Source of the DNA: an uncultured Kiloniellaceae bacterium
GTDB taxonomy: Bacteria; Pseudomonadota; Alphaproteobacteria; Kiloniellales; Kiloniellaceae
Assembly: GCA_947493695.1 (NCBI GenBank)
Contig: CANLSF010000003.1
Coordinates: 372,001 to 436,000, forward strand
Direction: 5' to 3'
Length of the DNA: 64,000 nt
The notes under the pieces were generated by a model, which saw nothing but the letters and a program-made list of their open reading frames with translations, did no database searches and had not been told where the DNA came from. Each line of letters begins with the position of its first letter. Positions within the stretch are counted from its first letter, which is position 1. Positions 1 to 64,000 of this stretch are shown here, one piece after another. The position numbers and the translations under genes are program-made.

Positions 1-32
1 GACGAACGAGCGCACGACAGGCTAGGTTATCT

Positions 33-245
33 TCAGGCCGCTTTGTCGCAGCCAGCGCTTCGATCAATATACTCCAAAATTCGGTCAAGCCGAACTTCCA
101 GTGCCCGATGCTGATGCGCTGTGTCATCATGGATGGCGCGCAACCGCGTACTCACCCGCTCCAGGCGCTTTTCCAGCAGGGCGACACGCCACCACATAAA
201 TGCAGTCACCAGAACCAGGGCGACAAGCAAAATCCAATCGAACAT
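33..245 (-). CDS. Small single-pass membrane protein with coiled coil
   Basis: Seventy residues. Residues 3-19 form one hydrophobic segment rich in Leu, Val and Trp, and residues 25-60 are a charged Arg/Glu/Leu heptad-like helix, so the protein is probably anchored in the inner membrane with a short coiled coil on one side. I chose the ATG at 245 because GGAG lies six bases upstream; an ATG ten codons earlier lacks a ribosome site and would put charged residues before the membrane segment. I do not recognise a family. It points away from the next gene across an AT-rich gap. Confidence 0.6.
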   Translation of the reverse strand: MFDWILLVALVLVTAFMWWRVALLEKRLERVSTRLRAIHDDTAHQHRALEVRLDRILEYIDRSAGCDKAA

Positions 246-666
246 ATTCGGCTCCAAACGATATTCCGATGCCACTCAGACTTCTACGGGCATCGTAAAA
301 GCACGCCGAGAAACACAACTAGCTGGCTATAACCAAGCAACTCGCATGCCAATTTATTTTTACGTTAAAATTCATACTGTTATATAATTTTCATACTAAT
401 ACTAACAAATTTTTGTAAACTCTGTCGACAAAGAAAGTGTCCGGCGGAAAATTATTAAATCATTACATACCAATGTGTTAAACTTGTTAACTATAATTAA
501 CGTAACAATTTACCTGTAAAGTGCGTCGACGCGGTGTCCCACGCGCTTCGAACCTCTACGAATCGCTTCTGGCGGGATATTGTTCTTTCTGTGGGCGCGA
601 CGATGCTGTAGCCAGTTCAGATGTTTTCGTGATGTATTCACTCAAAGTGCAGCGCCGCAGGATCCA
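246..666. other. AT-rich intergenic region between divergent genes
   Basis: About 420 bases without a convincing gene. It is markedly more AT-rich than its surroundings, holds two copies of TTCATACT (371-378 and 390-397) and a TATAAT hexamer at 492-497 that could be the -10 box of the gene starting at 667, although no good -35 box stands 16-18 bases before it. It must carry the divergent promoters for the genes at 245 and 667. No RNA gene is recognisable. Confidence 0.5.
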
Positions 667-1209
667 ATGAACCTCTATCTAAAAGTCTTCCTTGCCATGT
701 CGGTACCCTTCGCCGCGATGACCGGGTTCATTATGGCCAAGGACGCGGGCGTCACCGGTGGCGTCGCCACCGGCATTGCTGCTGGTGCAGCCTTTGGCGC
801 CGTTGCATCCGCACTTCTCGTCACACTCCATAATCAAGCCATCGCTCGCCTGCCTTTTCCGGCAGAAGACAAAAGCAATTCGGTCAAGCAGCTCAAAAGC
901 ATTTTTGTCGATTGGGACTATGACACAGCCTTCACGCGCTGCGCCCAGGTCATCAGCGACTATGGATGCCGTCAGATTCAGCCGGATCCAGGACACGGCA
1001 CGATTATCTCGAAATCGAAGATGGATCTCTTCGCCGCTCTGCAGGCGATTGGAATGCGGGTCATTGAGCATGAGCCGGGACACTGCGAAATCCAGATTGT
1101 CAGCCGTCCGAAAATGCCGACAACGCTTCTGGATTACGGCAGAAACCTGAAAAACGTCGAAGAGCTGGCGCGCCGTCTTCGACAATACGACGATAACGAC
1201 GAAGCTTGA
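667..1209 (+). CDS. Hypothetical membrane-anchored protein
   Basis: A 180-residue protein. Two hydrophobic stretches (about residues 4-24 and 35-60, the second rich in Gly and Ala) suggest a hairpin in the inner membrane, followed by a soluble 120-residue domain. I preferred the ATG at 667, which has an AGGA-like site just upstream, over a start 29 codons earlier that would put a Cys/Arg-rich stretch ahead of the first membrane segment. The soluble part has alternating strands and helices but no motif I know. Function unknown. Confidence 0.65.
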   Translation: MNLYLKVFLAMSVPFAAMTGFIMAKDAGVTGGVATGIAAGAAFGAVASALLVTLHNQAIARLPFPAEDKSNSVKQLKSIFVDWDYDTAFTRCAQVISDYGCRQIQPDPGHGTIISKSKMDLFAALQAIGMRVIEHEPGHCEIQIVSRPKMPTTLLDYGRNLKNVEELARRLRQYDDNDEA

Positions 1210-1402
1210 GCCTTACGCGGCCGGTTTACCTATCTTGACTTGAATGACGGAAAACATCCGGCGATGACCACTGGCCTGCCGATGGCATGACAACGGATTT
1301 TGGTCAGCCCAAAGTGCAAGTCTCTTCAGAAACCGACGACCAGCGCCAAGCCGACCTTGTCGCAGACTCGTGCCATCTCAGCACACCTGCTCGACTTCCA
1401 AC

Positions 1403-1870
1403 CTAACGATAATAGATGTGCCGGCCTATCTGCACTGTCCGTTCGCGCTTAATGCGCCATGGCATGGCGATGTTCGACGCATGGAAGAACAAGCCCCCCA
1501 TTGTCGGATCGTGCGGTAACTCGGTTAGCAGGGCTGGCGCAAGCTCACTGGCTGTCGCCCAGGCTTCAGCCTCGGTAGGATTGTCGCTTTTGCCGTCACA
1601 CCACCAGGAGAACTGGCAAGGTGGCTTCTCCCCTCCCTGTGTTACAACTTCGCAGACTGAGCCAGGAAACTCTGCATGCGCGACCCGGTTGAGCACGACC
1701 GCCCCGACAGCAATCATGCCCTCCGCGCCTTCAGCCTTGGCTTCCCAATACATTGCCAACGCAAGACAGCGCTCCTGCTTTGAGAGCTCTCCGGCAATCG
1801 CCGGAATTGCGCTCACTCCCACAGCAACTGAGATGACCGCAGAAACTGCGGTTAACACGACCCGAAGCAT
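1403..1870 (-). CDS. Cell wall hydrolase, SleB/Hydrolase_2 family
   Basis: A 155-residue secreted protein: residues 1-26 are a signal peptide ending near Ala-Gly. The mature part starts with an amphipathic helix carrying a Tyr-Trp-Glu-Ala segment (about residues 40-43) that corresponds to the catalytic glutamate of SleB-like lytic transglycosylases, then Gly-Ala-Val-Val-Leu-Asn-Arg, and a C-terminal His-Ala-Ser and Pro-Trp block typical of the family. Such proteins cleave peptidoglycan; in non-sporulating alphaproteobacteria they are thought to act in envelope remodelling. The ATG at 1870 has a strong GGAGGGG site; a start 13 codons upstream is less likely. It is short for the family and probably consists of the catalytic domain only. 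Confidence 0.8.
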   Translation of the reverse strand: MLRVVLTAVSAVISVAVGVSAIPAIAGELSKQERCLALAMYWEAKAEGAEGMIAVGAVVLNRVAHAEFPGSVCEVVTQGGEKPPCQFSWWCDGKSDNPTEAEAWATASELAPALLTELPHDPTMGGLFFHASNIAMPWRIKRERTVQIGRHIYYR

Positions 1871-1956
1871 AGGAATCCCCTCCCGACAACGATGCGTACA
1901 GAACAGCACCTCCGCTACATGTTATAGCTGCGGAAGGGGATTACAGAAGAGGAATT

Positions 1957-2157
1957 TTATCGGCAGGTGATAGTGGCGTTGATCTGCGACCCCGAGATCG
2001 GCCCCTGAACCTGGCAATTGGTGATGGCCTGCCGGATATCCCGACGCTCAAACCCAGACTGGGAATGTACGGGATCCGGTAGAACAAACGGACCGATTGC
2101 CAGCGCCCAAACTCCGAGCGCAAGGACAGCCACAAGAACGCGATCGAAAGCCTTCAT
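1957..2157 (-). CDS. Small exported or membrane protein
   Basis: Sixty-six residues beginning at an ATG preceded by AAAGG. Residues 5-27 are hydrophobic and resemble a signal peptide or anchor; the remaining forty residues are polar and contain two cysteines (in a Asn-Cys-Gln and a Thr-Cys-Arg context at the very C terminus) that could form a disulfide in the periplasm. No family recognised. It precedes the SleB-like gene on the same strand, 86 bases away, so co-transcription is possible. Confidence 0.55.
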   Translation of the reverse strand: MKAFDRVLVAVLALGVWALAIGPFVLPDPVHSQSGFERRDIRQAITNCQVQGPISGSQINATITCR

Positions 2158-2286
2158 GACGAGATACCTTTTTCCTGATCCTGGTTTGCGAGGCGTGCCA
2201 TCGAATTGAAAGGACACGCGCGAGAGCATTCAATGCCGTCTACGACGACGCGCTTACCGGGTAAATCGTCATACATAAGTTGGAAA

Positions 2287-3813
2287 TCAAGAAGGCGAGG
2301 AACGTTTTCGAGCTCGAATGAGTCTGACGAACCGGGTCAGCGATGCCTCTGCGGGCGCATTCTCATAGGATGGCGCACGCGCACCTGTCGGAAGCTTGGC
2401 AGGAGAATTCTCACCCTCACCAGGCTCATTGGAGAGGCGCAGGTCCTTAAAGGCCCGTAAATCGATTTCGCGTCGGCCCGATGTTGCCGCCGCGGTTTCG
2501 TTTGCCAGTTCGACCTGCTTGACACTCTCCACTTCAGGTTCAGCCTCGCTGTCTTTCTCTTCACCATCCGCGACGATAGGGTGCGACAGCAGAATCGCTT
2601 CTTCCTCGGCTTCCTTGCCGATACGCCAGTCAGCGGGTTTCGTCAGCAGTGCGTCCTCCGTATTCGGACCTTCAGCCACAATGCTGCTTACATCTGCACC
2701 AAGGCCTTCCGACAGAGCATCTTTAACGTCGATGGACTTAACGGATGCCTCGTCGCCTACATCCATTGCCCGCATCTCGCGCTCTAAATCCGGGCTCATT
2801 CCTCCGGAGCCGACTTCAGGCTCCTTGCTGTCACTCGCAGGAGAGATCTCAATCTTCTGGGAGCTCCCGAAATCCCCTGTCACAACGTTGGGTGTCGCGT
2901 CTTGAGCGTCCGAAGGTCGGCCATTGCCCGAAGCCGTGACCTTGCTGTCGATGTCGCTCAAATCCTGAGTAATCGGCCTGGTGCGCGGCGCTCGATCCAG
3001 AAGAAGATCGTCAACCGAGCGCTGGAAACCGGCAATCTGCCCCGCCCATTCGCGGCTCAAGCGTTCCATATGGTTTTCGACAAGATCGCGAAGCAGCGTC
3101 TCGGTCTGAACCTGTGCATCGTTCTGCCGGGCTGTGAGATCCTTCAGGGATTGGCCGATCTCATCCAGACGATCGCTCAATCCCTCCAATATCTCATTCT
3201 TCTCGCCACTGTCCTGCTGAACAGGTGAACCTTCACCACGCAGCTGCTGAACCTCTTCACTCAGGGCTTTCAGTTCCTGGGCGATCTCCGTATTGGCGAG
3301 AGGAGACTCTGTTTTGCTCTGGTCGACCTGCTGGCCGATGTCCTGCATCGTCGAGGATAAACGCTCAAGCTCGCCGCCCAACGGCGCAATCATCTTCCAT
3401 ATTGTGTTGACCAGATCTTCAGTGACCTTTGGATCCTCAGAGCCGGCAGCATCAGGCTCGGGGGCAGAAGCGGTTAACCGCTCTTCGACCTCGTCCAGCC
3501 TTGCAAGGAACTTTTCCTCAAGACCGGCGCCGAGATTCTCCAGGAGTTTTTCAAAATTCTCGCCGAATTTCGAGGTATCGAGAGGCTCAGTCGCGTCATT
3601 TTCAGCGTCGGTCGATTTTTTGACCAGCGCGAACTTCATCTGTTGAAGCTCAGACTCGATGACTTTGCGATGCCGTTGCTCGCTCTCCTGCGTTGCGATC
3701 AGCCGGTCGACCAGCTCAAAAAGGCGGCGGTTCTCCTCACGCACGCTTTGAACTTCTGGTTTCTCGTCGCTTTCAGCAGTACCGTCACTCTTATCCGTAA
3801 CGTCTTTACCCAA
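2287..3813 (-). CDS. Long acidic coiled-coil protein, unknown
   Basis: A 508-residue protein, very rich in Glu, Asp, Ser, Gln and Leu. Residues about 20-65, 90-150 and 160-290 have heptad character; the middle and C-terminal parts (about 290-480) are low-complexity acidic and probably disordered. There is no membrane segment or signal peptide, so it is likely cytoplasmic. The last 25 residues are basic. The apparent start is TTG at 3813 with AGGGA eight bases upstream, because the nearest upstream ATG runs straight into a stop. I recognise no enzymatic domain. Proteins of this style can act as scaffolds or polarity factors, but that is only analogy. Confidence 0.7.
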   Translation of the reverse strand: MGKDVTDKSDGTAESDEKPEVQSVREENRRLFELVDRLIATQESEQRHRKVIESELQQMKFALVKKSTDAENDATEPLDTSKFGENFEKLLENLGAGLEEKFLARLDEVEERLTASAPEPDAAGSEDPKVTEDLVNTIWKMIAPLGGELERLSSTMQDIGQQVDQSKTESPLANTEIAQELKALSEEVQQLRGEGSPVQQDSGEKNEILEGLSDRLDEIGQSLKDLTARQNDAQVQTETLLRDLVENHMERLSREWAGQIAGFQRSVDDLLLDRAPRTRPITQDLSDIDSKVTASGNGRPSDAQDATPNVVTGDFGSSQKIEISPASDSKEPEVGSGGMSPDLEREMRAMDVGDEASVKSIDVKDALSEGLGADVSSIVAEGPNTEDALLTKPADWRIGKEAEEEAILLSHPIVADGEEKDSEAEPEVESVKQVELANETAAATSGRREIDLRAFKDLRLSNEPGEGENSPAKLPTGARAPSYENAPAEASLTRFVRLIRARKRSSPS

Positions 3814-4116
3814 TTGCTTAATCCCTACATCTGGTCGCTACGGCAACAAACTGGCCCCAGTCATACTCTTCTGTGACCGGAACGCCGAGAGTCAAAATAA
3901 GGGCTCGGCAGCTTCGGCGCTGCGGGTACCCGCAACCGCCGTATCAAGCGCCTAAGCCCACGTGGCGCTCACGAACGCCTGCCATAGGAGCGACTATGCT
4001 TACGCCCCAACGGGCCGAAAAATTGTCACGCCACGCAATACTACACCGGACAACAGCTCAGTTCGAGCCCCAGGGACTCTGGAACTCATCGTTCTGTGAT
4101 CCTTAGGCTTTTCGGC
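3814..4116. other. Gene-free stretch with several GC-rich inverted repeats
   Basis: About 300 bases without a supported gene. It contains a chain of short inverted repeats: GCCGAG with CTCGGC around 3884-3908, the self-complementary GCGGGTACCCGC near 3922-3933, and TTAGGC with GCCTAA at 4103-4120 at the edge of the next gene. None has a clear U-tract. The density of potential stems suggests a structured RNA, but I could not match it to tmRNA, RNase P RNA, 6S RNA or SRP RNA. Confidence 0.35.
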
Positions 4117-4287
4117 CTAATCGGCACCCTGTGGCTGGAACCGGTCCGCAACAGCCCAATCATGATCGGGGTAACGTTGCCTGAGCCGCCGGGTGAACTT
4201 TGCCAAATCCGACGGCGGCAACATAATCAACTTGCTGGGTTCACCGTCACAACGGATAAGAAATTCGTGTGTCTTCTCGGCATCCAT
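4117..4287 (-). CDS. Small hypothetical protein
   Basis: A 56-residue cytoplasmic protein. The start at 4287 is fixed by GGAGG placed five bases upstream; longer versions starting upstream are Cys/Phe-rich and have no site. The sequence is charged with a short Ile-Met-Leu-Pro-Pro core followed by a Arg-rich helix. No family recognised. Its stop codon sits inside a six-base-pair inverted repeat (4103-4120). Confidence 0.5.
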   Translation of the reverse strand: MDAEKTHEFLIRCDGEPSKLIMLPPSDLAKFTRRLRQRYPDHDWAVADRFQPQGAD

Positions 4288-4498
4288 ATCAGCCTCCATG
4301 AACAAGAGCGTCATAGAGGTACAAAAGCAACAATCGCGCCAAGTCCAATAATCAAACAATATCAAACCACTAAACTATCAGAGCGAAATCTCCACGAGAC
4401 CGCTGTAAGAATTTTCGACGTATATTCACAGTTAATGCAAATACTTGTAATAATTTTCGACAGCGCACGAATATTTGCTGAATCCGCTACAGCTGCGT

Positions 4499-5605
4499 TC
4501 ATTGCGATCGCGGTTCAAGTCGCAGGTATTCGTAGCGGTCGCCTGACGTCACCGTCACACCGACCACATCAGTTCCGCGCAGAATTTTCATTGGGATTGT
4601 GGCGCCGGGTTCCCCCTGGCTCCAAACCTTCCGGAACAACCCCGCCATGTCGGGGACTGCTGCGCCATTCACCTCAAGCAGGACATCGCCGGGCTGGAGG
4701 CCTGCCTGCGACGAAGGACCACCCGGCGTGACATTGGTCACTATGACCCTTCCGTAAGCTTCCGTGGTCAGCATTCCCAGCCAAGGACGTCGCGGTGTCG
4801 AGGATCTGCCTGATTCCAGTAGATCGGCAAAAATCGGTTTGAGCAGATTGATCGGCACGAACATGTTTCCCGGCACCGCGCCATTGGCTTCCACCGCGTC
4901 ATTGACGATCAGCGATCCGATGCCGACCAACTCGCCCGCCGGATTGATCAGAGCTGCGCCGCCCCAGTTCGGGTGAGGCGGTACAGTGTAAATCGCGCTC
5001 TCGAGCAGATACTCCCAATACCCAGCGAACTCCCGGCGGGAAGCGATCATTGCACCGAGTGTGCTCGAGACGCCGCCATGGCCAATAACCAGAACACGGT
5101 CTTCTTCTGCAAGCGCTGCGGAATCCCCCAACTTCACATGCCCGCTTCCGAGCGGTCTGGAGGCACGGACGAGACCAAAACCACTCTCATGATCGTAGGC
5201 AAGAATTTTAGCAGCTACCTCTTCGCCGTTCGCGGCAAACAAAGACACCGACTGCGCTTCAAGAATGAGGTATCCGATGGTGAGCACCAGACCACTGTCG
5301 TCAATGACAACGCCGTTGCCTTCGCGCACCTGCCCGAGCGAAGCCGCGGTGCGCGCATCGCCGGGGACCTCCGCCCGCAAGCGCACTACCGATGATAAAA
5401 CGCCATCCATTCGTTGCTGACCAAAGGCCTCGACAGCCAGAAAAACTGCCATGACGGACAGCATCAGACACAGACCTGCTAAACGACGAGACAAACTCAG
5501 CCAACTGAATTCGGGAGTAAGCAGCTTCTTGCTGACCAGACCGGAACCCGGGGGCTGCAGGCCTTCTTCGTTGGAACAAGGGGTTACAAAAGAACAGAGT
5601 CGCAT
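4499..5605 (-). CDS. HtrA/DegP-like pseudoprotease with PDZ domain
   Basis: A 368-residue S1C-type protein: hydrophobic export segment at about 39-62, trypsin-like fold at about 65-260, PDZ domain at about 275-355 with an intact Gly-Leu-Gln-Pro-Gly-Asp loop. All three catalytic positions appear lost: the Thr-Asn-x-His-Val block of active proteases reads Thr-Ile-Gly-Tyr-Leu (109-113), the Asp block reads His-Glu-Ser-Gly-Phe-Gly (139-144), and the Gly-Asn-Ser-Gly-Gly block reads Pro-Asn-Trp-Gly-Gly (212-216). It is therefore expected to bind, not cut, envelope proteins or peptides. The ATG at 5605 is preceded by GAGGAG. Fold assignment is firm; the non-catalytic role is inference from the substitutions. 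Confidence 0.8.
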   Translation of the reverse strand: MRLCSFVTPCSNEEGLQPPGSGLVSKKLLTPEFSWLSLSRRLAGLCLMLSVMAVFLAVEAFGQQRMDGVLSSVVRLRAEVPGDARTAASLGQVREGNGVVIDDSGLVLTIGYLILEAQSVSLFAANGEEVAAKILAYDHESGFGLVRASRPLGSGHVKLGDSAALAEEDRVLVIGHGGVSSTLGAMIASRREFAGYWEYLLESAIYTVPPHPNWGGAALINPAGELVGIGSLIVNDAVEANGAVPGNMFVPINLLKPIFADLLESGRSSTPRRPWLGMLTTEAYGRVIVTNVTPGGPSSQAGLQPGDVLLEVNGAAVPDMAGLFRKVWSQGEPGATIPMKILRGTDVVGVTVTSGDRYEYLRLEPRSQ

Positions 5606-5762
5606 ACACCCGTCTCCTCGTTGGTCACCCCCAGGGATCCACAAATTCTCTATGTCATCGCGTGAGAGATGCCCCCGCCTCTCCTGCTTGGTTCACACTA
5701 TCAGACACACGAGTTCGATGGTACTGCCGTCAGGTCTCGCGAACTTCAAACTCTCGCGATGA

Positions 5763-6458
5763 CTACACCGCGGGCCTCACGGCCTTTGCAGCCAGTCCGT
5801 CATGCATATCTTGCAAGCGCTGACGCCATGCCTTCACCGCATCGTCGTTGGGAAGAACCTCGACCAGTGAAGAACACCACGCCCACTGAAAGGCACCAAA
5901 GACAGTGTAATCGGCAAAAGTCGGAGACTCGCCGCCTAGAAAAGCCTGCGCTTCCAGCGTTGCCTTCATGGGCGCGAGCCCTTTACCGAGATTTGCAAGA
6001 TGGGTCTCAGGATCTTCGCAAACCGATTCCAGGCTGGTCTTCAACATCTTCTCCCGGCTTGTGCGGAAGTACTCCTGGTCTTTCTCGTGTAGACCGGCAT
6101 GCACGTCTGTGAGGATTAAACGCATCAACAAAGGATGCAAAACCCGCTCTGCCCAAAACTTCAAAAAGAGGCTTGCTGATTTCGCATCCGCACTGGGGAA
6201 CAGCGCCGGACGGTCCGGATAAGCCTCATCCAGATAAGCTGCAATCTCCCAGGAATCGTGCAGACAGCGATCGCCATCCTCAAGCACCGGTACCGAGCCC
6301 TGCCCGGACGCAGCGATACGTTCCTTTTCAGTGAAGCGCCAGGGTACGGCGTCGAACGCGAGACCTTTGTGTGCAAGGGCCATTTTAACCCGCCAGCAAT
6401 AAGGGCTGAAACGGTGATCGTCCTGGGCACCCGCGAGATCGTATAGCTTAATCGTCAT
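5763..6458 (-). CDS. Glutathione S-transferase family protein
   Basis: A 231-residue cytosolic protein with the thioredoxin-like N-terminal domain (residues 1-80) carrying Ser-Pro-Tyr-Cys-Trp-Arg-Val at about 18-24, the region holding the glutathione-activating residue, and the cis-proline/Ser-Val-Pro-Val-Leu strand at about 54-58 followed by a Asp-Ser segment that binds the gamma-glutamyl part. Residues 90-225 are the all-helical C-terminal domain. It resembles the LigE/LigF-like etherase branch more than classical GSTs. Substrate unknown; reactions could be conjugation, dehalogenation or ether cleavage. It stands alone between the HtrA-like gene and the TauE gene, all on the minus strand. 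Confidence 0.85.
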   Translation of the reverse strand: MTIKLYDLAGAQDDHRFSPYCWRVKMALAHKGLAFDAVPWRFTEKERIAASGQGSVPVLEDGDRCLHDSWEIAAYLDEAYPDRPALFPSADAKSASLFLKFWAERVLHPLLMRLILTDVHAGLHEKDQEYFRTSREKMLKTSLESVCEDPETHLANLGKGLAPMKATLEAQAFLGGESPTFADYTVFGAFQWAWCSSLVEVLPNDDAVKAWRQRLQDMHDGLAAKAVRPAV

Positions 6459-6507
6459 GAACAGTACTTTTCCTTCAAGTCATCGCACTCTGGAGTCTAG
6501 CCATCCC

Positions 6508-7266
6508 TTATAGCATCCCCGAGACACCATCGTAGAGCAGCTTTAACCCAGTCAGAAAGAGGAAGCTGTAACAGAGATTGTAAAACAGCTTTTCCGGAAT
6601 TCGCGTATGCAGCCAGATCCCACTGACAATGCCGACCAGCGCCAGCGGCAGGATCACAAGCGATGTCATCAGGTTCTCGGATGAAAACTGCCCGAGCCAG
6701 GCATAGGGAATCAGCTTCACGTAGTTGATGATGGCGAAAAAAATCACCGTTGTTGCCTGGAACACAGTCTTGTTCATCTTCAAGGGCAGCAGATAAACAT
6801 TTAGGGGCGCACCGCCAGAGTGAGCCGCGAAGCTGGTGAAACCGGCAATCAGAGACCAGAAGCCGCCACGCAGAACACTCGGGGCTTTGGGTTCGCGATC
6901 TCCATTGCGCCGCTTCAGCCAATAATTGCCGCTGAATCCCAAAGCGACCATACTGATCAGAAGCTTGATCATATGTTCATCCAGGTACTTGAAGCTCGCC
7001 GTACCAATAGCGATCCCGACAACCGCGCCACAGATGATCACTTTCGCGGTCGCCGTATCCCACTTTCCACGAAAGGTCCAAAATCCGATCAGATCCATAA
7101 ACACCAGGATCGGCAACAAAATTGCAGCCGCCTGGACCGGCGAAATGGCAAGTGAAAGCAGCGGAACCGCGACAACGCCCAGGCCACCACCAAAACCGCC
7201 CTTTGAAATCCCCATGATCATGAGCGCAGGAAACGCAACCAGGTAGAACAGGGGGTCTTCAATCAC
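6508..7266 (-). CDS. TauE/SafE-family membrane exporter
   Basis: A 252-residue polytopic protein with about eight hydrophobic segments arranged as two repeats, opening with the typical Gly-Ile-Ser-Lys-Gly-Gly-Phe-Gly-Gly-Gly-Leu-Gly motif (about residues 19-30) and a related Ala-His-Ser-Gly-Gly-Ala-Pro motif in the second half (about 145-153). The family exports small sulfur or organic anions such as sulfite or sulfoacetate. Given the SQR, persulfide dioxygenase and sulfite dehydrogenase genes elsewhere in this window, sulfite is an attractive substrate, but nothing next to this gene proves it. Confidence 0.85.
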   Translation of the reverse strand: MIEDPLFYLVAFPALMIMGISKGGFGGGLGVVAVPLLSLAISPVQAAAILLPILVFMDLIGFWTFRGKWDTATAKVIICGAVVGIAIGTASFKYLDEHMIKLLISMVALGFSGNYWLKRRNGDREPKAPSVLRGGFWSLIAGFTSFAAHSGGAPLNVYLLPLKMNKTVFQATTVIFFAIINYVKLIPYAWLGQFSSENLMTSLVILPLALVGIVSGIWLHTRIPEKLFYNLCYSFLFLTGLKLLYDGVSGML

Positions 7267-7609
7267 AACTCAGAATTTCCATGCGGTTTTCAACGCGGGC
7301 GCGTAGATCGTTCTTCGGCGCGCGGTTTCTTTCTCATTTCAAGGCAAGGTCGCGGCGTTGAAAGCCTCTGTATCTCCGCACCGCTTGGCCATGACACTTT
7401 CCCACATCTTGTATGATTGTTTCGTGAAAGACACAAAAAGTAAGAGCATCAAAATGCGAATCGCGCTAGCCTCAGATTCGTAAGGTACTGCTGTCCAAGG
7501 GAGATTGCTAAATCTTATGACCCCTTCGTGGGCCTATATAACTTTGCGATTGCTTGATCGGCAAAGCCTGCCGAACAAACGAAGTCCAGAAAACCTGCCG
7601 GACCTGTTC

Positions 7610-7649
7610 CTCCAGACGGACAGTCCTGGTTCCAGGCTCCAGACGGACA
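7610..7649. repeat. 13-bp direct repeat pair in phoH leader
   Basis: CTCCAGACGGACA occurs at 7610-7622 and again at 7637-7649, 27 bases apart. Between them CCTGG and CCAGG (7625-7636) can pair. Seen directly; function unknown, possibly a protein binding site or part of an RNA fold. Confidence 0.6.
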
Positions 7650-7697
7650 TCAGCCTGGAAATTCGAACGTCCCTTACATCCACGTTTCTGAATGATG

Positions 7698-7720
7698 CGC
7701 CTCCCATTGCGGAGGCGTTT
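7698..7720 (+). terminator. Intrinsic terminator-like hairpin upstream of phoH
   Basis: CGCCTCC (7698-7704) pairs perfectly with GGAGGCG (7711-7717) around a six-base loop, followed by TTTGTCGTTT. It lies about 100 bases before the phoH start on the same strand, with no upstream gene in that orientation, so it would either attenuate phoH or end a small RNA. The U-tract is interrupted, so termination would be partial at best. Confidence 0.45.
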
Positions 7721-7815
7721 GTCGTTTCAACACCCCGTGGTCCGATCCTGGCGCCTTCCTCGCAAGCGCAGGGCTCATCGCGCCACTCATTCGTTCCAGA
7801 AAACGGAGACCTTTT

Positions 7816-8550
7816 ATGGCCAAGCGTTCCTCGCGCAAACTATCCCGCAATGACAACAACAACGTGCGTCCGCTCTACCCGGAGCAGACGGGTTGGTCGC
7901 CGCTGGACGCTCCTCAAAGAGACAAGAGCTATCTGCGCAAGGTCCGTCCATACAATGACAATCAGGCCGCATTGCTCGAAGCAATAGACACCCGGAACAT
8001 GGTCGTGGCGTTGGGACCCGCCGGAACCGGTAAAACCTATCTGGCAATCGCCAAGGCCGTCGAAGCTCTGGAGAAAGGCAGTGTCGGCAAAATCATGCTC
8101 TCACGACCGGCCGTCGAAGCAGGCGAAAATCTCGGATACCTTCCCGGCGATCTCGAAGACAAGCTGGCGCCTTACCTGCGGCCGCTTTATGACGCCCTGA
8201 ACGACCGGCTTGGTGCCAAACAACTTAAGTCCATGCTCAATGACGGTTCGATCGAAATTGCGCCGGTTGCTTACATGCGCGGTAGAACACTGAACAATGC
8301 CTTCGTGGTGATTGACGAAGCCCAGAACTGCACCTTTGGTCAGATCAAGATGCTGCTCACCCGCCTCGGATGGCATTCAACGATGGTTCTGACCGGAGAC
8401 CCGGATCAAAGCGACCTTCTGCCAGGAATCTCGGGCCTGTCGGAAATCGCCCAGAAGCTGGAACCTCTGGAAGATATCTCTGTTGTCCGGCTTCAGGACG
8501 CAGATATCGTCCGGCACCCGCTCGTCGCCAGTATGCTCTCAGTTCTGTAA
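7816..8550 (+). CDS. PhoH family ATPase
   Basis: A 244-residue P-loop protein. Walker A is Gly-Pro-Ala-Gly-Thr-Gly-Lys-Thr at residues 67-74; the Walker B region Val-Val-Ile-Asp-Glu-Ala-Gln-Asn is near 160-170, followed by the Leu-Thr-Gly-Asp-Pro-Asp-Gln sensor block near 193-199. This is the compact PhoH type: a helicase-like ATPase domain without KH or PIN domain. PhoH proteins are ATP-dependent and linked to RNA metabolism or phosphate stress in various bacteria. The N-terminal 40 residues are basic and polar and could contact nucleic acid. Its end overlaps no gene; the oligopeptide transporter operon converges on it 11 bases further. Confidence 0.9.
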   Translation: MAKRSSRKLSRNDNNNVRPLYPEQTGWSPLDAPQRDKSYLRKVRPYNDNQAALLEAIDTRNMVVALGPAGTGKTYLAIAKAVEALEKGSVGKIMLSRPAVEAGENLGYLPGDLEDKLAPYLRPLYDALNDRLGAKQLKSMLNDGSIEIAPVAYMRGRTLNNAFVVIDEAQNCTFGQIKMLLTRLGWHSTMVLTGDPDQSDLLPGISGLSEIAQKLEPLEDISVVRLQDADIVRHPLVASMLSVL

Positions 8551-8561
8551 AGGGCTCCCGC

Positions 8562-9419
8562 CTAACTCTCCCCGGCAGAGCCAGCGGTACGCTTGAGCCG
8601 TCGGCTGCGCCGGGGATCCGGGATTGGCACCGCACCGATCAGGGATCTTGTGTAACTGTGCTGCGGATCGCTGAAGACCTGATGGGTCGGTCCCGTCTCC
8701 ACAATCTCGCCAGCATACATCACAGCAACTTCATCGGTAATGTGCCGTACGACCGAGAGATCGTGGCTGATAAAGAGAAAAGTAAGCCCCTGGCGCGTCT
8801 GTAGATCCATGATCAGATTGAGCACCTGAGCCTGAACCGAGACATCAAGCGCGGAAACAGGCTCATCGGCAACGATCAGACTTGGTTCCGTAATTAAGGC
8901 ACGGGCAATAGCAACCCGCTGACGCTGTCCCCCTGAAAACTCATGCGGGTAACGATCCGCATCAGCGGGTTTGAGGCCAACAGAATCCAAAGTCGCCCCC
9001 ACCCGCTCCCGCCGTTCGGCCCGGCTGAGGTCAGGCAGTAAAACCTCGAGCGGTTCAGCAACAATCCGCTCAACCTTGAAACGCGGATCCAGCGAGCCGT
9101 AGGGGTCCTGAAACACCATCTGAAATTTCCGCCGCAACGACCGAAGCGCGCGCGCCGGAAGGGCAAAAACGTCCTGACCTTCCAACAGGACCCGACCCGA
9201 CGCAGGTTGCTCCAAACCCATAACTGTTCGGGCGAGCGTGGATTTACCGCAGCCGGATTCGCCCACAATTCCAAAGCTCTTGCCTGGATCGACGTTAAAA
9301 CTCACGCCATTGACGGCGCGAAAACTCACCGGCGGTCCAAAGAGACTTTTGCGGGGCAGCCTGTACTCGCGCACAAGGTTCTCAACCTGCAACAAAGGCT
9401 GTGGATTTGGAGAATTCAT
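8562..9419 (-). CDS. Oligopeptide-type ABC transporter ATPase (DppF-like)
   Basis: A 285-residue ATP-hydrolysing subunit of a dipeptide/oligopeptide/nickel importer. Walker A Gly-Glu-Ser-Gly-Cys-Gly-Lys-Ser-Thr lies near residues 53-61, the ABC signature Ser-Gly-Gly-Gln-Arg-Gln-Arg near 166-172, and Walker B Leu-Ile-Val-Ala-Asp-Glu-Pro directly after it. The C-terminal tail has the oligopeptide-transporter extension but ends earlier than the cysteine-containing tail of DppD/DppF proteins. Its ATG overlaps the stop of the preceding DppD-like gene in an ATGA, indicating translational coupling. It is the last gene of a five-gene minus-strand operon. Confidence 0.92.
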   Translation of the reverse strand: MNSPNPQPLLQVENLVREYRLPRKSLFGPPVSFRAVNGVSFNVDPGKSFGIVGESGCGKSTLARTVMGLEQPASGRVLLEGQDVFALPARALRSLRRKFQMVFQDPYGSLDPRFKVERIVAEPLEVLLPDLSRAERRERVGATLDSVGLKPADADRYPHEFSGGQRQRVAIARALITEPSLIVADEPVSALDVSVQAQVLNLIMDLQTRQGLTFLFISHDLSVVRHITDEVAVMYAGEIVETGPTHQVFSDPQHSYTRSLIGAVPIPDPRRSRRLKRTAGSAGES

Positions 9420-10402
9420 GAACCCTCCTCAACGTGCGCAATGTTGAAACAGGCGGCGTTGTGCCGATGCCCCAAGGTCTTCATTAGGGGCAGTTCCCGG
9501 CTGCAAAGATCTGTCGCAAAGCCGCAGCGCGTCACGAAAGGGCAACCAGCCGGCCGCGAGAGCGCATCCGGCACTCGTCCTGGAATTGTCGTCAGCGGCG
9601 ACCTTGTCGTACTGCCTTCGGAACTGTGACTCGGCATTGCGGCAAAAAGACCGCGGGTATAAGGATGCGCCATCCGCTCGAATACCTCTACAGTCGGACC
9701 ATCCTCGACCAGCCTGCCCGCATACATCACCGCCATAGTGTCCGTAGTCTCAGCCACGACTCCCAGGTCGTGGGTGATCAGAACGAGCCCCATACCGAAT
9801 TCATCAATGATATCGGCTAGCAGGTCCAGAATCTGTGCCTGCACCGTCACGTCCAGTGCCGTCGTCGGCTCGTCTGCGACCAGAATCTCCGGCCCACAAG
9901 CCAACGCCATGGCAATCACGACGCGCTGACGTTGACCGCCGGAAAGCTGGTGCGGAAAAAGGCTGAGCGCGAAACGCTCGACCGGCAGGCCAACCCGCGC
10001 CAAGGTCTGGCTGGCGCGCGTCTCCGCCTCGTGACGCGTGAGCCCCAGATGCAACCGCAGACCTTCCGCGACCTGCCTGCCGATTGGAACCACCGGGTTC
10101 AAGGCGGTCATGGGTTCCTGGAACACCATAGCCACCTTGCGACCGCGAAGTTGGCATAGACGTTCTTCATCCGCCTTCAGGAGGTCCTCTCCATTCAATA
10201 GGATCTTCCCATGCGCACGCATTCCCTGCGGCAAAAGACCAATGATCGCCATCGCAGTCATGGATTTACCGCAACCCGACTCGCCCACCAGACCGAGACA
10301 CTGGCCTTTTGAAAGCGAGAGATTCACCTGGTCGAGCAAACGGCAAACGCCATTCGGCCCTTCCAATTCCACGCAGAGATTTTCGATCGACAGCAAAGTC
10401 AT
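9416..10402 (-). CDS. Oligopeptide-type ABC transporter ATPase (DppD-like)
   Basis: A 328-residue ATPase partner of the DppF-like protein. It has Walker A Gly-Glu-Ser-Gly-Cys-Gly-Lys-Ser near 40-47, Ser-Gly-Gly-Gln-Arg-Gln-Arg near 155-161, Walker B with Asp-Glu-Pro-Thr-Thr-Ala-Leu-Asp, and the C-terminal oligopeptide-transporter domain with cysteines (Gly-Cys-Pro-Phe-Val-Thr-Arg-Cys and two more) near 288-322; in DppD-type proteins such cysteines bind an iron-sulfur cluster. It starts two bases after the DppC-like stop, consistent with one polycistronic message. Confidence 0.92.
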
Positions 10403-10404
10403 GG

Positions 10405-11253
10405 CTATCTCTCGCGCCTGAGACGGGGGTCCAGAACATCACGCAAGCCGTCTCCGAATAGATTGAGTCCCAGCACGGTCAGCGCAATCGCGACACCGGG
10501 AAAGATCGCCAGCTGCGGCGCCAGAAACATCAACGTTTGCGCTTCGTTCAACATCTTGCCCCAGCTCGGCTGTGGCGGTTGTGTTCCCAACCCGAGGTAG
10601 CTCAATCCGGCTTCGGCAAGAATGGCCAGCGCGAACTGGATCGTTACCTGGACGATCAGCACGGAAGAGATATTCGGCAGGATATGCTCGATTGAGATCC
10701 GCAACGGTCCTTTGCCTGCAACACGTGCCGCCATGATGAATTCGCGTTTCCAGACCACCAGCGCCGCACCGCGGGTCAAACGCGCAAAGACGGGAATGTT
10801 GAAAATGCCGATTGCAATGATGGAATTGATCGCGCCCGGTCCGGCCAGCGCCGTAATCATCACCGCCGACAGCAGCGCCGGGAAAGCGAACGCAAAGTCG
10901 TTGGCGCGCATCAGAATCTCGTCGAGCCAACCCTGACGCGCAGCGGCAATTGCCCCCAGAGGTACACCGATGCCAACACCCAGTCCGACAGCCACAATCG
11001 CGACGGCAACTGAATTGACCGCCCCGGCCATCAGCAATGACACCAGATCGCGGCCAAACTGATCCGTCCCCAGCCAGTGCGCCGAGGAAATACCCTGAAA
11101 GCGTCGTGTCACAACGATTTCTTCCACCGGGTAAGGCGTCCAAATCAGGGCGATCGCGGCAAGCAGGACAAAGCTGACTGTGATTATGCCGCCTATCACA
11201 AAACCCCGATTACGTAGGCCCGTCCGCCAAATCTCCGCCAGGCCGTCAGACAT
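10405..11253 (-). CDS. Oligopeptide-type ABC transporter permease (DppC-like)
   Basis: A 282-residue inner-membrane permease with about six transmembrane helices, an N-terminal segment with the Trp-Leu-Gly-Thr-Asp-Gln-Phe-Gly-Arg-Asp motif typical of DppC/OppC proteins, and the cytoplasmic EAA-like loop around Ala-Arg-Val-Ala-Gly. I place the start at the ATG at 11253, which overlaps the end of the DppB-like gene by eight bases; longer versions would extend deep into that gene. Confidence 0.9.
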   Translation of the reverse strand: MSDGLAEIWRTGLRNRGFVIGGIITVSFVLLAAIALIWTPYPVEEIVVTRRFQGISSAHWLGTDQFGRDLVSLLMAGAVNSVAVAIVAVGLGVGIGVPLGAIAAARQGWLDEILMRANDFAFAFPALLSAVMITALAGPGAINSIIAIGIFNIPVFARLTRGAALVVWKREFIMAARVAGKGPLRISIEHILPNISSVLIVQVTIQFALAILAEAGLSYLGLGTQPPQPSWGKMLNEAQTLMFLAPQLAIFPGVAIALTVLGLNLFGDGLRDVLDPRLRRER

Positions 11254-12202
11254 GCCCGCCTCCACTACGCAGGCGCGGATCGAGAACGGCATAGCCCAGA
11301 TCGACGATGAAATTGACCAGGACAACAGAGCCTGCAAGCAGAACCACCAGATCCTTGACCACGATCAGATCGCGCTGGGCAATCGCCTGAAACAACAGGC
11401 GTCCCAGACCCGGCAGATAAAAGACGTTTTCGATAATGATCGTTCCCGCCAGTAGGAACGAGAACTGCAGCCCCAGGATGGTGATCACAGGGATCAAGGC
11501 ATTGCGCACCGCATGCCGCCAGAGAGCCGCGTTCCGCGACAGTCCCTTAGCTCTGGCCGTGCGCACGAAGTCTTCCTGCAAAACCTCTAACACCGAGGAA
11601 CGGGTCACACGGGTCAGGATTGCCGCCTGCGGAAGCGCCAAGGCAAAAGCGGGCAGCAACAGAGACTGTGTCGCCGGCCAGAAGCCCGCATCCCAACCGG
11701 CAAACCCACCGGCGGGCACCCATTGCAACGTGACGGAAAACAGCAGGATCAGCAGGATGGCAAACCAGAAGTTCGGAATAGCAATCCCGAACTGCGCCGC
11801 GCCGGTCAACGCGATATCCAGAGTCTTGTTGTGCCGCGATGCTGCAATTACGCCCAGGGGAATGGCTATCACCGTCGAAAGAGTCAAAGCCATAACCGCC
11901 AGTGGCAAGCTGACCACCACACGTTCGCCGATCAGCTCCGAAACCGGCACATCGTAGGTGTAGCTGCGCCCCAGTTCGCCGGTCATCAAACCGCCGATCC
12001 ACTGGAAAAACCGTGTCCAGGCAGGCTGATCCAATCCCATCTCGGCACGCAGGGCCGCCAGTGTATCCGGCTGCGCGGACACGCCGAGCATTACCAGCGC
12101 CGGATCTCCGGGCAGGATTTCCAGGACCGAAAATACCACGATGGCGGCAACCAACAGGGTCGCCGCCAACATGATCAGTCGTTTAACAAGAAACAGAGTC
12201 AT
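11246..12202 (-). CDS. Oligopeptide-type ABC transporter permease (DppB-like)
   Basis: A 318-residue permease. The first helix, the Leu-Pro-Gly-Asp-Pro-Ala segment (about 30-35), and the C-terminal Ala-Arg-Ala-Lys-Gly-Leu loop followed by Arg-Asn-Ala-Leu-Ile-Pro mark the DppB/OppB family. It follows the substrate-binding protein gene after 65 bases and overlaps the DppC-like gene. Substrate cannot be told from the permease. Confidence 0.92.
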   Translation of the reverse strand: MTLFLVKRLIMLAATLLVAAIVVFSVLEILPGDPALVMLGVSAQPDTLAALRAEMGLDQPAWTRFFQWIGGLMTGELGRSYTYDVPVSELIGERVVVSLPLAVMALTLSTVIAIPLGVIAASRHNKTLDIALTGAAQFGIAIPNFWFAILLILLFSVTLQWVPAGGFAGWDAGFWPATQSLLLPAFALALPQAAILTRVTRSSVLEVLQEDFVRTARAKGLSRNAALWRHAVRNALIPVITILGLQFSFLLAGTIIIENVFYLPGLGRLLFQAIAQRDLIVVKDLVVLLAGSVVLVNFIVDLGYAVLDPRLRSGGGHV

Positions 12203-12267
12203 CGATTGCCGGTGAAGCCTTCACCCCGGAAATTACGCATTTTACAGCTCCCCTCTGCTGGAGGGCC

Positions 12268-13749
12268 TTACTTTTCCCAGGAAACTTCCGTCAGATCGTT
12301 CGCCTGAACCGGGCTGTTCTCCCAGAGGCCTTTGACCTTGGCGTTCCAGACACCGTGTTTGGCAAGCTGGAAGAGAAAACCGTTCACGGCGTCCTCCGAC
12401 AACTGCTTCTGCGCATCCGCCATCACGGCGTAGCGGGCTTTCTCGTCAACCTCGGAAGCCAGCTTCTCCATAAAACCATTGAACGCCTCGCTCTGATAAT
12501 CGAAGTAGTAGCTTTCCCGGGCATAGATACCGATGTCCATCGGTTCAGTGTGGGAGACGATGGTCAGATCGAAATCCTTACCGCGGAAGGCCTGTTCCAG
12601 CCACTGCGCCCATTCAACGGGAATAATTTCCAGCTCGATGCCGATCTCTCGGAGTTGAGAGGCGATGATCTCACCACCGCGCCGCGCGTAGCTAGGCGGC
12701 GGCAGCTTGATCGTTGCCTTGAATCCATCGGCATGCCCGGCCTCCGCCATCAAGGACTTGGCTTTCTCCAGATCCAGCGGATAGCGGTTCGTCAGATCGA
12801 CATAGGCCGGGTGATGCGGCGCAAAATGACTGCCAATCGGTGTGCCATACCCGAACATTGCGCCATCGATGATGGCCTTGCGATCGATGGCATGGGCAAT
12901 TGCCTGACGGACACGGATATCGTCAAAGGGCGGACGCCCGTTGTTTGTCGAGAGAATGGTTTCTCCCTCGGTGCTGCCGATGACCACTTTGAAGCGCGGA
13001 TCTGCCTCGAACTGCACCATGTTCTCCGGTGCGGGAAAGTTCGCGAAGGCGTCAACGTCGCCCGCCATCATGGCCGAAACCGCCGCCGCGGGATCTGGAA
13101 TAAACCGGAAGGTCGCCGTCGCCAGCTTCGCAGGTTCGCCCCAGTAGGCGTCGTTCCGCTGTAACTCGACACGGTCACCTTTAACCCAGCGTTTGAAGGT
13201 AAAGGGTCCGGTACCGACCGGATTGGCTTTATTGCCATCAGCGCTCTCTTCGCCAACCACGATGGCATCCCCCCAGCCCAGATTGAACAGGAAGTGCCCG
13301 GTCGGTCGTTTAAGCGTGACAACGACCGTTCCCGCACCTTCGGCCGCGACAGACTCAATTGGTTCAAACAATGCTTTCTGCGCATTCACGCTATCAGTCG
13401 CGATGGCGCGCTCAATCGAAAAAAGAACGTCGGCGGAATCCATCGTCGTTCCGTCATGAAACGTCACGCCTTCACGCAGCGTAAAGCGGTAAGTCTTTCC
13501 GTCGTCGGACACGTTCCAGCTCGACGCCAGTCCCGGTTTGACTTCACCATTCCGATCGATGCGGGTCAGGCCCTCAAAAACGTTCGCGTAGACAACCTCA
13601 TCAATCGCAGCCGCCGCGCCCGCGGTCGGATCCAGGTGCGGCGGTTCCAGAACGACCCCCATATTGAGGTGGCCATCCCCAGCCGCTTGAAGCTGGAGCG
13701 GGACAAGTCCAGCGACACAGGTCGCCAAGGCAAGAAATAGCCGCTTCAT
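12268..13749 (-). CDS. Peptide-type ABC transporter substrate-binding protein
   Basis: A 493-residue periplasmic binding protein of the SBP_bac_5 family, which deliver peptides, opines, nickel or related ligands. Residues 1-22 are a signal peptide ending in Leu-Gln-Ala-Ala. The mature sequence begins with the family's typical strand (Leu-Asn-Met-Gly-Val-Val-Leu-Glu-Pro-Pro-His-Leu-Asp-Pro) and contains Leu-Arg-Glu-Gly-Val-Thr-Phe-His-Asp-Gly (about 94-103). It is the promoter-proximal gene of the operon. The ligand is unknown; no peptidase or catabolic gene accompanies it. Confidence 0.9.
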   Translation of the reverse strand: MKRLFLALATCVAGLVPLQLQAAGDGHLNMGVVLEPPHLDPTAGAAAAIDEVVYANVFEGLTRIDRNGEVKPGLASSWNVSDDGKTYRFTLREGVTFHDGTTMDSADVLFSIERAIATDSVNAQKALFEPIESVAAEGAGTVVVTLKRPTGHFLFNLGWGDAIVVGEESADGNKANPVGTGPFTFKRWVKGDRVELQRNDAYWGEPAKLATATFRFIPDPAAAVSAMMAGDVDAFANFPAPENMVQFEADPRFKVVIGSTEGETILSTNNGRPPFDDIRVRQAIAHAIDRKAIIDGAMFGYGTPIGSHFAPHHPAYVDLTNRYPLDLEKAKSLMAEAGHADGFKATIKLPPPSYARRGGEIIASQLREIGIELEIIPVEWAQWLEQAFRGKDFDLTIVSHTEPMDIGIYARESYYFDYQSEAFNGFMEKLASEVDEKARYAVMADAQKQLSEDAVNGFLFQLAKHGVWNAKVKGLWENSPVQANDLTEVSWEK

Positions 13750-13946
13750 AGTGCACTCCCCGTCAAAGGTATTTCAGCAAAAACCGCCGTCAGCATCTGA
13801 TAGCAGCCGATCTTACGACAGCCACCAACACAATCAGTCTGATTAATTACAGAAGGATCTTATACTCGAAAACGTGAGATGGCTACGCCGCCGCAAGGCC
13901 AGCCGGATCGGGAGTTCAAGGGCTTAGCCTTGCTAAAAACGGAAGC

Positions 13947-15047
<1,101 letters not shown>

Positions 15048-15395
15048 TTGCCCAACCCTCCCAAGGGACCAACAGGGTCATTTATTTTTTTATATTTGAT
15101 GTCCGCCTTACAACCCAACCCGAGTGTGCGGCAGACGCGTGACAGTTTGAGCAGAGCCTCTGGTTTCGTCAAGCGGCCTCTTTCTTTTTTTTTCGTTATC
15201 TTTCTTTCCATTTGACAAGATGAAAGCTCTGACGAGATACTTAACCCCATCGATTTTGCGGGTGAAACAATGTGAACTCGGAAGATAAGCGGAAGCGCCT
15301 CTTCGCTTTCCATTCTGGCTTGCCTCACCGTTTAGGCCCGATATCGAAATAAAAAGAAAGTCGACCGTCAGGACGTCAAACAAGGGGAGAGGTTC
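15048..15395. other. Divergent promoter region of sugar importer genes
   Basis: About 350 bases between the ATPase gene (minus) and permease gene (plus). It holds a run of TTTC repeats at 15181-15209 directly followed by a sigma-70-like promoter reading rightwards (see separate entry), leaving a leader of about 150 bases before the permease. No gene is visible in it; the leader is AT-rich. Confidence 0.5.
15181..15241 (+). promoter_or_regulatory. Putative DeoR operator plus sigma-70 promoter
   Basis: TTTC-type repeats fill 15181-15209, immediately before TTGACA (15212-15217) and, after 18 bases, GATACT (15236-15241). DeoR-family repressors often bind repeated TTTC/GAAA motifs. Similar repeats lie at 20224-20273 and 24275-24289, so I read this as an operator abutting the -35 box of the permease/alpha-galactosidase operon. 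The repeats and promoter boxes are visible; the binding is inferred. Confidence 0.5.
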
Positions 15396-16274
15396 ATGTC
15401 GCAGTATTGGCGCAAGAACCAGGTCAAAATCGCGCCGTGGCTGTTTCTCGCGCCGGCCTTTTTTGTGTTCGCTCTCTACGTCTTGAACCCAATTGCTCAA
15501 AGCGTCTGGATCAGTTTTCACGAATGGGATGGCCTGGGTGAAAAGACCTTCATCGGTCTGGCCAACTACGAAGAACTCTTCGACGACGATCAGTTCTGGA
15601 TCTCGCTGACGAATAACGTCTACTGGCTGGTGCTCTACATGCTGGCGCCGCCGATCGGCCTTGGCATCGCGCTGTTCCTGAACCAGAACGTGCCCGGCAT
15701 CCGACTGGTCAAGTCTCTGTTCTTTTTCCCCTTCGTTATTTCACAGGTGGTGGTCGGCCTGATCTTCGCCTGGTTCTACGATCCACATAACGGTCTGATG
15801 GCGCTTCTGCTCGGCAACATCGGCGTTGATCCGATTGCCGTCCTCTCCGATGAAGACCTCGTGACTTACGGTATTATCGCCGCCGGTCTCTGGCCGCAGA
15901 TCGCCTACTGCATGATTCTCTATCTCACCGGGCTTAACTCCCTGAGCCCGGACCAGATCGAGGCTGCGCGCCTCGATGGTGCGAAGGGTCTGCGCATGCT
16001 CTGGCATGTCGTCCTTCCGCAGCTTATGCCGGCCACTTTCATCGCCATTGTTGTGACCGTTATCGGTGCGCTGCGTAGCTTCGATCTGGTGGCTATCATG
16101 ACCGACGGCGGTCCCTACGGCAGTTCCAGCGTTCTGGCCTACTTCATGTACGAGCAATCCATGTTCAATTACCGCATGGGATACGGCGCCGCCATCGCGA
16201 CCGTCCTCTTCCTGATCATGGATATTTATATCGCTTTCTTCCTATGGCGCATGATTCGCGCAGAGCGGGGTTAA
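15396..16274 (+). CDS. Sugar ABC transporter permease, MalF/UgpA type
   Basis: A 292-residue inner-membrane protein with six predicted helices and the EAA loop Glu-Ala-Ala-Arg-Leu-Asp-Gly-Ala (about residues 189-196) that docks onto the ATPase. It belongs to CUT1 importers for di- and oligosaccharides. It lies four bases upstream of the second permease and in the same operon as the alpha-galactosidase, which suggests alpha-galactosides such as melibiose or raffinose as cargo. Confidence 0.92.
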   Translation: MSQYWRKNQVKIAPWLFLAPAFFVFALYVLNPIAQSVWISFHEWDGLGEKTFIGLANYEELFDDDQFWISLTNNVYWLVLYMLAPPIGLGIALFLNQNVPGIRLVKSLFFFPFVISQVVVGLIFAWFYDPHNGLMALLLGNIGVDPIAVLSDEDLVTYGIIAAGLWPQIAYCMILYLTGLNSLSPDQIEAARLDGAKGLRMLWHVVLPQLMPATFIAIVVTVIGALRSFDLVAIMTDGGPYGSSSVLAYFMYEQSMFNYRMGYGAAIATVLFLIMDIYIAFFLWRMIRAERG

Positions 16275-16278
16275 GCCG

Positions 16279-17130
16279 ATGTTTCCAAGACCAATCGAAA
16301 AAGCCCCGCACGGCAAGCAGATCGCCTACAAGGTCGCACTGCCGATCGCGTTGATCGCCTGGTTGCTGCCTCTGATCGCTGTGATGATGACCTCTGCGCG
16401 TTCCATCGAAGATCTCAACAAAGGCAACTACTGGGGTCTGCCCGAAAAGTGGATGCTGATCGAGAACTACAGCGAGATCTTCCGCGTCACGCCGATGGCG
16501 ACCTACATGCTGAACTCGGTGATCATCACCCTGCCGACTGTGGTGGTTTCCGTTGCATTTGCGACCATGGCCGGCTTTGCGCTGGCGAAATACAACATCC
16601 GCTTTCGCATCCTCCTGTTCGCGATCTTTGTCGGCGGAAACTTCATCCCCTTCCAGATCCTGATGATCCCGGTCCGAACGCTCACCATCGACCTGGGATT
16701 CTACGATACACCCTGGGCGCTGATCGTTTTCCATACTGCTTTCCAGACTGGTTTCTGCACCCTTTTCATGCGCAACTTTATCGCCGCCTTACCGAACGAG
16801 CTGATCGAGGCTGCCCGCGTCGAAGGAGTGAGCGAATGGAAGATCTTCCGGCATATCATCGTGCCGTTGGTCCGCCCTGCCCTGGCAGCGCTCTCGGTTC
16901 TGATCTTCACCTTCGTCTGGAACGATTACTTCTGGTCGCTCGTGCTGGTTCAAAGTGACGAGGTGCGCCCGATCACAGCAGGCCTCAATGCCCTCAAGGG
17001 CCAATGGCTCGCCTCCTGGCAGTTGATATCTGCCGGATCGATTATCGCCGCACTGCCTCCGGTTGCCCTCTTCTTCCTGATGCAGCGTCACTTCATCGCG
17101 GGCCTTACGCTTGGGGCCACCAAGGGATAA
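16279..17130 (+). CDS. Sugar ABC transporter permease, MalG/UgpE type
   Basis: A 283-residue permease, partner of the preceding gene. It has six hydrophobic helices and the EAA loop Glu-Ala-Ala-Arg-Val-Glu-Gly-Val near residues 176-183. The alpha-galactosidase gene follows after nine bases, so import and hydrolysis are co-expressed. Confidence 0.92.
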   Translation: MFPRPIEKAPHGKQIAYKVALPIALIAWLLPLIAVMMTSARSIEDLNKGNYWGLPEKWMLIENYSEIFRVTPMATYMLNSVIITLPTVVVSVAFATMAGFALAKYNIRFRILLFAIFVGGNFIPFQILMIPVRTLTIDLGFYDTPWALIVFHTAFQTGFCTLFMRNFIAALPNELIEAARVEGVSEWKIFRHIIVPLVRPALAALSVLIFTFVWNDYFWSLVLVQSDEVRPITAGLNALKGQWLASWQLISAGSIIAALPPVALFFLMQRHFIAGLTLGATKG

Positions 17131-17139
17131 GATCCGATT

Positions 17140-19296
17140 ATGACCAGCGCCTATCATCGGCTTGATTCGAGCCGCAGCACAGTCCTGCTCGAAGTCCCTG
17201 AAGACCGGGTTGCGGGCGCGATGCCGCGCATTCTCTATTGGGGAGGCCTGCTTCCCAAAAACGAACAGCCTGCGAGTCTGGCACGGGCGTTGGTTCGTCC
17301 TGCGTTGCAAGGGGGCTTGGACGATGCGGTCCCCCTCACGCTAAGCCCGTCCCTCGTCAATGGATTTCCAGGTCAGCCGGCCCTCAGCGGTCACCGAAAA
17401 GGCAGGCATGCCCTACCGGGTTTTCAGGACGTGGAGGTCACCCAGGGTGAAAGCAGCTGGAACGTCCTTGCACGGGACAGTGCCGCGGGTTTGACCCTGC
17501 AGATTGCCATAGCGCTGGCGCCCGACAGCAATGTTTTGACCATGAACACCCGCCTGACTAATGACGGTGCATCAGACTACGATCTGCAATGGTGCGCGGC
17601 AGCCACCCTCCCCATTCCTGCGTGTCACGAGGAAATTTTAAGCTTCAGGGGTCGCTGGTGCGGCGAATTCCAGACCGCTCGCCGTCGTGCCCCCGTCGGC
17701 ACGCTGATGCGCGAAAACCGGCGTGGGCGGACCTCTCACGACAGCTTTCCCGCCATGATCCTAGGCACGGAAGGCTTCAACGAAACAAACGGCACTGTCC
17801 TGGGGGCGCATCTGGCCTGGAGCGGCAATCACCGGGTTTTGCATGAGCGCCTGCCCGACGGGACGCGGCAGCTTCAGATGGGTGAACTTCTGCTGCCGGG
17901 CGAAGTCATGCTTGCCCCTGGCGAGAGCTATCAATCGCCCGATGTCTGCTTCAGCGTCAGTGATAAGGGGCTTGGTGGCCTGTCCCACAACTTTCACAGC
18001 TTTCTGCGCGCAGAACTCCTGCCGGAGCAGACCCGCAAACCGCGGCCGGTCACGCTCAATACCTGGGAAGCAGTTTACTTCGACCATGCGCCGGAAAAAC
18101 TCAGCCGCCTGGCACAACTGGCGGCAAAGGTCGGTGTCGAGCGCTTCGTTCTGGACGACGGCTGGTTCAAAGACCGCAATGATGACCGCACGTCCCTGGG
18201 CGACTGGGTCCTGGATGAAAAGAAATACCCTCACGGCCTGGAGCCACTGATCAACGAGGTGGAAGGCCTGGGTATGGAGTTCGGCCTCTGGGTCGAGCCG
18301 GAAATGGTCAATCCGGACAGCGACCTCTTCCGCGCGCATCCGGACTGGGTTTTGCATCTGGAGTCCCTGCAAGAGCCCACCGGGCGTTACCAGCATGTGC
18401 TCAACCTCACAAAACCCGAAGCGGCCCAATACCTTTTTGAGAGCCTGGATACGCTCTTGAAAGCCTATCCCATTCGATATCTGAAGTGGGATATGAACCG
18501 GGACCTAAGCCATCAGGCTGATGGGCAAAGCTTTGTCACGGGTCAGCAGACCAAGGCGCTCTACGCGCTGATCGACCGGCTTCGCGAGAGCCACCCCTCA
18601 GTCGAAATCGAGAGCTGCGCCTCCGGCGGCGGGCGGGCGGACTACGGAATCCTGCGTCGGACACACAGAATCTGGGCCTCGGATTCCAATGATGCGCATG
18701 ACCGGCAATCGATCCAACAGGGCTTCAGTCTCTTCTTCCCGCCTGAAGTCATGGGCGCACATATCGGCCCCATGCACTGCCACACAACAGGACGGCGCCT
18801 GGATCTCGATTTCCGCGCGATAACAGCCTTCTTCGGCCACTTCGGCCTGGAAGCCGATCTCAGCCAGCTTTCAGATGACGAACTCGCCAAAGTCGCAGCT
18901 TACGTGGCGCTCCACAAGGAATGGAGATCCGTGTTGCACAACGGACAGGTACTGCGGCAGGTGCTCGAAGATGGCCGCGCCCTGCTCTTCGGGGTTCTTT
19001 CAGATGACCGCGCCCACGCTATCGTCAGCTATGCGGTGATGGAACAAACACGTGATGCCTTAACCGCGCCTTTACGCATCTCGGGTCTGGACCCGGAGCG
19101 TTTCTACCGGGTTTGCGCCTTTAATCAGCCAAACAATCCGGGACGCCGGATGAAGAATATGCCGGACGCGCTGTTCGACGGATCGCTGATTCATACGGGC
19201 AGTGCGATCGCAGGTTCAGGCATCCAAATTCCAGTTCTCGATCCGGATACGGCGTTACTCCTGCAGATTTCCGACAGCTCAACTTCGGCAAATTAG
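17140..19296 (+). CDS. Alpha-galactosidase, GH36
   Basis: A 718-residue cytoplasmic enzyme of normal GH36 length, without signal peptide. It hydrolyses terminal alpha-1,6-galactosides with retention. The nucleophile block Lys-Trp-Asp-Met-Asn-Arg-Asp lies near residues 449-455 and the acid/base block Trp-Ala-Ser-Asp-Ser-Asn-Asp near 511-517; upstream are the substrate-binding Asp-Asp-Gly-Trp-Phe (about 346-350) and Trp-Val-Glu-Pro-Glu-Met motifs. It overlaps the tail of the convergent mutarotase gene by four bases. The order importer then hydrolase suggests uptake of intact galacto-oligosaccharides followed by internal cleavage. Confidence 0.93.
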   Translation: MTSAYHRLDSSRSTVLLEVPEDRVAGAMPRILYWGGLLPKNEQPASLARALVRPALQGGLDDAVPLTLSPSLVNGFPGQPALSGHRKGRHALPGFQDVEVTQGESSWNVLARDSAAGLTLQIAIALAPDSNVLTMNTRLTNDGASDYDLQWCAAATLPIPACHEEILSFRGRWCGEFQTARRRAPVGTLMRENRRGRTSHDSFPAMILGTEGFNETNGTVLGAHLAWSGNHRVLHERLPDGTRQLQMGELLLPGEVMLAPGESYQSPDVCFSVSDKGLGGLSHNFHSFLRAELLPEQTRKPRPVTLNTWEAVYFDHAPEKLSRLAQLAAKVGVERFVLDDGWFKDRNDDRTSLGDWVLDEKKYPHGLEPLINEVEGLGMEFGLWVEPEMVNPDSDLFRAHPDWVLHLESLQEPTGRYQHVLNLTKPEAAQYLFESLDTLLKAYPIRYLKWDMNRDLSHQADGQSFVTGQQTKALYALIDRLRESHPSVEIESCASGGGRADYGILRRTHRIWASDSNDAHDRQSIQQGFSLFFPPEVMGAHIGPMHCHTTGRRLDLDFRAITAFFGHFGLEADLSQLSDDELAKVAAYVALHKEWRSVLHNGQVLRQVLEDGRALLFGVLSDDRAHAIVSYAVMEQTRDALTAPLRISGLDPERFYRVCAFNQPNNPGRRMKNMPDALFDGSLIHTGSAIAGSGIQIPVLDPDTALLLQISDSSTSAN

Positions 19297-20195
19297 ATAA
19301 AGAAGGGCTGAAACAAAGCGGTGGCTTTGAAACTTTGCTGCGGCGAGAGATGCAGGAGTCCAGTCGTCCCCCAATCGGTCCCTTCGAGGTTGACCGCATT
19401 CACGCAGTGACTGACAGGCTCCACGCAGAAAAAGTCCTTACCGGGTGGCGTGAAGATCACGACGTGACCGAATTCCGGGCTCGCGCTGATACGGAGGCCA
19501 CGGTTTTCCTCCGGCCAGAGGATCTCTGCCGATCCATCCCACCCACCGAAGCACAGATCAAGGCCTTCAGGTAAAGACGTCCCCTCGCTTAGCGGTTTGA
19601 TAGCTGGATAATCGGCGTCTTGCGTAATCGGCAAGAGAGTCTCATCGCCAACATGTGCGTTCGTCACTCCTGTCTTCAGACGGACTTGAGACGCCGCGGG
19701 GAAGTGCGGATGAATTCCGAGTCCCGCCGGCATGTTGGTCTCACTCTGATTGATCAGTTCCATCTCGATCCGCAAACCTGTCTCATCGAGCGCAAAGCGC
19801 TGCACGGCCTCGTACTGCCAGGGCCAACTGTCAGAAGCATGGCTAAATTTAAGGACAATCGATGCCTCTGTGCGCTCAGTGACCTCCCAGGCGGCACGCC
19901 ATCCGTGACCATGAATGGCATGGGGCGGCAACAAAGGGTCGGCAGGAAGACTGACCTCACGGCCTTCGTATCTGAAGCAGCCATGGGCAATCCGGTTGGA
20001 GAAAGGCACCAGCGGGTAACTGGACGCCTCAATCGCTCCCGCTTCCTCGATTGTCGCCAATTCGACCGGGCGCATCCAATTCACAGGCGCTTCGCGCCCT
20101 TCAGAGGCATAGCCAATCACTGCTCCCCCCAGTTCCGGAACCAGTTGCAGCCAGGTTCCGTCGTGGCTCAGAGTTTCTACTTGTGGCGACGCCAT
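19293..20195 (-). CDS. Aldose 1-epimerase (galactose mutarotase) family
   Basis: A 300-residue beta-sandwich sugar mutarotase, interconverting alpha and beta anomers of galactose released by the galactosidases. Visible family marks are Asn-Arg-Ile (about 71-73), the His-Gly-His-Gly-Trp active-site block (about 96-100), and the Pro-His-Phe-Pro histidine block (about 164-167); a Glu in the Phe-Cys-Val-Glu-Pro strand near the C terminus matches the catalytic base. The start at 20195 has GGAG upstream; a longer version would run over the deoR promoter. It is transcribed divergently from the regulator. Confidence 0.88.
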   Translation of the reverse strand: MASPQVETLSHDGTWLQLVPELGGAVIGYASEGREAPVNWMRPVELATIEEAGAIEASSYPLVPFSNRIAHGCFRYEGREVSLPADPLLPPHAIHGHGWRAAWEVTERTEASIVLKFSHASDSWPWQYEAVQRFALDETGLRIEMELINQSETNMPAGLGIHPHFPAASQVRLKTGVTNAHVGDETLLPITQDADYPAIKPLSEGTSLPEGLDLCFGGWDGSAEILWPEENRGLRISASPEFGHVVIFTPPGKDFFCVEPVSHCVNAVNLEGTDWGTTGLLHLSPQQSFKATALFQPFFI

Positions 20196-20223
20196 AGCGG
20201 CTTTTCTCCAAAGGGCTTCAGTT

Positions 20224-20273
20224 TTTCTTTCTATCACTGTAGTTTGATCAGATAGCGCAAGAAAAGGAAAGAG
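20224..20273. promoter_or_regulatory. Putative DeoR operator between mutarotase and regulator
   Basis: TTTCTTTCTATC (20224-20235) faces GATAG (20251-20255) followed by GAAAAGGAAAGAG (20261-20273), giving an imperfect inverted arrangement of the same TTTC/GAAAG motif seen before the permease and binding-protein genes. It sits between the divergent mutarotase and deoR-type genes, where autoregulation would be expected. Repeats seen directly; binding inferred. Confidence 0.5.
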
Positions 20274-20283
20274 ATCGAAGATT

Positions 20284-21060
20284 ATGCTTCCGTCACTTGA
20301 TGCCCAACTCAGGCATGAGCATATCCGCTCTCGGCTTGGTAAGAACGGTAACGTCCGGGTCACGGAGTTGGCTGAGGATCTGGATGTCTCGGTCGTGACG
20401 ATCAGAGCAGATCTCGGATACCTGGAGGAACGGAGCGAACTTCGGCGGAACCGGGGCGGCGCCGTCCAGATGCCTCCACATCGCAATGAGCAGGCATTGG
20501 AAGTGACCAGTCTGGCCTCTCACGACGAAAAAGAACGCATTGCAAAACGCGCCGCGCGTCTGATCGAGGACAACGACACCATTATCATCGATGTCGGCAG
20601 CACTCTAACCGCGCTTGCCAAGGCCTTTTCGCCTGATCTGCGTAACGTCGTGGTCATCACCAACGCGCTGAACATCGCCATGATCCTCGAGAACCACCCG
20701 GGCGTGACCGTGATCGTGACCGGCGGCACCCTGCGTCCTTTGCAGCATTCTCTGGTAAATCCACTAGGTGGCGGCCTGCTCGCCCAGGTCAATGCCGACA
20801 AGGCTTTCATCGGCTGCAACGGCGTCCATCCGGAAAAAGGCTTCACCAACTCCAATCTTCAGGAAGCTGAGATCAAGCAGGCCATGCTGGCCGCCAGTGC
20901 TCGGGTTTATTTTCTCGCAGATCACACCAAACTGAACGCAATATCGACCGCTGCAATTGCGCCGCTCAACTGCGCGGAACTGCTGATCACGGATAATGCC
21001 GCGGCCCGAGAGCACCTGAAGCTGCTGAAAGCCAGCGGATTGGCTGTGGACGTCGCCTGA
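20284..21060 (+). CDS. DeoR/GlpR-family transcription regulator
   Basis: A 258-residue regulator: N-terminal winged helix-turn-helix (about residues 6-60, with Val-Thr-Glu-Leu-Ala-Glu-Asp-Leu-Asp-Val-Ser and Thr-Ile-Arg-Ala-Asp-Leu), then the sugar-phosphate-sensing domain (about 75-235) with Ile-Asp-Val-Gly-Ser-Thr (about 101-106) and the Gly-Gly motif. In this family a phosphorylated sugar usually relieves repression; galactose 1-phosphate from the nearby galactokinase is a reasonable candidate. It lies in the middle of the galactoside genes and is the likely local repressor. Confidence 0.9.
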   Translation: MLPSLDAQLRHEHIRSRLGKNGNVRVTELAEDLDVSVVTIRADLGYLEERSELRRNRGGAVQMPPHRNEQALEVTSLASHDEKERIAKRAARLIEDNDTIIIDVGSTLTALAKAFSPDLRNVVVITNALNIAMILENHPGVTVIVTGGTLRPLQHSLVNPLGGGLLAQVNADKAFIGCNGVHPEKGFTNSNLQEAEIKQAMLAASARVYFLADHTKLNAISTAAIAPLNCAELLITDNAAAREHLKLLKASGLAVDVA

Positions 21061-21120
21061 CTTCGGGTTTATAGCCCCCTTTTCTTCCAACGGATCACCT
21101 GGCGATTTGAGAGTACAGCC

Positions 21121-23076
21121 GTGGCAAAACTAGGCGTTTGTTACTACCCGGAACACTGGCCGCAAAGTCGCTGGCAGGAAGACGCTGCCGCCATGGCCGA
21201 GATGGGCATCACATATGTCCGCATCGGCGAATTTGCCTGGTCCCGTCTTGAGTCCAGCCCAGGCAACTACAGCTGGGATTGGCTGGATACCGCAATTGCA
21301 ACGCTCGGCGACGCCGGTCTGGAGGTGGTTCTCGGAACTCCGACGGCGACACCACCGCGCTGGCTGATCAAACAACACCCGGAAATTCTGGCGCTTGACG
21401 CGGACGGCAGGCCACGCAAGTTCGGCTCGCGGCGTCACTATTGCTTTTCAAGCGAGCTATACCGGAATCTTGCCTGCCGTTTCGTCGAGCAGATGGCGCG
21501 GCGCTACGGTGAGAATCCATATGTTGTTGCCTGGCAAACCGACAATGAATACGGATGTCACGACACTACGGTCAGCTACTCCGATGCCGCCACCAAGGCC
21601 TTCAGGCTCTGGCTGGCAAAGCGTTACGGCGCGATTGAAGATCTTAATCAGGCCTGGGGCACAGTCTTCTGGAGTCAGGAATACGATGACTTCGACGATA
21701 TCGATCCCCCCAATCTGACGGTGACCGAAGCAAACCCGGCCCATCAGCTGGATTTCAGGCGTTTTTCATCGGATCAGGTTGTGGCCTTCAACCGCGCCCA
21801 GGTGGAAATCTTGCGGCAATACGCGCCCGACCGGGACATTCTGCACAATTTCATGGGCTTTGAGACCAGCTTCGATCATTTCGATGTCTCGGCCGATCTG
21901 GATGTCGCGAGCTGGGACAGCTACCCGCTCGGTTTCCTGGACCAGGGCTGGTTCGACGAAGACACCAAAGCCCGCTTTCAGCGTCAGGGACATCCGGATT
22001 TTGCGGCCTTCCATCACGACCTCTACCGGGCCTGTGGCGATGGTCGTTTCTGGGTCATGGAGCAGCAGCCCGGCCCGGTCAATTGGGCCCCGCATAACCC
22101 GGCGCCTCTTAACGGCATGCTGCGCCTCTGGGCCTGGGAATGCTTCGCGCACGGCGGTGAGGTCACATCCTTCTTCCGTTGGCGGCAAGCGCCTTTCGCC
22201 CAGGAGCAAATGCACGCCGGACTCTTGAGACCCGATGGCACCCCCGACACAGGCGCCGCCGAAGTTGCGCAGATCGCGATGGAACTCAAAAGTCTTGAAC
22301 TGCCGGAGTCCACGCGCGGCGATGTTGCATTGATGCTCGATTACGACGCCGTCTGGAACCTCGAAATCCAACCGCAAGGCCGAGAATTCTCGTTTCTGCG
22401 CTGGGCCTTCGATATATATCAGTCCCTGCGCGAACGGGGCCTGAATGTCGACATTCTTGCGCCGCATCACGCTCTCGACGGCTACAAGGCCCTGATCCTG
22501 CCCTGCCAACCATACGTGAGTGATGCGCTGGCAGACCGGTTCAAAAACTTTAAGGGCAAAGCACTGATCGGCCCGCGCAGCGGCAGCAAGACCCGCGACT
22601 TTTCTATTCCAGATCATCTGGCACCCGGCCCGCTGCGCGATCTGCTCGGCCTCTCAGTCGTACGCGTTGAATCTCTTTCGCCTGGGCGGGTTGAAGCGGT
22701 TCAAATTGGCAATACGCAATACGATGCTGTGTTGTGGCGTGAACACCTCGAAACCGACAATCCGGTGCTTGGGCGCTTCACCGGTGATTTTCATTCCGGC
22801 AGCCCTGCATTGGTCCAGAACGGAAACTTCCGCTATCTCGCCTGCTTGGCCTCAAAGCCGCTTCTCGATAAGATCATCATGGACTTTTGTGAATGGTCTG
22901 AAATCGAGATGGTGCCGACACTGAACGAAGTACGCATTCGTCGTCGTGGCGAGCTGCAGTTTGCATTTAACTACGGTGCCGGTCCGACCGAGGCACCGGC
23001 ACCTGCCGGCGCGGAGTTCTTGTTGGGGAGCCGCACGCTTCCGGCGGCAGGCGTTGCAGCCTGGACGGTCCGCTAG
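21121..23076 (+). CDS. Beta-galactosidase, GH42
   Basis: A 651-residue cytoplasmic beta-galactosidase starting with GTG. Domain A is a TIM barrel (about 1-380) with acid/base Glu in Gln-Thr-Asp-Asn-Glu-Tyr-Gly (about 138-144) and nucleophile Glu in Trp-Val-Met-Glu-Gln-Gln-Pro-Gly (about 310-317); a trimerisation domain (about 390-590) and a small C-terminal beta domain follow. Cysteines that bind zinc in some GH42 enzymes are not evident. It sits between the regulator and galactokinase, about 60 bases after the former, so the set handles both alpha- and beta-galactosides. Confidence 0.92.
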   Translation: MAKLGVCYYPEHWPQSRWQEDAAAMAEMGITYVRIGEFAWSRLESSPGNYSWDWLDTAIATLGDAGLEVVLGTPTATPPRWLIKQHPEILALDADGRPRKFGSRRHYCFSSELYRNLACRFVEQMARRYGENPYVVAWQTDNEYGCHDTTVSYSDAATKAFRLWLAKRYGAIEDLNQAWGTVFWSQEYDDFDDIDPPNLTVTEANPAHQLDFRRFSSDQVVAFNRAQVEILRQYAPDRDILHNFMGFETSFDHFDVSADLDVASWDSYPLGFLDQGWFDEDTKARFQRQGHPDFAAFHHDLYRACGDGRFWVMEQQPGPVNWAPHNPAPLNGMLRLWAWECFAHGGEVTSFFRWRQAPFAQEQMHAGLLRPDGTPDTGAAEVAQIAMELKSLELPESTRGDVALMLDYDAVWNLEIQPQGREFSFLRWAFDIYQSLRERGLNVDILAPHHALDGYKALILPCQPYVSDALADRFKNFKGKALIGPRSGSKTRDFSIPDHLAPGPLRDLLGLSVVRVESLSPGRVEAVQIGNTQYDAVLWREHLETDNPVLGRFTGDFHSGSPALVQNGNFRYLACLASKPLLDKIIMDFCEWSEIEMVPTLNEVRIRRRGELQFAFNYGAGPTEAPAPAGAEFLLGSRTLPAAGVAAWTVR

Positions 23077-23131
23077 AGCGTATGACCTTGCAGGCCCTTG
23101 CGGACCAATTCTAGCGTGGGAGTTAACGGAT

Positions 23132-24265
23132 ATGAATGCCCCAGGCGGTCTAACTGGAACCGGTTGTTACCGTCAGGTTTTCTCGGAAGCCCCCGATGTC
23201 ACAGCCTCCGCCTTCTCCCGGGTCGACATCCTGGGCGGACATACCGACTACAATCAGGGCTTCGTACTCGCCGCACCTATGCCGCAGACCACAAGCGTCG
23301 AGCTCTCCGCGCTGAACAGAGGTGACACTTCCGAAGAGAACCTAATCGCAATAGAGGGCTACTCGACCCTGAGCGGTGATCGTGTTTCGCACAGCATCCC
23401 GGTCAAGACCGACCCGTCATCGCATATCCGGCGCGGTGACTGGATTGATTATGTTGTCGGTGCTGTGCGTGAGCTTCAGACCGCGGGTGCAAGTATCAGA
23501 GCCTTCCGGCTCGCGGTCTCCGGCAACGTGCCCGTGGGGGCAGGTCTGGCGAGTTCGGCCTCCTTTTGCATCGCCTTGCTACGTGGACTGGGGAAGCTGT
23601 TTCACTGCGCGCTTGAGGGCGAGACTCTGGCCAAGACGGCGCAACGGATAGAGCGCATTCATGTCGGCGTGAACTGCGGCATCATGGACCCGCTCATATT
23701 GGTCGACGGAACGTTGGACAATGCCCTCTTCATCGACACCCGTTCTTTGGAAAGCCGCGCAATCGCTATCGATCCACGCTACCGCCTGGAGGTCATAGAC
23801 AGCGGTGAACGACGACGGCTCGCCGAGGTGGGATATAATCTGCGCCGGGACGAATGTCAGCGGGCCGCACAGATTCTGAGCGTGAACAGCCTGCGTGAAC
23901 TGAGCGGTGACGAACCGGATCTGAAGGATCTGCCGCCCCCTCTTAATCGGCGCGTCCGCCACGTTCTCAGCGAGAACCAAAGGGTCAAGCAGGCCAGTCT
24001 TGCGCTTGAAGCCGGACGCTATGACGAGCTTGGGCAGCTTATGCATGCCTCTCATCTCTCTCTTCGTGATGACTACGAGGTTTCGGTTCCCGCCCTGGAT
24101 CGCCTGGTAGATGATTGTCTGGCCAGCGGCGCCCTTGGCGCAAGGCTCGCCGGCGCAGGCTTCGGCGGCTGCGTTGTTGCTCTGATCGAAACGTCACAAC
24201 GGGACGTCTGGCGAACCCGGATTGCGCAGTTGAACACAAGAGCATCTGTTTTCGATTCCTGTTGA
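23132..24265 (+). CDS. Galactokinase-like GHMP kinase
   Basis: A 377-residue GHMP-family sugar kinase, expected to make galactose 1-phosphate. Motif 1 reads Ser-Arg-Val-Asp-Ile-Leu-Gly-Gly-His-Thr-Asp-Tyr-Asn (about 29-41), motif 2 Pro-Val-Gly-Ala-Gly-Leu-Ala-Ser-Ser-Ala (about 133-142), the catalytic Asp is in Asn-Cys-Gly-Ile-Met-Asp (about 183-188), and motif 3 is Gly-Ala-Gly-Phe-Gly-Gly-Cys (about 343-349). The usual Gly-Glu-His-Thr-Asp-Tyr is Gly-Gly-His-Thr-Asp-Tyr: the Glu that contacts the C6 hydroxyl of galactose is replaced by Gly, so specificity may differ. The ATG at 23132 with GGGAG upstream is chosen; an upstream extension would overlap the GH42 gene. No galT or galE lies here. 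Confidence 0.85.
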   Translation: MNAPGGLTGTGCYRQVFSEAPDVTASAFSRVDILGGHTDYNQGFVLAAPMPQTTSVELSALNRGDTSEENLIAIEGYSTLSGDRVSHSIPVKTDPSSHIRRGDWIDYVVGAVRELQTAGASIRAFRLAVSGNVPVGAGLASSASFCIALLRGLGKLFHCALEGETLAKTAQRIERIHVGVNCGIMDPLILVDGTLDNALFIDTRSLESRAIAIDPRYRLEVIDSGERRRLAEVGYNLRRDECQRAAQILSVNSLRELSGDEPDLKDLPPPLNRRVRHVLSENQRVKQASLALEAGRYDELGQLMHASHLSLRDDYEVSVPALDRLVDDCLASGALGARLAGAGFGGCVVALIETSQRDVWRTRIAQLNTRASVFDSC

Positions 24266-24274
24266 AACCACCGC

Positions 24275-24325
24275 CTTTCGAAAGAAAGGATAATGATTGA
24301 CAACAAATAGAAACCTCCGGACAAT
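24275..24325 (+). promoter_or_regulatory. Putative operator and promoter of the sugar-binding protein
   Basis: CTTTCGAAAGAAAGG (24275-24289) precedes TTGACA (24297-24302); after 17 bases stands GACAAT (24320-24325). The arrangement, GAAAG/TTTC repeats just before the -35 box, repeats that before the permease operon and supports a shared DeoR-type operator. Confidence 0.55.
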
Positions 24326-24333
24326 CCTGGAGT

Positions 24334-24406
24334 GTGATCGTTCTTGATTGACGCGATCAAGAACGTGAATCACCCTCCAATCCTATAAAGAAGAGGCTGA
24401 TTCACG
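24334..24406 (+). repeat. Two mutually exclusive hairpins in leader
   Basis: CGTTCTTGAT (24339-24348) pairs with ATCAAGAACG (24356-24365); GTGAT (24334-24338) can extend the stem by pairing with ATCAC (24369-24373) across a three-base bulge. The overlapping CGTGAATCA (24364-24372) pairs with TGATTCACG (24398-24406), which is followed by TTTT. The second hairpin resembles a weak intrinsic terminator and the first would prevent it. It may instead simply end the galactokinase transcript. Confidence 0.5.
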
Positions 24407-24570
24407 TTTTCGCTGATCCAGTGAAAACGATCAGACTCGAATCTGAACGAAGAATACGCGCAGTAAGCGCGAAGACGTTCGACCTTAGGGAGCTAAGGGT
24501 CAGGCAGGCAGAAAAATCGTTCCTACGTTTTCCGCGCTGCGAGACCCCCGAAAACGGGAGAAAAATCATC

Positions 24571-25803
24571 ATGTCCTTTGTCCGCAGTCTGCTGGGCGGA
24601 ATAGCTGCGTCCACATTGCTATCGGCAACAGCCCTGGCCGGCACGCTGGTCATCAACTCGGACCAGGCCGATCCGGCACCGAAGAAAGCCTTCGACGAAG
24701 TTGTCGCGCAGTTCAAACAAGACAACCCGGATATCGAGATCCAATTCAACACCTTCGAAAAAGAAAGCTACAAGACAGCGATCCGCAACTGGTTGACCAG
24801 CGAACCGCCGGATGTGGTTTTCTGGTACGCAGGCAATCGGATGAAGACCTTCGTCGATCGCGGTCTGCTCGAAGACGTCAGTGATCTCTGGGATAAAGAC
24901 GACCTCCATACGAAGCTCGCGCCCGCACGCAGCTCAATGACCATCGACGATAAACAGTGGGGGATTCCCTACACCTACTATCAGTGGGGCGTTTATTACC
25001 GTAAGGACATCTTCGCGAAGGCCGGACTGGAAGAACCCAAGACCTGGGATGAATTCCTCGCGGTCAGTGCCAAGCTCAAAGCAGACGGAATCGCACCGAT
25101 TGCAATCGGTACCAAGTACCTCTGGACCGCAGCCGGCTGGTTCGATTACCTGAATATGCGCGTCAACGGCCTCGATTTTCACATCGAGCTCATGGACGGC
25201 AAGATTCCTTACACCGATGATCGGGTTCGCGCCGTCTTTGAAAAATGGAAAGAGCTGGTCGAGCCGGGATACTACCTTGAAAACCACGCATCTTATTCGT
25301 GGCAGGAAGCACAGCCCTTCCTCTACAACGGTTCTGCGGCGATGTACCTGATCGGTAACTTCATCACGCCGAACTTCCCGGATGAAATCAGAGATCAGAT
25401 GGGTTTCTTCCAATTCCCCATCATCAATGAATCCGTTGGGATCGGCGAAGATGCGCCAACCGACACAATCCATATTCCGGCCAATGCCAAGAACAAGGAA
25501 GACGCGCGTAAATTCCTTGCCTACCTGGCTCGCGCAGACGTGCAGGAAAAATTCAACGAAGCGATCCTCCAGCTGCCGGTCCATGTCGACGCCAAGGCAA
25601 AGGACGATCCATTCCTGAACATTGGTGCCGATATGCTGTCCAAGGCCGGCACGGCGCAGTTCTACGATCGGGACACGCCACCGGAAATGGCCAAGGTCGG
25701 TATGAAGGGATTCCAGGAATTCATGGTCAAACCCGACCGTCTCGACAAGATCCTCAATCGCATCGAGAAGGCGCGCAAGCGGATCTTTAAGGTCAAAAAC
25801 TAG
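24571..25803 (+). CDS. Sugar ABC transporter substrate-binding protein
   Basis: A 410-residue periplasmic binding protein of the family 1 (CUT1) type. Residues 1-22 are a signal peptide ending Ala-Leu-Ala, and the ATG at 24571 has GGGAG upstream. The mature protein opens with a beta-strand and a helix rich in Lys/Asp, then Pro-Pro-Asp-Val-Val-Phe-Trp (about 77-83), a region that lines the sugar site. It is the only binding protein of the galactoside locus and most likely partners the split permease/ATPase genes; separate promoter and long leader would let it be made in excess. It is followed by a strong terminator. Confidence 0.9.
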   Translation: MSFVRSLLGGIAASTLLSATALAGTLVINSDQADPAPKKAFDEVVAQFKQDNPDIEIQFNTFEKESYKTAIRNWLTSEPPDVVFWYAGNRMKTFVDRGLLEDVSDLWDKDDLHTKLAPARSSMTIDDKQWGIPYTYYQWGVYYRKDIFAKAGLEEPKTWDEFLAVSAKLKADGIAPIAIGTKYLWTAAGWFDYLNMRVNGLDFHIELMDGKIPYTDDRVRAVFEKWKELVEPGYYLENHASYSWQEAQPFLYNGSAAMYLIGNFITPNFPDEIRDQMGFFQFPIINESVGIGEDAPTDTIHIPANAKNKEDARKFLAYLARADVQEKFNEAILQLPVHVDAKAKDDPFLNIGADMLSKAGTAQFYDRDTPPEMAKVGMKGFQEFMVKPDRLDKILNRIEKARKRIFKVKN

Positions 25804-25871
25804 ACATGTTTCCATAGAGTTAGGGCCTGATCTCGACCGGGCTTTTCCTAAGGGCACAGGTTAGCTAATTT

Positions 25872-25908
25872 CAGGGCGGCTGAGCGACTTCAGCCGCCCT
25901 GTTTTTTT
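25872..25908 (+). terminator. Strong intrinsic terminator after the galactoside locus
   Basis: A perfect 12-base-pair stem (25872-25883 with 25890-25901, core GGGCGGC/GCCGCCC) with a six-base loop is followed by seven T residues (25902-25908). It closes the binding-protein transcript. Confidence 0.92.
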
Positions 25909-25964
25909 GCCGCGGCGAGCGGGTCACTAAATCGATCTGCCCGACGCGCTTCGCGGAGACCAGA

Positions 25965-26651
25965 ATGAGCTTTATCTTTCCAGCGCCGGCCGACGCCGCC
26001 CTTCCCATTGTCGGTCAGGAGGCACTGTTTCCTGTGCGACGGATCTATTGTGTTGGGCGCAACTATGCTGAACACGCCCGTGAAATGGGCGCTGACCCGG
26101 ACCGCGAACCACCCTTCTTTTTCACCAAACCGCGCGACGCCATTGTTGCAGAGGGTGGTGAGATGCCTTACCCGCCCGCAACGGAAAACCTGCATTATGA
26201 GATGGAACTGGTGGTCGCCATCGGAACCGGCGGCAAAGCAATCGATGAAGCCGATGCCCTAACGCATGTGTTTGGCTACGGTGCCGGTCTCGACATGACC
26301 CGTCGCGATGTTCAGGGTGTCGCAAAGAAGATGGGACGCCCCTGGGATATGGGCAAAGGCTTCGATCACTCAGCGCCCTGTTCCGCCCTTCGATCCGCCG
26401 CCGACATCGGTCATCCCGACAATGGCGCAATCTGGCTCAAGGTCAATGGCACACTCAAACAGGCCGGCGATCTCTCGCAACAGATCTGGAGTGTTCCCGA
26501 GACCATTTCGTTTCTCTCCAATCTGGTCGAACTCGCCCCCGGCGATCTGATCTTTACCGGCACGCCCGCAGGTGTCGGCCCTGTTGTTGCGGGAGACCGC
26601 ATGGAAGGTCACATCGACGAAATAGGCGATATCCTTGTGACCGTAACCTGA
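25965..26651 (+). CDS. Fumarylacetoacetate hydrolase family enzyme
   Basis: A 228-residue member of the FAH superfamily, which hydrolyse or decarboxylate 2-oxo acids or acylpyruvates with a bound Mg/Mn. The metal ligands are visible as Glu-Met-Glu in His-Tyr-Glu-Met-Glu-Leu-Val-Val (about 66-73) and Asp in Gly-Leu-Asp-Met-Thr-Arg-Arg-Asp (about 104-111); Gly-Thr-Pro-Ala-Gly-Val-Gly at about 197-203 is the family's C-terminal signature. It has the short, fumarylpyruvate/acylpyruvate-hydrolase layout. A tautomerase fusion follows after ten bases, a common pairing in aromatic-ring breakdown. Confidence 0.9.
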   Translation: MSFIFPAPADAALPIVGQEALFPVRRIYCVGRNYAEHAREMGADPDREPPFFFTKPRDAIVAEGGEMPYPPATENLHYEMELVVAIGTGGKAIDEADALTHVFGYGAGLDMTRRDVQGVAKKMGRPWDMGKGFDHSAPCSALRSAADIGHPDNGAIWLKVNGTLKQAGDLSQQIWSVPETISFLSNLVELAPGDLIFTGTPAGVGPVVAGDRMEGHIDEIGDILVTVT

Positions 26652-26661
26652 GAGGCTTTTC

Positions 26662-27234
26662 ATGCCAGTGATCACCGTTACCCTGATCGAGGGGTACGAC
26701 GAAGCAACGCGCCAGCGTCTCGCCAAAGGCTTGACCGGCGTTGCGCAGACTGTAATCGGCGCCCCTTTGGAAGGCATCACGGTCGCGCTGCAGGAATTGC
26801 CGGCAGCAAACTATATGCGGGGAGGTACAGCTAAAACGCCGGGTACGCCCCCACTGCCGGGCCATGAGATCGTTCGGTCATACCTCGCGGCGATGGAGGC
26901 CCGGGATTTGAACGCAGCCAAGCAATGGCTTGCAGAAGACGCCACGCTTACCTTTCCCGGCGGTGCAAACTTTACCTCGCTGGAGAGGATGATTGACTGG
27001 GCGCGGACCCGATATTCTCATATCGGCAAAAGCTATGAGCGTTTCGATGAGACCTGGGCTGAAGATGGGTCCGTGGTTATCTGTCAGGGTTCCCTGCATG
27101 GCGAGTGGCTTGACGGCACGAATTTCAAAGATATCCGTTTCGTCGATTGGTTCCTCATCCGCAATGACCGGATTGTGGAACAACGCGTCTGGAACGATCT
27201 CTCCGAGACCACGCAATCAAGAGCCCCCTCTTAA
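26662..27234 (+). CDS. Tautomerase-SnoaL fusion protein
   Basis: A 190-residue protein of two modules. Residues 1-60 match 4-oxalocrotonate tautomerases, including Pro-2 that becomes the N-terminal catalytic proline once Met is removed. Residues 68-185 match the SnoaL/NTF2-like alpha+beta cone (helix Val-Arg-Ser-Tyr-Leu-Ala-Ala-Met-Glu-Ala-Arg-Asp, later strand Asp-Trp-Phe-Leu-Ile-Arg-Asn-Asp-Arg-Ile). SnoaL-like domains bind small hydrophobic molecules and may be isomerases or hydrolases. Its place directly after the FAH gene suggests consecutive steps on the same 2-oxo/enol acid. The domain calls are good; the joint function is inference. Confidence 0.8.
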   Translation: MPVITVTLIEGYDEATRQRLAKGLTGVAQTVIGAPLEGITVALQELPAANYMRGGTAKTPGTPPLPGHEIVRSYLAAMEARDLNAAKQWLAEDATLTFPGGANFTSLERMIDWARTRYSHIGKSYERFDETWAEDGSVVICQGSLHGEWLDGTNFKDIRFVDWFLIRNDRIVEQRVWNDLSETTQSRAPS

Positions 27235-27435
27235 CTGCCCAGAAAACCGTCAAAAATGAAAACTAGGAACAACCAATAATAGAAAAGAAAAATCTACACT
27301 TCTCACTAAACAGTTTATTGTTTGCGTATTTTTGACATCTTAATTAACGAACATTTTGTGATTATATATGGAGTCATCAAATTACATGATGAAAGGCGCA
27401 AAAAATGTCGTTTTTTATTTACATTTCACCGGGTC

Positions 27436-28053
27436 ATGTCTGAAGCTTACGCCACAATATCACGTCATGTGGAACCTCAAGACTTGTCCCGGCGCGACGG
27501 TGAAAACATAAGCACTGAAATTGGAACTGCAGCGTCATGGTGTCTGCTCTCGGCCTCGCATACCTCGCGTGACGCTATCGACCCACCGACCCTGCGTCCT
27601 CAATTTTTAAAAATTTATCAATACCTTCAGAGTGTTGCTCCTGAAGGTAGATTCCCTGGCCGCCAGCATATCGACCCCTTGGACTTTCACGATCTTCTGA
27701 CGTACGTGAACCTGATTGATGTTGAGAGTGAGCCTGAAAATCCCAGGTTTCGCTTTCGTCTCGTCGGCACCACGCAGACCATAATGGCGAAGCGCGACAT
27801 CGCCGGCCTCTACGTCGAAGAGGCGGTTCTGCCTCGCTTTGCACACCGTATCATCGATAATCTGAAGCGAGTCGTGGAAACCGGCAGTCCGCTCTATGAT
27901 CGCTTTTCAATGCCCCATCCGAACCGGGAGTTCATTGATTCCGAGCGGGTGTACTACCCGCTTGCGAGCGATGGCGAGAACATTGATATGATCTTTGTTC
28001 TGAATGGTTACTACGGCGCCGGCGGACTGGACCCCTTTGATAAAAAGAAGTGA
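27436..28053 (+). CDS. PAS-domain protein (PAS_5-like)
   Basis: About 205 residues from the ATG at 27436; an upstream start at 27322 is possible but adds a basic, low-GC-coded stretch. Residues about 60-190 form one PAS-like domain of the alphaproteobacterial PAS_5 type, with Asp-Leu-Leu-Thr-Tyr-Val-Asn-Leu-Ile-Asp-Val-Glu and Arg-Phe-Arg-Phe-Arg-Leu-Val-Gly-Thr as the core strands. No output domain is attached, so it may sense a ligand and act on a partner. The region just upstream is AT-rich and contains its promoter. Confidence 0.75.
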   Translation: MSEAYATISRHVEPQDLSRRDGENISTEIGTAASWCLLSASHTSRDAIDPPTLRPQFLKIYQYLQSVAPEGRFPGRQHIDPLDFHDLLTYVNLIDVESEPENPRFRFRLVGTTQTIMAKRDIAGLYVEEAVLPRFAHRIIDNLKRVVETGSPLYDRFSMPHPNREFIDSERVYYPLASDGENIDMIFVLNGYYGAGGLDPFDKKK

Positions 28054-28245
28054 GGCGGCTCTGTTTCTTTCTCACAAAGCAGCTATGCGATTAAGATGAG
28101 CCTGAAGAAATTTTCTTACGGAAAACAGCGTAACAAATTGATTTAAAACATTTTTAAAAATACCTGCGCACTCTTCGGGCCTTCTTAGAGCAATTAACCA
28201 CAGCTTGATCTGGCAGGAAGCCGTTCAGTCAGTTAGATTAGTGAT

Positions 28246-28446
28246 ATGGCTTTTCTTTTGAGACATATCGTGCGTTTTGCCGCACAGAAAATTGCGTCCG
28301 ACCCGGTCGTCCGGGAAAAGGCGACGCAGGCTGCCCGTGTCGTGGTGAGCGAAGCCAAACAGATCGCCCGCGAAGAAGATCGGGCGGAAGCTGCAGGCCG
28401 GGCCGCAAGAAGGCTTTTTGACAAGCTTCAAGGCGACAATCGCTAA
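28246..28446 (+). CDS. Small basic/helical hypothetical protein
   Basis: Sixty-six residues, mostly helical, with a hydrophobic first dozen residues and alternating Arg/Glu/Ala after that. No Shine-Dalgarno is obvious and no family is recognised, but codon use matches neighbouring genes and a long open frame on the opposite strand is better explained as its shadow. It lies between the PAS protein and the histidine kinase, which faces it. Confidence 0.5.
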   Translation: MAFLLRHIVRFAAQKIASDPVVREKATQAARVVVSEAKQIAREEDRAEAAGRAARRLFDKLQGDNR

Positions 28447-28503
28447 CAGACGCCAGATAGCAACTCACCTTCTAAGCCCAAAACTGTTCTTAAGAACAGA
28501 TAC

Positions 28504-30036
28504 TTAAAGTATAATCAGGCGCTCGACGGGGAAACGCAGGGTAACTTTGGTCCCCGCGCCCAGTTCGCTCTCCAAGACCAGACTGCCACCATGCAACTCG
28601 GTCAGCATCTTGCTGAGGGAGAGCCCGAGACCGGTCCCGGCATGGGCCTGATGGGCGCCGGAACGGGCCTGGCCGAAGGGCTCCAGGACCATTTCGATAT
28701 CCTCCGGCGCGATACCGCAGCCCTGGTCGGCAACCTCCACAGTCACCCGTCCCAGCGCGTCAATCGTCAGTGAGACCCTGATTGGTTTGTCCGCCGGTGT
28801 GAATTTACTGGCATTAGACAGGAGGTTGAGTATGACCTGCTTGATGATGCGTTCATCGCCGACGAAATGACGTACATTTGCCACAGCGTTGAAGTCGATG
28901 CGGTGTTCAGGTTCACCCGCCTGCCCCGTTACCATCTGAATGCAGGAATGCAGGACGTCCTCAAGATCGAAGACCTCTTCATCCAGGGTGACTTCGCCGG
29001 ACTCGACCTTTGAGATATCCAGGATGTCGTTGATCAGGGCGAGCAGATGCTGCCCCGAGTGGTTTACGTTCATGGCGTAGTTGAGATATCTCGAATCGCC
29101 GAGGGGTCCGAAGACCTCCTCCTTCATGATCTGCGTAAAGCCCAGTATGGAATTCAGCGGTGTGCGCAGCTCGTGACTCATGTGAGCGAGAAATTCCGAC
29201 TTTGCACGATTGGCGGTCTGTGCTTCGTCCTTGGCCGTCGAGATCGCGGCCTCGGCTTTCTTGAGCTCGGTGATGTCGCTTTGAATACTGACGATACCGC
29301 CGCTATCGGTCTTGCGATCGCTCAAAATCAGAACTCTGCCGTCCCGGAGCCGTACGACAAAGGATTCAGGCGGCCCGGTTAAGAGATCCTCGCGCCGATC
29401 AACGTAGTCCTGCGCGAGTTCATCATCGACGACGACAGCATTGCGTTCGATATCGAGCAATCCGAGATCGCGCCGGTGCGCGCCCGGCCGGGCCTCCTCA
29501 TCACTGTAACCGTAGAATTCCTTGAACTTGGAGTTACAGATGATCAGATGCCCCTCGGGGTCATAGAGAACAAAGCCCTCGTTGATGGATTCAAGCGCAT
29601 CAATCAGAAGCGCCCGTGATGTGCGGACGACCTGCTCAACCGAAGAATCGGTTCTGACCTCATGACCGGTGAACAGCAGCAGTTCTTCCTCACCGACACG
29701 CAGTAAGCGCAGTGTCGCGATGCAATCATGCAGATTGCCGAACTTGTCTCTCAGGGAAGTATCGAGGTTTTCAATCACCTTCTCGGATTTGAGCCGACGG
29801 ATCAGCTTGGCGCGAACCGATGGCTCGGTCCAAACGCGCATTTCCGCTGCCGTCTTCCCGACCACTTCATCGAGCTTGAAGCCAAGGACCTCGAGCCAGA
29901 CCGCATTTACGGCGAGACAGCGCCCGTCTTCTAGCCTGCTGACCGACATAAGGTCACTGCTGGCGTCGAACACAGCGCGAAAGAGTTCCTTTGAGTCAAG
30001 CAAAGGGTCGGAAGGCGGCGGCTTAGAAACACTCAT
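28504..30036 (-). CDS. PAS-containing sensor histidine kinase
   Basis: About 510 residues, soluble, no membrane segment. Two PAS domains (about 15-130 and 140-260) are followed by a coil, the HisKA dimerisation domain with phospho-accepting His in Met-Ser-His-Glu-Leu-Arg-Thr-Pro (about 285-292) and a HATPase domain with the N box Leu-Leu-Ser-Asn-Ala-Ser-Lys-Phe, the G1 box Asp-Gln-Gly-Cys-Gly-Ile and the G2 box Gly-Thr-Gly-Leu-Gly-Leu. No receiver domain or neighbouring response regulator is present, so it is an orphan kinase. ATG at 30036 is the probable start; the ribosome site is weak. Confidence 0.9.
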   Translation of the reverse strand: MSVSKPPPSDPLLDSKELFRAVFDASSDLMSVSRLEDGRCLAVNAVWLEVLGFKLDEVVGKTAAEMRVWTEPSVRAKLIRRLKSEKVIENLDTSLRDKFGNLHDCIATLRLLRVGEEELLLFTGHEVRTDSSVEQVVRTSRALLIDALESINEGFVLYDPEGHLIICNSKFKEFYGYSDEEARPGAHRRDLGLLDIERNAVVVDDELAQDYVDRREDLLTGPPESFVVRLRDGRVLILSDRKTDSGGIVSIQSDITELKKAEAAISTAKDEAQTANRAKSEFLAHMSHELRTPLNSILGFTQIMKEEVFGPLGDSRYLNYAMNVNHSGQHLLALINDILDISKVESGEVTLDEEVFDLEDVLHSCIQMVTGQAGEPEHRIDFNAVANVRHFVGDERIIKQVILNLLSNASKFTPADKPIRVSLTIDALGRVTVEVADQGCGIAPEDIEMVLEPFGQARSGAHQAHAGTGLGLSLSKMLTELHGGSLVLESELGAGTKVTLRFPVERLIIL

Positions 30037-30314
30037 CCAAAGAAACTCATATTGAACAGAAACGTCACACCGATATGCGCAACCCACTGCACTGACTTTG
30101 TGAAGAAGCACCCTAGAAGTTTAATCATGAGCAGCACGTGGTTCACCAAACAGGATTGCACTTTTCCAGCGAAGTTCCAATGTAATGGCAGCAGCTTCAT
30201 CAGATTTGCCGCCCTTAAAATGCATTTATGAAGCTGTTCGCAATCCGAGATTGCAAGAGGTTGAACGGCCGCTCCTGGCGACTTCACCTCATCGCCTTGG
30301 GGATAGCTTCCTGC

Positions 30315-31361
30315 TCACGCGCTTTCGAAACCCGTCAGAGCATTCACAACGTTGATCCCGATCTGCGCGACAGCATAACCACCTTCCATGACAAAGAGTG
30401 TGGGTATCGGCGCGGCCTTCATCGCCGCGCCGATCCGCGCGCCATAATCACTGAAGTCATCGCTTTTTAGTTTGAAAAAGCTGATGGGGTCTTCCTCGAA
30501 GGTATCTACACCGAGAGATACGACCAGAAGGCCAGGCCGGAACTTTGCGATCCGTTCAAGCGCTTCGTCGAGGGCATCGCGCCAACGCAGATAATCAGTT
30601 CCGGGCGGCAGCGGAAAGTTGATGTTGAATCCCTCTCCTGCATCCTCGCCAAATTCATCGGCATGTCCCAGGAAGTGCGGAAAAGCATCCATGGGATCGC
30701 CGTGCAGAGACGCAAAGAAGACATCGTCCCGGCGATAGAAGATGTTCTGCGTTCCGTTCCCGTGATGGAAATCCACATCCAAAACGGCAACACGTTCGAT
30801 CCCCTGATCCCGGGCGAACTGCGCGGCGATGGCCGCGTTGTTCAGAAAGCAATAGCCGCCGTATTGATCCGCCGCGGCATGGTGTCCCGGTGGCCTGCTC
30901 AACGCAAAGGACGCAGTGTCTGTACCGGCAAGCAGTTGTTCCGTTGCCGTCAACACCACGTCGGCCCCCGCTCGGGCGGCCTCCCAGGTGCCATCGGAAA
31001 TCGAGGTTTCGCCCGCCAGGGCGTAATATCCGAGCTTGCCGTCGATATTGCGCGGGATTCGCTTGCCGTTCATGGCACGCGTAGGCCAGACATTGGGTAA
31101 GGCCTCGCCTTCTCCGCCCGCAGCCACCCAGTCTTCCCAGCAATTCTCCAGAAACCGCACAAAGTCAGGATCATGCACCTTGAGCACCGGCGCCAGTCCG
31201 AAATCTTTTGGAGCAATGACCTCGCCCAGGCCCTCCTGTCGCACACGTGCCAGTACGATCTCGGCCCGCTCCGGACATTCAAAAGGCCGCACGAAGGTGC
31301 CGCCGTGCAGTTCGGTCTTGGCATCACGCAGGCGGTGTTTTTCAGAATAAACAGTCAGCAT
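30315..31361 (-). CDS. Histone-deacetylase-like acetylpolyamine amidohydrolase
   Basis: A 348-residue zinc hydrolase of the arginase/deacetylase fold. The active site is evident: Arg-Pro-Pro-Gly-His-His-Ala (about 155-161), zinc ligands in Asp-Val-Asp-Phe-His-His-Gly-Asn-Gly (about 194-202) and the late Asp of Leu-Gly-Val-Asp-Thr-Phe (about 284-289). Family members deacetylate acetylated polyamines or small acetyl-amides and in bacteria rarely act on proteins. Length and the N-terminal Glu-Lys-His motif fit the acetylpolyamine branch. It stands alone upstream of the ECF sigma unit. Confidence 0.88.
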   Translation of the reverse strand: MLTVYSEKHRLRDAKTELHGGTFVRPFECPERAEIVLARVRQEGLGEVIAPKDFGLAPVLKVHDPDFVRFLENCWEDWVAAGGEGEALPNVWPTRAMNGKRIPRNIDGKLGYYALAGETSISDGTWEAARAGADVVLTATEQLLAGTDTASFALSRPPGHHAAADQYGGYCFLNNAAIAAQFARDQGIERVAVLDVDFHHGNGTQNIFYRRDDVFFASLHGDPMDAFPHFLGHADEFGEDAGEGFNINFPLPPGTDYLRWRDALDEALERIAKFRPGLLVVSLGVDTFEEDPISFFKLKSDDFSDYGARIGAAMKAAPIPTLFVMEGGYAVAQIGINVVNALTGFESA

Positions 31362-31440
31362 GGCAGTAACTCTCGAGGACTTTCAATTAGGGAGCTCTGG
31401 GCTAGTTTCATGTATACCTAGCTGTTTTGTCTGACACTTT

Positions 31441-31746
31441 TCACCCCTTACGTGCAGCCAGTACCGCTGCCACCAGATCTTCCGGCACGCTCTCCGGCAG
31501 GGCCGTTTCCTCGCTCGTCATCGTCGCCTTGGTCAGTTCCATCGAAGCCTCATAAGCTTTCAGGTACTCCCGGCATTCACGGCAGACACTCAGATGCATC
31601 TTGAAAATCGCGCGCTCCCTGCTGGAAAGTTCATCTTCCAGGTAGGCCAGGATGAAGTCCTCGAACTCGTTGCAGGTAATCATCAGCGGCAGCTTAAACA
31701 TCACGCCGTGGATCCGCCGTTTGATGGTCTTCTTAGACGCAGTCAT
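31441..31746 (-). CDS. Zinc-finger anti-sigma factor (zf-HC2 type)
   Basis: A 101-residue protein with the putative zinc-finger His-Leu-Ser-Val-Cys-Arg-Glu-Cys (about 51-58), a preceding Cys (about 25) and an amphipathic helix, the usual core that clamps an ECF sigma factor. It has no membrane segment, so it is soluble, which is common for redox- or stress-sensing members. Its ATG overlaps the sigma stop codon in ATGA; the two are translationally coupled. Confidence 0.82.
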   Translation of the reverse strand: MTASKKTIKRRIHGVMFKLPLMITCNEFEDFILAYLEDELSSRERAIFKMHLSVCRECREYLKAYEASMELTKATMTSEETALPESVPEDLVAAVLAARKG

Positions 31747-32504
31747 AGCTCTTGCCCTCTGATAAGCGGTTCCAGAAGCTTTTTCAGCGCCGCCCTGGCG
31801 CGATGTAACCGTACTTTGACATTGGTCTCACTGAGGCCCAGCGCCTCGGCAACTTCGCTGGTGGCCATCTCCTCGATATCGCGCAGCACCAGGACAACAC
31901 GGTAACTGTCCGGAAGTTTCTCGATCAGTTCGGCAACTCGGTCCGTGGTCTGAGATTTCTGCAGCAGGCTTTCGGGGGTTTCGAAGCTGGCCCAAGGCGC
32001 TTCTATCCGGCAGCCGTTGTCATCGAAGACCGGCAGCAGCTCGTCGATGGACTCGTCTTTTTGAGGACGATTTTTACGAAAGATCGCCAAGGCTTCATTG
32101 ACGACGATCCGATGCATCCAGGTTTTCAGCGCCGCGCGGCCCTCGAAATTCTTGAGGCCTGCGAAAATACTGGCAAAGGCGTTTTGTACTGCATCCTCGG
32201 CATGACCAGCGTCGCGCAGAATGCGGCGCGCGACCGCCAGCATCCAGGAAATATGATCGCGCACAAAATTTGAGGACGCAGCCGGATCACCTGCGCGGAG
32301 CAAGGCGAGTTCATCACCTTTTTGAGGCTCTTCTTTCTCGGGAAGACTCGTGTTCACCACTGGCACACTTCGCTGCAAACTTGCCTCAAAATCCGCTCCG
32401 AAACCTGCCTCAAAGCGCTCAGAAGATGTATCAAACTTGAGCCTACGGCGTAACAGACGCAAAAACTTTCCGAAATACTGTAACCTAAATCCTGCTGGAT
32501 GCAT
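31743..32504 (-). CDS. ECF RNA polymerase sigma factor
   Basis: A 253-residue sigma factor. After a 70-residue basic and acidic N-terminal extension come region 2 (about 75-145, with Ala-Glu-Asp-Ala-Val-Gln-Asn-Ala-Phe-Ala) and region 4 (about 180-245, ending in the helix-turn-helix Ala-Thr-Ser-Glu-Val-Ala-Glu-Ala-Leu-Gly-Leu-Ser). The extension is longer than usual and might be over-called if translation starts at an internal codon; no good ribosome site precedes the ATG at 32504. It is paired with a zinc-finger anti-sigma factor just downstream. Confidence 0.85.
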   Translation of the reverse strand: MHPAGFRLQYFGKFLRLLRRRLKFDTSSERFEAGFGADFEASLQRSVPVVNTSLPEKEEPQKGDELALLRAGDPAASSNFVRDHISWMLAVARRILRDAGHAEDAVQNAFASIFAGLKNFEGRAALKTWMHRIVVNEALAIFRKNRPQKDESIDELLPVFDDNGCRIEAPWASFETPESLLQKSQTTDRVAELIEKLPDSYRVVLVLRDIEEMATSEVAEALGLSETNVKVRLHRARAALKKLLEPLIRGQEL

Positions 32505-32600
32505 CTGACTTAATGCGCGGCCGAGTATTTTGGCGGGTCCGATGCGTCGCGACCTGTTGAATTCGATTTGGCCGCAATTTTTGTGAGATTTCAGGTTTCC

Positions 32601-33851
32601 ATGGGCTTATTGCTTTTAACTCTCTTCATCGTCGGTTTCTGTATGGTCGCAAAGCGCTTGTCGTCGACCATCCTCACAGCGCCGATGGTCTTCATCGCCT
32701 TTGGGTTTCTGTTTTCCAAAACCGGCCTGCTACCCCACGAGGATGCCAAGGCCAGCTTGCATCTGGTCGCAGAAATCGCGTTGATCGTACTGTTGTTTCT
32801 GGATGCAGCGCAGATCGACCTCACCGCCTTGCGCGCCCGGCATGCATGGCCGCAACGCATGCTGATGGTCGGGCTGCCTCTGTCTATCCTATTGGGCAGT
32901 CTCGCCGCCTGGCCTTTTCTTGAGGCCTGGCCCATTTTTGCCGTCATCCTGGTCGCCGCCATCCTGGCGCCGACGGATGCCGCGCTGGGGCAGGCGGTGG
33001 TCACCAACCCGGTCGTGCCAGAGCGCACACGGCGCGCACTAACCGTCGAGAGTGGCCTCAACGACGGCCTTGCCCTTCCCATTGTCCTGTTGTTTGCCAG
33101 CCTCACAGCACAGGAAATGGGTCAGGAGGATAGAAACTGGCTGCTGTTCAGCGCACAGCAACTGCTGTTGGGTCCCCTTGTCGGCATCGCCATCGGTCTG
33201 ACGGGCGGGGCCGCGCTTATTGCGGCACAGAACCACAAGCTCACTTCGGATATCTATGAAGGCATAGCCGCGATTGCTTTGGCCGGCGCGGCCTATCTGG
33301 GTGCCGACGCAGTCGGTGGAAACGGGTTCATCGCGGCCTTTGTCGGTGGACTTTGCTTCGGCAACATTCTTAAGGGCCGGTGTAAGTTCGTCTACGAATT
33401 CACCGAGAGTGAGGGGCAGATCCTCACCTGGAGCGCTTTCTTCCTGCTCGGACTGGCGTTGGTGCCACAAGCAATCGAGCACCTCACGAGTCAGACTCTC
33501 GGGGTTATACTGGTCAGCCTCTTTCTGGTCCGCCCCCTGGCAATCTGGATCTCGTTGATCGGCAGTGACGCTGCACCGGTCACACGGCTTTTCTTCGGTT
33601 GGTTCGGGCCGCGCGGACTGGCGACCGCGCTTTTTGCCCTGTTGGTTGTTCCGACCATCGATCACGACTTTGCCGAACCAGTCCTGTTCCTGGCGGTCAA
33701 TGCCGTCTGGATCAGCGCTCTGCTGCACGGCGTGACGGCCATGCCCGCCGCAAAACTCTACGCGGCACGGATCCGCGCCCAAGGCGATTGTCCGGAGACC
33801 GAAGCAATCACCGGATCGGCGAAACCGCTGATCACGCATCACAGCTCTTAA
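32601..33851 (+). CDS. CPA1-type cation/proton antiporter
   Basis: About 416 residues with 12-13 hydrophobic helices. The ion-binding region Ala-Ala-Ile-Leu-Ala-Pro-Thr-Asp-Ala-Ala-Leu (about 129-139) and Glu-Ser-Gly-Leu-Asn-Asp-Gly (about 161-167) are the known motifs of sodium/proton exchangers; the middle Thr-Asp and Asn-Asp residues are expected to carry the ion. The start ATG at 32601 has only AGG as a ribosome site. The stop lies 28 bases before the Rieske/glutamate-synthase gene, so it heads a four-gene operon and may set pH or sodium for those enzymes. Confidence 0.88.
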   Translation: MGLLLLTLFIVGFCMVAKRLSSTILTAPMVFIAFGFLFSKTGLLPHEDAKASLHLVAEIALIVLLFLDAAQIDLTALRARHAWPQRMLMVGLPLSILLGSLAAWPFLEAWPIFAVILVAAILAPTDAALGQAVVTNPVVPERTRRALTVESGLNDGLALPIVLLFASLTAQEMGQEDRNWLLFSAQQLLLGPLVGIAIGLTGGAALIAAQNHKLTSDIYEGIAAIALAGAAYLGADAVGGNGFIAAFVGGLCFGNILKGRCKFVYEFTESEGQILTWSAFFLLGLALVPQAIEHLTSQTLGVILVSLFLVRPLAIWISLIGSDAAPVTRLFFGWFGPRGLATALFALLVVPTIDHDFAEPVLFLAVNAVWISALLHGVTAMPAAKLYAARIRAQGDCPETEAITGSAKPLITHHSS

Positions 33852-33879
33852 TGAATTGACAGCGGGAACAGGAAAACCA

Positions 33880-35490
33880 ATGAAAAAAGTCACTGTCGCG
33901 TCCTTGAAAGATCTCAAGGATCGCAAGCCGGCCTACGCGCTGGTCGGAGAAGTCGATCTGGTCGTCGTGCGGTTCGATGAAGAGGTTTCGGTCTTCTACG
34001 GTCGCTGCCTGCATCGCGGTGCGCTGATGTCCGATGGCTTTGTAAAGGACAACAACCTGATCTGCGGCGTTCACTATTGGGATTATCGGCTTGATGGCGG
34101 GGTCTCGGAGTACAACAATCAGGAAGCTCTGCCGAAGTTCGCGTCCTGGCTTGAAGATGACGACGTTCTGGTCGACGCCGACGAGATTTTCGCCTGGGCC
34201 AAAGAGAATCCGCAACCCTTTAACCGGGACGATTACCTGGGTCTCTATGCCGACACCAGCCACGGCACCGAAGAAGAACCCTACAACGGCCTCATTCAAC
34301 GTTACGCCAAAGAAGGACTCACCAAGACCGGCCATCATGGTCAGGTCGACGCCATGGGCGTACCACGGGCAGAGTTGCCCGACTGGGACGACATTCAAAT
34401 CCTGACCGCGCAATTGCATCGCATGCCTCTCCTCGACGAATACAGGGTGGGAACGGATGTGGTGATCGGCCCCAATGCCCAACGCCCCCTAACGCTGAAG
34501 ATTCCGCTTTTCGTTTCCGACATGAGCTTCGGAGCCCTTTCCGAACCGGCTAAGATCGCACTGGCCCTGGGCGCGGAGAAGGCAGGCACGGGCATCTGTT
34601 CTGGTGAGGGCGGTATGTTGCCCGAGGAACAGGAGGCCAATTCCCGCTATTTCTATGAGTTGGCATCCGCGCGTTTCGGCTTTGACTGGGACAAGCTCGG
34701 CAAGGTTCAGGCTTTTCACTTTAAAGGCGGACAAGGCGCGAAAACCGGGACCGGCGGCCACCTGCCCGGCCCTAAGGTCAAGGGTAAGATTGCCGCCGTA
34801 CGCGGTCTTGATGAAGGCCAGGCCGCCATCTCACCTTCGCGCTTTCCCGATTGGACCGACGTAAAGCAGATCCGCGATTTTGCAAATGAGGTCCGGAGCA
34901 GAACCGGCGGTATCCCGGTCGGCTATAAACTCTCTGCACAGCACATCGAAAAAGATATCGACGCCGCTTTGGATGTGGGCGTCGACTACATCATCCTGGA
35001 CGGACGCGGCGGCGGCACGGGCGCTGCACCGATCATCTTCCGCGACAACATCTCGGTGCCGACCATCCCTGCCCTCGCCCGGGCCCGGCGTCATCTGGAT
35101 AGGCTGGACCGCAGCGATGTCTCGCTGATCATCACCGGTGGACTGCGCAAACCCGCAGACTTCATCAAGGCCATGGCCCTGGGGGCGGACGCCATCGCGG
35201 TTTCCAACGCGGCGATGCAGGCCATCGGCTGTATCGCCATGCGCGCCTGCCACACCAACAACTGTCCGGTCGGCATCGCGACGCAAAAGCCACATCTGGT
35301 CAGCCGGCTGGTGATTGAGAAGTCAGCCGATCAATTGAAGAACTTCTTCGAAGCCTCGGTCGAATTGATGCAGGTGATGGCGCGGGCCTGCGGCCACGAC
35401 CACCTCTCTCAGTTTTCCATCGAGGATCTGACGACCTGGAAAAAGGAAATGTCAGAACTTTCCGCAGTTACCTACGGCGGCGTCGCATGA
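33880..35490 (+). CDS. Rieske domain fused to FMN/Fe-S glutamate-synthase-like enzyme
   Basis: A 536-residue protein. Residues 1-110 are a Rieske [2Fe-2S] domain: Cys-43/His-45 and Cys-62/His-65 supply the ligands (the second box is Cys-Gly-Val-His rather than Cys-Pro-Trp-His). Residues 150-520 are the FMN-binding domain of GltB-type glutamate synthases, with the substrate loop Phe-Lys-Gly-Gly-Gln-Gly-Ala-Lys and a 3Fe-4S cysteine set at about 451, 457 and 462. The glutaminase domain of true glutamate synthase is absent, so ammonia or another amine would have to be the nitrogen donor, if it is an amination at all. The ATG at 33880 has AGGA upstream. Function unknown; an electron-transfer-linked oxidoreductase is the safest reading. 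Confidence 0.82.
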   Translation: MKKVTVASLKDLKDRKPAYALVGEVDLVVVRFDEEVSVFYGRCLHRGALMSDGFVKDNNLICGVHYWDYRLDGGVSEYNNQEALPKFASWLEDDDVLVDADEIFAWAKENPQPFNRDDYLGLYADTSHGTEEEPYNGLIQRYAKEGLTKTGHHGQVDAMGVPRAELPDWDDIQILTAQLHRMPLLDEYRVGTDVVIGPNAQRPLTLKIPLFVSDMSFGALSEPAKIALALGAEKAGTGICSGEGGMLPEEQEANSRYFYELASARFGFDWDKLGKVQAFHFKGGQGAKTGTGGHLPGPKVKGKIAAVRGLDEGQAAISPSRFPDWTDVKQIRDFANEVRSRTGGIPVGYKLSAQHIEKDIDAALDVGVDYIILDGRGGGTGAAPIIFRDNISVPTIPALARARRHLDRLDRSDVSLIITGGLRKPADFIKAMALGADAIAVSNAAMQAIGCIAMRACHTNNCPVGIATQKPHLVSRLVIEKSADQLKNFFEASVELMQVMARACGHDHLSQFSIEDLTTWKKEMSELSAVTYGGVA

Positions 35491-35537
35491 CCATGACCGA
35501 GATCAAGACCAAGAGACTCAAAAGGAGCGAGAGATGA
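35487..35537 (+). CDS. 16-codon mini-ORF bridging two genes
   Basis: An ATG at 35487 overlaps the stop of the preceding gene (ATGA) and reads 16 codons to a TGA that overlaps the ATG of the next gene (ATGA at 35534). The peptide is basic, Lys/Arg-rich. Its last codons lie over the ribosome-binding site AAGGAG of the next gene. It is either a coupling device or chance. No peptide evidence exists. Confidence 0.3.
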   Translation: MTMTEIKTKRLKRSER

Positions 35538-37510
35538 CTGCAGAAAACCTGGATTGGATTTCGGTTGGACGGGTCGGCGACCTGCCCGAAGGCCGGGTCA
35601 AGACCGTAACCGCCCGCACTGTGTCGATCTGTCTTTCGCACTTCGACGGCCATTGGGCAGCCATGGACAACCGCTGTCCGCATCAGGGCGGCCCACTGGG
35701 CGAAGGCTCGATCGAACGGGGCACGGAAGGCCAATGCTGGATCCGCTGTCCCTGGCATGGCTGGGATTTCGACCCCCTGACGGGTGCGCCGCCAGGCGGG
35801 CACGAAGACAGCGGCCAGCAGCTTTATCCCGTTGAGATCCGTGAAGGCGAGATCTTCGTCGGACTGGAACCGGAGCCGGAACGCGCCCGCACAGTCACCG
35901 ACGTCGTCGCTGAAACGCTCGTCAACTGGGGTGTAAAACGCGTCTTCGGTATGGTCGGTCATTCCAACCTGGGCCTGGCCGACGCTATTCGCCTGCGTAC
36001 AGCGGCCGGAGAGATGAGCTTCGTCGGCGTGCGGCATGAGGGCGCGGCAGCCTTCGCCGCCTCGGCCTACGGCAAACTGACGGGTAAGCCCGCCGCCTGC
36101 CTGACAATTGCGGGTCCCGGTGCGACCAATCTGCTAACCGGCATGTGGGACGCCAAGGTCGACCGCGCACCGGTTCTGGCATTGACCGGACAGGTCCAGA
36201 CTCAGGTTTTCGGTCCGGGTGCCTTCCAGGATATCGACCTCAAATCGGCTTTCGAGGCCGTTTCCAAATTTTCGCAGCCGGTGCTGAGTAGCTCGAAACA
36301 CGCCGAATTGGCGTCACTCGCCTGCAAAACCGCCTTGTTGGAGCGCGATGTTGCGCATTTGGTCTTTCCGGACGATGTCCAGACATTGCCCAGCGATGCG
36401 CCAGCCGGCGGACCGACAGGACGGATGGGTGGCTCAAGCGTGGTACCTTCCAAAGAAGACCTGGATGCTGCGGCGGATTTGATCAATGCCGCCAAACGCC
36501 CGATCATCGTGATCGGGCATGGCGCGGTCGAGGCGCGTGACGCGGTCATCGCACTGGCGGAAAAGCTCGATGCGCCGGTGCTGACAACCTTCAAAGCCAA
36601 GGGACTCATACCCGACAATCATCCCAATGCCGGTGGCGTGCTCGGTCGTTCGGGGACACCCATCGCCAGCTGGTTCATGAACGAAGCGGATCTGATCATT
36701 GCTCTGGGATCCTCCTTCGCCAACCACACGGGTATCGAATCTTCCAAGCCAATCCTTCAAGTGGATTTCGACCGCATGCAGCTTGGCAAGTTCCATCCTG
36801 TAACCCTGCCGGTCTGGGGAGAAATCGGGGCTTTTTGCGCAGCGGTCAGCCCGCAGCTCAAGCGCCCGCCGGACGCAGATGACCAAATCTCAGAACTGGC
36901 CGAGCGCTGGATCATCTGGCGCATTGAAAAAAAGAGCCGGCTTGCCGAACAGCGCGGTGAAGGCATTCATTCCGCTGCCGTCTTCGACGCCCTCACCCGG
37001 CACTGTCCCGACGACGCGATCATCGCCTGCGACGTTGGCAACAACACCTATTCCTTCGGGCGTTACTTCGAAAGTCAGGGCCAGCGTGTGCTGATGTCCG
37101 GCTACCTGGGCTCAATCGGCTTCGGTTTCCCGGCGGCCATGGGCGCCTGGGCCGCGACCCAGGATTTCCCGGAGTACACCGGACGAAAAGTCGTCTCCAT
37201 CTCGGGCGATGGCGGCTTTGGTCAGTACCCGATGGATTTCACCACCGCGGTGAAGTACGGCATGAACATCACCCACATTCTGCTGAATAACAGCCAACTC
37301 GGAAAGATCTCGAAGGAACAGCGGGCCGGTGAATGGCCGGTTTGGGAAACTGACCTGCAGAACCCCTCCTTCTCGGCCTTTGCGCGTCTGTGCGGCGGAA
37401 AAGGCATTCGTGTCACCGACCCCGGGGAACTGGAGGAGGCCATTGCCAAGGCCCTGGCCTTCGAAGGCCCCGCGCTGGTCGAGATCATCACAGACCCGGA
37501 GCTGGTCTAA
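35534..37510 (+). CDS. Rieske domain fused to thiamine-diphosphate enzyme
   Basis: A 658-residue protein. Residues 1-110 are a Rieske domain (Cys-48, His-50, Cys-72, His-75, second box Cys-Pro-Trp-His). Residues 120-650 form the PYR, central and PP domains of the acetolactate-synthase/pyruvate-oxidase superfamily: the activating Glu is Glu-169 (Val-Arg-His-Glu-Gly-Ala), and the ThDP-binding motif Gly-Asp-Gly begins at 558 with Asn-Asn at 585-586. Such enzymes decarboxylate 2-oxo acids; a Rieske cluster attached to one is unusual and suggests that electrons from the ThDP intermediate leave by one-electron transfer. AAGGAG precedes the ATG. Substrate unknown. Confidence 0.85.
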   Translation: MTAENLDWISVGRVGDLPEGRVKTVTARTVSICLSHFDGHWAAMDNRCPHQGGPLGEGSIERGTEGQCWIRCPWHGWDFDPLTGAPPGGHEDSGQQLYPVEIREGEIFVGLEPEPERARTVTDVVAETLVNWGVKRVFGMVGHSNLGLADAIRLRTAAGEMSFVGVRHEGAAAFAASAYGKLTGKPAACLTIAGPGATNLLTGMWDAKVDRAPVLALTGQVQTQVFGPGAFQDIDLKSAFEAVSKFSQPVLSSSKHAELASLACKTALLERDVAHLVFPDDVQTLPSDAPAGGPTGRMGGSSVVPSKEDLDAAADLINAAKRPIIVIGHGAVEARDAVIALAEKLDAPVLTTFKAKGLIPDNHPNAGGVLGRSGTPIASWFMNEADLIIALGSSFANHTGIESSKPILQVDFDRMQLGKFHPVTLPVWGEIGAFCAAVSPQLKRPPDADDQISELAERWIIWRIEKKSRLAEQRGEGIHSAAVFDALTRHCPDDAIIACDVGNNTYSFGRYFESQGQRVLMSGYLGSIGFGFPAAMGAWAATQDFPEYTGRKVVSISGDGGFGQYPMDFTTAVKYGMNITHILLNNSQLGKISKEQRAGEWPVWETDLQNPSFSAFARLCGGKGIRVTDPGELEEAIAKALAFEGPALVEIITDPELV

Positions 37511-37550
37511 CTAGCCCCCGCCATTGGAGCAATCCACAAGGAGTTTATTA

Positions 37551-38402
37551 ATGTCTTCCGATTCCGAACTTCGCAGCCGGGCACCAGCCGAGCTGCACGG
37601 TGCACGTGCAATCGCGCACAAAGCCGTCCAACTCGCCACCAAAGCAGCCCGCGCCAACCTTACGGCCGCCGCCGACGACAGTCATTCAAACCTGGGTTGG
37701 GACCCGGAAAACAAACGTTTTCTGTCACAACCCATCTCCAACAAAAACGGCACCTGGTATGTGGGCGTATCCCTGTCACCCCTGAGCGTCAGCGTCCTGC
37801 ACGAAACCGTCGCCGTTGAAACCCTGATGCTCGAGGGTCTCACCTATGCGCAAGCCATCGAGTGGCTGGATGCTCAGCTGCATGCCGCAGGGCTATCGCC
37901 TGCTTCGCAGGGTGTGATTCCCTACAAGATGCCGAGCGATGCAGATAAAATAACGAGCTTCCAATCAGGTAAGGAAGGCGCGGCGCTGCAGACACTCGCC
38001 GCCTGGTTCGACCTTGCCCATGGCGTCCTCGGCGACTTCGCTGCTGCGAATAGCGCCCTTAAGCCAGGGCCGAGTCCAGTTCGCTGCTGGCCGCACCATT
38101 TCGACATTGCCACCTACGTCGGTCTTGAAGGCGGCGATCTCGAAAGTGCACGGGGCATCGGGGTCGGCCTGTCGCCCGGCGACGAAAGCTACGAGCAGCC
38201 CTACGTCTACATCAATCCCTGGCCGCACCTTCCCAAGGATGACCTGCCGCCACTGCCCGCGCCCGGTCATTGGCATAGCGAAGGCTTTGTCGGCGCTATC
38301 GCAACCGGCGAAGAAATCCTCACGTTGGATAACGTTGAAGTGGGTTTGTCAGATTTCGTTACGGGTGCATTCAACATCGGCCGGAAGAAACTGGGTATGT
38401 AA
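37551..38402 (+). CDS. Unrecognised protein in the Rieske-enzyme operon
   Basis: A 283-residue soluble protein with no signal peptide. It starts at an ATG with a perfect AAGGAG seven bases ahead. Residues about 30-150 are helical and Ala-rich; residues 180-265 contain Cys-Trp-Pro-His-His-Phe-Asp (about 190-196) and Tyr-Val-Tyr-Ile-Asn-Pro-Trp-Pro (about 225-232) and a Gly-His-Trp-His block (about 247-250), which look like conserved metal- or cofactor-binding histidines. I cannot name a family; a faint likeness to DUF5996-type sequences is impression only. Its place directly after the ThDP gene suggests a shared pathway. Confidence 0.7.
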   Translation: MSSDSELRSRAPAELHGARAIAHKAVQLATKAARANLTAAADDSHSNLGWDPENKRFLSQPISNKNGTWYVGVSLSPLSVSVLHETVAVETLMLEGLTYAQAIEWLDAQLHAAGLSPASQGVIPYKMPSDADKITSFQSGKEGAALQTLAAWFDLAHGVLGDFAAANSALKPGPSPVRCWPHHFDIATYVGLEGGDLESARGIGVGLSPGDESYEQPYVYINPWPHLPKDDLPPLPAPGHWHSEGFVGAIATGEEILTLDNVEVGLSDFVTGAFNIGRKKLGM

Positions 38403-38411
38403 TCGGCTATG

Positions 38412-40229
38412 TCAGTGAGACACGGAAACCGGCGCCTTCGCAAGGGCAACGGACGCCTTTGAGCGCTCAGGGCGCGCGCCCGTGTCGGCGCGTTCGGTCG
38501 TCGCCGGATCCAAAGCCGCCAGGGCGTCATAATGGCTGAGATAAATGCGTCCGGCGTGAATGCAGAAAGACTGAGAGCGCCGGAGTTTGTCAGTGACCGG
38601 TCCTTTCACTTCTGCCAGATGGAGCGACACCTCCGCCACCTCCAGGCGCTCGATCAGGGCTTCCAAACTCTCCAGCGCGCTGGCATCAATCTCGTTCACC
38701 GCTGCGCAGTTCAGCACCACGTGACGGACCTTCGGATCTTCCATTGCCATGTCGTAGATCTTGTCTTCCAGCCAGCGGGAGTTGGCGAAGTACAAGCTCT
38801 CGTCGACTCGCAGGCTGAGAACTTCAGGACTGGTTACGACATCGTGTCGTTTCACGTTACGAAAGTGGTGGGTGCCCGGCACCTGTCCCAGCCGCGCGAA
38901 ATGCGGTCTGGCGGAGCGCGCCAGGAAGAGCACCAGAGACATAGCGACGCCAGCGATGATCCCGGCCTCGACCCCGAGCGTCCAGACGGTGAGGATCGTG
39001 GCCAGCATCGCCGCGAAATCCCGCTTGGAATAAACCCAGGTTCGTTTGATCGCGCCCAGATCGACCAGGGAAAGCACAGCCACCAGAATGGTTGCCGCCA
39101 GGGTCGCTTTTGGCAGTTGCTGAAACAGCGGCGTCAGCAACAAAGCCGTCAGCGCAATTCCGCCCGCCGTGAGAACACCGGCCAGAGGTGTGCGCGCACC
39201 TGCATCGAAGTTGACAACAGAGCGCGCGAAACCTCCGGTCACCGGGTAGCCGCCGCTAAAGGCGGACGCCACGTTCGCTGCACCCAACCCGACCAGCTCG
39301 CGGTCCGGCTGGATGCGTTCGCGCCGCTTGGCTGCCAGCGTCTGCGCAACGGAGACCGATTCCACAAAACCCACCACTGAGATCAGCAGTGCCGAGGGCA
39401 GCAGCGCCTGCCAGAGGTCCGGATCGAAGGGTGGAACCGCGATCGGCGGCAGGCCTTGAGGGATAACCCCGACGACCTTGACCCCGGCAGCATCAAGCGC
39501 AAGAAATTCGACCGCCAGGATCGTCGTGATCACAGCGGCTACAGGGCCACCCTTGGCAATGCTGTCCGCCAGACGCTCACCACAACCCAGGCGCTTCAGA
39601 AGCGGTTTGAGTTGGGACCGCACCCAAAAGAGAAAGATCGTCGCGACCGTACCAATCGCAAAGGTCGGCAGGCTGACTTCATCGAGATGATCCACCAGAG
39701 ACCGTGAAAGCTCGATCAGAGTGTGGCCCGAAGCATCAATTCCGAAAATGTGCTTGAGCTGACTCGCGGCAATCAGGATTCCCGACGCGGTGATAAAACC
39801 CGAAATCACCGGGTGGCTGAGCAGGCTGGCCAGAAAACCCAAACGCAACAAACCCAGAGCAATCAGCATCACGCCGGAAAGCAAGGCCAGCACCAGCGCT
39901 GCGCCCAGATACTCCGGCGATCCGACGGCGGCGAACTCTCCCACCGCTGCGGCGGTCATCAGGGAGACGACCGCGACCGGTCCAACCGCCAGAGCATTGG
40001 ACGACCCGAAGAGTGCGTAGCCGATCAGGGGCAATGCTGAAGCATAAAGGCCAACTTGAGGCGGCAATCCCGCAAGCAGGGCATAGGCCAGGCTCTGGGG
40101 GATTAGCATAATCGTGACGATGACCGCCGCCAGGGCATCGCTGCGAAAGAGCTCGCCATTGTATCGTCGCATCCAACCGACACAGGGCAGCACACGTTCG
40201 ATCCGGGACGTTGAAGCCGTTGCACTCAT
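38412..40229 (-). CDS. SulP-family anion transporter with STAS domain
   Basis: A 605-residue carrier: twelve to fourteen helices (about 20-420) including the family motif Pro-Gln-Ser-Leu-Ala-Tyr-Ala-Leu-Leu-Ala-Gly-Leu-Pro-Pro (about 44-57), then a cytosolic STAS domain (about 455-560). SulP proteins move sulfate, bicarbonate or related anions with protons or sodium. It starts four bases after the SQR-fusion gene, so it is co-expressed with sulfide oxidation and probably handles sulfate, sulfite or another sulfur anion, import or export. Confidence 0.9.
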   Translation of the reverse strand: MSATASTSRIERVLPCVGWMRRYNGELFRSDALAAVIVTIMLIPQSLAYALLAGLPPQVGLYASALPLIGYALFGSSNALAVGPVAVVSLMTAAAVGEFAAVGSPEYLGAALVLALLSGVMLIALGLLRLGFLASLLSHPVISGFITASGILIAASQLKHIFGIDASGHTLIELSRSLVDHLDEVSLPTFAIGTVATIFLFWVRSQLKPLLKRLGCGERLADSIAKGGPVAAVITTILAVEFLALDAAGVKVVGVIPQGLPPIAVPPFDPDLWQALLPSALLISVVGFVESVSVAQTLAAKRRERIQPDRELVGLGAANVASAFSGGYPVTGGFARSVVNFDAGARTPLAGVLTAGGIALTALLLTPLFQQLPKATLAATILVAVLSLVDLGAIKRTWVYSKRDFAAMLATILTVWTLGVEAGIIAGVAMSLVLFLARSARPHFARLGQVPGTHHFRNVKRHDVVTSPEVLSLRVDESLYFANSRWLEDKIYDMAMEDPKVRHVVLNCAAVNEIDASALESLEALIERLEVAEVSLHLAEVKGPVTDKLRRSQSFCIHAGRIYLSHYDALAALDPATTERADTGARPERSKASVALAKAPVSVSH

Positions 40230-40233
40230 GTCA

Positions 40234-41916
40234 TCAGTTGACCACTTCCGGCTTGATCTTTTCGGGCTTGGCCAGCCATTCGCGCCCCTGGAGCATCGCC
40301 TGCCAGTAAACCGGCGGCAGGATCTTTTCCTTCAGCAGCCAGGCCAGATGACTGGGCTTCTTGCCGTTGATCAGCCAGCTCGGAAAGCTCGGCAGCAGCT
40401 TGCCGCCGTAGCCGAACTCCGCCAGTACGATCTTGCCGCGCTCCACAGTCAGAGGGCAGGACCCGTAACCGTCGTAGTGACCGACGTTAAAGCCCTTGCC
40501 CATATCCGCGAGCAGGTTTTGCGCCACCACCGGCGCCTGCTTGCGCGCCGCCGCCGCCGTCTTGGCATTGGGGGCATTCATCACGTCACCCAGGCTCCAG
40601 ACATTCTCGTAGGTCTTGTGGCGCAGAGTGTTCTGATCGACGTCGACCCACCCCGCGGCATCGGCAAGAGGCGAGACCCGGATGAAGTCGGGCGCGCACT
40701 GTGGCGGACAGACGTGGATCATGTCGAATTCGCGTTCGACAATTTCGCTCCCACCCTCAGTGTCGGTCTTCTTGAAACGCGCCGTCTTAGCGGGTCCGTC
40801 GATCGAAACCAGGTTGTGGGAGAACTGCAGATCAACGCCGTATTTCTTCACGTACTCCATCAAGGCTGGCACGTAGTCCTTGACCCCGAACAGCACGCCG
40901 CCGGCATTGTAGAAACCCACATCGATGTCATCGAGCACACCGCTGCGCGCCCAGTGATCGGCGGAGAGATACATGGCCTTTTGCGGTGCGCCGGCACACT
41001 TGATCGGCATGGGCGGCTGGGTGAAGAGCGCCCTGCCCCCGCGCAGAGACTGCACCAGCTCCCAGGTGTAGGGCGCGAGATCGAAGCGATAGTTGGAGGT
41101 CACGCCGTTCTTTCCAAGTGTATCCACCAGACCCTCGACCTTATGCCAGTCGAGTTTCAATCCGGGGCACACGACCAGTCGCTTGTACTCGATCAGGCGA
41201 CAGCCCTCCAACAGCACGGCATTGCGCTCCGGCTCGAAAGCGGCGACCGCCGCCTTGATCCAGTGCACCCTGTCCGGCAGAACCGAGGAAAGCGTACGGA
41301 CCGTCTGGTCAGCGCCGAAGACCCCGCCACCGACCAGCGTCCAACCGGGCTGATAGTAGTGGATGTCCGCAGGATCGATGACGGCGATCTCCAGGTCCGG
41401 TTCCCGTGCGAGCAAGGACGCAGCGACGGCAATTCCGGCCGACCCGGCACCGACGACCACAACCTCGAAACTCCCGTCAACAGCGTCGATCGGGGTTGCG
41501 CCCTTGTTGGCGATGCGCCGGACCACCCCGTGCATGTCGTACCCCGCATCCTTGGTCTTCTGAAGGATGTCCGAGAGCTTCACCTCGCCCTTGTGGCTAA
41601 GTGCCCAGAGCGTGACGGAACGCGTCCCGCTGCGGCAAAAAGCAAGAGCCGGCTTGGGTGCGGAAGCGAATAATTGCCTGAAGCTTTCTGCATCCTGATC
41701 ACTGACCTTGCCGCTTTCGACCGGAAGGTAGTAGCAGCTCAACCCTGCTTTCTTGGCTGCCTCTTCAATCTCCTTGAACAAAGGCTGGTCGTTGCCCTCA
41801 CCGTCCGGACGATTGCAGATGATGGCCCGAAAACCCGCGTCGGCAATATCGGGAATATCGGCGGCGGTGATTTGCGGTGAGACGGAGATATCGCGATCAA
41901 CGCGTTTGATTTCCAT
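40234..41916 (-). CDS. DUF442-sulfide:quinone oxidoreductase fusion
   Basis: A 560-residue protein. Residues 1-110 are a DUF442 domain with a Cys-Arg-Ser-Gly-Thr-Arg phosphatase/rhodanese-like loop (Cys-94 to Arg-99), thought to relay sulfur. Residues 145-545 are a type II SQR: FAD motif Gly-Ala-Gly-Ser-Ala-Gly (156-161), the Lys-Cys-Ala-Gly-Ala-Pro-Gln-Lys block with redox Cys-307, and further cysteines at 403 and 407. SQR oxidises sulfide to sulfane sulfur and reduces quinone at the inner membrane. The persulfide dioxygenase gene is upstream in the same operon. Confidence 0.92.
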   Translation of the reverse strand: MEIKRVDRDISVSPQITAADIPDIADAGFRAIICNRPDGEGNDQPLFKEIEEAAKKAGLSCYYLPVESGKVSDQDAESFRQLFASAPKPALAFCRSGTRSVTLWALSHKGEVKLSDILQKTKDAGYDMHGVVRRIANKGATPIDAVDGSFEVVVVGAGSAGIAVAASLLAREPDLEIAVIDPADIHYYQPGWTLVGGGVFGADQTVRTLSSVLPDRVHWIKAAVAAFEPERNAVLLEGCRLIEYKRLVVCPGLKLDWHKVEGLVDTLGKNGVTSNYRFDLAPYTWELVQSLRGGRALFTQPPMPIKCAGAPQKAMYLSADHWARSGVLDDIDVGFYNAGGVLFGVKDYVPALMEYVKKYGVDLQFSHNLVSIDGPAKTARFKKTDTEGGSEIVEREFDMIHVCPPQCAPDFIRVSPLADAAGWVDVDQNTLRHKTYENVWSLGDVMNAPNAKTAAAARKQAPVVAQNLLADMGKGFNVGHYDGYGSCPLTVERGKIVLAEFGYGGKLLPSFPSWLINGKKPSHLAWLLKEKILPPVYWQAMLQGREWLAKPEKIKPEVVN

Positions 41917-41967
41917 GGTTCGTTTCCTCTCGTTCCCGGCTTGTTTTATTTTTCTATTCCGACGGGC

Positions 41968-42828
41968 TTACAGCGCGTCGACCGGCAGTTTCAGATAGTG
42001 GACGCCATTGTCGTCAGCGGGCGGCAGCTCACCGGCGCGCATGTTGACCTGGACCGAAGGCAGGATGAGCTGCGGCATGGAAAGCTGCTTGTCCCGCGTC
42101 GAGCGCATCTCGACGAAGTCGTCTTCGCTGACGCCGTTGTGCACATGAATGTTCTCCGCACGCTCGGCGGCAACCGTCGTTTCCCAGAGATACTCACGCC
42201 CGCCAGGTGCATAGTCATGGCATAGGAACAAGCGTGTTTCAGGCGGCAGGGTCAGGATCTTCCTGATCGAGCGGAAGAGCACACGGGCGTCACCGCCGGG
42301 AAAGTCGCAACGCGCAGTTCCGAAATCCGGCATGAAAAGCGTATCGCCGACAAAGGCGGCATCGCCGATCAGGTATGTTGCGCAGGCGGGCGTATGCCCG
42401 GGCGTGTGCATGACACTTGCCTGTAGTTCACCGATGAAAAAGACCTCTTCGTCCGCGAAAAGCTTGTCGAACTGACGGCCATCCACAGCAAACTGCTCTT
42501 CGGCATTGAAAACGGACTTGAAAACGCCCTGCACAGCCTGAATCTGTGATCCGATCCCGATTTTCCCGCCGAGTTCCTGCTTCAGATATGGCGCAGCGGT
42601 CAGATGATCGGCATGAACGTGGGTCTCCAGAATCCACTCGACCTCGAGACCTTCGGCCCTGATGTATGAAATCACTTCGTCCGCCGACTCTGTCGAGGTC
42701 CGGCCTGATTTCGGATCGAAATCCTTGACGGAGTCAATGATCGCGGCGTGACCTGTCTTAGGATCGTTGACCACGTGGGTTGCGGTGCTGGTCGCTTCGT
42801 CAAAGAAGCTTTTCACCTTTGGCTGCAT
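41968..42828 (-). CDS. Persulfide dioxygenase-like MBL-fold protein
   Basis: A 286-residue metallo-beta-lactamase-fold protein of the ETHE1/Blh type, which use iron to oxidise glutathione persulfide to sulfite. The metal motif Thr-His-Val-His-Ala-Asp-His-Leu-Thr-Ala-Ala (about 68-78) is intact, as is His in Met-His-Thr-Pro-Gly-His-Thr-Pro (about 129-136). A strong GGAGGAG site precedes the ATG at 42828. It stands 51 bases before the SQR fusion, giving a sulfide to persulfide to sulfite pathway. Confidence 0.9.
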   Translation of the reverse strand: MQPKVKSFFDEATSTATHVVNDPKTGHAAIIDSVKDFDPKSGRTSTESADEVISYIRAEGLEVEWILETHVHADHLTAAPYLKQELGGKIGIGSQIQAVQGVFKSVFNAEEQFAVDGRQFDKLFADEEVFFIGELQASVMHTPGHTPACATYLIGDAAFVGDTLFMPDFGTARCDFPGGDARVLFRSIRKILTLPPETRLFLCHDYAPGGREYLWETTVAAERAENIHVHNGVSEDDFVEMRSTRDKQLSMPQLILPSVQVNMRAGELPPADDNGVHYLKLPVDAL

Positions 42829-42932
42829 AGAGTTCTCCTCCGGATGCGGCCGCAGCCTTAACTGCGTCACGAGCAGCTAAGAAATGCGGCCGTTTATTGT
42901 TTTTCTTCGATGCGCAGGTTACGGCCGTTGCG

Positions 42933-43121
42933 CTATGCCTTCTTCAGACTGCAGATGCCGAGCAAGCGGTAAATTGGGCAGAATTTAATGAAGCCGGTGG
43001 CCAGAGGAATGATGCCGACAAAACCCCAGACGTAGGTGGAATCCCAAAGGGCAAGCGCGATGAGAGCCGCGCCCACGATGATACGCAGCATGCGGTCCAG
43101 TGCGCCGATGTTTGCAGACAT
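42933..43121 (-). CDS. DUF2892 small membrane protein
   Basis: A 62-residue protein with two hydrophobic helices (about 11-29 and 31-46) and the family pattern Asn-Ile-Gly-Ala-Leu-Asp-Arg-Met-Leu-Arg (about 4-13), Cys-Pro-Ile-Tyr near 48-51 and a final Cys. DUF2892 domains also occur as the C-terminal part of the rhodanese YgaP. It is the first gene of the sulfide operon, preceded by AGGAG, and divergent from the Crp-like gene. Confidence 0.85.
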   Translation of the reverse strand: MSANIGALDRMLRIIVGAALIALALWDSTYVWGFVGIIPLATGFIKFCPIYRLLGICSLKKA

Positions 43122-43191
43122 TGTTTTTCTCCTGACTTAGGGAATGAGGGGTAAGTCCGGCCAGAGTAGGTCTTGCACCGCCGGGTGGTCT

Positions 43192-43204
43192 GTGACTTAG
43201 TCAC
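43192..43204. promoter_or_regulatory. Crp/Fnr-like palindrome between divergent genes
   Basis: GTGAC-TTA-GTCAC (43192-43204) is a perfect palindrome in the 126-base gap between the DUF2892 gene and the Crp-family gene. A second short repeat, GTTC/GAAC, follows at 43205-43216. Spacing is one base shorter than the classical Crp site. It is a plausible autoregulatory operator; binding not shown. Confidence 0.45.
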
Positions 43205-43247
43205 GTTCCCGTGAACCCGCGGTTGAATGCGGCAACAGGAAGCCCCT

Positions 43248-43910
43248 ATGAGCGACAACTGGATCGAGCGTTTTCCCGAACTCGCGGCCCTGCCGCCTCA
43301 GGACCGGCAGTATCTGACGGAGCGCGCCACAAAAGTTGCGCTGCCCACGGGCACGACGGTTTTTGCGCCCGGTGTTCCGGCAGAGAGCTTTCTTCTGATC
43401 CTGAGCGGTACGGTGCGTGTCCAACAGGTCTCACCGGGCGGGCGCGAGATCGTGCTTTACCGCGTGACCGGCGGAGAAACCTGCATCATGACCACCTCCT
43501 GCCTGCTCGCGGACGAGAACTACGCGGCGGACGGTGTGACCGAAACCGATGTAGAGGCAGTAGCGGTCCCGAAGGCAGCCTTCGAGGAAGCCATCGCGCA
43601 ATCGCCTGGCTTCCGCCGCCTGGTGTTCGCCGATTATTCGCGACGCATCTCTGATCTGATGCATGTGGTCGAGGAAGTCGCGTTCGAACGACTGGACAAA
43701 CGCCTGGCCCAACGCCTTCTTGCCCGCGCAGGCGATGGAACAACAGTACGGGTAACGCATCATGATCTGGCAACCGACCTGGGTAGCGCCCGCGAAGTGG
43801 TGGGCCGCCTGCTGAAGGAACTGGAACGCCGCGGCTGGGTCGCTTTGTCCCGCGGCTCCATCGAACTATGCGCGCCGGAACAACTCAAAGCGCTGGCCGA
43901 AGGAAGTTGA
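43248..43910 (+). CDS. Crp/Fnr-family transcription regulator
   Basis: A 220-residue regulator: cyclic-nucleotide-fold sensory domain (about 15-135) and winged-helix DNA-binding domain (about 145-215) with the Leu-Ala-Thr-Asp-Leu-Gly-Ser-Ala-Arg-Glu-Val-Val-Gly-Arg-Leu recognition helix. No Fnr-type N-terminal cysteine cluster is present, so it is not a typical oxygen sensor; it has a single Cys in Glu-Thr-Cys-Ile-Met-Thr-Thr near 77. A sulfide/persulfide or redox signal is plausible given its neighbours. ATG at 43248 with AGGA upstream. Confidence 0.88.
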   Translation: MSDNWIERFPELAALPPQDRQYLTERATKVALPTGTTVFAPGVPAESFLLILSGTVRVQQVSPGGREIVLYRVTGGETCIMTTSCLLADENYAADGVTETDVEAVAVPKAAFEEAIAQSPGFRRLVFADYSRRISDLMHVVEEVAFERLDKRLAQRLLARAGDGTTVRVTHHDLATDLGSAREVVGRLLKELERRGWVALSRGSIELCAPEQLKALAEGS

Positions 43911-43932
43911 TGTCCGAAACGGGAACAAGTCC

Positions 43933-44433
43933 TTGACGATCCTGCGGACAGAACGCCTCGTCCTTCGTCCGGTTCAGGTCGAGGACATGCAGGTCTTTGA
44001 AGGCTTTTACGCCGATCCGCAGGTCATGTCGGTGCGCAAATACGGCGTGTTGGACAGAGAAACCGCGCGGGTCCATGTCCAGGTGATGCTGGATCACTGG
44101 GCGAACTACGGCTATGGCATGTGGGTCGTGACCGATAGTGCTGACGGCGCCTTTGTCGGCGAATGCGGCATCAGATGGCAGGAAGATAATCTGGACATCG
44201 AATTGAGTTATGGCCTGTCTCCCGCTTTCCGACAGCGCGGCCTAGCTACGGAAGCCGCGCGGGCAGTCATCGCCCATGCCCGCGATCACCTCAAACTCGT
44301 GCGCATCTGCGCAATCGCACGGGCAGACAATAAGATTTCGCACCGGATCCTGGAAAAACTCGGTATGAACCTGATTTGGCGTAGCGAAGGACGGGAACCA
44401 CCTCTGGTGAAGTACCTTCTGGAGTTAGAGTAG
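43933..44433 (+). CDS. GNAT-family N-acetyltransferase
   Basis: A 166-residue acetyltransferase of the RimJ/RimL type. Arg-Leu-Val-Leu-Arg-Pro (about 8-13), the acetyl-CoA loop Gln-Arg-Gly-Leu-Ala-Thr-Glu-Ala (about 99-106) and the Asn-Lys-Ile-Ser-His-Arg-Ile-Leu-Glu-Lys-Leu-Gly-Met segment (about 137-149) are visible. The start appears to be TTG at 43933, just after the Crp gene, as no ATG is in frame nearby. Substrate unknown. Confidence 0.8.
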   Translation: MTILRTERLVLRPVQVEDMQVFEGFYADPQVMSVRKYGVLDRETARVHVQVMLDHWANYGYGMWVVTDSADGAFVGECGIRWQEDNLDIELSYGLSPAFRQRGLATEAARAVIAHARDHLKLVRICAIARADNKISHRILEKLGMNLIWRSEGREPPLVKYLLELE

Positions 44434-44451
44434 CCGCCAGCGCACCCGGCT

Positions 44452-44850
44452 TTAAACGCGAACGGCTGCAATCTTGAGGACATGGTCGCGCGTCAAGGGC
44501 GCCAGAGGATAGGTCTGCGCATCATCGACCGTCAACCAAACGGCTTCCGCCAGCTCCGCACAGGGAGAGGCTGCAAAATCCCGCTCCAAAACGAAGAGAT
44601 CGGCCTTCACATCAAAGCCCTCTTCGTTCGCGGCAGGAGATGAACAGGTCCCCACCGCCTCCAGGTCGGAAGTTTCGACGATCAGCTCGAGCTCTTCCTT
44701 CAACTCGCGGCAAAGCGCTTCCTCTGGTTGTTCATCGGCTTCGATCTTCCCACCGGCCTGCATGAAATAGGCGGTATCTTTCTTGCGGACCAGCAGTAGC
44801 CGCCGGCTGGAGTCGAGGATGATGGCCGCAGCGATACGAATTTCCTTCAC
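44452..44850 (-). CDS. Nudix hydrolase
   Basis: A 132-residue protein with a modified Nudix box in the region Gly-Lys-Ile-Glu-Ala-Asp-Glu-Gln-Pro and Leu-Cys-Arg-Glu-Leu-Lys-Glu-Glu-Leu (about 34-55), the Mg-binding helix that hydrolyses nucleoside diphosphates linked to X. It looks like a mutT/ADP-ribose-type housecleaning enzyme. Converges with the GNAT gene 18 bases away. Confidence 0.85.
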   Translation of the reverse strand: MKEIRIAAAIILDSSRRLLLVRKKDTAYFMQAGGKIEADEQPEEALCRELKEELELIVETSDLEAVGTCSSPAANEEGFDVKADLFVLERDFAASPCAELAEAVWLTVDDAQTYPLAPLTRDHVLKIAAVRV

Positions 44851-44877
44851 GTGTGTTTCTTCCCGCAGATAGATAAA

Positions 44878-45174
44878 TCAGATGGTGAAATTGGCGACCT
44901 CTTCAAAGGCATCGTGCGAGAGCTGGGTTCCCACAGCATGCATCGCCTTCATGGAATCGGATTTCGCGGTGGTGACGAAGGCCTGCCATTGCGCCAGTTT
45001 ATCCCACTTTGCAATGGTCAGAATCTCCGTGGGGCGCTCTACACTGACGATGCAAAAGCTTCCGCGCGCACCTTCCGTCGCTTCCCGGATGGCCTTGGTC
45101 GTCGTCTCCCAGGCGGCCAGAAAAGCCGCGCGGTTTTCCGGGGAGACATCCCATCGGTAAATAACTTGAATCAC
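44878..45174 (-). CDS. Antibiotic biosynthesis monooxygenase (ABM) family protein
   Basis: A 98-residue dimeric ferredoxin-like barrel protein: beta-strand, helix rich in Glu/Arg (Ala-Phe-Leu-Ala-Ala-Trp), strand Gly-Ser-Phe-Cys-Ile-Val, and a second helix Trp-Gln-Ala-Phe. Members are small monooxygenases or stress proteins acting on aromatic or hydroxylated compounds; no catalytic residue can be named. It is followed by the Nudix gene on the same strand. Confidence 0.8.
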   Translation of the reverse strand: MIQVIYRWDVSPENRAAFLAAWETTTKAIREATEGARGSFCIVSVERPTEILTIAKWDKLAQWQAFVTTAKSDSMKAMHAVGTQLSHDAFEEVANFTI

Positions 45175-45219
45175 AGCTAGCCTCTCCCCGTTAGACTCGG
45201 AGCAAACGTCGTACGAAGG

Positions 45220-45909
45220 CTACTTTATCGGGTTATAGCCGATCACCTGCAAGGTGAACTGCTCCACGTAATCGATCAGGGCGTCCACAGCCGCCTCTGC
45301 GGTGTCGGCCTGGTTCGCGGATATCGCCTCCGCCACCTCCGCATGGGAGTTCGCCATCATGGCTGTATCGCCGTGCGCTTCCTGATGAAGCACCCAGAAA
45401 CGGCGCGACAAACCCTTCACAGAGGTCATGGCCTTTGAAGCGAAGGCGTTGTCGGCGGCTTCCAGGATCTGCGTGAACAGCAGAGAATCCAACTCCGTCA
45501 TCCGGGTCTGATCACCGGTCTTCGCCGCCGCCCGGAAAGATTTCGCAATAGCCTCAAATTCCGCTCTCTGTCTCTGATCGGCGCGCTTCGACGCGGAACG
45601 TGCGAGAAGACGTTCGACAACGCGACGGAGTTCGAGCGCGCGGAACTGCTGCGTATAGTCCAGGGGACAAACCTGAGCGCCGCGGCGCGGATAAACCGCG
45701 ATCAACTGCTGATCGGACAGGCGCTGGATGGCGGAACGCACGGGGGCACGGCTAAATCCGCTGAGCTCGATCAACTCGGTTTCCGAGACCCATTGCCCGG
45801 GCTTGAGCAGCCCCGTCACGATCATATTCTCGAGCTGGTTATAGGCCCCATCCATCAGCTTCAGCGGGCGTTCGTCTTCACGCTCAATCATAAAAGATAC
45901 AGGCTGCAT
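45220..45909 (-). CDS. GntR-family (FCD) transcription regulator
   Basis: A 229-residue repressor: N-terminal winged helix (about 15-75, Val-Ser-Glu-Thr-Glu-Leu and Arg-Ala-Pro-Val-Arg-Ser-Ala-Ile-Gln-Arg-Leu) and FCD ligand domain (about 85-220) with the Arg/Glu/His-rich helices and likely metal ligands. The start at 45909 is preceded by GAAGA; an upstream ATG gives a Cys/Arg-rich extension that covers the operator. It is divergent from the ProX operon, whose promoter carries a large palindrome, and most likely controls it. Confidence 0.88.
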   Translation of the reverse strand: MQPVSFMIEREDERPLKLMDGAYNQLENMIVTGLLKPGQWVSETELIELSGFSRAPVRSAIQRLSDQQLIAVYPRRGAQVCPLDYTQQFRALELRRVVERLLARSASKRADQRQRAEFEAIAKSFRAAAKTGDQTRMTELDSLLFTQILEAADNAFASKAMTSVKGLSRRFWVLHQEAHGDTAMMANSHAEVAEAISANQADTAEAAVDALIDYVEQFTLQVIGYNPIK

Positions 45910-46001
45910 TCTTCGTCTTTCATTTTCCCGGGCGGATAAAGACCCGGGGCATTGCAGAGCCGATTGGCATCTATGCCTTGCGACACAGCCGCGAACGACA
46001 A

Positions 46002-46033
46002 TTGACATGTTAACAATCTATTGTAACATGTCA
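46002..46033 (+). promoter_or_regulatory. Palindromic operator over the proX-type promoter
   Basis: TGACATGTTA (46003-46012) and TAACATGTCA (46024-46033) form a perfect 10-base-pair inverted repeat around an eleven-base centre. It overlaps TTGACA (46002-46007) and TAACAT (46024-46029), a -35/-10 pair spaced 16 bases. A dimeric repressor bound here would block the promoter; the divergent GntR gene is the obvious candidate. Confidence 0.6.
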
Positions 46034-46078
46034 GTCAAATTTGCCACGAAAAAAAAGAACCTGAACAGGAGAGAGATC

Positions 46079-47044
46079 ATGAAAAAACTGATGTTGATGA
46101 CTGTTTCTGCTGCGTTTCTGGGGGCTTCGACCCTCTCGGCCTACGCGCAGGACGCAGTAAAAATCGCCGAACCCAACTGGGCGAGTGGCCGCGCCATCGC
46201 GGGATTGATCAAGGTCATCATCGACGATCGCCTGGGTGGCAGCTCTGAGCTCGTACCCGGAACCAATGCGGTGATCTTCAAAGCCATGGACCGCGGCAAA
46301 GGTGAAATTGACGTCCATCCCGATGTTTGGCTGCCGAACCAGGCCAACTTCACCAGCGAATATGTGGATGCCAAGAACTCTGTCGCCCTGAGCAAGAAAT
46401 CCTATGCCGGCCGGGCCGGCTTCTGCATGTCCAAGGACTTCAGCGAGAAGAACAACATCAAGTCGATCTTCGACCTTGCAACCCCTGAAGCTGCAGCCCT
46501 GACCGATCGTGACGGCGACGGCAGCGGCGACATCTGGGTCGGTGCGCCGGGGTGGGCCTCGACCAAAGCCAATCTGGTTAAGGTACGTGACTATGGCGTG
46601 ACCAACTTCTTCAATCCGATCCAGGCTGAAGAAGAAATCGCCACCGCCTCGATCCGCGATTCGATCAACAAGGGCGAAGGCTATGCCTTCTACTGCTACG
46701 CACCGCACTACAACTGGTTCATCTTCGATATGGTGATGCTCGAAGAGCCGGAATTCGAAGAAGCCAAATACAAGATGGTGCAGCCCGCGGAAGATCCGAA
46801 GTGGTTCGAAAACTCATCTATCACGACCGGTGACAAAGAAAAGTCCATCCACGTTGCCTACTCGAAGTCTCTGGAAGGCCGTGTACCGGCAATCGCCGAG
46901 TTCCTGTCCAACATCGCGCTCGACACCGAGACGGTGAACGGCTGGACCCACGAGATCGTGGTCAAGAAACGTGACAGCCAGGAAGTTGCGCGCGAATGGA
47001 TCGCCGCGAATTCCGACCGCGTGGACAGCTGGCTCGGGCTCTAA
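46079..47044 (+). CDS. Glycine betaine/choline-type ABC substrate-binding protein (ProX-like)
   Basis: A 321-residue periplasmic OpuAC-family protein; residues 1-23 are a signal peptide ending Ala-Tyr-Ala. The mature part begins with Ala-Val-Lys-Ile-Ala-Glu-Pro-Asn-Trp, and Trp/Tyr residues likely line an aromatic cage for a quaternary amine. A loop Asp-Arg-Asp-Gly-Asp-Gly-Ser-Gly-Asp (143-151) has EF-hand-like calcium ligands. AGGAGAGAG precedes the ATG at 46079. It is the promoter-proximal gene of an operon with unusual catabolic partners downstream, so the ligand may be a nutrient rather than only an osmolyte. Confidence 0.9.
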   Translation: MKKLMLMTVSAAFLGASTLSAYAQDAVKIAEPNWASGRAIAGLIKVIIDDRLGGSSELVPGTNAVIFKAMDRGKGEIDVHPDVWLPNQANFTSEYVDAKNSVALSKKSYAGRAGFCMSKDFSEKNNIKSIFDLATPEAAALTDRDGDGSGDIWVGAPGWASTKANLVKVRDYGVTNFFNPIQAEEEIATASIRDSINKGEGYAFYCYAPHYNWFIFDMVMLEEPEFEEAKYKMVQPAEDPKWFENSSITTGDKEKSIHVAYSKSLEGRVPAIAEFLSNIALDTETVNGWTHEIVVKKRDSQEVAREWIAANSDRVDSWLGL

Positions 47045-47072
47045 GCCGACCTGCTGTCAGAAGCCTGAGAAC

Positions 47073-47110
47073 GCCCTGTTGCCGCACGGAAAACCCGTGT
47101 GCAACAGGGC
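47073..47110 (+). repeat. Intercistronic hairpin between proX- and proV-type genes
   Basis: GCCCTGTTGC (47073-47082) pairs with GCAACAGGGC (47101-47110); inside, CACGG (47085-47089) pairs with CCGTG (47095-47099), leaving one bulged base and a short AAAAC loop. No U-tract follows. Such hairpins typically stabilise the upstream message and lower expression of downstream genes. Confidence 0.7.
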
Positions 47111-47166
47111 ACGCTCCGGGCCTTCTCTCTCTGGATTTAACGCAACGTAGTAGCGGATGAGAAATC

Positions 47167-48237
47167 ATGTCTGAAGCGTCGTCGAATGATGTCGCAATTG
47201 AGATTTCCGGCGTCTGGAAAATTTTCGGAAATTCACCGCAAGAAGCGCTGGAGGCCGTGCGCAAGGACGGGCTCTCCAAAGCGGAAGTGTTGGAAAAGTA
47301 CGATGCCGTCGTCGGCGTCTCCGACGTCAGCTTTTCCGTCAAGCGCGGGGAAATCTTCTGCGTGATGGGTCTGTCGGGCAGCGGCAAGTCGACCCTTGTG
47401 CGGCATATCAACCGGCTCCTCGCCCCGACCGCGGGCAAGATCCTGGTCGGCGGCGAAGATGTCATGGCGATGAACGAGGAGGCCCTGCGCGAACTGCGTA
47501 ACCGTCATATCGCCATGGTGTTCCAGGACTTCGGCCTGATGCCCCATCGCTCCGTCCGCGACAACGTAGCCATGGCGCTGGAAATTCGCGGCATCGCCCA
47601 GAACCCGCGTTGGGCCGCCGCGGACCGCGCACTGGAAATGGTTGAACTCGCGGGGTGGCGCGACAAGTTCGCCCATGAACTCTCCGGCGGCATGCAGCAG
47701 CGCGTGGGCCTGGCCCGTGCCATCGCGGCGGACGCAGAGGTTCTGCTGATGGATGAGCCCTTCTCGGCCCTGGATCCCCTGATCCGCCGGCAGTTGCAGG
47801 AAGAATTCATGAAGCTGGCCGCGATCATGAAAAAGACCACGGTCTTCATCACCCACGATCTGGACGAGGCCGTACGGATCGGCGACCGCATCGCCATCAT
47901 GCGCGATGGCGTGGTCGTGCAGATCGGAACACCGGAAGAGATCGTCATGAAACCGGCAGACGATTATGTCTCCGACTTTGTCGCAGGAATTTCGCGCCTC
48001 AACCTCATCCAGGCCCATTCCCTGATGCAGCCGCTTGGCGCCTACGAACAGACCCACGGCTCCCTGCCGGAGGGCGCGGCGGTCATGTCCGAAGATACCA
48101 CGCTCAATCGTCTGATCGCAGAAGCGGTGCGCAACGACGGACCCATCGTCATCCAGAACAAGGATGCAAAGACTCTCGGCGTAATTTCGAAGAATGAGTT
48201 ACTGGCTGGGGTGGTTGCAGGGGTGGAAGCAGCATGA
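47167..48237 (+). CDS. Glycine betaine-type ABC transporter ATPase (ProV-like)
   Basis: A 356-residue ATPase. Walker A Gly-Leu-Ser-Gly-Ser-Gly-Lys-Ser (about 68-75), signature Leu-Ser-Gly-Gly-Met-Gln-Gln-Arg (about 175-182), Walker B with Leu-Leu-Met-Asp-Glu-Pro-Phe-Ser, and a C-terminal region (about 285-350) with CBS-like character but shortened. A 40-residue extension ahead of Walker A with a Glu-Ala-Leu-Glu-Ala-Val motif is normal for ProV. Its stop overlaps the permease start (ATGA). Confidence 0.92.
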   Translation: MSEASSNDVAIEISGVWKIFGNSPQEALEAVRKDGLSKAEVLEKYDAVVGVSDVSFSVKRGEIFCVMGLSGSGKSTLVRHINRLLAPTAGKILVGGEDVMAMNEEALRELRNRHIAMVFQDFGLMPHRSVRDNVAMALEIRGIAQNPRWAAADRALEMVELAGWRDKFAHELSGGMQQRVGLARAIAADAEVLLMDEPFSALDPLIRRQLQEEFMKLAAIMKKTTVFITHDLDEAVRIGDRIAIMRDGVVVQIGTPEEIVMKPADDYVSDFVAGISRLNLIQAHSLMQPLGAYEQTHGSLPEGAAVMSEDTTLNRLIAEAVRNDGPIVIQNKDAKTLGVISKNELLAGVVAGVEAA

Positions 48238-49748
48238 ACATCGCAACAAAAGATCCGGTCGTCACCGATAACGGACATGGCAAACTCATCGAGGAGTTTG
48301 CGGTCACAAATACGGATTACTACGAGCGGCAATTCAAAAACATCGGCGACAACACCCGCTTCACGCTGACCTTCAATCTGGTTGCCGCCCTGCTCGGCCC
48401 GGTCTGGTTCGGCGCGCGGAACCTCTGGAAATGGTTCCTGCCCTTCGTTGCGGTCGAGACCTTTGCCGTGGTTCAGATTACCCGGGGACTTTGGGGCGAT
48501 CTCGCGGCCCCGTTTCTGAAGCGACTGGATGGTATCGAAAAAACCCTCACGCTGAGGCGTGGTCAGCTCGAAGCTGCCCAGGCCAACGCACCGGACAAGG
48601 TTCCGACCTTTGAGAATGCCATCGCCTCGCTGGAGCGGGCGGTCGAAGGGATCAAGGCTGAAGCCCAGGCAGCAGAGGAAACGGCAGTCTGGCTGATCCT
48701 GGGCGGTCTGGCGGTGTTGATTCTGGTCAAGCTTTTTCAGGGCGTGATCGCCAACCCGGCCTTCGAAAAACGCTTCACCCTCTGGCGTTCGGACCGAAAC
48801 CTGCGGGCCGGTCTCCACCCGATGCAGATCGCAGCCAGCGCCAGTCTTGCGCTTCTGACCTACGTGGCCTGCGCCTTCAAATTCGGCTTTCCCGCACAGA
48901 TCGAATTCCTCAACGACTTTCCCACGGATCCCGCCTATCAGGTCACGACGGCGGATGGCATCAAGGCCTGGATGGCGTCGGCGGCAATTAGTACGGAGTT
49001 CTTCTTCGATGCCTTGAGCTTCGGCATCAAATCGATCCTGGATGCCCTGGAGATTCTCTTCGTTGAGACACCCTGGCCGGTGATGGGTGGCTTTATCATC
49101 CTGATGACGGGTTTGTCGGCAGGCTGGCGTACCTCAATCTTCGCCACTGCCGCCCTCGCCTATCTGGGTTACCTCGGCTTCTGGGAAAAATCCATGACGA
49201 CCCTGGCACTGCTGGGTACGGCGGCCTGTATCAGCATCGCCCTGGGCATCCCGCTCGGCATCGCCTGCGCGCGCAATCAGCGGCTCTACACCTTTGTGCG
49301 ACCGGTGCTGGACTTCATGCAGACCATGCCTGCGTTCGTTTATCTGATCCCGGTTATCGCCTTCTTCGGCACCGGCAAACCCGCCGCCATCGTGGCAACC
49401 ATGATCTTCGGCAGTTCACCGGTGGTGCGCCTGACGGTTCTGGGTCTGCGCGGCGTGCCGAAGTCCGTGCGTGAAGCCGCGACCGCCTTCGGCGCGTCAA
49501 AAAGCTATCTGCTCTGGAAGGTCGATCTGCCGCTGGCAGCCCCCTCCATCATGGCCGGCATCAATCAGACCATCATGCTGAGTCTGGCGATGGTGGTGAT
49601 TGCCTCGCTGATCGGGGCCAAGGGTCTGGGCGAAGACGTCCTTGAGGCCCTGCAATACGCCTCGGAAGGTCAAGGCATCCTGGCCGGTCTGGCCATCCTC
49701 TTCTGCGCCATGATCCTGGACCGCATTATTCAGGGTCGGCGCCGCTGA
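48234..49748 (+). CDS. Glycine betaine-type ABC permease with long N-terminal region (ProW-like)
   Basis: A 504-residue permease. The conserved MetI domain occupies about 300-500 with the EAA loop (Arg-Glu-Ala-Ala-Thr-Ala-Phe-Gly-Ala near 416-424). The N-terminal 230 residues are unusual for ProW: two hydrophobic helices (about 40-80), a charged coiled-coil-like segment (about 90-145, Leu/Glu/Ala rich), and another helix (about 155-172). They may add a membrane anchor or regulatory module. Translationally coupled to the ATPase. Confidence 0.9.
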   Translation: MNIATKDPVVTDNGHGKLIEEFAVTNTDYYERQFKNIGDNTRFTLTFNLVAALLGPVWFGARNLWKWFLPFVAVETFAVVQITRGLWGDLAAPFLKRLDGIEKTLTLRRGQLEAAQANAPDKVPTFENAIASLERAVEGIKAEAQAAEETAVWLILGGLAVLILVKLFQGVIANPAFEKRFTLWRSDRNLRAGLHPMQIAASASLALLTYVACAFKFGFPAQIEFLNDFPTDPAYQVTTADGIKAWMASAAISTEFFFDALSFGIKSILDALEILFVETPWPVMGGFIILMTGLSAGWRTSIFATAALAYLGYLGFWEKSMTTLALLGTAACISIALGIPLGIACARNQRLYTFVRPVLDFMQTMPAFVYLIPVIAFFGTGKPAAIVATMIFGSSPVVRLTVLGLRGVPKSVREAATAFGASKSYLLWKVDLPLAAPSIMAGINQTIMLSLAMVVIASLIGAKGLGEDVLEALQYASEGQGILAGLAILFCAMILDRIIQGRRR

Positions 49749-49773
49749 CCCCCTCTCAAACTAGGAAAATCCA

Positions 49774-50115
49774 ATGACTGTTACCGTCGCCCTTCTGATC
49801 AAATACGAAAACGATAAGAAAGCCGAAATGCTCGACACGCCAAGCGATCGCGCCGCGGTCTCCAGAAAGGCCGTCGCTGCGATGGGCGGCCGTCTGATCG
49901 AGGCCTATGGCTCCGTGGGCGAATATGACATGCTTTTCATCTACGAGATGCCCGACATGTCCGCCGTCGCCGCCAACATGAACCTGGCCGAGGCCACCGG
50001 TATGGCGAAGTATCACAAGATCATCCCACTCATGAGCAACGACGACTTCATCGCAGCCCAGAAGAAAGCTGGTGATCTGCGCAACAGCTACGCCGCCGTA
50101 ACCGCCGCGGAATGA
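49774..50115 (+). CDS. GYD-domain protein
   Basis: A 113-residue protein of the ferredoxin-like GYD family: Gly-Arg-Leu-Ile-Glu-Ala-Tyr-Gly-Ser-Val-Gly-Glu-Tyr-Asp (about 39-52) contains the family's Gly-x-Tyr-Asp. The role of these proteins is not known. It lies 25 bases after the permease and overlaps the next gene by four bases, so it belongs to the operon. Confidence 0.85.
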   Translation: MTVTVALLIKYENDKKAEMLDTPSDRAAVSRKAVAAMGGRLIEAYGSVGEYDMLFIYEMPDMSAVAANMNLAEATGMAKYHKIIPLMSNDDFIAAQKKAGDLRNSYAAVTAAE

Positions 50116-51746
50116 GCCAGGAAGCCAATAGCACGCTTTTCTATGGCGGCCCCATTGTCACCATGGAGGCAGACACGCCCGCGCCCGAGGCTGTCGTTAC
50201 GCAGGGTAGCAAGATCCATTTCGTGGGATCGCTCGCGGATGCGCGTGCAGCCGCTAGCTCGGATGTCGAGGAAGTCGATCTGGCGGGGCGCTCACTGCTG
50301 CCCGGCCTGATCGACGCCCATTCCCATATCCTATGGGCGGCGAAAACGCGCGGAGCACCGGTGGTGGACGTGCGTGCCGAGACGGTCCCCACCTATAAGG
50401 CGCTGCTGGCGAAGATACGCCGCCGGGTGGCCGCAGCCAAGCCGGGCGAGCATCTCATCTTTTTCGGGTTGGATGCTCAGCTCCATCCCGATATGGAACA
50501 GCCGACACGCGCGCAGCTCGACGAGATCGCGCCCGATAATCCCATCGGCATCCAGACATCGAACTGCCACGCGCTCTTCATGAACTCGCGCGGTTTTGAA
50601 GTCTGCGGCATCGACAAGGATACCGAAACGCCGACCGGCAGCATCATCGAGCGCGACGCGGAGGGCCACCCGACCGGCAAGATCGCGGAAGCCATTACGT
50701 GGCGCGTGCTGGAAGTCTTCTACGACGCCTGGGGAGATGACCGTTTGAGCGAGGAGTTTCACGCCTCGATCCAGGAATTCATTCAGAACGGCATCACCAC
50801 GATTACGGAGCATCTCTATCTGCCCCACTACAAGGCCTACTACCTCAGTGCCTTGAAGCAGAATCTGCCGATGCCCCGCGTGGCGGCCTACCAGCAAGCG
50901 GTCACTGCCGATATGCAGGTGGAGAACCTGAAGGTCGGAGACGACCGGCTCTGGATGGCCGGGGTTAAAATTCACGCGGACGGTTCGCCCTTCATCGGCA
51001 ATATATGGCTGACCGAGCCCTACCTGGATACGCCGATCACCCTTGAACGCATGGATTTAAAGCCCGGGCATACCGGCAGCCTGAACTATCCCCAGGACTA
51101 TTTCGAGAAGATGGCGCGGACCTACTTCGGCCAGGGTTGGCGCATGTCCGTGCACACCCAAGGGGACCGCACAATCGATATGGTGCTGGATCTGGTCGAA
51201 GATATCCTGACCAAGGACCCGCGCGGCGATCACCGCTTCCGGCTGGAGCACTGCGCCCTGATGCGCAGCGATCAAATCACCCGCGCCCAGGAACTCGGTG
51301 TGCTCTGCAGCTTCTTCATCAATCACATCACCCACTGGGGGGCGCCCATCGAAGATGCCCTTTTCGGGCCGGAGCGCGCAGCGCACTACATGCCTGCGGG
51401 CACAGCCGTAGAAAGCGGCATGCGCATCAGCCTGCATGCCGACACGCCCATGACCGACCCCTCGTGTCTGGAGTTGATGAAGGCCGCCACGACACGTTTG
51501 GCAGGCGACGGGCGCTGTCTGGGCGAAAGCGAACGTCTCGACAGCCTCTCGGCCCTGAAAGCGGTCACCATCGATGCCGCCTATCAGATCGGTATGGAGG
51601 ACAAACTGGGATCAATCGCGCCGGGCAAGCATGCGGATCTGGTGATCCTGGCGCTCAATCCGCTGGAGACCCCACATCTGGAGCTGGCGGACATCGCTAT
51701 TGCAGCCACCTATCTGGCAGGTGAATGTGTCTGGAAAAATGCCTGA
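50112..51746 (+). CDS. YtcJ-like metal-dependent amidohydrolase
   Basis: A 544-residue cytoplasmic amidohydrolase_3-family enzyme. Metal-binding features are Gly-Leu-Ile-Asp-Ala-His-Ser-His (about 64-71), later His in Met-Ser-Val-His-Thr-Gln-Gly-Asp (about 347-354), His-x-Arg-Leu-Glu-His-Cys (about 375-381) and a C-terminal His-Ala-Asp-Thr-Pro (about 443-447). Family members cleave amide or lactam bonds, often of N-substituted or cyclic compounds. The gene starts within the last bases of the GYD gene (ATGA-type). With the amine importer, this hydrolase probably processes the imported compound; identity unknown. Confidence 0.88.
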   Translation: MSQEANSTLFYGGPIVTMEADTPAPEAVVTQGSKIHFVGSLADARAAASSDVEEVDLAGRSLLPGLIDAHSHILWAAKTRGAPVVDVRAETVPTYKALLAKIRRRVAAAKPGEHLIFFGLDAQLHPDMEQPTRAQLDEIAPDNPIGIQTSNCHALFMNSRGFEVCGIDKDTETPTGSIIERDAEGHPTGKIAEAITWRVLEVFYDAWGDDRLSEEFHASIQEFIQNGITTITEHLYLPHYKAYYLSALKQNLPMPRVAAYQQAVTADMQVENLKVGDDRLWMAGVKIHADGSPFIGNIWLTEPYLDTPITLERMDLKPGHTGSLNYPQDYFEKMARTYFGQGWRMSVHTQGDRTIDMVLDLVEDILTKDPRGDHRFRLEHCALMRSDQITRAQELGVLCSFFINHITHWGAPIEDALFGPERAAHYMPAGTAVESGMRISLHADTPMTDPSCLELMKAATTRLAGDGRCLGESERLDSLSALKAVTIDAAYQIGMEDKLGSIAPGKHADLVILALNPLETPHLELADIAIAATYLAGECVWKNA

Positions 51747-52752
51747 GCCCGCAGCGCGGGTTCCCCTTATCACCGTTGGCGGCTTTCTGGGCGCCGGGAA
51801 AACGACTCTCGTCAACCAGATCCTGAAGCAGGCAGACGGCCAGCGCATCGTCGTTTTCGTCAACGACTTCGGCGCTATCAATATCGATTACGACCTGGTT
51901 CAAGCCCGCGACGCGGACCGGATATCGCTGAAGAACGGCTGCGTCTGCTGTTCCCTGAACGACGATCTGGTGGGGGCCGTTGCGGGCTTCGTCAAGCAGA
52001 CGAGTCCACCCGACGCCATCGTCATTGAGGCCAGCGGCATCGCCGACCCGCGGGCTCTGGATAGCTCACTCAAGATGCTCGAGGCCGCAGGCATGACAAG
52101 ATCGGATGCCAAACTCTACGTGCTAGATGCTGCGAACTATCATGATCTCGACTTCGACGACGCAGAGACAATCATCGATCATGCCGCGGTCAACGACATC
52201 GTCCTTCTGAACAAAGCCGATCTGGTTCCGCCACCGGCCTGTAAAAAAATTCAGGAGCTGCTGTCGGAGGCCGCCCCCTTCACTCAGGTCATCGAGACCA
52301 TAAACTGCGACGTTGCGCGCGATATGATTCTTGCCGCCGCGCCAAGCCAACGCAACACAGCACAACGCCCCGAACCCGCCAACGACCATCATCCAAGCTC
52401 GCATCATGATGACAAGTACCAGTCCTGGTCTTGCGAGTTCGACGGTCTTTTGGACCGTCAGAAGTTTGAGGTTTTTGCCATGTCACTGCCCGGCAAATGC
52501 CTGCGGGCCAAAGGCATTCTCCGTTTCAGCGACACCCCGGACCATCCACAGGTCTTTAACCTCGTCGGATATCGCGCGACCCTGGAGCCAAAGCCTGAAG
52601 CAAGCGCTAACGAGCGCATCCGTCTGGTCGTCATAGGTTTTGCCAAAGACTTTAACCAGGCCGCATTGGAAGCGTCTTTTGCCGAGGTGGTTGCTGAGAA
52701 GACGAGCGGTCGCAGTCCTCAAGCCTCATCCCCTAACGGCTTGGAATCTTAG
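51739..52752 (+). CDS. COG0523 metallochaperone GTPase (CobW family)
   Basis: A 337-residue P-loop GTPase: Walker A Gly-Gly-Phe-Leu-Gly-Ala-Gly-Lys-Thr-Thr (about 14-23), the CxCC metal motif as Cys-Val-Cys-Cys (about 72-75), Gly-Asn-Asp-Phe-like switch and Asn-Lys-Ala-Asp base recognition (about 164-167), and a His-rich linker (His-His-Pro-Ser-Ser-His-His-Asp around 224-231). Such proteins insert zinc, cobalt or other metal ions into client enzymes. It overlaps the amidohydrolase end by eight bases and is the last gene of the operon, so the amidohydrolase is its likely client. Its tail overlaps the convergent gene by 20 bases. Confidence 0.9.
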   Translation: MPEPAARVPLITVGGFLGAGKTTLVNQILKQADGQRIVVFVNDFGAINIDYDLVQARDADRISLKNGCVCCSLNDDLVGAVAGFVKQTSPPDAIVIEASGIADPRALDSSLKMLEAAGMTRSDAKLYVLDAANYHDLDFDDAETIIDHAAVNDIVLLNKADLVPPPACKKIQELLSEAAPFTQVIETINCDVARDMILAAAPSQRNTAQRPEPANDHHPSSHHDDKYQSWSCEFDGLLDRQKFEVFAMSLPGKCLRAKGILRFSDTPDHPQVFNLVGYRATLEPKPEASANERIRLVVIGFAKDFNQAALEASFAEVVAEKTSGRSPQASSPNGLES

Positions 52753-53473
52753 AACGAAGAACGCCGGGATACATTAGCTGCATAGCATTAAACCCGTCGG
52801 CAGTCGTCCAATTGGGACAGTTGGATAAGATCTTAACGGCGTTGATCGCTCGCTTCTGCGCAACCAAATACCCCACTTCATCGAGAATATTTGGTGGTAG
52901 TTGCCTGATCTTTCGACGCAGCGTCGCTTCCGCGAGCGCCTCCAGACTTTGGCCTGCTTCCGTCCAGAATCGGCATTGAATCATGACCGGGCTAATCAGA
53001 TCCATCCAGACGTAAGTATCTTGCGAACGCGAAACATAACCAAGATCATGAAAGAGGTTAAAGATATTGACGAATTCATTGCGAACCGAAAAGGCTGTCC
53101 GGTAGCTGCTAACTCCGTGGAAATCGACAACGCGTTCGATGAAGGTGGCAAGAACCAAATCGAAATCCGGTTTGCCCTCATAACCCTGCCCCGCCATTTC
53201 GCGAATTTGGTCACGCGTGATAACAAATCGCTCAACATATAAAGAGGCTTCCTCGGACGGGTCAGAAGAACAAGACTCCAAGATACCGCACTGTAAAAAC
53301 AGGTCGAAGGTATCCTCAGCCCACGTCTGGAAATCATGTTCTACAACTAGACCTTTGAGCTCAGGATGGTCGGATGCGTCAGCGAGTCCGTAAACTCGCG
53401 CCAATTCGTCGGCTAGCCAAACAAGCATTTCAGCATAAGCCTTGCGCTCAACATGGATGAGATCATTCGTCAT
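52733..53473 (-). CDS. Unrecognised soluble protein
   Basis: A 246-residue protein (ATG at 53473, weak ribosome site; an upstream start adds six residues). It is helical, rich in Phe, Leu, Glu and Asp, with no membrane segment, signal peptide or familiar motif; a helical bundle is likely. Codon use is somewhat more AT-rich than the neighbouring genes, and it overlaps the GTPase gene by 20 bases in convergent orientation. Possibly acquired, but this is weak. Confidence 0.55.
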   Translation of the reverse strand: MTNDLIHVERKAYAEMLVWLADELARVYGLADASDHPELKGLVVEHDFQTWAEDTFDLFLQCGILESCSSDPSEEASLYVERFVITRDQIREMAGQGYEGKPDFDLVLATFIERVVDFHGVSSYRTAFSVRNEFVNIFNLFHDLGYVSRSQDTYVWMDLISPVMIQCRFWTEAGQSLEALAEATLRRKIRQLPPNILDEVGYLVAQKRAINAVKILSNCPNWTTADGFNAMQLMYPGVLRSKIPSR

Positions 53474-53524
53474 TTTGATAGGTATCCGCAACCAGGTGTT
53501 CCCCGAAAAACATTTCGCAAGAGC

Positions 53525-54148
53525 TTACTCCTCAGCCCGTTGCCGCTTGGCGAAACGCTGGACCTTGGCGCGGTTGCCACAGGCCCGCATGGAGCACCAG
53601 CGGCGGCGGCCACCCTTGGATCTGTCCAGGTAGAGCCAAGAACAACGATCGCAGTTTTTGACCAGTCGCAGGTCATCGCTCAGCAGCAGGTCGTTGGCCA
53701 GGAGTCCGACGCGCAGCAGGATCGTATCGAGGCCTGCAGCCTGCAGGTCGATGGACCTGGAGAAACCGTGAGTCTCCTGCTTCAATTCGCTATGGAGAAG
53801 ACAGCGGGTCACTTCCACGCGCACAGCCTGAAGCGGCCCTGCTTGCATTTTCTCGCCCCGCGCCTGCGCAACGAAGACATGGTGAAGCGCTTCGCGGAAA
53901 ACTTGTGCCCGGTCAAGCGATGCCTGTGCGTCCTTGGGCGAGGTCTTGGCAAGACGGCGCAAAGATGTCCGCTGGCTGTTTGTGATCACCTTTGACAGCA
54001 GTGCCCACTCCACCAGATCCTGATAGCTCAGCAAGCGCTCGTTCTCGCGGCTTTTGGCCCCGCCGCCGGTCGTGTTGAGAAAATCCAGGCAGGCATGCCC
54101 CGCGATCAGGTCATCCGCCGTTAGCGAGGTTGGCTCTTTTTCCGACAC
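53525..54148 (-). CDS. CGNR zinc-finger transcription regulator
   Basis: A 207-residue protein with an N-terminal ABATE domain (about 1-140) and a C-terminal CGNR zinc finger (about 160-200, Cys-x2-Cys and Cys-x4-Cys-Gly-Asn-Arg). CGNR proteins bind DNA and are poorly studied. It is divergent from an alpha/beta hydrolase gene; the AT-rich gap contains three copies of AACTAAC, likely operators. Confidence 0.88.
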   Translation of the reverse strand: MSEKEPTSLTADDLIAGHACLDFLNTTGGGAKSRENERLLSYQDLVEWALLSKVITNSQRTSLRRLAKTSPKDAQASLDRAQVFREALHHVFVAQARGEKMQAGPLQAVRVEVTRCLLHSELKQETHGFSRSIDLQAAGLDTILLRVGLLANDLLLSDDLRLVKNCDRCSWLYLDRSKGGRRRWCSMRACGNRAKVQRFAKRQRAEE

Positions 54149-54172
54149 TAAAAGGACTTTCCAGCAATCTCG

Positions 54173-54232
54173 AAACTAACCTTCTTGACTAATTAAAAGA
54201 GTTAGTTTATCTCATTTTTCTTGTCAACTAAC
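54173..54232. promoter_or_regulatory. Repeated AACTAAC motifs in CGNR/hydrolase gap
   Basis: AAACTAAC (54173-54180), GTTAGTTT (54201-54208) and AACTAAC (54226-54232) form an inverted pair plus a direct copy in the AT-rich intergenic region. These are good candidates for the CGNR protein's binding sites controlling itself and the divergent hydrolase. Confidence 0.5.
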
Positions 54233-54258
54233 CTTTATAACGCTTTTTAACAGTTATC

Positions 54259-55098
54259 ATGGTGGTCGAAATGGCAGATTGGGTAGTATCTGAGAGCTTC
54301 TTGTTCGAGGGAGAAAGAGTCTGCTTTGGCCAAATGGGCGAAGGTCCGCCGCTGGTACTGCTGCACGGCACGCCCTTTTCCAGTTACGAATGGCGTCGCA
54401 TCGCGCCACTTCTGGCACGTCATCGCAGTGTCTACTTTTTTGATATGCTTGGGTATGGCCAGTCGGAAATGCGCGACGATCAGGATGTATCGCTGGGGCG
54501 TCAGAACCGGCTCTTCGCCGCGCTGCTTCAACACTGGGGGCTCGAGAAGCCGGACGTCATCGCCCATGACTTCGGCGGCGCCACGGCATTGCGCGCTCAC
54601 TTTCTGAACGGCTGCGACTACCGGTCTCTCACGCTGATCGATGCAGTTTCGATCCGGCCCTGGGGCTCCCCCTTCGTCCAGCATGTCCGTCATCACGAAG
54701 CGGCTTTTGCCGGAATGCCGGGATACGCTCATCAGGCGCTCCTGCCTGCCTATATTGGCAGCAGCGTTCATCTGCCGCTGCCCGACGCGCGCCATCAGCC
54801 ATACATCTCCCCCTGGCTTGGAGAGACCGGACAGAAAGCCTTCTACCGGCAGATCGCGCAGATGGATCTGCGTTATACAGACGAAGTCCAGGAGAGCTAT
54901 GGCACGTTGCGCTGCCCCGTGCAGGTCCTCTGGGGAGAGGAAGATCAGTGGATTCCGCTGGAGAAAGGTCGCGAACTGGCAGGCCTGCTTCCAAACACCC
55001 GTTTCATCGCGGTGCCAGGGAGCGGTCATCTGATGCAGGAGGATGCTCCCGAGGCGATCGTCGCCGCCGCGCTGGAGTTCCTGCCAAGCGCAACATGA
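54259..55098 (+). CDS. Alpha/beta-hydrolase (haloalkane-dehalogenase-like)
   Basis: A 279-residue hydrolase. The nucleophile elbow reads Ala-His-Asp-Phe-Gly-Gly-Ala (about 103-109) with Asp instead of Ser, as in haloalkane dehalogenases and fluoroacetate dehalogenases or epoxide hydrolases; His-Gly-Thr-Pro-Phe (oxyanion region, about 35-39), a late Asp/Glu and His in Gly-Ser-Gly-His-Leu complete the triad. A cap domain lies between about 130 and 215. Divergent from the CGNR gene and probably regulated by it. Substrate unknown. Confidence 0.85.
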   Translation: MVVEMADWVVSESFLFEGERVCFGQMGEGPPLVLLHGTPFSSYEWRRIAPLLARHRSVYFFDMLGYGQSEMRDDQDVSLGRQNRLFAALLQHWGLEKPDVIAHDFGGATALRAHFLNGCDYRSLTLIDAVSIRPWGSPFVQHVRHHEAAFAGMPGYAHQALLPAYIGSSVHLPLPDARHQPYISPWLGETGQKAFYRQIAQMDLRYTDEVQESYGTLRCPVQVLWGEEDQWIPLEKGRELAGLLPNTRFIAVPGSGHLMQEDAPEAIVAAALEFLPSAT

Positions 55099-55107
55099 GG
55101 CTTGAAA

Positions 55108-55731
55108 CTACGCCCGCTGCACCCTCAACAAGGACAGGCCCGCCGCAATGAGGGCTGTTCCGGTCAGACGGTTCGTCAGACGCACTGCGCGGGGTGTCGA
55201 GAACAGATGGGTCAGCATCCGCCCTGCCAACACATATCCGCTGTCCGCTATCAGGCAGAGAAAAATGTAACTTGCCCCGAGCACAGCGAGCTGAAATTGG
55301 GGATCGCCTCCGGGCGCTACGAATTGCGGTAAAAAGGCGATGTAGAACACCAGACCTTTCGGATTGGTAAGAGAGGTCAATGCCGCCTGAAAGAAGAGAA
55401 CCCGATAGGGCTTTGCAGGCGCTGGACCTGCAGCGGAAACGGCGCCCCCGCGCATCCGCCAGTAGTGAATGCCAAGATAGATCAGATAAGCCGAGCCAAT
55501 CCACCGCATAACATCAAACGCGGTTTGCGATGCCAGGATCAACGCGCTGAGCCCAAACACCGTGGCCGAAACCATCAGCGTGTTGGCGACCAGAGAACCC
55601 GCGATGAGACTGACCGGTCGGCGGATATCACCCGTGAGCGACTGCGCAAAAATCTGTAGCACCGTCGGTCCCGGTGCCGCCGCGACCGTCAGGCCGGCCA
55701 CAAGGAACAGGCTATAGAGCGTCCAGTTCAT
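55108..55731 (-). CDS. LysE-family amino-acid exporter
   Basis: A 207-residue membrane protein with five to six helices and the family's Gly-Pro-Thr-Val-Leu-x-Ile motif (about 20-27) and Asn-Pro-Lys motif (about 123-125). LysE/RhtB proteins export amino acids or small amines. It faces the dehalogenase-like gene; its tail is 10 bases beyond the latter's stop. Confidence 0.88.
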   Translation of the reverse strand: MNWTLYSLFLVAGLTVAAAPGPTVLQIFAQSLTGDIRRPVSLIAGSLVANTLMVSATVFGLSALILASQTAFDVMRWIGSAYLIYLGIHYWRMRGGAVSAAGPAPAKPYRVLFFQAALTSLTNPKGLVFYIAFLPQFVAPGGDPQFQLAVLGASYIFLCLIADSGYVLAGRMLTHLFSTPRAVRLTNRLTGTALIAAGLSLLRVQRA

Positions 55732-55745
55732 TTATTATCACTCAA

Positions 55746-56681
55746 TTAAATTCTGTCTCGCAGAAACCCGGTTACGGATTTCCAGAGTTCGAAGCGACCG
55801 CTTTCAAGGTGCATCAGGTGCGTCGCCTTTGGAATGACAAAGTCCCGCTTCACTGCGGACCCGAAGCTATCGAGCAAACTCCGGGCATCCTCATCTTGGC
55901 AGAGGCTGTCCCATTCTCCGCGAACCAGCAAAGCCGGAACCTTAATTCTGCCGGGATCGTACGCGAGTTCACCCTGCCATGCTGCCGCGATATCGGCAGC
56001 GGGTCCAGCCGGAACCTCGACGGCAGGCGGCTCGCGGGTCAAAGCAGCTGGATCACTGGCGATGTAAGCAGGCCCCCAATCAGTGAGTTCAGGTTCTGCC
56101 AGCAAAGGCCCCTCGCCTTCGGGCAGGTCACTCACAAAACGTTCCAACTGCGCTGCTACCGTGATCAGGCGCGTCGCCGGTAAGCCGTTTGGATCGGTTT
56201 TCATTATGCCCGAACGCCGTGCAATGGGGCCGAAGAGCACAAGCCGGTCAACAAAGTGGTTGTGATTTTCCAGGTAACAGCCGGCCGCGAGTGAGCCCCA
56301 GGAATGGGCGACGATGCTCAGGAGCGCGTCATCGCGCTGCGCACGAATATGTGCGACGACGCGGGCAATCTGCTTCGCCGCCGCTTTTGCCCGACCTGCC
56401 GCGAGAGAAGATGCAGTCTCTGAGCTTCGCTCCGATCCTCCGAACCCGGCGAAGTCGAAGCTCCAGACATCGTAGCCTTCACTATGTAAATGCTCTTCCC
56501 AGGACTCTCCATCCCTGAAGCGATAGCCGATGGAAAGTGCGGAGGGAAAGGTTGCACCATGCACATAAAGGACCGGCGGGCCAACGTGACGCAAACGTCG
56601 CAACTGAAGGGCCGGTGGACCGGCAATTGAGTAAATCTCCACAGCGCGCACCGGCATCTCCCAATTGAGCAGCTGTTCCAA
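55746..56681 (-). CDS. Alpha/beta-fold hydrolase
   Basis: A 311-residue hydrolase with a Ser nucleophile: Val-Ala-His-Ser-Trp-Gly-Ser (about 122-128), oxyanion strand Val-His-Gly-Ala (about 40-43), and a late His in Ala-Thr-His-Leu-Met-His near 287-292. The cap region is between about 150 and 230. Likely an esterase, lipase or lactonase; specific substrate unknown. LysE follows on the same strand after 14 bases. Confidence 0.82.
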   Translation of the reverse strand: MEQLLNWEMPVRAVEIYSIAGPPALQLRRLRHVGPPVLYVHGATFPSALSIGYRFRDGESWEEHLHSEGYDVWSFDFAGFGGSERSSETASSLAAGRAKAAAKQIARVVAHIRAQRDDALLSIVAHSWGSLAAGCYLENHNHFVDRLVLFGPIARRSGIMKTDPNGLPATRLITVAAQLERFVSDLPEGEGPLLAEPELTDWGPAYIASDPAALTREPPAVEVPAGPAADIAAAWQGELAYDPGRIKVPALLVRGEWDSLCQDEDARSLLDSFGSAVKRDFVIPKATHLMHLESGRFELWKSVTGFLRDRI

Positions 56682-56758
56682 TCGAACAGGTCAGCAGGAT
56701 AGCGAAGCGAGGAGAAAGGTGCTTCGGGGAGGACCGAAATGTTCCTGCCCCCAATCGC

Positions 56759-57601
56759 TTAGGGCCCGTGCTGCAACGCCCGCGCGTACTGTCCCGGCGT
56801 TACTCCGAAAGCACGCCGGAAGTGCCGATTTAATGCGCTCTGATCATAGAAACCCACACTAAGGGCCACCTCCGCCGGGCGTTGTCCCGTTGCAAGCAAG
56901 TGTCGGGCTTCGCGCAGACGCAGCTGGTTGAGGTAAGCATGTGGGGAAAGACCGGTTTCCCGATTGAAACAACGGATGACATGGAAAGCGGTCATACCGG
57001 CCAGTTCTGCCAGTTGCGACAAGGTAACGTCCTGACTGAAGTGCGCGGCCAGATAATCGATCAGCCGGGCCACGATCCGGCGCTCGTCGCCTGGACTGCG
57101 TGGCCGGTAGTGCGGCGTGCCGTGACGGGCAAAGAGATCAGACAGCCCCTCCAACAACGCGGTGGATTTTGCCAGGACCGACTCCCCCTCCTCAAAGGCG
57201 CGATGCATGGTTACAAAACGCCGGGCCAGATCCGGGTCGGAAATCTTGTTGTCACGAAAGTAAGGAAGATGGGGCGTGGTCAGATCGAGATCTTCCATTG
57301 CGTTGTCCAACGCGGAAAGCGAGAGATAAACCGCCCGGTAACGCCAACAGCCTTTATCCCCGACCCGTCCGGAATGCGGCTCGTCGGGATTGAAGACCAG
57401 CAGGCTCTCCGGCTCTGCATGTCCTTCAACGCCCTGGCTGCGGAACCGCGATCCACCGGCTTCGGTCACTGCAATGACCAGCTCATCATGAACATGCGGT
57501 GCGAACTCCAGGGTCGTGAAATCGGCACGCATCATCAGCGCGCCCGGGGCGGCACTGTCACTCCAGAGAATACTGCGGTTTGCTGCTTCCGTACCCGACA
57601 C
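56759..57601 (-). CDS. AraC-family transcription regulator
   Basis: A 280-residue regulator starting with GTG: N-terminal cupin-like arabinose-binding-type domain (about 15-150) and two helix-turn-helix motifs at the C terminus (about 180-275, ending with Phe-Arg-Arg-Ala-Phe-Gly-Val-Thr-Pro-Gly-Gln-Tyr-Ala). The N-terminal domain has His in Pro-His-Val-His-Asp-Glu (about 35-40). It could control the neighbouring hydrolase and LysE genes, which follow on the same strand. Confidence 0.87.
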   Translation of the reverse strand: MSGTEAANRSILWSDSAAPGALMMRADFTTLEFAPHVHDELVIAVTEAGGSRFRSQGVEGHAEPESLLVFNPDEPHSGRVGDKGCWRYRAVYLSLSALDNAMEDLDLTTPHLPYFRDNKISDPDLARRFVTMHRAFEEGESVLAKSTALLEGLSDLFARHGTPHYRPRSPGDERRIVARLIDYLAAHFSQDVTLSQLAELAGMTAFHVIRCFNRETGLSPHAYLNQLRLREARHLLATGQRPAEVALSVGFYDQSALNRHFRRAFGVTPGQYARALQHGP

Positions 57602-57649
57602 CCGGTCCCGCCCTGTTTTCAGTCTGGCGCCACTCTAGCAATCTTCGAC

Positions 57650-58405
57650 CTACTGGGCCAGAAAACCGCCGTCCGCACTTAAAACATGGCCGACAACAAA
57701 AGATGCCTGCTCAGACGCCAACCAGAGAATGGCCTCGGCAACCTCCTCCGGCTGTCCCAGACGGCGTAGAGGCAGACCCGCGGCGATTGTGCTCATATCG
57801 GCGACTTTTGAGGCGTGCAACATCGGCGTCTCCACACGCCCCGGCGCGACCGCGTTGATGCGAATGCCTTGAGGCGCGACTTCCATGGCGGCCGATTTGG
57901 TCAGCGAGATCATTGCCGCTTTGGAGGCTGAATAAACCGCGAAACCCGGGTTTGGGTTCCTGATCCCGCTAACCGAAGCCGTATTCACAATCGCGCCACC
58001 GCCCGCCGCAAGCATGACCTTGATCTGCGCCTGCATCGCCACGTGAATCGCCCGAACATTGATGGCAAAGACCCGGTCAAAAACCTCCAATGACTGCTCG
58101 ATCAGAGGCGCGCGTTTTTCCTGGTGTCCGGCATTGTTCACCGCAACATCGAGTCGGCCAAGGCGTGCGACCGCCACTTCTGTGACCTCTTCGACCTGGC
58201 TCGGCTCTGCGACGTCGCAAGGCAAAAAACTGACTTCTCCAGGAAGCATCGCAGCTTCGGCGGCAACCGACTCGCCCTGCGCAGAGTTGCGTCCCGTGAT
58301 GACGACCCGCGCGCCCTCGGCAGCAAAAGCCAAAGCCGTCGCCCTGCCAATACCGGAGGTTCCGCCGGAAAGCAGAACGCCCTTGTCTTCAAACGCGTTA
58401 CTCAC
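57650..58405 (-). CDS. Short-chain dehydrogenase/reductase
   Basis: A 251-residue classical SDR: cofactor loop Ser-Gly-Gly-Thr-Ser-Gly-Ile-Gly (about 13-20), Asn-Asn-Ala-Gly (about 89-92), catalytic Ser around 140 and Tyr-Ser-Ala-Ser-Lys (about 155-159). It begins with GTG overlapping the stop of the AlaX gene (GTGA), so it is translationally coupled. An acidic residue after strand two is replaced by Arg (Thr-Gly-Arg-Asn), consistent with NADP preference. Substrate unknown. Confidence 0.87.
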   Translation of the reverse strand: MSNAFEDKGVLLSGGTSGIGRATALAFAAEGARVVITGRNSAQGESVAAEAAMLPGEVSFLPCDVAEPSQVEEVTEVAVARLGRLDVAVNNAGHQEKRAPLIEQSLEVFDRVFAINVRAIHVAMQAQIKVMLAAGGGAIVNTASVSGIRNPNPGFAVYSASKAAMISLTKSAAMEVAPQGIRINAVAPGRVETPMLHASKVADMSTIAAGLPLRRLGQPEEVAEAILWLASEQASFVVGHVLSADGGFLAQ

Positions 58406-59127
58406 AAAACCAACTCGACCAGACCAATCCGCAGTCGGCGGTTATGCCGCCCTTTGTTTTCGACCTTGAGAATTTTCAACTCACCTGCCTGCCCTGTCGA
58501 CGTCAGATGGGTACCGCCGCAAGCCTGCCGGTCCAGTCCCTCGATCTCAACGATCCGCACCCGGCCATCCGCCTGGGTCGGCGGCGTCACCGCCTTGCTG
58601 CGGAGAGTGCCCTCCTCCTGCGCCGCTTCCGAGAGTGGCACAAGAGCCGTCCGCACGGCAAGATCCTGGTGCACGACGTCGTTGATGCCGGGTTCCAGCG
58701 CTCGCAGGCGCTCGTTATCCGCGTCCGGCAGGTCGAAATCGATCCGCGCCACGCCGTTGTCGGACATCTGAACGCCGGTTACCAGAGAACCATCGAACTC
58801 CTGAAACACCAGGGCATTGGCAATATGCAGGGAGGTATGAAGACGGCACATCTGCGCCCGGAAGACCGGATCGACCTTCGCGGTGACAGCGCCCGAGGGC
58901 AGAACCGGATCAGCCAGCAAATGCCACATCTGCCCGCCGCGCGCTTCGATACCCGTGATGGCGGTTTCACCGCCGCTCCAATGCAGAAGACCGCGATCCG
59001 CAGGCTGTCCGCCACCACCGGGATAGAAACTGGAACGGGACAACAGCACCCGACCGGTCTCCGCTCTAACAACCTCGGCCTCGACTTCAAAGAGGTCGGG
59101 ACTCTCATGACATAGGTACTGGGACAT
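58402..59127 (-). CDS. Alanyl-tRNA editing protein (AlaX-like)
   Basis: A 241-residue free-standing editing domain related to AlaRS. The zinc motif His-Thr-Ser-Leu-His (about 97-101) and the C-terminal Cys-Gly-Gly-Thr-His (about 203-207) are intact. It deacylates Ser- or Gly-mischarged tRNA-Ala. The ATG at 59127 gives a normal N terminus; a seven-codon extension is possible. Coupled to the SDR gene, a pairing whose meaning is unclear. Confidence 0.88.
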   Translation of the reverse strand: MSQYLCHESPDLFEVEAEVVRAETGRVLLSRSSFYPGGGGQPADRGLLHWSGGETAITGIEARGGQMWHLLADPVLPSGAVTAKVDPVFRAQMCRLHTSLHIANALVFQEFDGSLVTGVQMSDNGVARIDFDLPDADNERLRALEPGINDVVHQDLAVRTALVPLSEAAQEEGTLRSKAVTPPTQADGRVRIVEIEGLDRQACGGTHLTSTGQAGELKILKVENKGRHNRRLRIGLVELVL

Positions 59128-59353
59128 AGATCCAATCGCACTGAACAAAGAATGGCAGGATCAGACCAGCGCGAGACAGGTACGTCTTGGTAAAAATTGA
59201 CCTCAGGCCCGGCGTGTTGGCGCAATCTGAAAGGCATGCGATTTGACAGACACCTGACGCTGGGCAAATACTCCGGCTGCCGGCCCGACCTTAAAACGGA
59301 GCGTCGGCAAGGGAAGAAACGCAGATAAAAACCGACACAGGGCGGCACAGACT

Positions 59354-59875
59354 TTGGATCAACGGGAACGTCTCGAAAGCTATCGGGACAGGCTATACGG
59401 CTATGCAATCAGCTTGTCTCAAGACCCCGATCTTTCTCGGGATCTGGTTCAGGAGTGTGCCCTTAAAGCCCTGAGTGCAAAGAAAATTCCGCAGGATGAA
59501 CCTGCCTTTCGCGCCTGGCTATTCCGGATTTTGCGCAATGCTTTTCTGGATCACTTGCGCGCGGCCAACAAGCTGGCAGATTTCACCCTTGAGGAATCCG
59601 AGGATCTTGATCCGGACGTCTGGAGCGCCGAAGAACGCATGGTTGACGCAGTTACAGTCCGCGTCGCACTCGCTGCCCTGCCGACAGGTCAGCGCGACAT
59701 CATTGCGCTGATTGATATTGCCGGGCTGCGTTACGCGGAAGCAGCGGTGCTGCTGGATATTCCCGTTGGCACGGTGATGAGCCGCGTCAGCCGCGCCCGT
59801 CAGGCTCTGCTGTTGCGAATCTCGGGTTCAAACGTGACGCCCCTCAAATCCGCCCAGGGAGGCAGGAGACGATGA
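59354..59875 (+). CDS. ECF sigma factor for sulfite genes (RpoE1/RpoE4-like)
   Basis: A 173-residue ECF sigma factor beginning with TTG. Region 2 is about 5-70 (Leu-Ser-Arg-Asp-Leu-Val-Gln-Glu-Cys-Ala-Leu-Lys-Ala) and region 4 about 110-165 (Gly-Leu-Arg-Tyr-Ala-Glu-Ala-Ala-Val-Leu-Leu-Asp-Ile-Pro-Val-Gly-Thr-Val). It precedes a membrane anti-sigma factor and sorAB; in Sinorhizobium meliloti related ECF factors answer sulfite and drive a sulfite dehydrogenase gene. The arrangement suggests the same job here, but homology to those factors was not computed. Confidence 0.85.
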   Translation: MDQRERLESYRDRLYGYAISLSQDPDLSRDLVQECALKALSAKKIPQDEPAFRAWLFRILRNAFLDHLRAANKLADFTLEESEDLDPDVWSAEERMVDAVTVRVALAALPTGQRDIIALIDIAGLRYAEAAVLLDIPVGTVMSRVSRARQALLLRISGSNVTPLKSAQGGRRR

Positions 59876-60696
59876 GCCGCCTTGAGAAAGACTGGGAGAC
59901 GCTGAACGCCTACGTCGATGGGGAACTGGCGCCAAGTGAGGCCGCCGCCGTCGCACGCGACATTGCGCAGAACCCTGGTACCGCGGAAACAGCCGCGACG
60001 CTCTCGAGCCTGAAATCCGCGCTCCTGGAACAAGCAGATCCGCCCGGGGACTTCGAGCTCTTGCCGCCGGCCGCAACAGACAGAAAACCACAAGTTTGGC
60101 GGGCGGCGCATACTGCAGCGACAGCGGCAGTGCTGGTGATCTGCATGGCCGCTGGTGCGATCTGGCACTGGGGCACCTCCCGTCACGACACGGCCAACAT
60201 CCAGGTGACGGCCTGGTATCAAGAGGCTACAGACATCCACCGTGACTGGGTGGCAAGCCGGTCCGGCGAGCGCCCGCCTGCCCTCAACATTCCTGCCACT
60301 GCCGCCCTGACCGCGCCGGAGCTTCGCATTCCGGATCTTTCCGACAGCGGCCTGACACCCATCCTCCTGCAAGCCGAGGCGCAACTGGGCAGCATGACCG
60401 GCTATCGCGTCGGTTACGGCGGGAGCCGTGGTTGCCGCATCAGCTTTTTCGTGTTGCAGGGTGACGGTGAAATTCCTGTGCATCTGACCGCGCGCAAAGA
60501 CGGCGCCCCGCAAGCCTTGGCATGGCGTCATGATCACGCCCATTATCTACTGCTGGCCGAAGGCATGGCCGAAGCCCGCTTTGACCTGATTGCGCGGACA
60601 CTCCAAAACGTCACAGCAGACTGGCGCCCACTCTCGCCGGAAATCCGCACGGCCTTGCAGAAAAATCGCGATAAAAGCGCCCCCTGCACCGCCTAA
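59872..60696 (+). CDS. Membrane anti-sigma factor
   Basis: A 274-residue protein with a sigma-binding N-terminal region (about 1-70, Leu-Asn-Ala-Tyr-Val-Asp-Gly-Glu-Leu-Ala-Pro), one transmembrane helix (about 79-101) and a periplasmic sensor domain (about 105-270). Its ATG overlaps the sigma stop. The periplasmic part has one Cys near Gly-Cys-Arg-Ile-Ser and a second near the end, so it could sense sulfite or redox state in the periplasm. Confidence 0.83.
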   Translation: MSRLEKDWETLNAYVDGELAPSEAAAVARDIAQNPGTAETAATLSSLKSALLEQADPPGDFELLPPAATDRKPQVWRAAHTAATAAVLVICMAAGAIWHWGTSRHDTANIQVTAWYQEATDIHRDWVASRSGERPPALNIPATAALTAPELRIPDLSDSGLTPILLQAEAQLGSMTGYRVGYGGSRGCRISFFVLQGDGEIPVHLTARKDGAPQALAWRHDHAHYLLLAEGMAEARFDLIARTLQNVTADWRPLSPEIRTALQKNRDKSAPCTA

Positions 60697-60730
60697 ACGG
60701 AACCTTCTCGAAAAAAAGTGAAATACGGAT

Positions 60731-60756
60731 GGAATAGAATCCGCTCCTCCGGCGTT
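60731..60756 (+). promoter_or_regulatory. ECF-type promoter before sorA
   Basis: GGAATA (60731-60736) is followed after 16 bases by CGTT (60753-60756). This matches the typical ECF -35 GGAA(T/C) and -10 CGTT spacing, about 100 bases ahead of the sorA start and just after the anti-sigma gene. It probably binds the sigma factor encoded at 59354. Pattern visible; recognition inferred. Confidence 0.55.
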
Positions 60757-60857
60757 TCTTCTCCCGAGTGCCTGATCGCACGCCTCCTGAATAGGGAAGC
60801 AAGATCCTGCCGCTCGCCAAAAAAGCAATAAAATTGCAAAAACTTTGGGAGGAAGAG

Positions 60858-62174
60858 ATGCCGAACGGGAAAAAAGACCGCGGCCTATGCGAACTGTACC
60901 AGAATGATCCCGAGCGCGCCGACAAGGTCGTGTTCGGTCGTGAAGCACATAAGGACCGCCGTGGATTTCTGAAGGGCGCCGGCCTCGCCACCATGGGCGC
61001 GATGCTGGGCGCGACTATTCCCTTTCACCGCAATTTCCCCGCCGGCCTGATCCCGTCGGCGCTTGCCGACGACAGCGAGATGGCACTTTTCAAAGGCAAA
61101 GACGGTCTCACCTTGCTCAACGACCGGCCTATCAACGCGGAAACTCCGCCCCACCTGCTGGATGATTCGGTCACCCCCAACAACCGCCACTTCGTGCGCA
61201 ACAATGGAATTGTGCCGGACATCGCGTATGAAATGGATGCCTCCGACTGGCGCCTGAAGGTGGAAGGCGAAGTCAACACACCGCTTGAGCTCTCGCTCGA
61301 GGAACTGAAGAGCAAGTTCGAGAATGTCACGCTGAAGCTTCAGCTTGAATGCGGTGGTAACGGACGTGCAGCCTTCAATCCGCCGGCCAAGGGAAACCAG
61401 TGGACACTGGGTGCGATCGGAAACGCGGAATGGACGGGCGTGCGCTATGCGGATGTCTTAAAGGCTGCCGGCGTCAAAGATTCGGCAATCTACACGGCGC
61501 ACTACAGTCTTGATGGCCATCTCTCCGGCAAACCGGAAAAGCTGCCGATCTCGCGTGGGGTGCCGCTGGCCAAGGCCATGGACCCGCATTCGATCATCGC
61601 CTTCGCCATGAACGGCGAAGATATTCCAGCGCTGCACGGCTTTCCGGTCCGCACTATCTGTCCGGGCTGGCCCGGTTCGACCTCGCAGAAATGGCTGGAA
61701 CGGATCGAACTGCGCAATGTGGTGCACGACGGCCCGAAGATGACCGGCACTTCCTACCGTACGCCCTACTACCCGGTCTCTCCCGGCACCAAGGTCGACA
61801 AGGCGGATTTCAGGATCATCGAGGCTATGCCGGTCAAATCCCTGATCACGACACCGCAAAGCAACCAGACCATCTCCGAACGGCGTTTGGCGTTACGCGG
61901 GCATGCCTGGGCAGGCGACAACAGCGTCAGCCAGGTCGATATCTCCCATGACTTCGGGGCGACCTGGACGCAGGCAGATCTGGCACCACCACCCAATCCC
62001 TATTCCTGGCAGGACTGGACCGCAGAGGTCACCTTCCCGGAGAAGGGTTATTACGAGGTCTGGGCCCGGGCGACCGACGACAAGGGCAACAGTCAGCCTT
62101 TCGCGATCAACTGGAATCCCAAGGGTTACCTCAACAACTCCATGCACAGAATTGCCGTGACGGTCAGCGCCTGA
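60858..62174 (+). CDS. sorA: Sulfite dehydrogenase molybdenum subunit SorA-like
   Basis: A 438-residue molybdenum enzyme exported by Tat: the Arg-Arg-Gly-Phe-Leu-Lys signal lies near residues 35-40, longer N-terminally than usual. The catalytic domain has the molybdenum-ligand Cys in Leu-Glu-Cys-Gly-Gly-Asn-Gly-Arg (about 168-175), Gly-Val-Pro-Leu-Ala-Lys-Ala and the Mo-cofactor dimerisation C-terminal domain (about 310-435). It oxidises sulfite to sulfate in the periplasm and passes electrons to the cytochrome encoded next. GGGAGGAAG precedes the ATG at 60858. Confidence 0.88.
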   Translation: MPNGKKDRGLCELYQNDPERADKVVFGREAHKDRRGFLKGAGLATMGAMLGATIPFHRNFPAGLIPSALADDSEMALFKGKDGLTLLNDRPINAETPPHLLDDSVTPNNRHFVRNNGIVPDIAYEMDASDWRLKVEGEVNTPLELSLEELKSKFENVTLKLQLECGGNGRAAFNPPAKGNQWTLGAIGNAEWTGVRYADVLKAAGVKDSAIYTAHYSLDGHLSGKPEKLPISRGVPLAKAMDPHSIIAFAMNGEDIPALHGFPVRTICPGWPGSTSQKWLERIELRNVVHDGPKMTGTSYRTPYYPVSPGTKVDKADFRIIEAMPVKSLITTPQSNQTISERRLALRGHAWAGDNSVSQVDISHDFGATWTQADLAPPPNPYSWQDWTAEVTFPEKGYYEVWARATDDKGNSQPFAINWNPKGYLNNSMHRIAVTVSA

Positions 62175-62337
62175 CGTTCCCCAGACGCGAAACCATCGGA
62201 CAGTCCCCTGTCCGCACGGCATGGAAAGCCAGCACATTTCCTGGAATCCGGTTCTCTCGATCCCCCCATCGAGACCAATCGGGTTCCAGGCTGGCTTTCC
62301 CTTGCCTGCTTATAAATTCCAAAGTTGGATCCGACTT

Positions 62338-62721
62338 ATGCTTTTTTCCATCACCCGCGCTTTGCCTGTCCTGGCACTTGCCCTTCTTATCCCGACAGGC
62401 AGTTCCGCGGGAACAATTGAGCCCTCCTCCGCACCGACCCAGACAGCGGCAGGCGAGACCAGCGCGACCAAGATTGACGAAGATGACGACTTCGGTCCGG
62501 ATTGGCCGCTCGGGCCAGGCCGGGATGACACCGGTTATCTCTGCGGCGCCTGCCACTCTCTCGCCATCGTGAAGCAACAGGGCCTCAAGCGTGACGATTG
62601 GGACGAGCTGCTCGACTGGATGGTCGAGGAACAGGGTATGGATGAACTGGAAGCCGCCGACCGGGAGATCATCCTGGATTATCTGGAGACGAACTTTAAC
62701 GTGGATCGGAAGCTGAAGTAG
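62338..62721 (+). CDS. sorB: Sulfite dehydrogenase cytochrome c subunit SorB-like
   Basis: A 127-residue periplasmic cytochrome. Residues 1-22 are a signal peptide; the haem motif Cys-Gly-Ala-Cys-His is at about 70-74; Met residues near Met-Val-Glu-Glu-Gln-Gly-Met (about 93-99) are candidates for the sixth ligand. The small size and its place after sorA match SorB of the SorAB complex. A longer start would add a hydrophobic-rich but unsupported N terminus. Converges with the LysR gene after 15 bases. Confidence 0.83.
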   Translation: MLFSITRALPVLALALLIPTGSSAGTIEPSSAPTQTAAGETSATKIDEDDDFGPDWPLGPGRDDTGYLCGACHSLAIVKQQGLKRDDWDELLDWMVEEQGMDELEAADREIILDYLETNFNVDRKLK

Positions 62722-62736
62722 CGACTGACACCGGTC

Positions 62737-63669
62737 TCACTGGCGCACGGCGTCCGTTACCTGGTTCGCAATCCAGTCGAAGACAAGCGCCGGTCCCCGA
62801 GCAGGGCTCGATTGATCCCGTGACATGACATAGCCTGCAGCGCTGACGACCACATCATCGGTCGCCTGCAGCAGCAGCCCCTTTTGCAGCAGGTCATCGA
62901 CAAGACCCAACCACCCGAGTGCCACGCCGTGTCCGGCGACCGCCGACTGGGTCACAAGGTCATAATTGCTGAAACTGACGTAGTTCTGCGAGCGCTCACC
63001 GACGATCCCAAGCTCGTCGAACCACCCCTGCCAGGTTTGCCACTCCGCCGAAGGAGGCTTCGACAAACTCAGCAATTGTGTGTGCAGCAACGCGGCGGAT
63101 GAGGACACAGCACCGTTTTTTGCGACGAATTCAGGGCTGCAGACAGCGGCGACTCTCTCCTCGAGCAACATGACATCCCCCTCCAGCATCCCACTCAAGG
63201 GACTCACATGAATGGTGATGTCGCAGTCGTCGTTGCCGGGATCGGGAGGCACCTGCGACGCGAGAATCTGAATTTCGATTTCTTCCCCCAGGTCAGAGCG
63301 CAATTGAGGCAGGCGCGGCAACAGCCAGAAGGTAGAGAAAGCAAAGTCCGCGGACAGCCGGACCCTCGGTTTCGATTTGCGTTCCAGTAGAGACGTGAAG
63401 GAGTTCGAGAGTTGCGTCATGGCCGGATGCACGACGTTGAGCAAGCGCAGCCCCTCGTTCGTCAACGTGACGCCCCGGTGTTCGCGCCGGAACAGCACCA
63501 CGCCGAGCTCGAGCTCCAAACTGCGTATCCGCTGCGAAATCGCCGACTGAGAAATGCCCAGAACTTCAGCCGCCCGCGTGAAGTTTCCATGCTGAGCGAC
63601 CAGGTCGAATGCACAGAGGCCGGCGAGGTTCTGACTGAACTTCCAATAACCAGAGCTAATGTTCATCAT
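62737..63669 (-). CDS. LysR-family transcription regulator
   Basis: A 310-residue regulator: helix-turn-helix (about 20-75, Phe-Thr-Arg-Ala-Ala-Glu-Val-Leu-Gly-Ile-Ser-Gln-Ser-Ala-Ile-Ser) and ligand domain (about 95-300). Glycine-cleavage GcvA-like sequence style. It is divergent from a BCCT-like gene, which is its probable target. Two adjacent ATG codons are possible starts. Confidence 0.88.
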   Translation of the reverse strand: MMNISSGYWKFSQNLAGLCAFDLVAQHGNFTRAAEVLGISQSAISQRIRSLELELGVVLFRREHRGVTLTNEGLRLLNVVHPAMTQLSNSFTSLLERKSKPRVRLSADFAFSTFWLLPRLPQLRSDLGEEIEIQILASQVPPDPGNDDCDITIHVSPLSGMLEGDVMLLEERVAAVCSPEFVAKNGAVSSSAALLHTQLLSLSKPPSAEWQTWQGWFDELGIVGERSQNYVSFSNYDLVTQSAVAGHGVALGWLGLVDDLLQKGLLLQATDDVVVSAAGYVMSRDQSSPARGPALVFDWIANQVTDAVRQ

Positions 63670-63845
63670 AACTAATTAACTACTACAAATTTTGTGGAAA
63701 TTGCTACACAACTATTGTTGATCAAAATCCAGAAAACTGAGCCTGAAACTAAAAATCGACGCAAAACCGAGTTTTTTATCGAATTTGCGAATCGAACAAG
63801 GCCATTCAATCTACGAACGGGAACCATGGGGGACACACAAGGCAA

Positions 63846-64000
63846 ATGTCTATCAAGCCAGCGATAACAGACTTACCTATTAGAACAGCTGATACAGGCT
63901 TTTATAAAGGCTTCAGCCATATCGTCACGATCTCGTCGAAACTACTGATCGGGGGCCTGGTCATCTGGGCCATCGCGTTCCCAGAGCAGTCAGGCGCAGT
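63846..64000 (+). CDS. Start of BCCT-type transporter, cut by window end
   Basis: An open frame from an ATG at 63846, preceded by AAGG, runs without stop to the window end (51 complete codons). The N-terminal 28 residues are polar, followed by a hydrophobic helix (Leu-Leu-Ile-Gly-Gly-Leu-Val-Ile-Trp-Ala-Ile-Ala-Phe-Pro) with the Phe-Pro-Glu-Gln segment typical of choline/betaine/carnitine transporters. Only the first helix is present, so the family call is tentative. Confidence 0.6.
   Translation, partial: MSIKPAITDLPIRTADTGFYKGFSHIVTISSKLLIGGLVIWAIAFPEQSGA

Follow-up and report, generated by a model that had tools for sequence, protein, structure and literature searches.

Two Rieske-fused enzymes, one related to glutamate synthase and one to pyruvate oxidase, share an operon and recur together in bacteria and haloarchaea

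An alphaproteobacterial operon pairs two enzymes that each begin with a Rieske domain: GLT, in which the domain precedes a glutamate-synthase core, and R-ThDP, in which it precedes a ThDP enzyme. The recurrence of the two across classes and in haloarchaea supports the conclusion that the pairing is no accident. The operon lies in a 64,000-nt stretch of DNA from an uncultured Kiloniellaceae bacterium, the whole of which is called the window here. A first-pass annotation had placed an antiporter ahead of the two enzymes and an unrecognised protein behind them; open reading frame positions and Pfam bore out this arrangement, and the four genes were confirmed as a single operon. All are on the + strand, with gaps of 28, 43 and 13 bp in gene order: a cation/proton antiporter (32601..33851; PF00999, 5e-31), GLT (33880..35490; PF01645, 2.3e-88; PF00355, 1.5e-13), R-ThDP (35534..37510; three TPP domains; PF00355, 7.8e-16) and a divergent DUF5996 relative (37524..38402). 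The antiporter scored 129.8 bits against PRK05326, under the cut-off of 355. Alternative TTG starts are possible for the antiporter (32568) and for GLT (33856). The fourth protein matched no Pfam family at E<=1, PF19459 (DUF5996) included, and no convincing PDB match was found for its predicted fold (AlphaFold2 model, pLDDT 93). Profile-profile comparison linked it to four proteins (probability 99.4%, E 9e-22), and both of those scanned (L118 and L119) match PF19459.

The Rieske domain of GLT (33880..34194; PF00355 at residues 4-87) scored 50.9 bits and that of R-ThDP (35534..35869; residues 8-85) 58.2 bits, against a Pfam gathering cut-off of 20.3; both are among the 12 PF00355 matches in the whole genome. 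All four cluster ligands are present in each protein, as the first-pass annotation had stated. C43, H45, C62 and H65 of GLT are invariant in 68/68 full-length sequences and C48, H50, C72 and H75 of R-ThDP in 97/97, counting the window and rows aligned over 95% of the query, a few of which come from identical or near-identical genomes. A limited open-access literature search, mostly without full texts, found neither fusion reported as part of a known enzyme.

Pfam shows only the Rieske and Glu_synthase regions in GLT, with no glutaminase (Ntn amidotransferase) domain. The predicted cofactors are those of GltS, an FMN barrel (PF01645) and a 3Fe-4S cluster, whose cysteines C451, C457 and C462 (35230..35265) align with those of GltS and are again invariant in 68/68, so that the earlier description of the core stands. 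GLT thus resembles the glutamate synthase large subunit and ferredoxin-GltS (PDB 7mfm, 1ea0, 1llw) in barrel and cysteines but differs in lacking the glutaminase, in the added Rieske domain and in an altered signature loop. Where glutamate synthases have the loop QGAKPGEGGQLPG, GLT has QGAKTGTGGHLPG, with P, E and Q changed to T, T and H (T289 and H294 in 68/68, T291 in 67/68). We take this loop to sit near the 2-oxoglutarate site of GltS. GLT keeps a Lys and an Arg (K288, R308) aligned with residues that presumably contact 2-oxoglutarate in ferredoxin-GltS. Its score against the GltS NCBIfam equivalog was 131.9 bits, far under the cut-off of 1047, and the predicted structure of GLT was weak (pLDDT 72, pTM 0.61). 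Because GLT lacks a glutaminase and its signature loop is changed and nearly invariant, the flavin-driven amination first suggested for it appears doubtful.

R-ThDP has the TPP N, M and C domains of PoxB-type enzymes, the central one matching PF00205, together with the catalytic Glu. This residue, Glu169, was correctly picked out at first pass and is invariant in 97/97 sequences, as is Asp559. The label 'acetolactate-synthase-like' held for the ThDP enzyme but not for its nearest relative: R-ThDP is closer to pyruvate oxidase/PoxB (PRK08611, 393.4 bits) than to acetolactate synthase (TIGR00118, 285.6 bits), though it falls below the equivalog cut-offs of both (742 and 538.35 bits) and of PRK09124 (315.8 against 792 bits). 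The best PDB match was 3eya/3ey9, E. coli PoxB (pyruvate:ubiquinone oxidoreductase), which aligns with residues 119-654 (E 1e-70) with the catalytic Glu kept. Differences from PoxB include the added N-terminal Rieske domain and two invariant residues, K591 in place of Phe and H143 in place of Asp. Moreover, the alignment stops at PoxB residue 528 of 572 and R-ThDP ends four residues beyond, leaving the last 44 PoxB residues without a counterpart. We take these 44 residues to be the membrane-binding C-terminal end.

Linkage of the two genes was conserved in other genomes, as the first-pass annotation required, although some genomes carry the pair unlinked. With up to 10 kb a side covered, a GLT core was found in 57 of the 80 named R-ThDP loci, on the same strand in 54 and directly adjacent in 31. 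Among 289 genomes sampled from the class, R-ThDP was present in 13 overall and in 7 of the 8 with Rieske-GLT (Fisher 4e-10, relatedness ignored). Only three of these seven genomes have the genes within 2.5 kb; G009 and G143 show a separation of ~45 kb, and G123 and G227 carry them on separate contigs. In the phylum sample, each of the five genomes with R-ThDP also has Rieske-GLT no farther than about 2.5 kb away, and all three haloarchaeal plasmids with Rieske-GLT carry R-ThDP. Conversely, R-ThDP was missing from 35 of 40 phylum-sample genomes with GLT, and GLT from 6 of 13 class-sample genomes with R-ThDP. Since each gene thus occurs without the other, any coupling is not obligate.

The N-terminal iron-sulfur domains of both enzymes proved to be exchangeable. 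The GLT core occurs with a Rieske domain, a double CDGSH domain (34 rows, some of them one genome twice; Pfam was run on two) or a rubredoxin-like segment, and CDGSH-GLT also adjoins R-ThDP in three loci (L074, L094 and L104). Some R-ThDP proteins add CDGSH or Fer4_19, as in the CDGSH-Fer4_19-CDGSH-Rieske-ThDP architecture of G084, G130, G184 and G232, and in gammaproteobacteria stand-alone relatives of that string, at 34-41% identity, occur close to GLT. The double-CDGSH unit carried by R-ThDP of G001 shares 50-58% identity with the units of three GLT proteins. This exchange argues that the N-terminal domains belong to one general class of electron conduit. In the class sample, GLT was found in 0/5 genomes whose R-ThDP has extra iron-sulfur domains versus 7/8 with plain R-ThDP (two-sided p 0.005), an anticorrelation that may be phylogenetic because none of the extended proteins branches within the main bacterial group. 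A further partner, C2, which combines a ferric-reductase membrane domain with Rieske, accompanies C3 in 41 of the 80 R-ThDP loci; C2 and C3 were not found in the window's own genome. The Rieske domain of R-ThDP is 36% identical to that of C2 and 21% to that of GLT.

Combinations of this kind are, as such, in print. The accessible part of PMC5859297 names CDGSH with glutamate synthase, with Fer4_19 and with Rieske. Its CDGSH-glutamate synthase proteins share the GLT core (~67% identical in Vibrio) and have [2Fe-2S] domains at the same end, CDGSH where GLT has Rieske, and that part of the source gives no function or ThDP partner for them. Likewise, model M4 in the available portion of PMC3591440, a ferric-reductase-domain superfamily member with Rieske, has the domain combination of C2, which here is merely a linked partner in 41/80 relatives and absent from the window's genome. 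The swappability of the domains on GLT and R-ThDP is a new observation here.

Upstream of the operon, on the - strand, are genes for an anti-sigma factor with a putative zinc finger (zf-HC2; 31441..31746; PF13490, 1.1e-9) and an ECF sigma factor oriented divergently from the operon (31743..32504; PF08281, PF04542). The listed start of the sigma gene is probably too far upstream, because a relative (L046) is 207 aa long and the listed start overlaps an ECF-type promoter element, TGTAACC-N15-GCATCT (32479..32506, + strand). The element has two exact matches in the whole genome, the second inside a transporter coding sequence; an element of the same kind precedes the antiporter or operon in relatives having the sigma gene, and it is absent from most of 115 sequences scanned. 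The sigma gene occurs in 9 of the 80 R-ThDP loci and adjoins the module in only 7, while anti-sigma relatives lie near the operon in some. Adjoining sigma and anti-sigma genes together with a promoter element common to relatives were found for the window subtype only, whose operon is probably switched on by the neighbouring ECF sigma factor. As far as the available text of PMC3511200 goes, the Caulobacter sigma-F regulon, under an ECF sigma factor in heavy-metal stress, shares the GTAACC element (N16 spacer), with CGAA as second element instead of GCATCT or similar; the word Rieske is absent from that text. In 7 of 25 GLT loci, all from one gammaproteobacterial family (f177) and not from R-ThDP loci, we detected genes for at least two of pirin, GST, NemA-like OYE, YceI, cytochrome b561 and nitroreductase, and an MsrA gene adjoins one GLT. 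Together with the sigma gene and promoter element of the window subtype, these neighbours suggest a role in electrophile or oxidant stress.

From the domains, ligands, conservation, linkage, domain swapping and promoter element, we infer electron-transfer steps, substrates, a stress setting and sigma-factor control that make up a possible, though tentative, scheme: an iron-sulfur-wired redox pair coupling 2-oxo acid decarboxylation to reduction of electrophiles by GLT under stress. R-ThDP would oxidatively decarboxylate a 2-oxo acid as PoxB does and release the electrons through its Rieske cluster, which would stand in for the membrane-binding end of PoxB. GLT would be an FMN/3Fe-4S reductase acting on a small oxidised or electrophilic compound (an imine, quinone or similar) rather than in glutamate synthesis; electrons would enter through its N-terminal [2Fe-2S] domain, as they do through the GltD subunit or ferredoxin in glutamate synthase. 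Between the two enzymes, electrons would cross from one [2Fe-2S] domain to the other either directly or by way of a shared carrier, for which C2 in many relatives and the CDGSH/Fer4_19 modules in others are candidates. Kef systems adjust pH and K+ under electrophiles, and the antiporter may, by analogy, do so in the cytoplasm. Judged from sequence, electron exchange between R-ThDP and GLT is plausible. Of the cluster-to-cluster transfer first envisaged, the common conduit type is favoured by the domain swapping, whereas obligate direct Rieske-to-Rieske transfer is disfavoured by enzymes that occur alone; a shared carrier fits better.

The two enzymes might instead serve the same stress with no exchange of electrons, each being connected on its own to a general pool, R-ThDP to quinone or a ferredoxin and GLT to another donor. 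The many genomes with one enzyme alone, the distances sometimes seen between the genes and the closer match of the R-ThDP Rieske domain to C2 than to GLT would suit such separate wiring. We nevertheless consider it somewhat less likely than the redox pair, given close linkage from haloarchaea to alphaproteobacteria, a similar double-CDGSH module on both enzymes and no GLT detected where R-ThDP has extra clusters. That GLT is an amidotransferase-less glutamate synthase, using an ammonia or amine donor and electrons from the R-ThDP decarboxylation, is improbable: the core, its cysteines, K288 and R308 are kept, but the nearly invariant loop change and the low equivalog score speak against it, and the identified neighbours are stress genes rather than nitrogen genes. 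Least probable of all would be Rieske and CDGSH domains acting as sensors, with cluster breakage or redox change under oxidants switching the enzymes on or off. The anti-sigma/ECF and oxidant-type genes that some relatives have as neighbours, and the exchangeable domain type, would agree with sensing, but rubredoxin-like and Fer4_19 alternatives are other centre types and the multi-cluster strings resemble conducting chains.

Rieske domains are familiar chiefly from bc1/b6f complexes and aromatic oxygenases. In the enzymes studied here, Rieske and CDGSH domains alike appear as interchangeable plugs on two ancient folds of metabolic enzymes, which are found together repeatedly from alphaproteobacteria to haloarchaea. 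Should electrons indeed run from R-ThDP to GLT, this would be a new coupling of 2-oxo acid decarboxylation to reduction and would offer a testable function for CDGSH-GltS proteins, for example in Vibrio fortis. A broader and still more tentative possibility is that bacteria and haloarchaea have an undescribed modular electron-transfer system: a ThDP-dependent dehydrogenase of 2-oxo acids and a GltS-derived flavin reductase would both sit on a wire of interchangeable iron-sulfur domains (Rieske, double CDGSH, Fer4_19, rubredoxin), whose parts move between the enzymes and which carries electrons from decarboxylation to electrophile reduction; CDGSH domains would then gain a role as metabolic electron carriers. 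In the haloarchaeal plasmid records, the two proteins are named only 'thiamine pyrophosphate-binding protein' and 'glutamate synthase-related protein'.

The antiporter gene (32601-33851) is followed by the genes for GLT (33880-35490; 536 aa), a Rieske domain joined to a glutamate-synthase FMN/3Fe-4S core without glutaminase, R-ThDP (35534-37510; 658 aa), a Rieske domain joined to a pyruvate-oxidase-like ThDP enzyme, and a 292-aa last protein (37524-38402); the four genes share the + strand and are separated by 28, 43 and 13 bp. Two divergent genes ahead of the operon encode an ECF sigma factor and a zinc-finger anti-sigma factor. Gene order, strand and domain content confirm the first-pass annotation in placing two Rieske-bearing enzymes side by side in one operon. 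Both are among the 12 matches of a Rieske search of their own genome (6.46 Mb, 20 contigs). PADLOC gave no defence match for the three proteins tried, and a defence role was dropped; Rfam detected no RNA element at gathering score in window positions 31000-43000.

Conservation was assessed with full-length GLT from 67 of 97 loci (68 sequences with that of the window) and R-ThDP from 96 of 96 (97 with that of the window). The Rieske ligands are invariant in all of them, and the Cys pair at bc1-type positions is absent from both domains. By their patterns (CPHQGG...CPWHGW and CLHRGA...CGVHYW), both look like low-potential Rieske domains of the oxygenase/ferredoxin type. R-ThDP residues 119-654 align with residues 3-528 of the 572 of PoxB, the E. 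coli pyruvate:ubiquinone oxidoreductase. R-ThDP thus lacks the C-terminal end of PoxB, which binds the membrane, and has gained an N-terminal Rieske domain. The invariant H143, K591 and E595 of R-ThDP, presumably at the ThDP site, align with Asp, Phe and Glu in PoxB. The Rieske-ThDP fusion noted at first pass stands, but its description as acetolactate-synthase-like was dropped in favor of a PoxB-like relation on the basis of NCBIfam profile scores. GLT keeps K288, R308 and the three cysteines of glutamate synthases. However, where glutamate synthases have the loop QGAKPGEGGQLPG, GLT has QGAKTGTGGHLPG, and for this reason GLT probably reduces something other than 2-iminoglutarate. A search of the open-access literature for the residues of the GltS site gave no match. 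The predicted GLT model was too weak for judging domain packing.

A contig scan with a five-row R-ThDP alignment confirmed at least 478 relatives, and the named loci, being the best 80 of these, lean to near relatives (68-81% identity in the best segment, spanning query residues 1-8 to 657-658; alpha- and some gammaproteobacteria, largely marine by name). Among these best 80 of at least 478, a GLT core lies within up to 10 kb on either side in 57, on the strand of R-ThDP in 54 and no more than 60 bp off in 31. In 18 loci it is ~2.5 kb away, with two neighboring proteins, C2 and C3, and small membrane proteins between; the antiporter is present in 29. Two of the 57 GLTs are truncated by a contig end and four are of the CDGSH type. 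Of the 23 loci lacking a GLT in this range, 14 run into a contig end less than 10 kb away on one or both sides, and nine have the full 10 kb on both.

Samples of the class (289 genomes) and phylum (299 genomes), many of them incomplete, were searched by profile with up to four candidates scored per genome and limits of 1e-150 and 1e-120, so that absence of GLT means none at the limit used. In the class sample R-ThDP was found in 13 genomes, Rieske-GLT in eight and both in seven; the sole genome with Rieske-GLT and no R-ThDP (G074) is 67% complete. Of these seven, three (the window, G096 and G252) have the two genes no more than 2.5 kb apart; in G009 and G143 some 45 kb separates them, and G123 and G227 have them on separate contigs. 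In the phylum sample R-ThDP occurs in five genomes, each with Rieske-GLT no more than about 2.5 kb away, and 35 of 40 GLT genomes have no R-ThDP. Both enzymes also occur on three haloarchaeal plasmids (59-64% identity): on one the genes are 1.4 kb apart, on another an annotated antiporter separates them, and on the third 17 kb lies between. One Haloferax plasmid and one Mycobacteroides plasmid carry R-ThDP with no Rieske-GLT annotated or among the matches listed nearby.

These data bear on how the pair is to be read. Chance adjacency was rejected on the linkage counts in the best 80 of at least 478 loci and on a Fisher test, which for the phylum pooled two broken Rieske-GLT genes with 10 full ones. 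Because the pair recurs in the loci, samples and plasmids examined, its adjacency is conserved in other genomes, though some genomes have both genes at a distance. The first-pass annotation had proposed that the two Rieske clusters exchange electrons, coupling 2-oxo acid decarboxylation to a flavin-driven amination or reduction. That two iron-sulfur-plugged enzymes belong together is borne out; amination by GLT is doubtful, given the altered loop. Given the patchy co-occurrence of the two enzymes, passage of electrons through a shared carrier is a better fit than obligate direct transfer. C2, which joins a ferric-reductase-like membrane domain to a C-terminal Rieske domain, may connect the pair with the quinone pool or act as such a carrier. 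The same domain combination appears in print as model M4 of the ferric-reductase-domain superfamily (PMC3591440). It is found with C3 in 41 of the best 80 of at least 478 loci, always together (C2 counted at 250 bits or more, lower matches falling on the Rieske domain of R-ThDP itself), and the R-ThDP Rieske resembles the one in C2 (36%) more than the one in GLT (21%). C2 is absent from the genome of the window, where four matches cover only the Rieske part. No family was found for C3; one example (L079, 8972-9733), which accompanies C2, has by eye a Cys-rich motif and a probable membrane anchor.

The iron-sulfur domains themselves vary. On the GLT core, two CDGSH stretches replace the Rieske domain in Vibrio fortis and L107 (by Pfam; in others by motif), and a homologue on a Monoglobus plasmid (L024, 5797-7224) has by eye an N-terminal rubredoxin-like CxxC...CxxC segment. 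A CDGSH-GLT adjoins R-ThDP in L074, L094 and L104. In the class sample, five of the 13 R-ThDP proteins exceed plain R-ThDP in length: G001 has two CDGSH domains ahead of the Rieske, and G084, G130, G184 and G232 have the order CDGSH-Fer4_19-CDGSH-Rieske-ThDP, which combines several types of redox part within a single polypeptide (as at L187, 6491-9148; L189, 6093-8705; L190, 5558-8188; L191, 6086-8716). The paired CDGSH domains of G001 show 50-58% identity with their counterparts in three CDGSH-GLT proteins, and 49-53% with two small stand-alone proteins encoded close to GLT. In gammaproteobacteria, two stand-alone proteins encoded close to GLT share 34-41% identity with the Fer4_19/CDGSH string. 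At the threshold used and with kinship ignored, GLT was found in none of the five class genomes with extended R-ThDP versus seven of the eight with plain R-ThDP. The five extended proteins branch outside the main bacterial group in a tree of 45 of 97 R-ThDP sequences. In a quick GLT tree (L126 and L154, pieces of the window's own genome, dropped; the rubredoxin row and three outgroup rows added by hand), the CDGSH/Rieske swap needs two changes, or four with all labels. The tree has long branches and is weakly supported in places, and its well-supported branches force at least one change, so we claim no more than at least one swap. From these sequence relationships, we read the iron-sulfur domains as parts of one electron wire that could be fused to either enzyme.

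The individual folds of GLT and R-ThDP are already known, and CDGSH combinations as such are not new, since a published survey (PMC5859297) lists CDGSH in combination with glutamate-synthase, Fer4_19 and Rieske domains. What we add is the GLT/R-ThDP pairing and the movement of iron-sulfur parts between partners. Among the matches listed in keyword searches of the open-access literature, there appeared neither this paired, plug-swapping arrangement nor a Rieske domain combined with pyruvate oxidase/thiamine or with "FMN-binding glutamate synthase", and titles and abstracts retrieved for Rieske with "thiamine pyrophosphate-binding protein" held nothing related.

A sigma gene like that of the window occurs in nine of the best 80 of at least 478 loci and adjoins the module in seven. 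This rarity, like the widely spaced pairs of the class sample, slightly lowers the odds of the proposed reading in which the pair exchanges electrons under sigma-factor control. The ECF-type promoter element TGTAACC-N15-GCATCT (GCGTCT in L120) precedes the antiporter in the window, L043, L046, L051, L055, L058 and L120; L122 has a variant ahead of R-ThDP with CGTCT one base nearer, and L105 a weaker form by eye. In L123 the element precedes a neighboring transporter operon, and single matches lie elsewhere in L056 and L122. Overall, 11 matches were found in 2.04 Mb (115 sequences) versus about two expected, with most sequences having none. A second exact match in the window's own genome, antisense in a transporter gene, was taken as chance; a reversed-pattern control on that genome also gave one match. 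The element is similar to GTAACC-N16-CGAA, the sigma-F element of Caulobacter, reported in connection with heavy-metal stress (PMC3511200). The TGTAACC element is also found ahead of a gene that is permease-like (by eye, MlaE-like; L123, 1934-3182; L056, 554-1816), and because of this position the regulon may reach membrane lipids.

Seven of 25 GLT loci, all of the gammaproteobacterial family f177 (L177, L178, L202, L203, L205, L206 and L208), have at least two of the following as neighbors: pirin (6), GST (6), cytochrome b561 (5), YceI (5), an N-ethylmaleimide-reductase-like (NemA-like OYE) flavoenzyme (4), LysR (4) and nitroreductase (3). Names come from Pfam on L177 and were extended to the other GLT loci by sequence clusters. 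Small CDGSH proteins occur in some f177 loci, and MsrA directly follows GLT in L177. The remaining 18 loci share no such set (the 25 include L022 and L196, apparently one Vibrio record), and the set of pirin, YceI, cytochrome b561 and LysR was not found described in the open-access literature. Haloarchaeal neighbors include pirin, MerA-like, DsrE, peroxiredoxin and quinol-monooxygenase-like genes. Together, the likeness of the promoter element and the neighboring genes suggest, through guilt by association, a role in electrophile/oxidant stress.

The last protein has no Pfam match. Profile comparison linked it to DUF5996 proteins (99.4%), with PF19459 detected in L118 and L119, and DUF5996 proteins also adjoin R-ThDP in Woeseia and relatives. 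It occurs in 10 class genomes, seven of which have R-ThDP. Its fold was predicted with high confidence (pLDDT 93) and had no convincing PDB match (Foldseek best E 0.3; a second alignment reached at most Z 5.5, over 109 residues, too weak to rely on). The invariant WPHH..D and H251 lead us to speculate that it is perhaps a substrate-binding or hydrolytic accessory. A relative on an Acaryochloris plasmid (L023, 5986-6810) lies beside glucosidases, an FMN reductase and an NAD(P)H-hydrate epimerase gene. Also in the window, the Blh family (sulfur transferase plus MBL dioxygenase) is split into two genes (40234-41916 and 41968-42870, both - strand). One encodes the transferase domain joined to a protein related to type III sulfide:quinone reductase, the other the MBL part; a SulP transporter gene (38412-40229, - strand) follows them.
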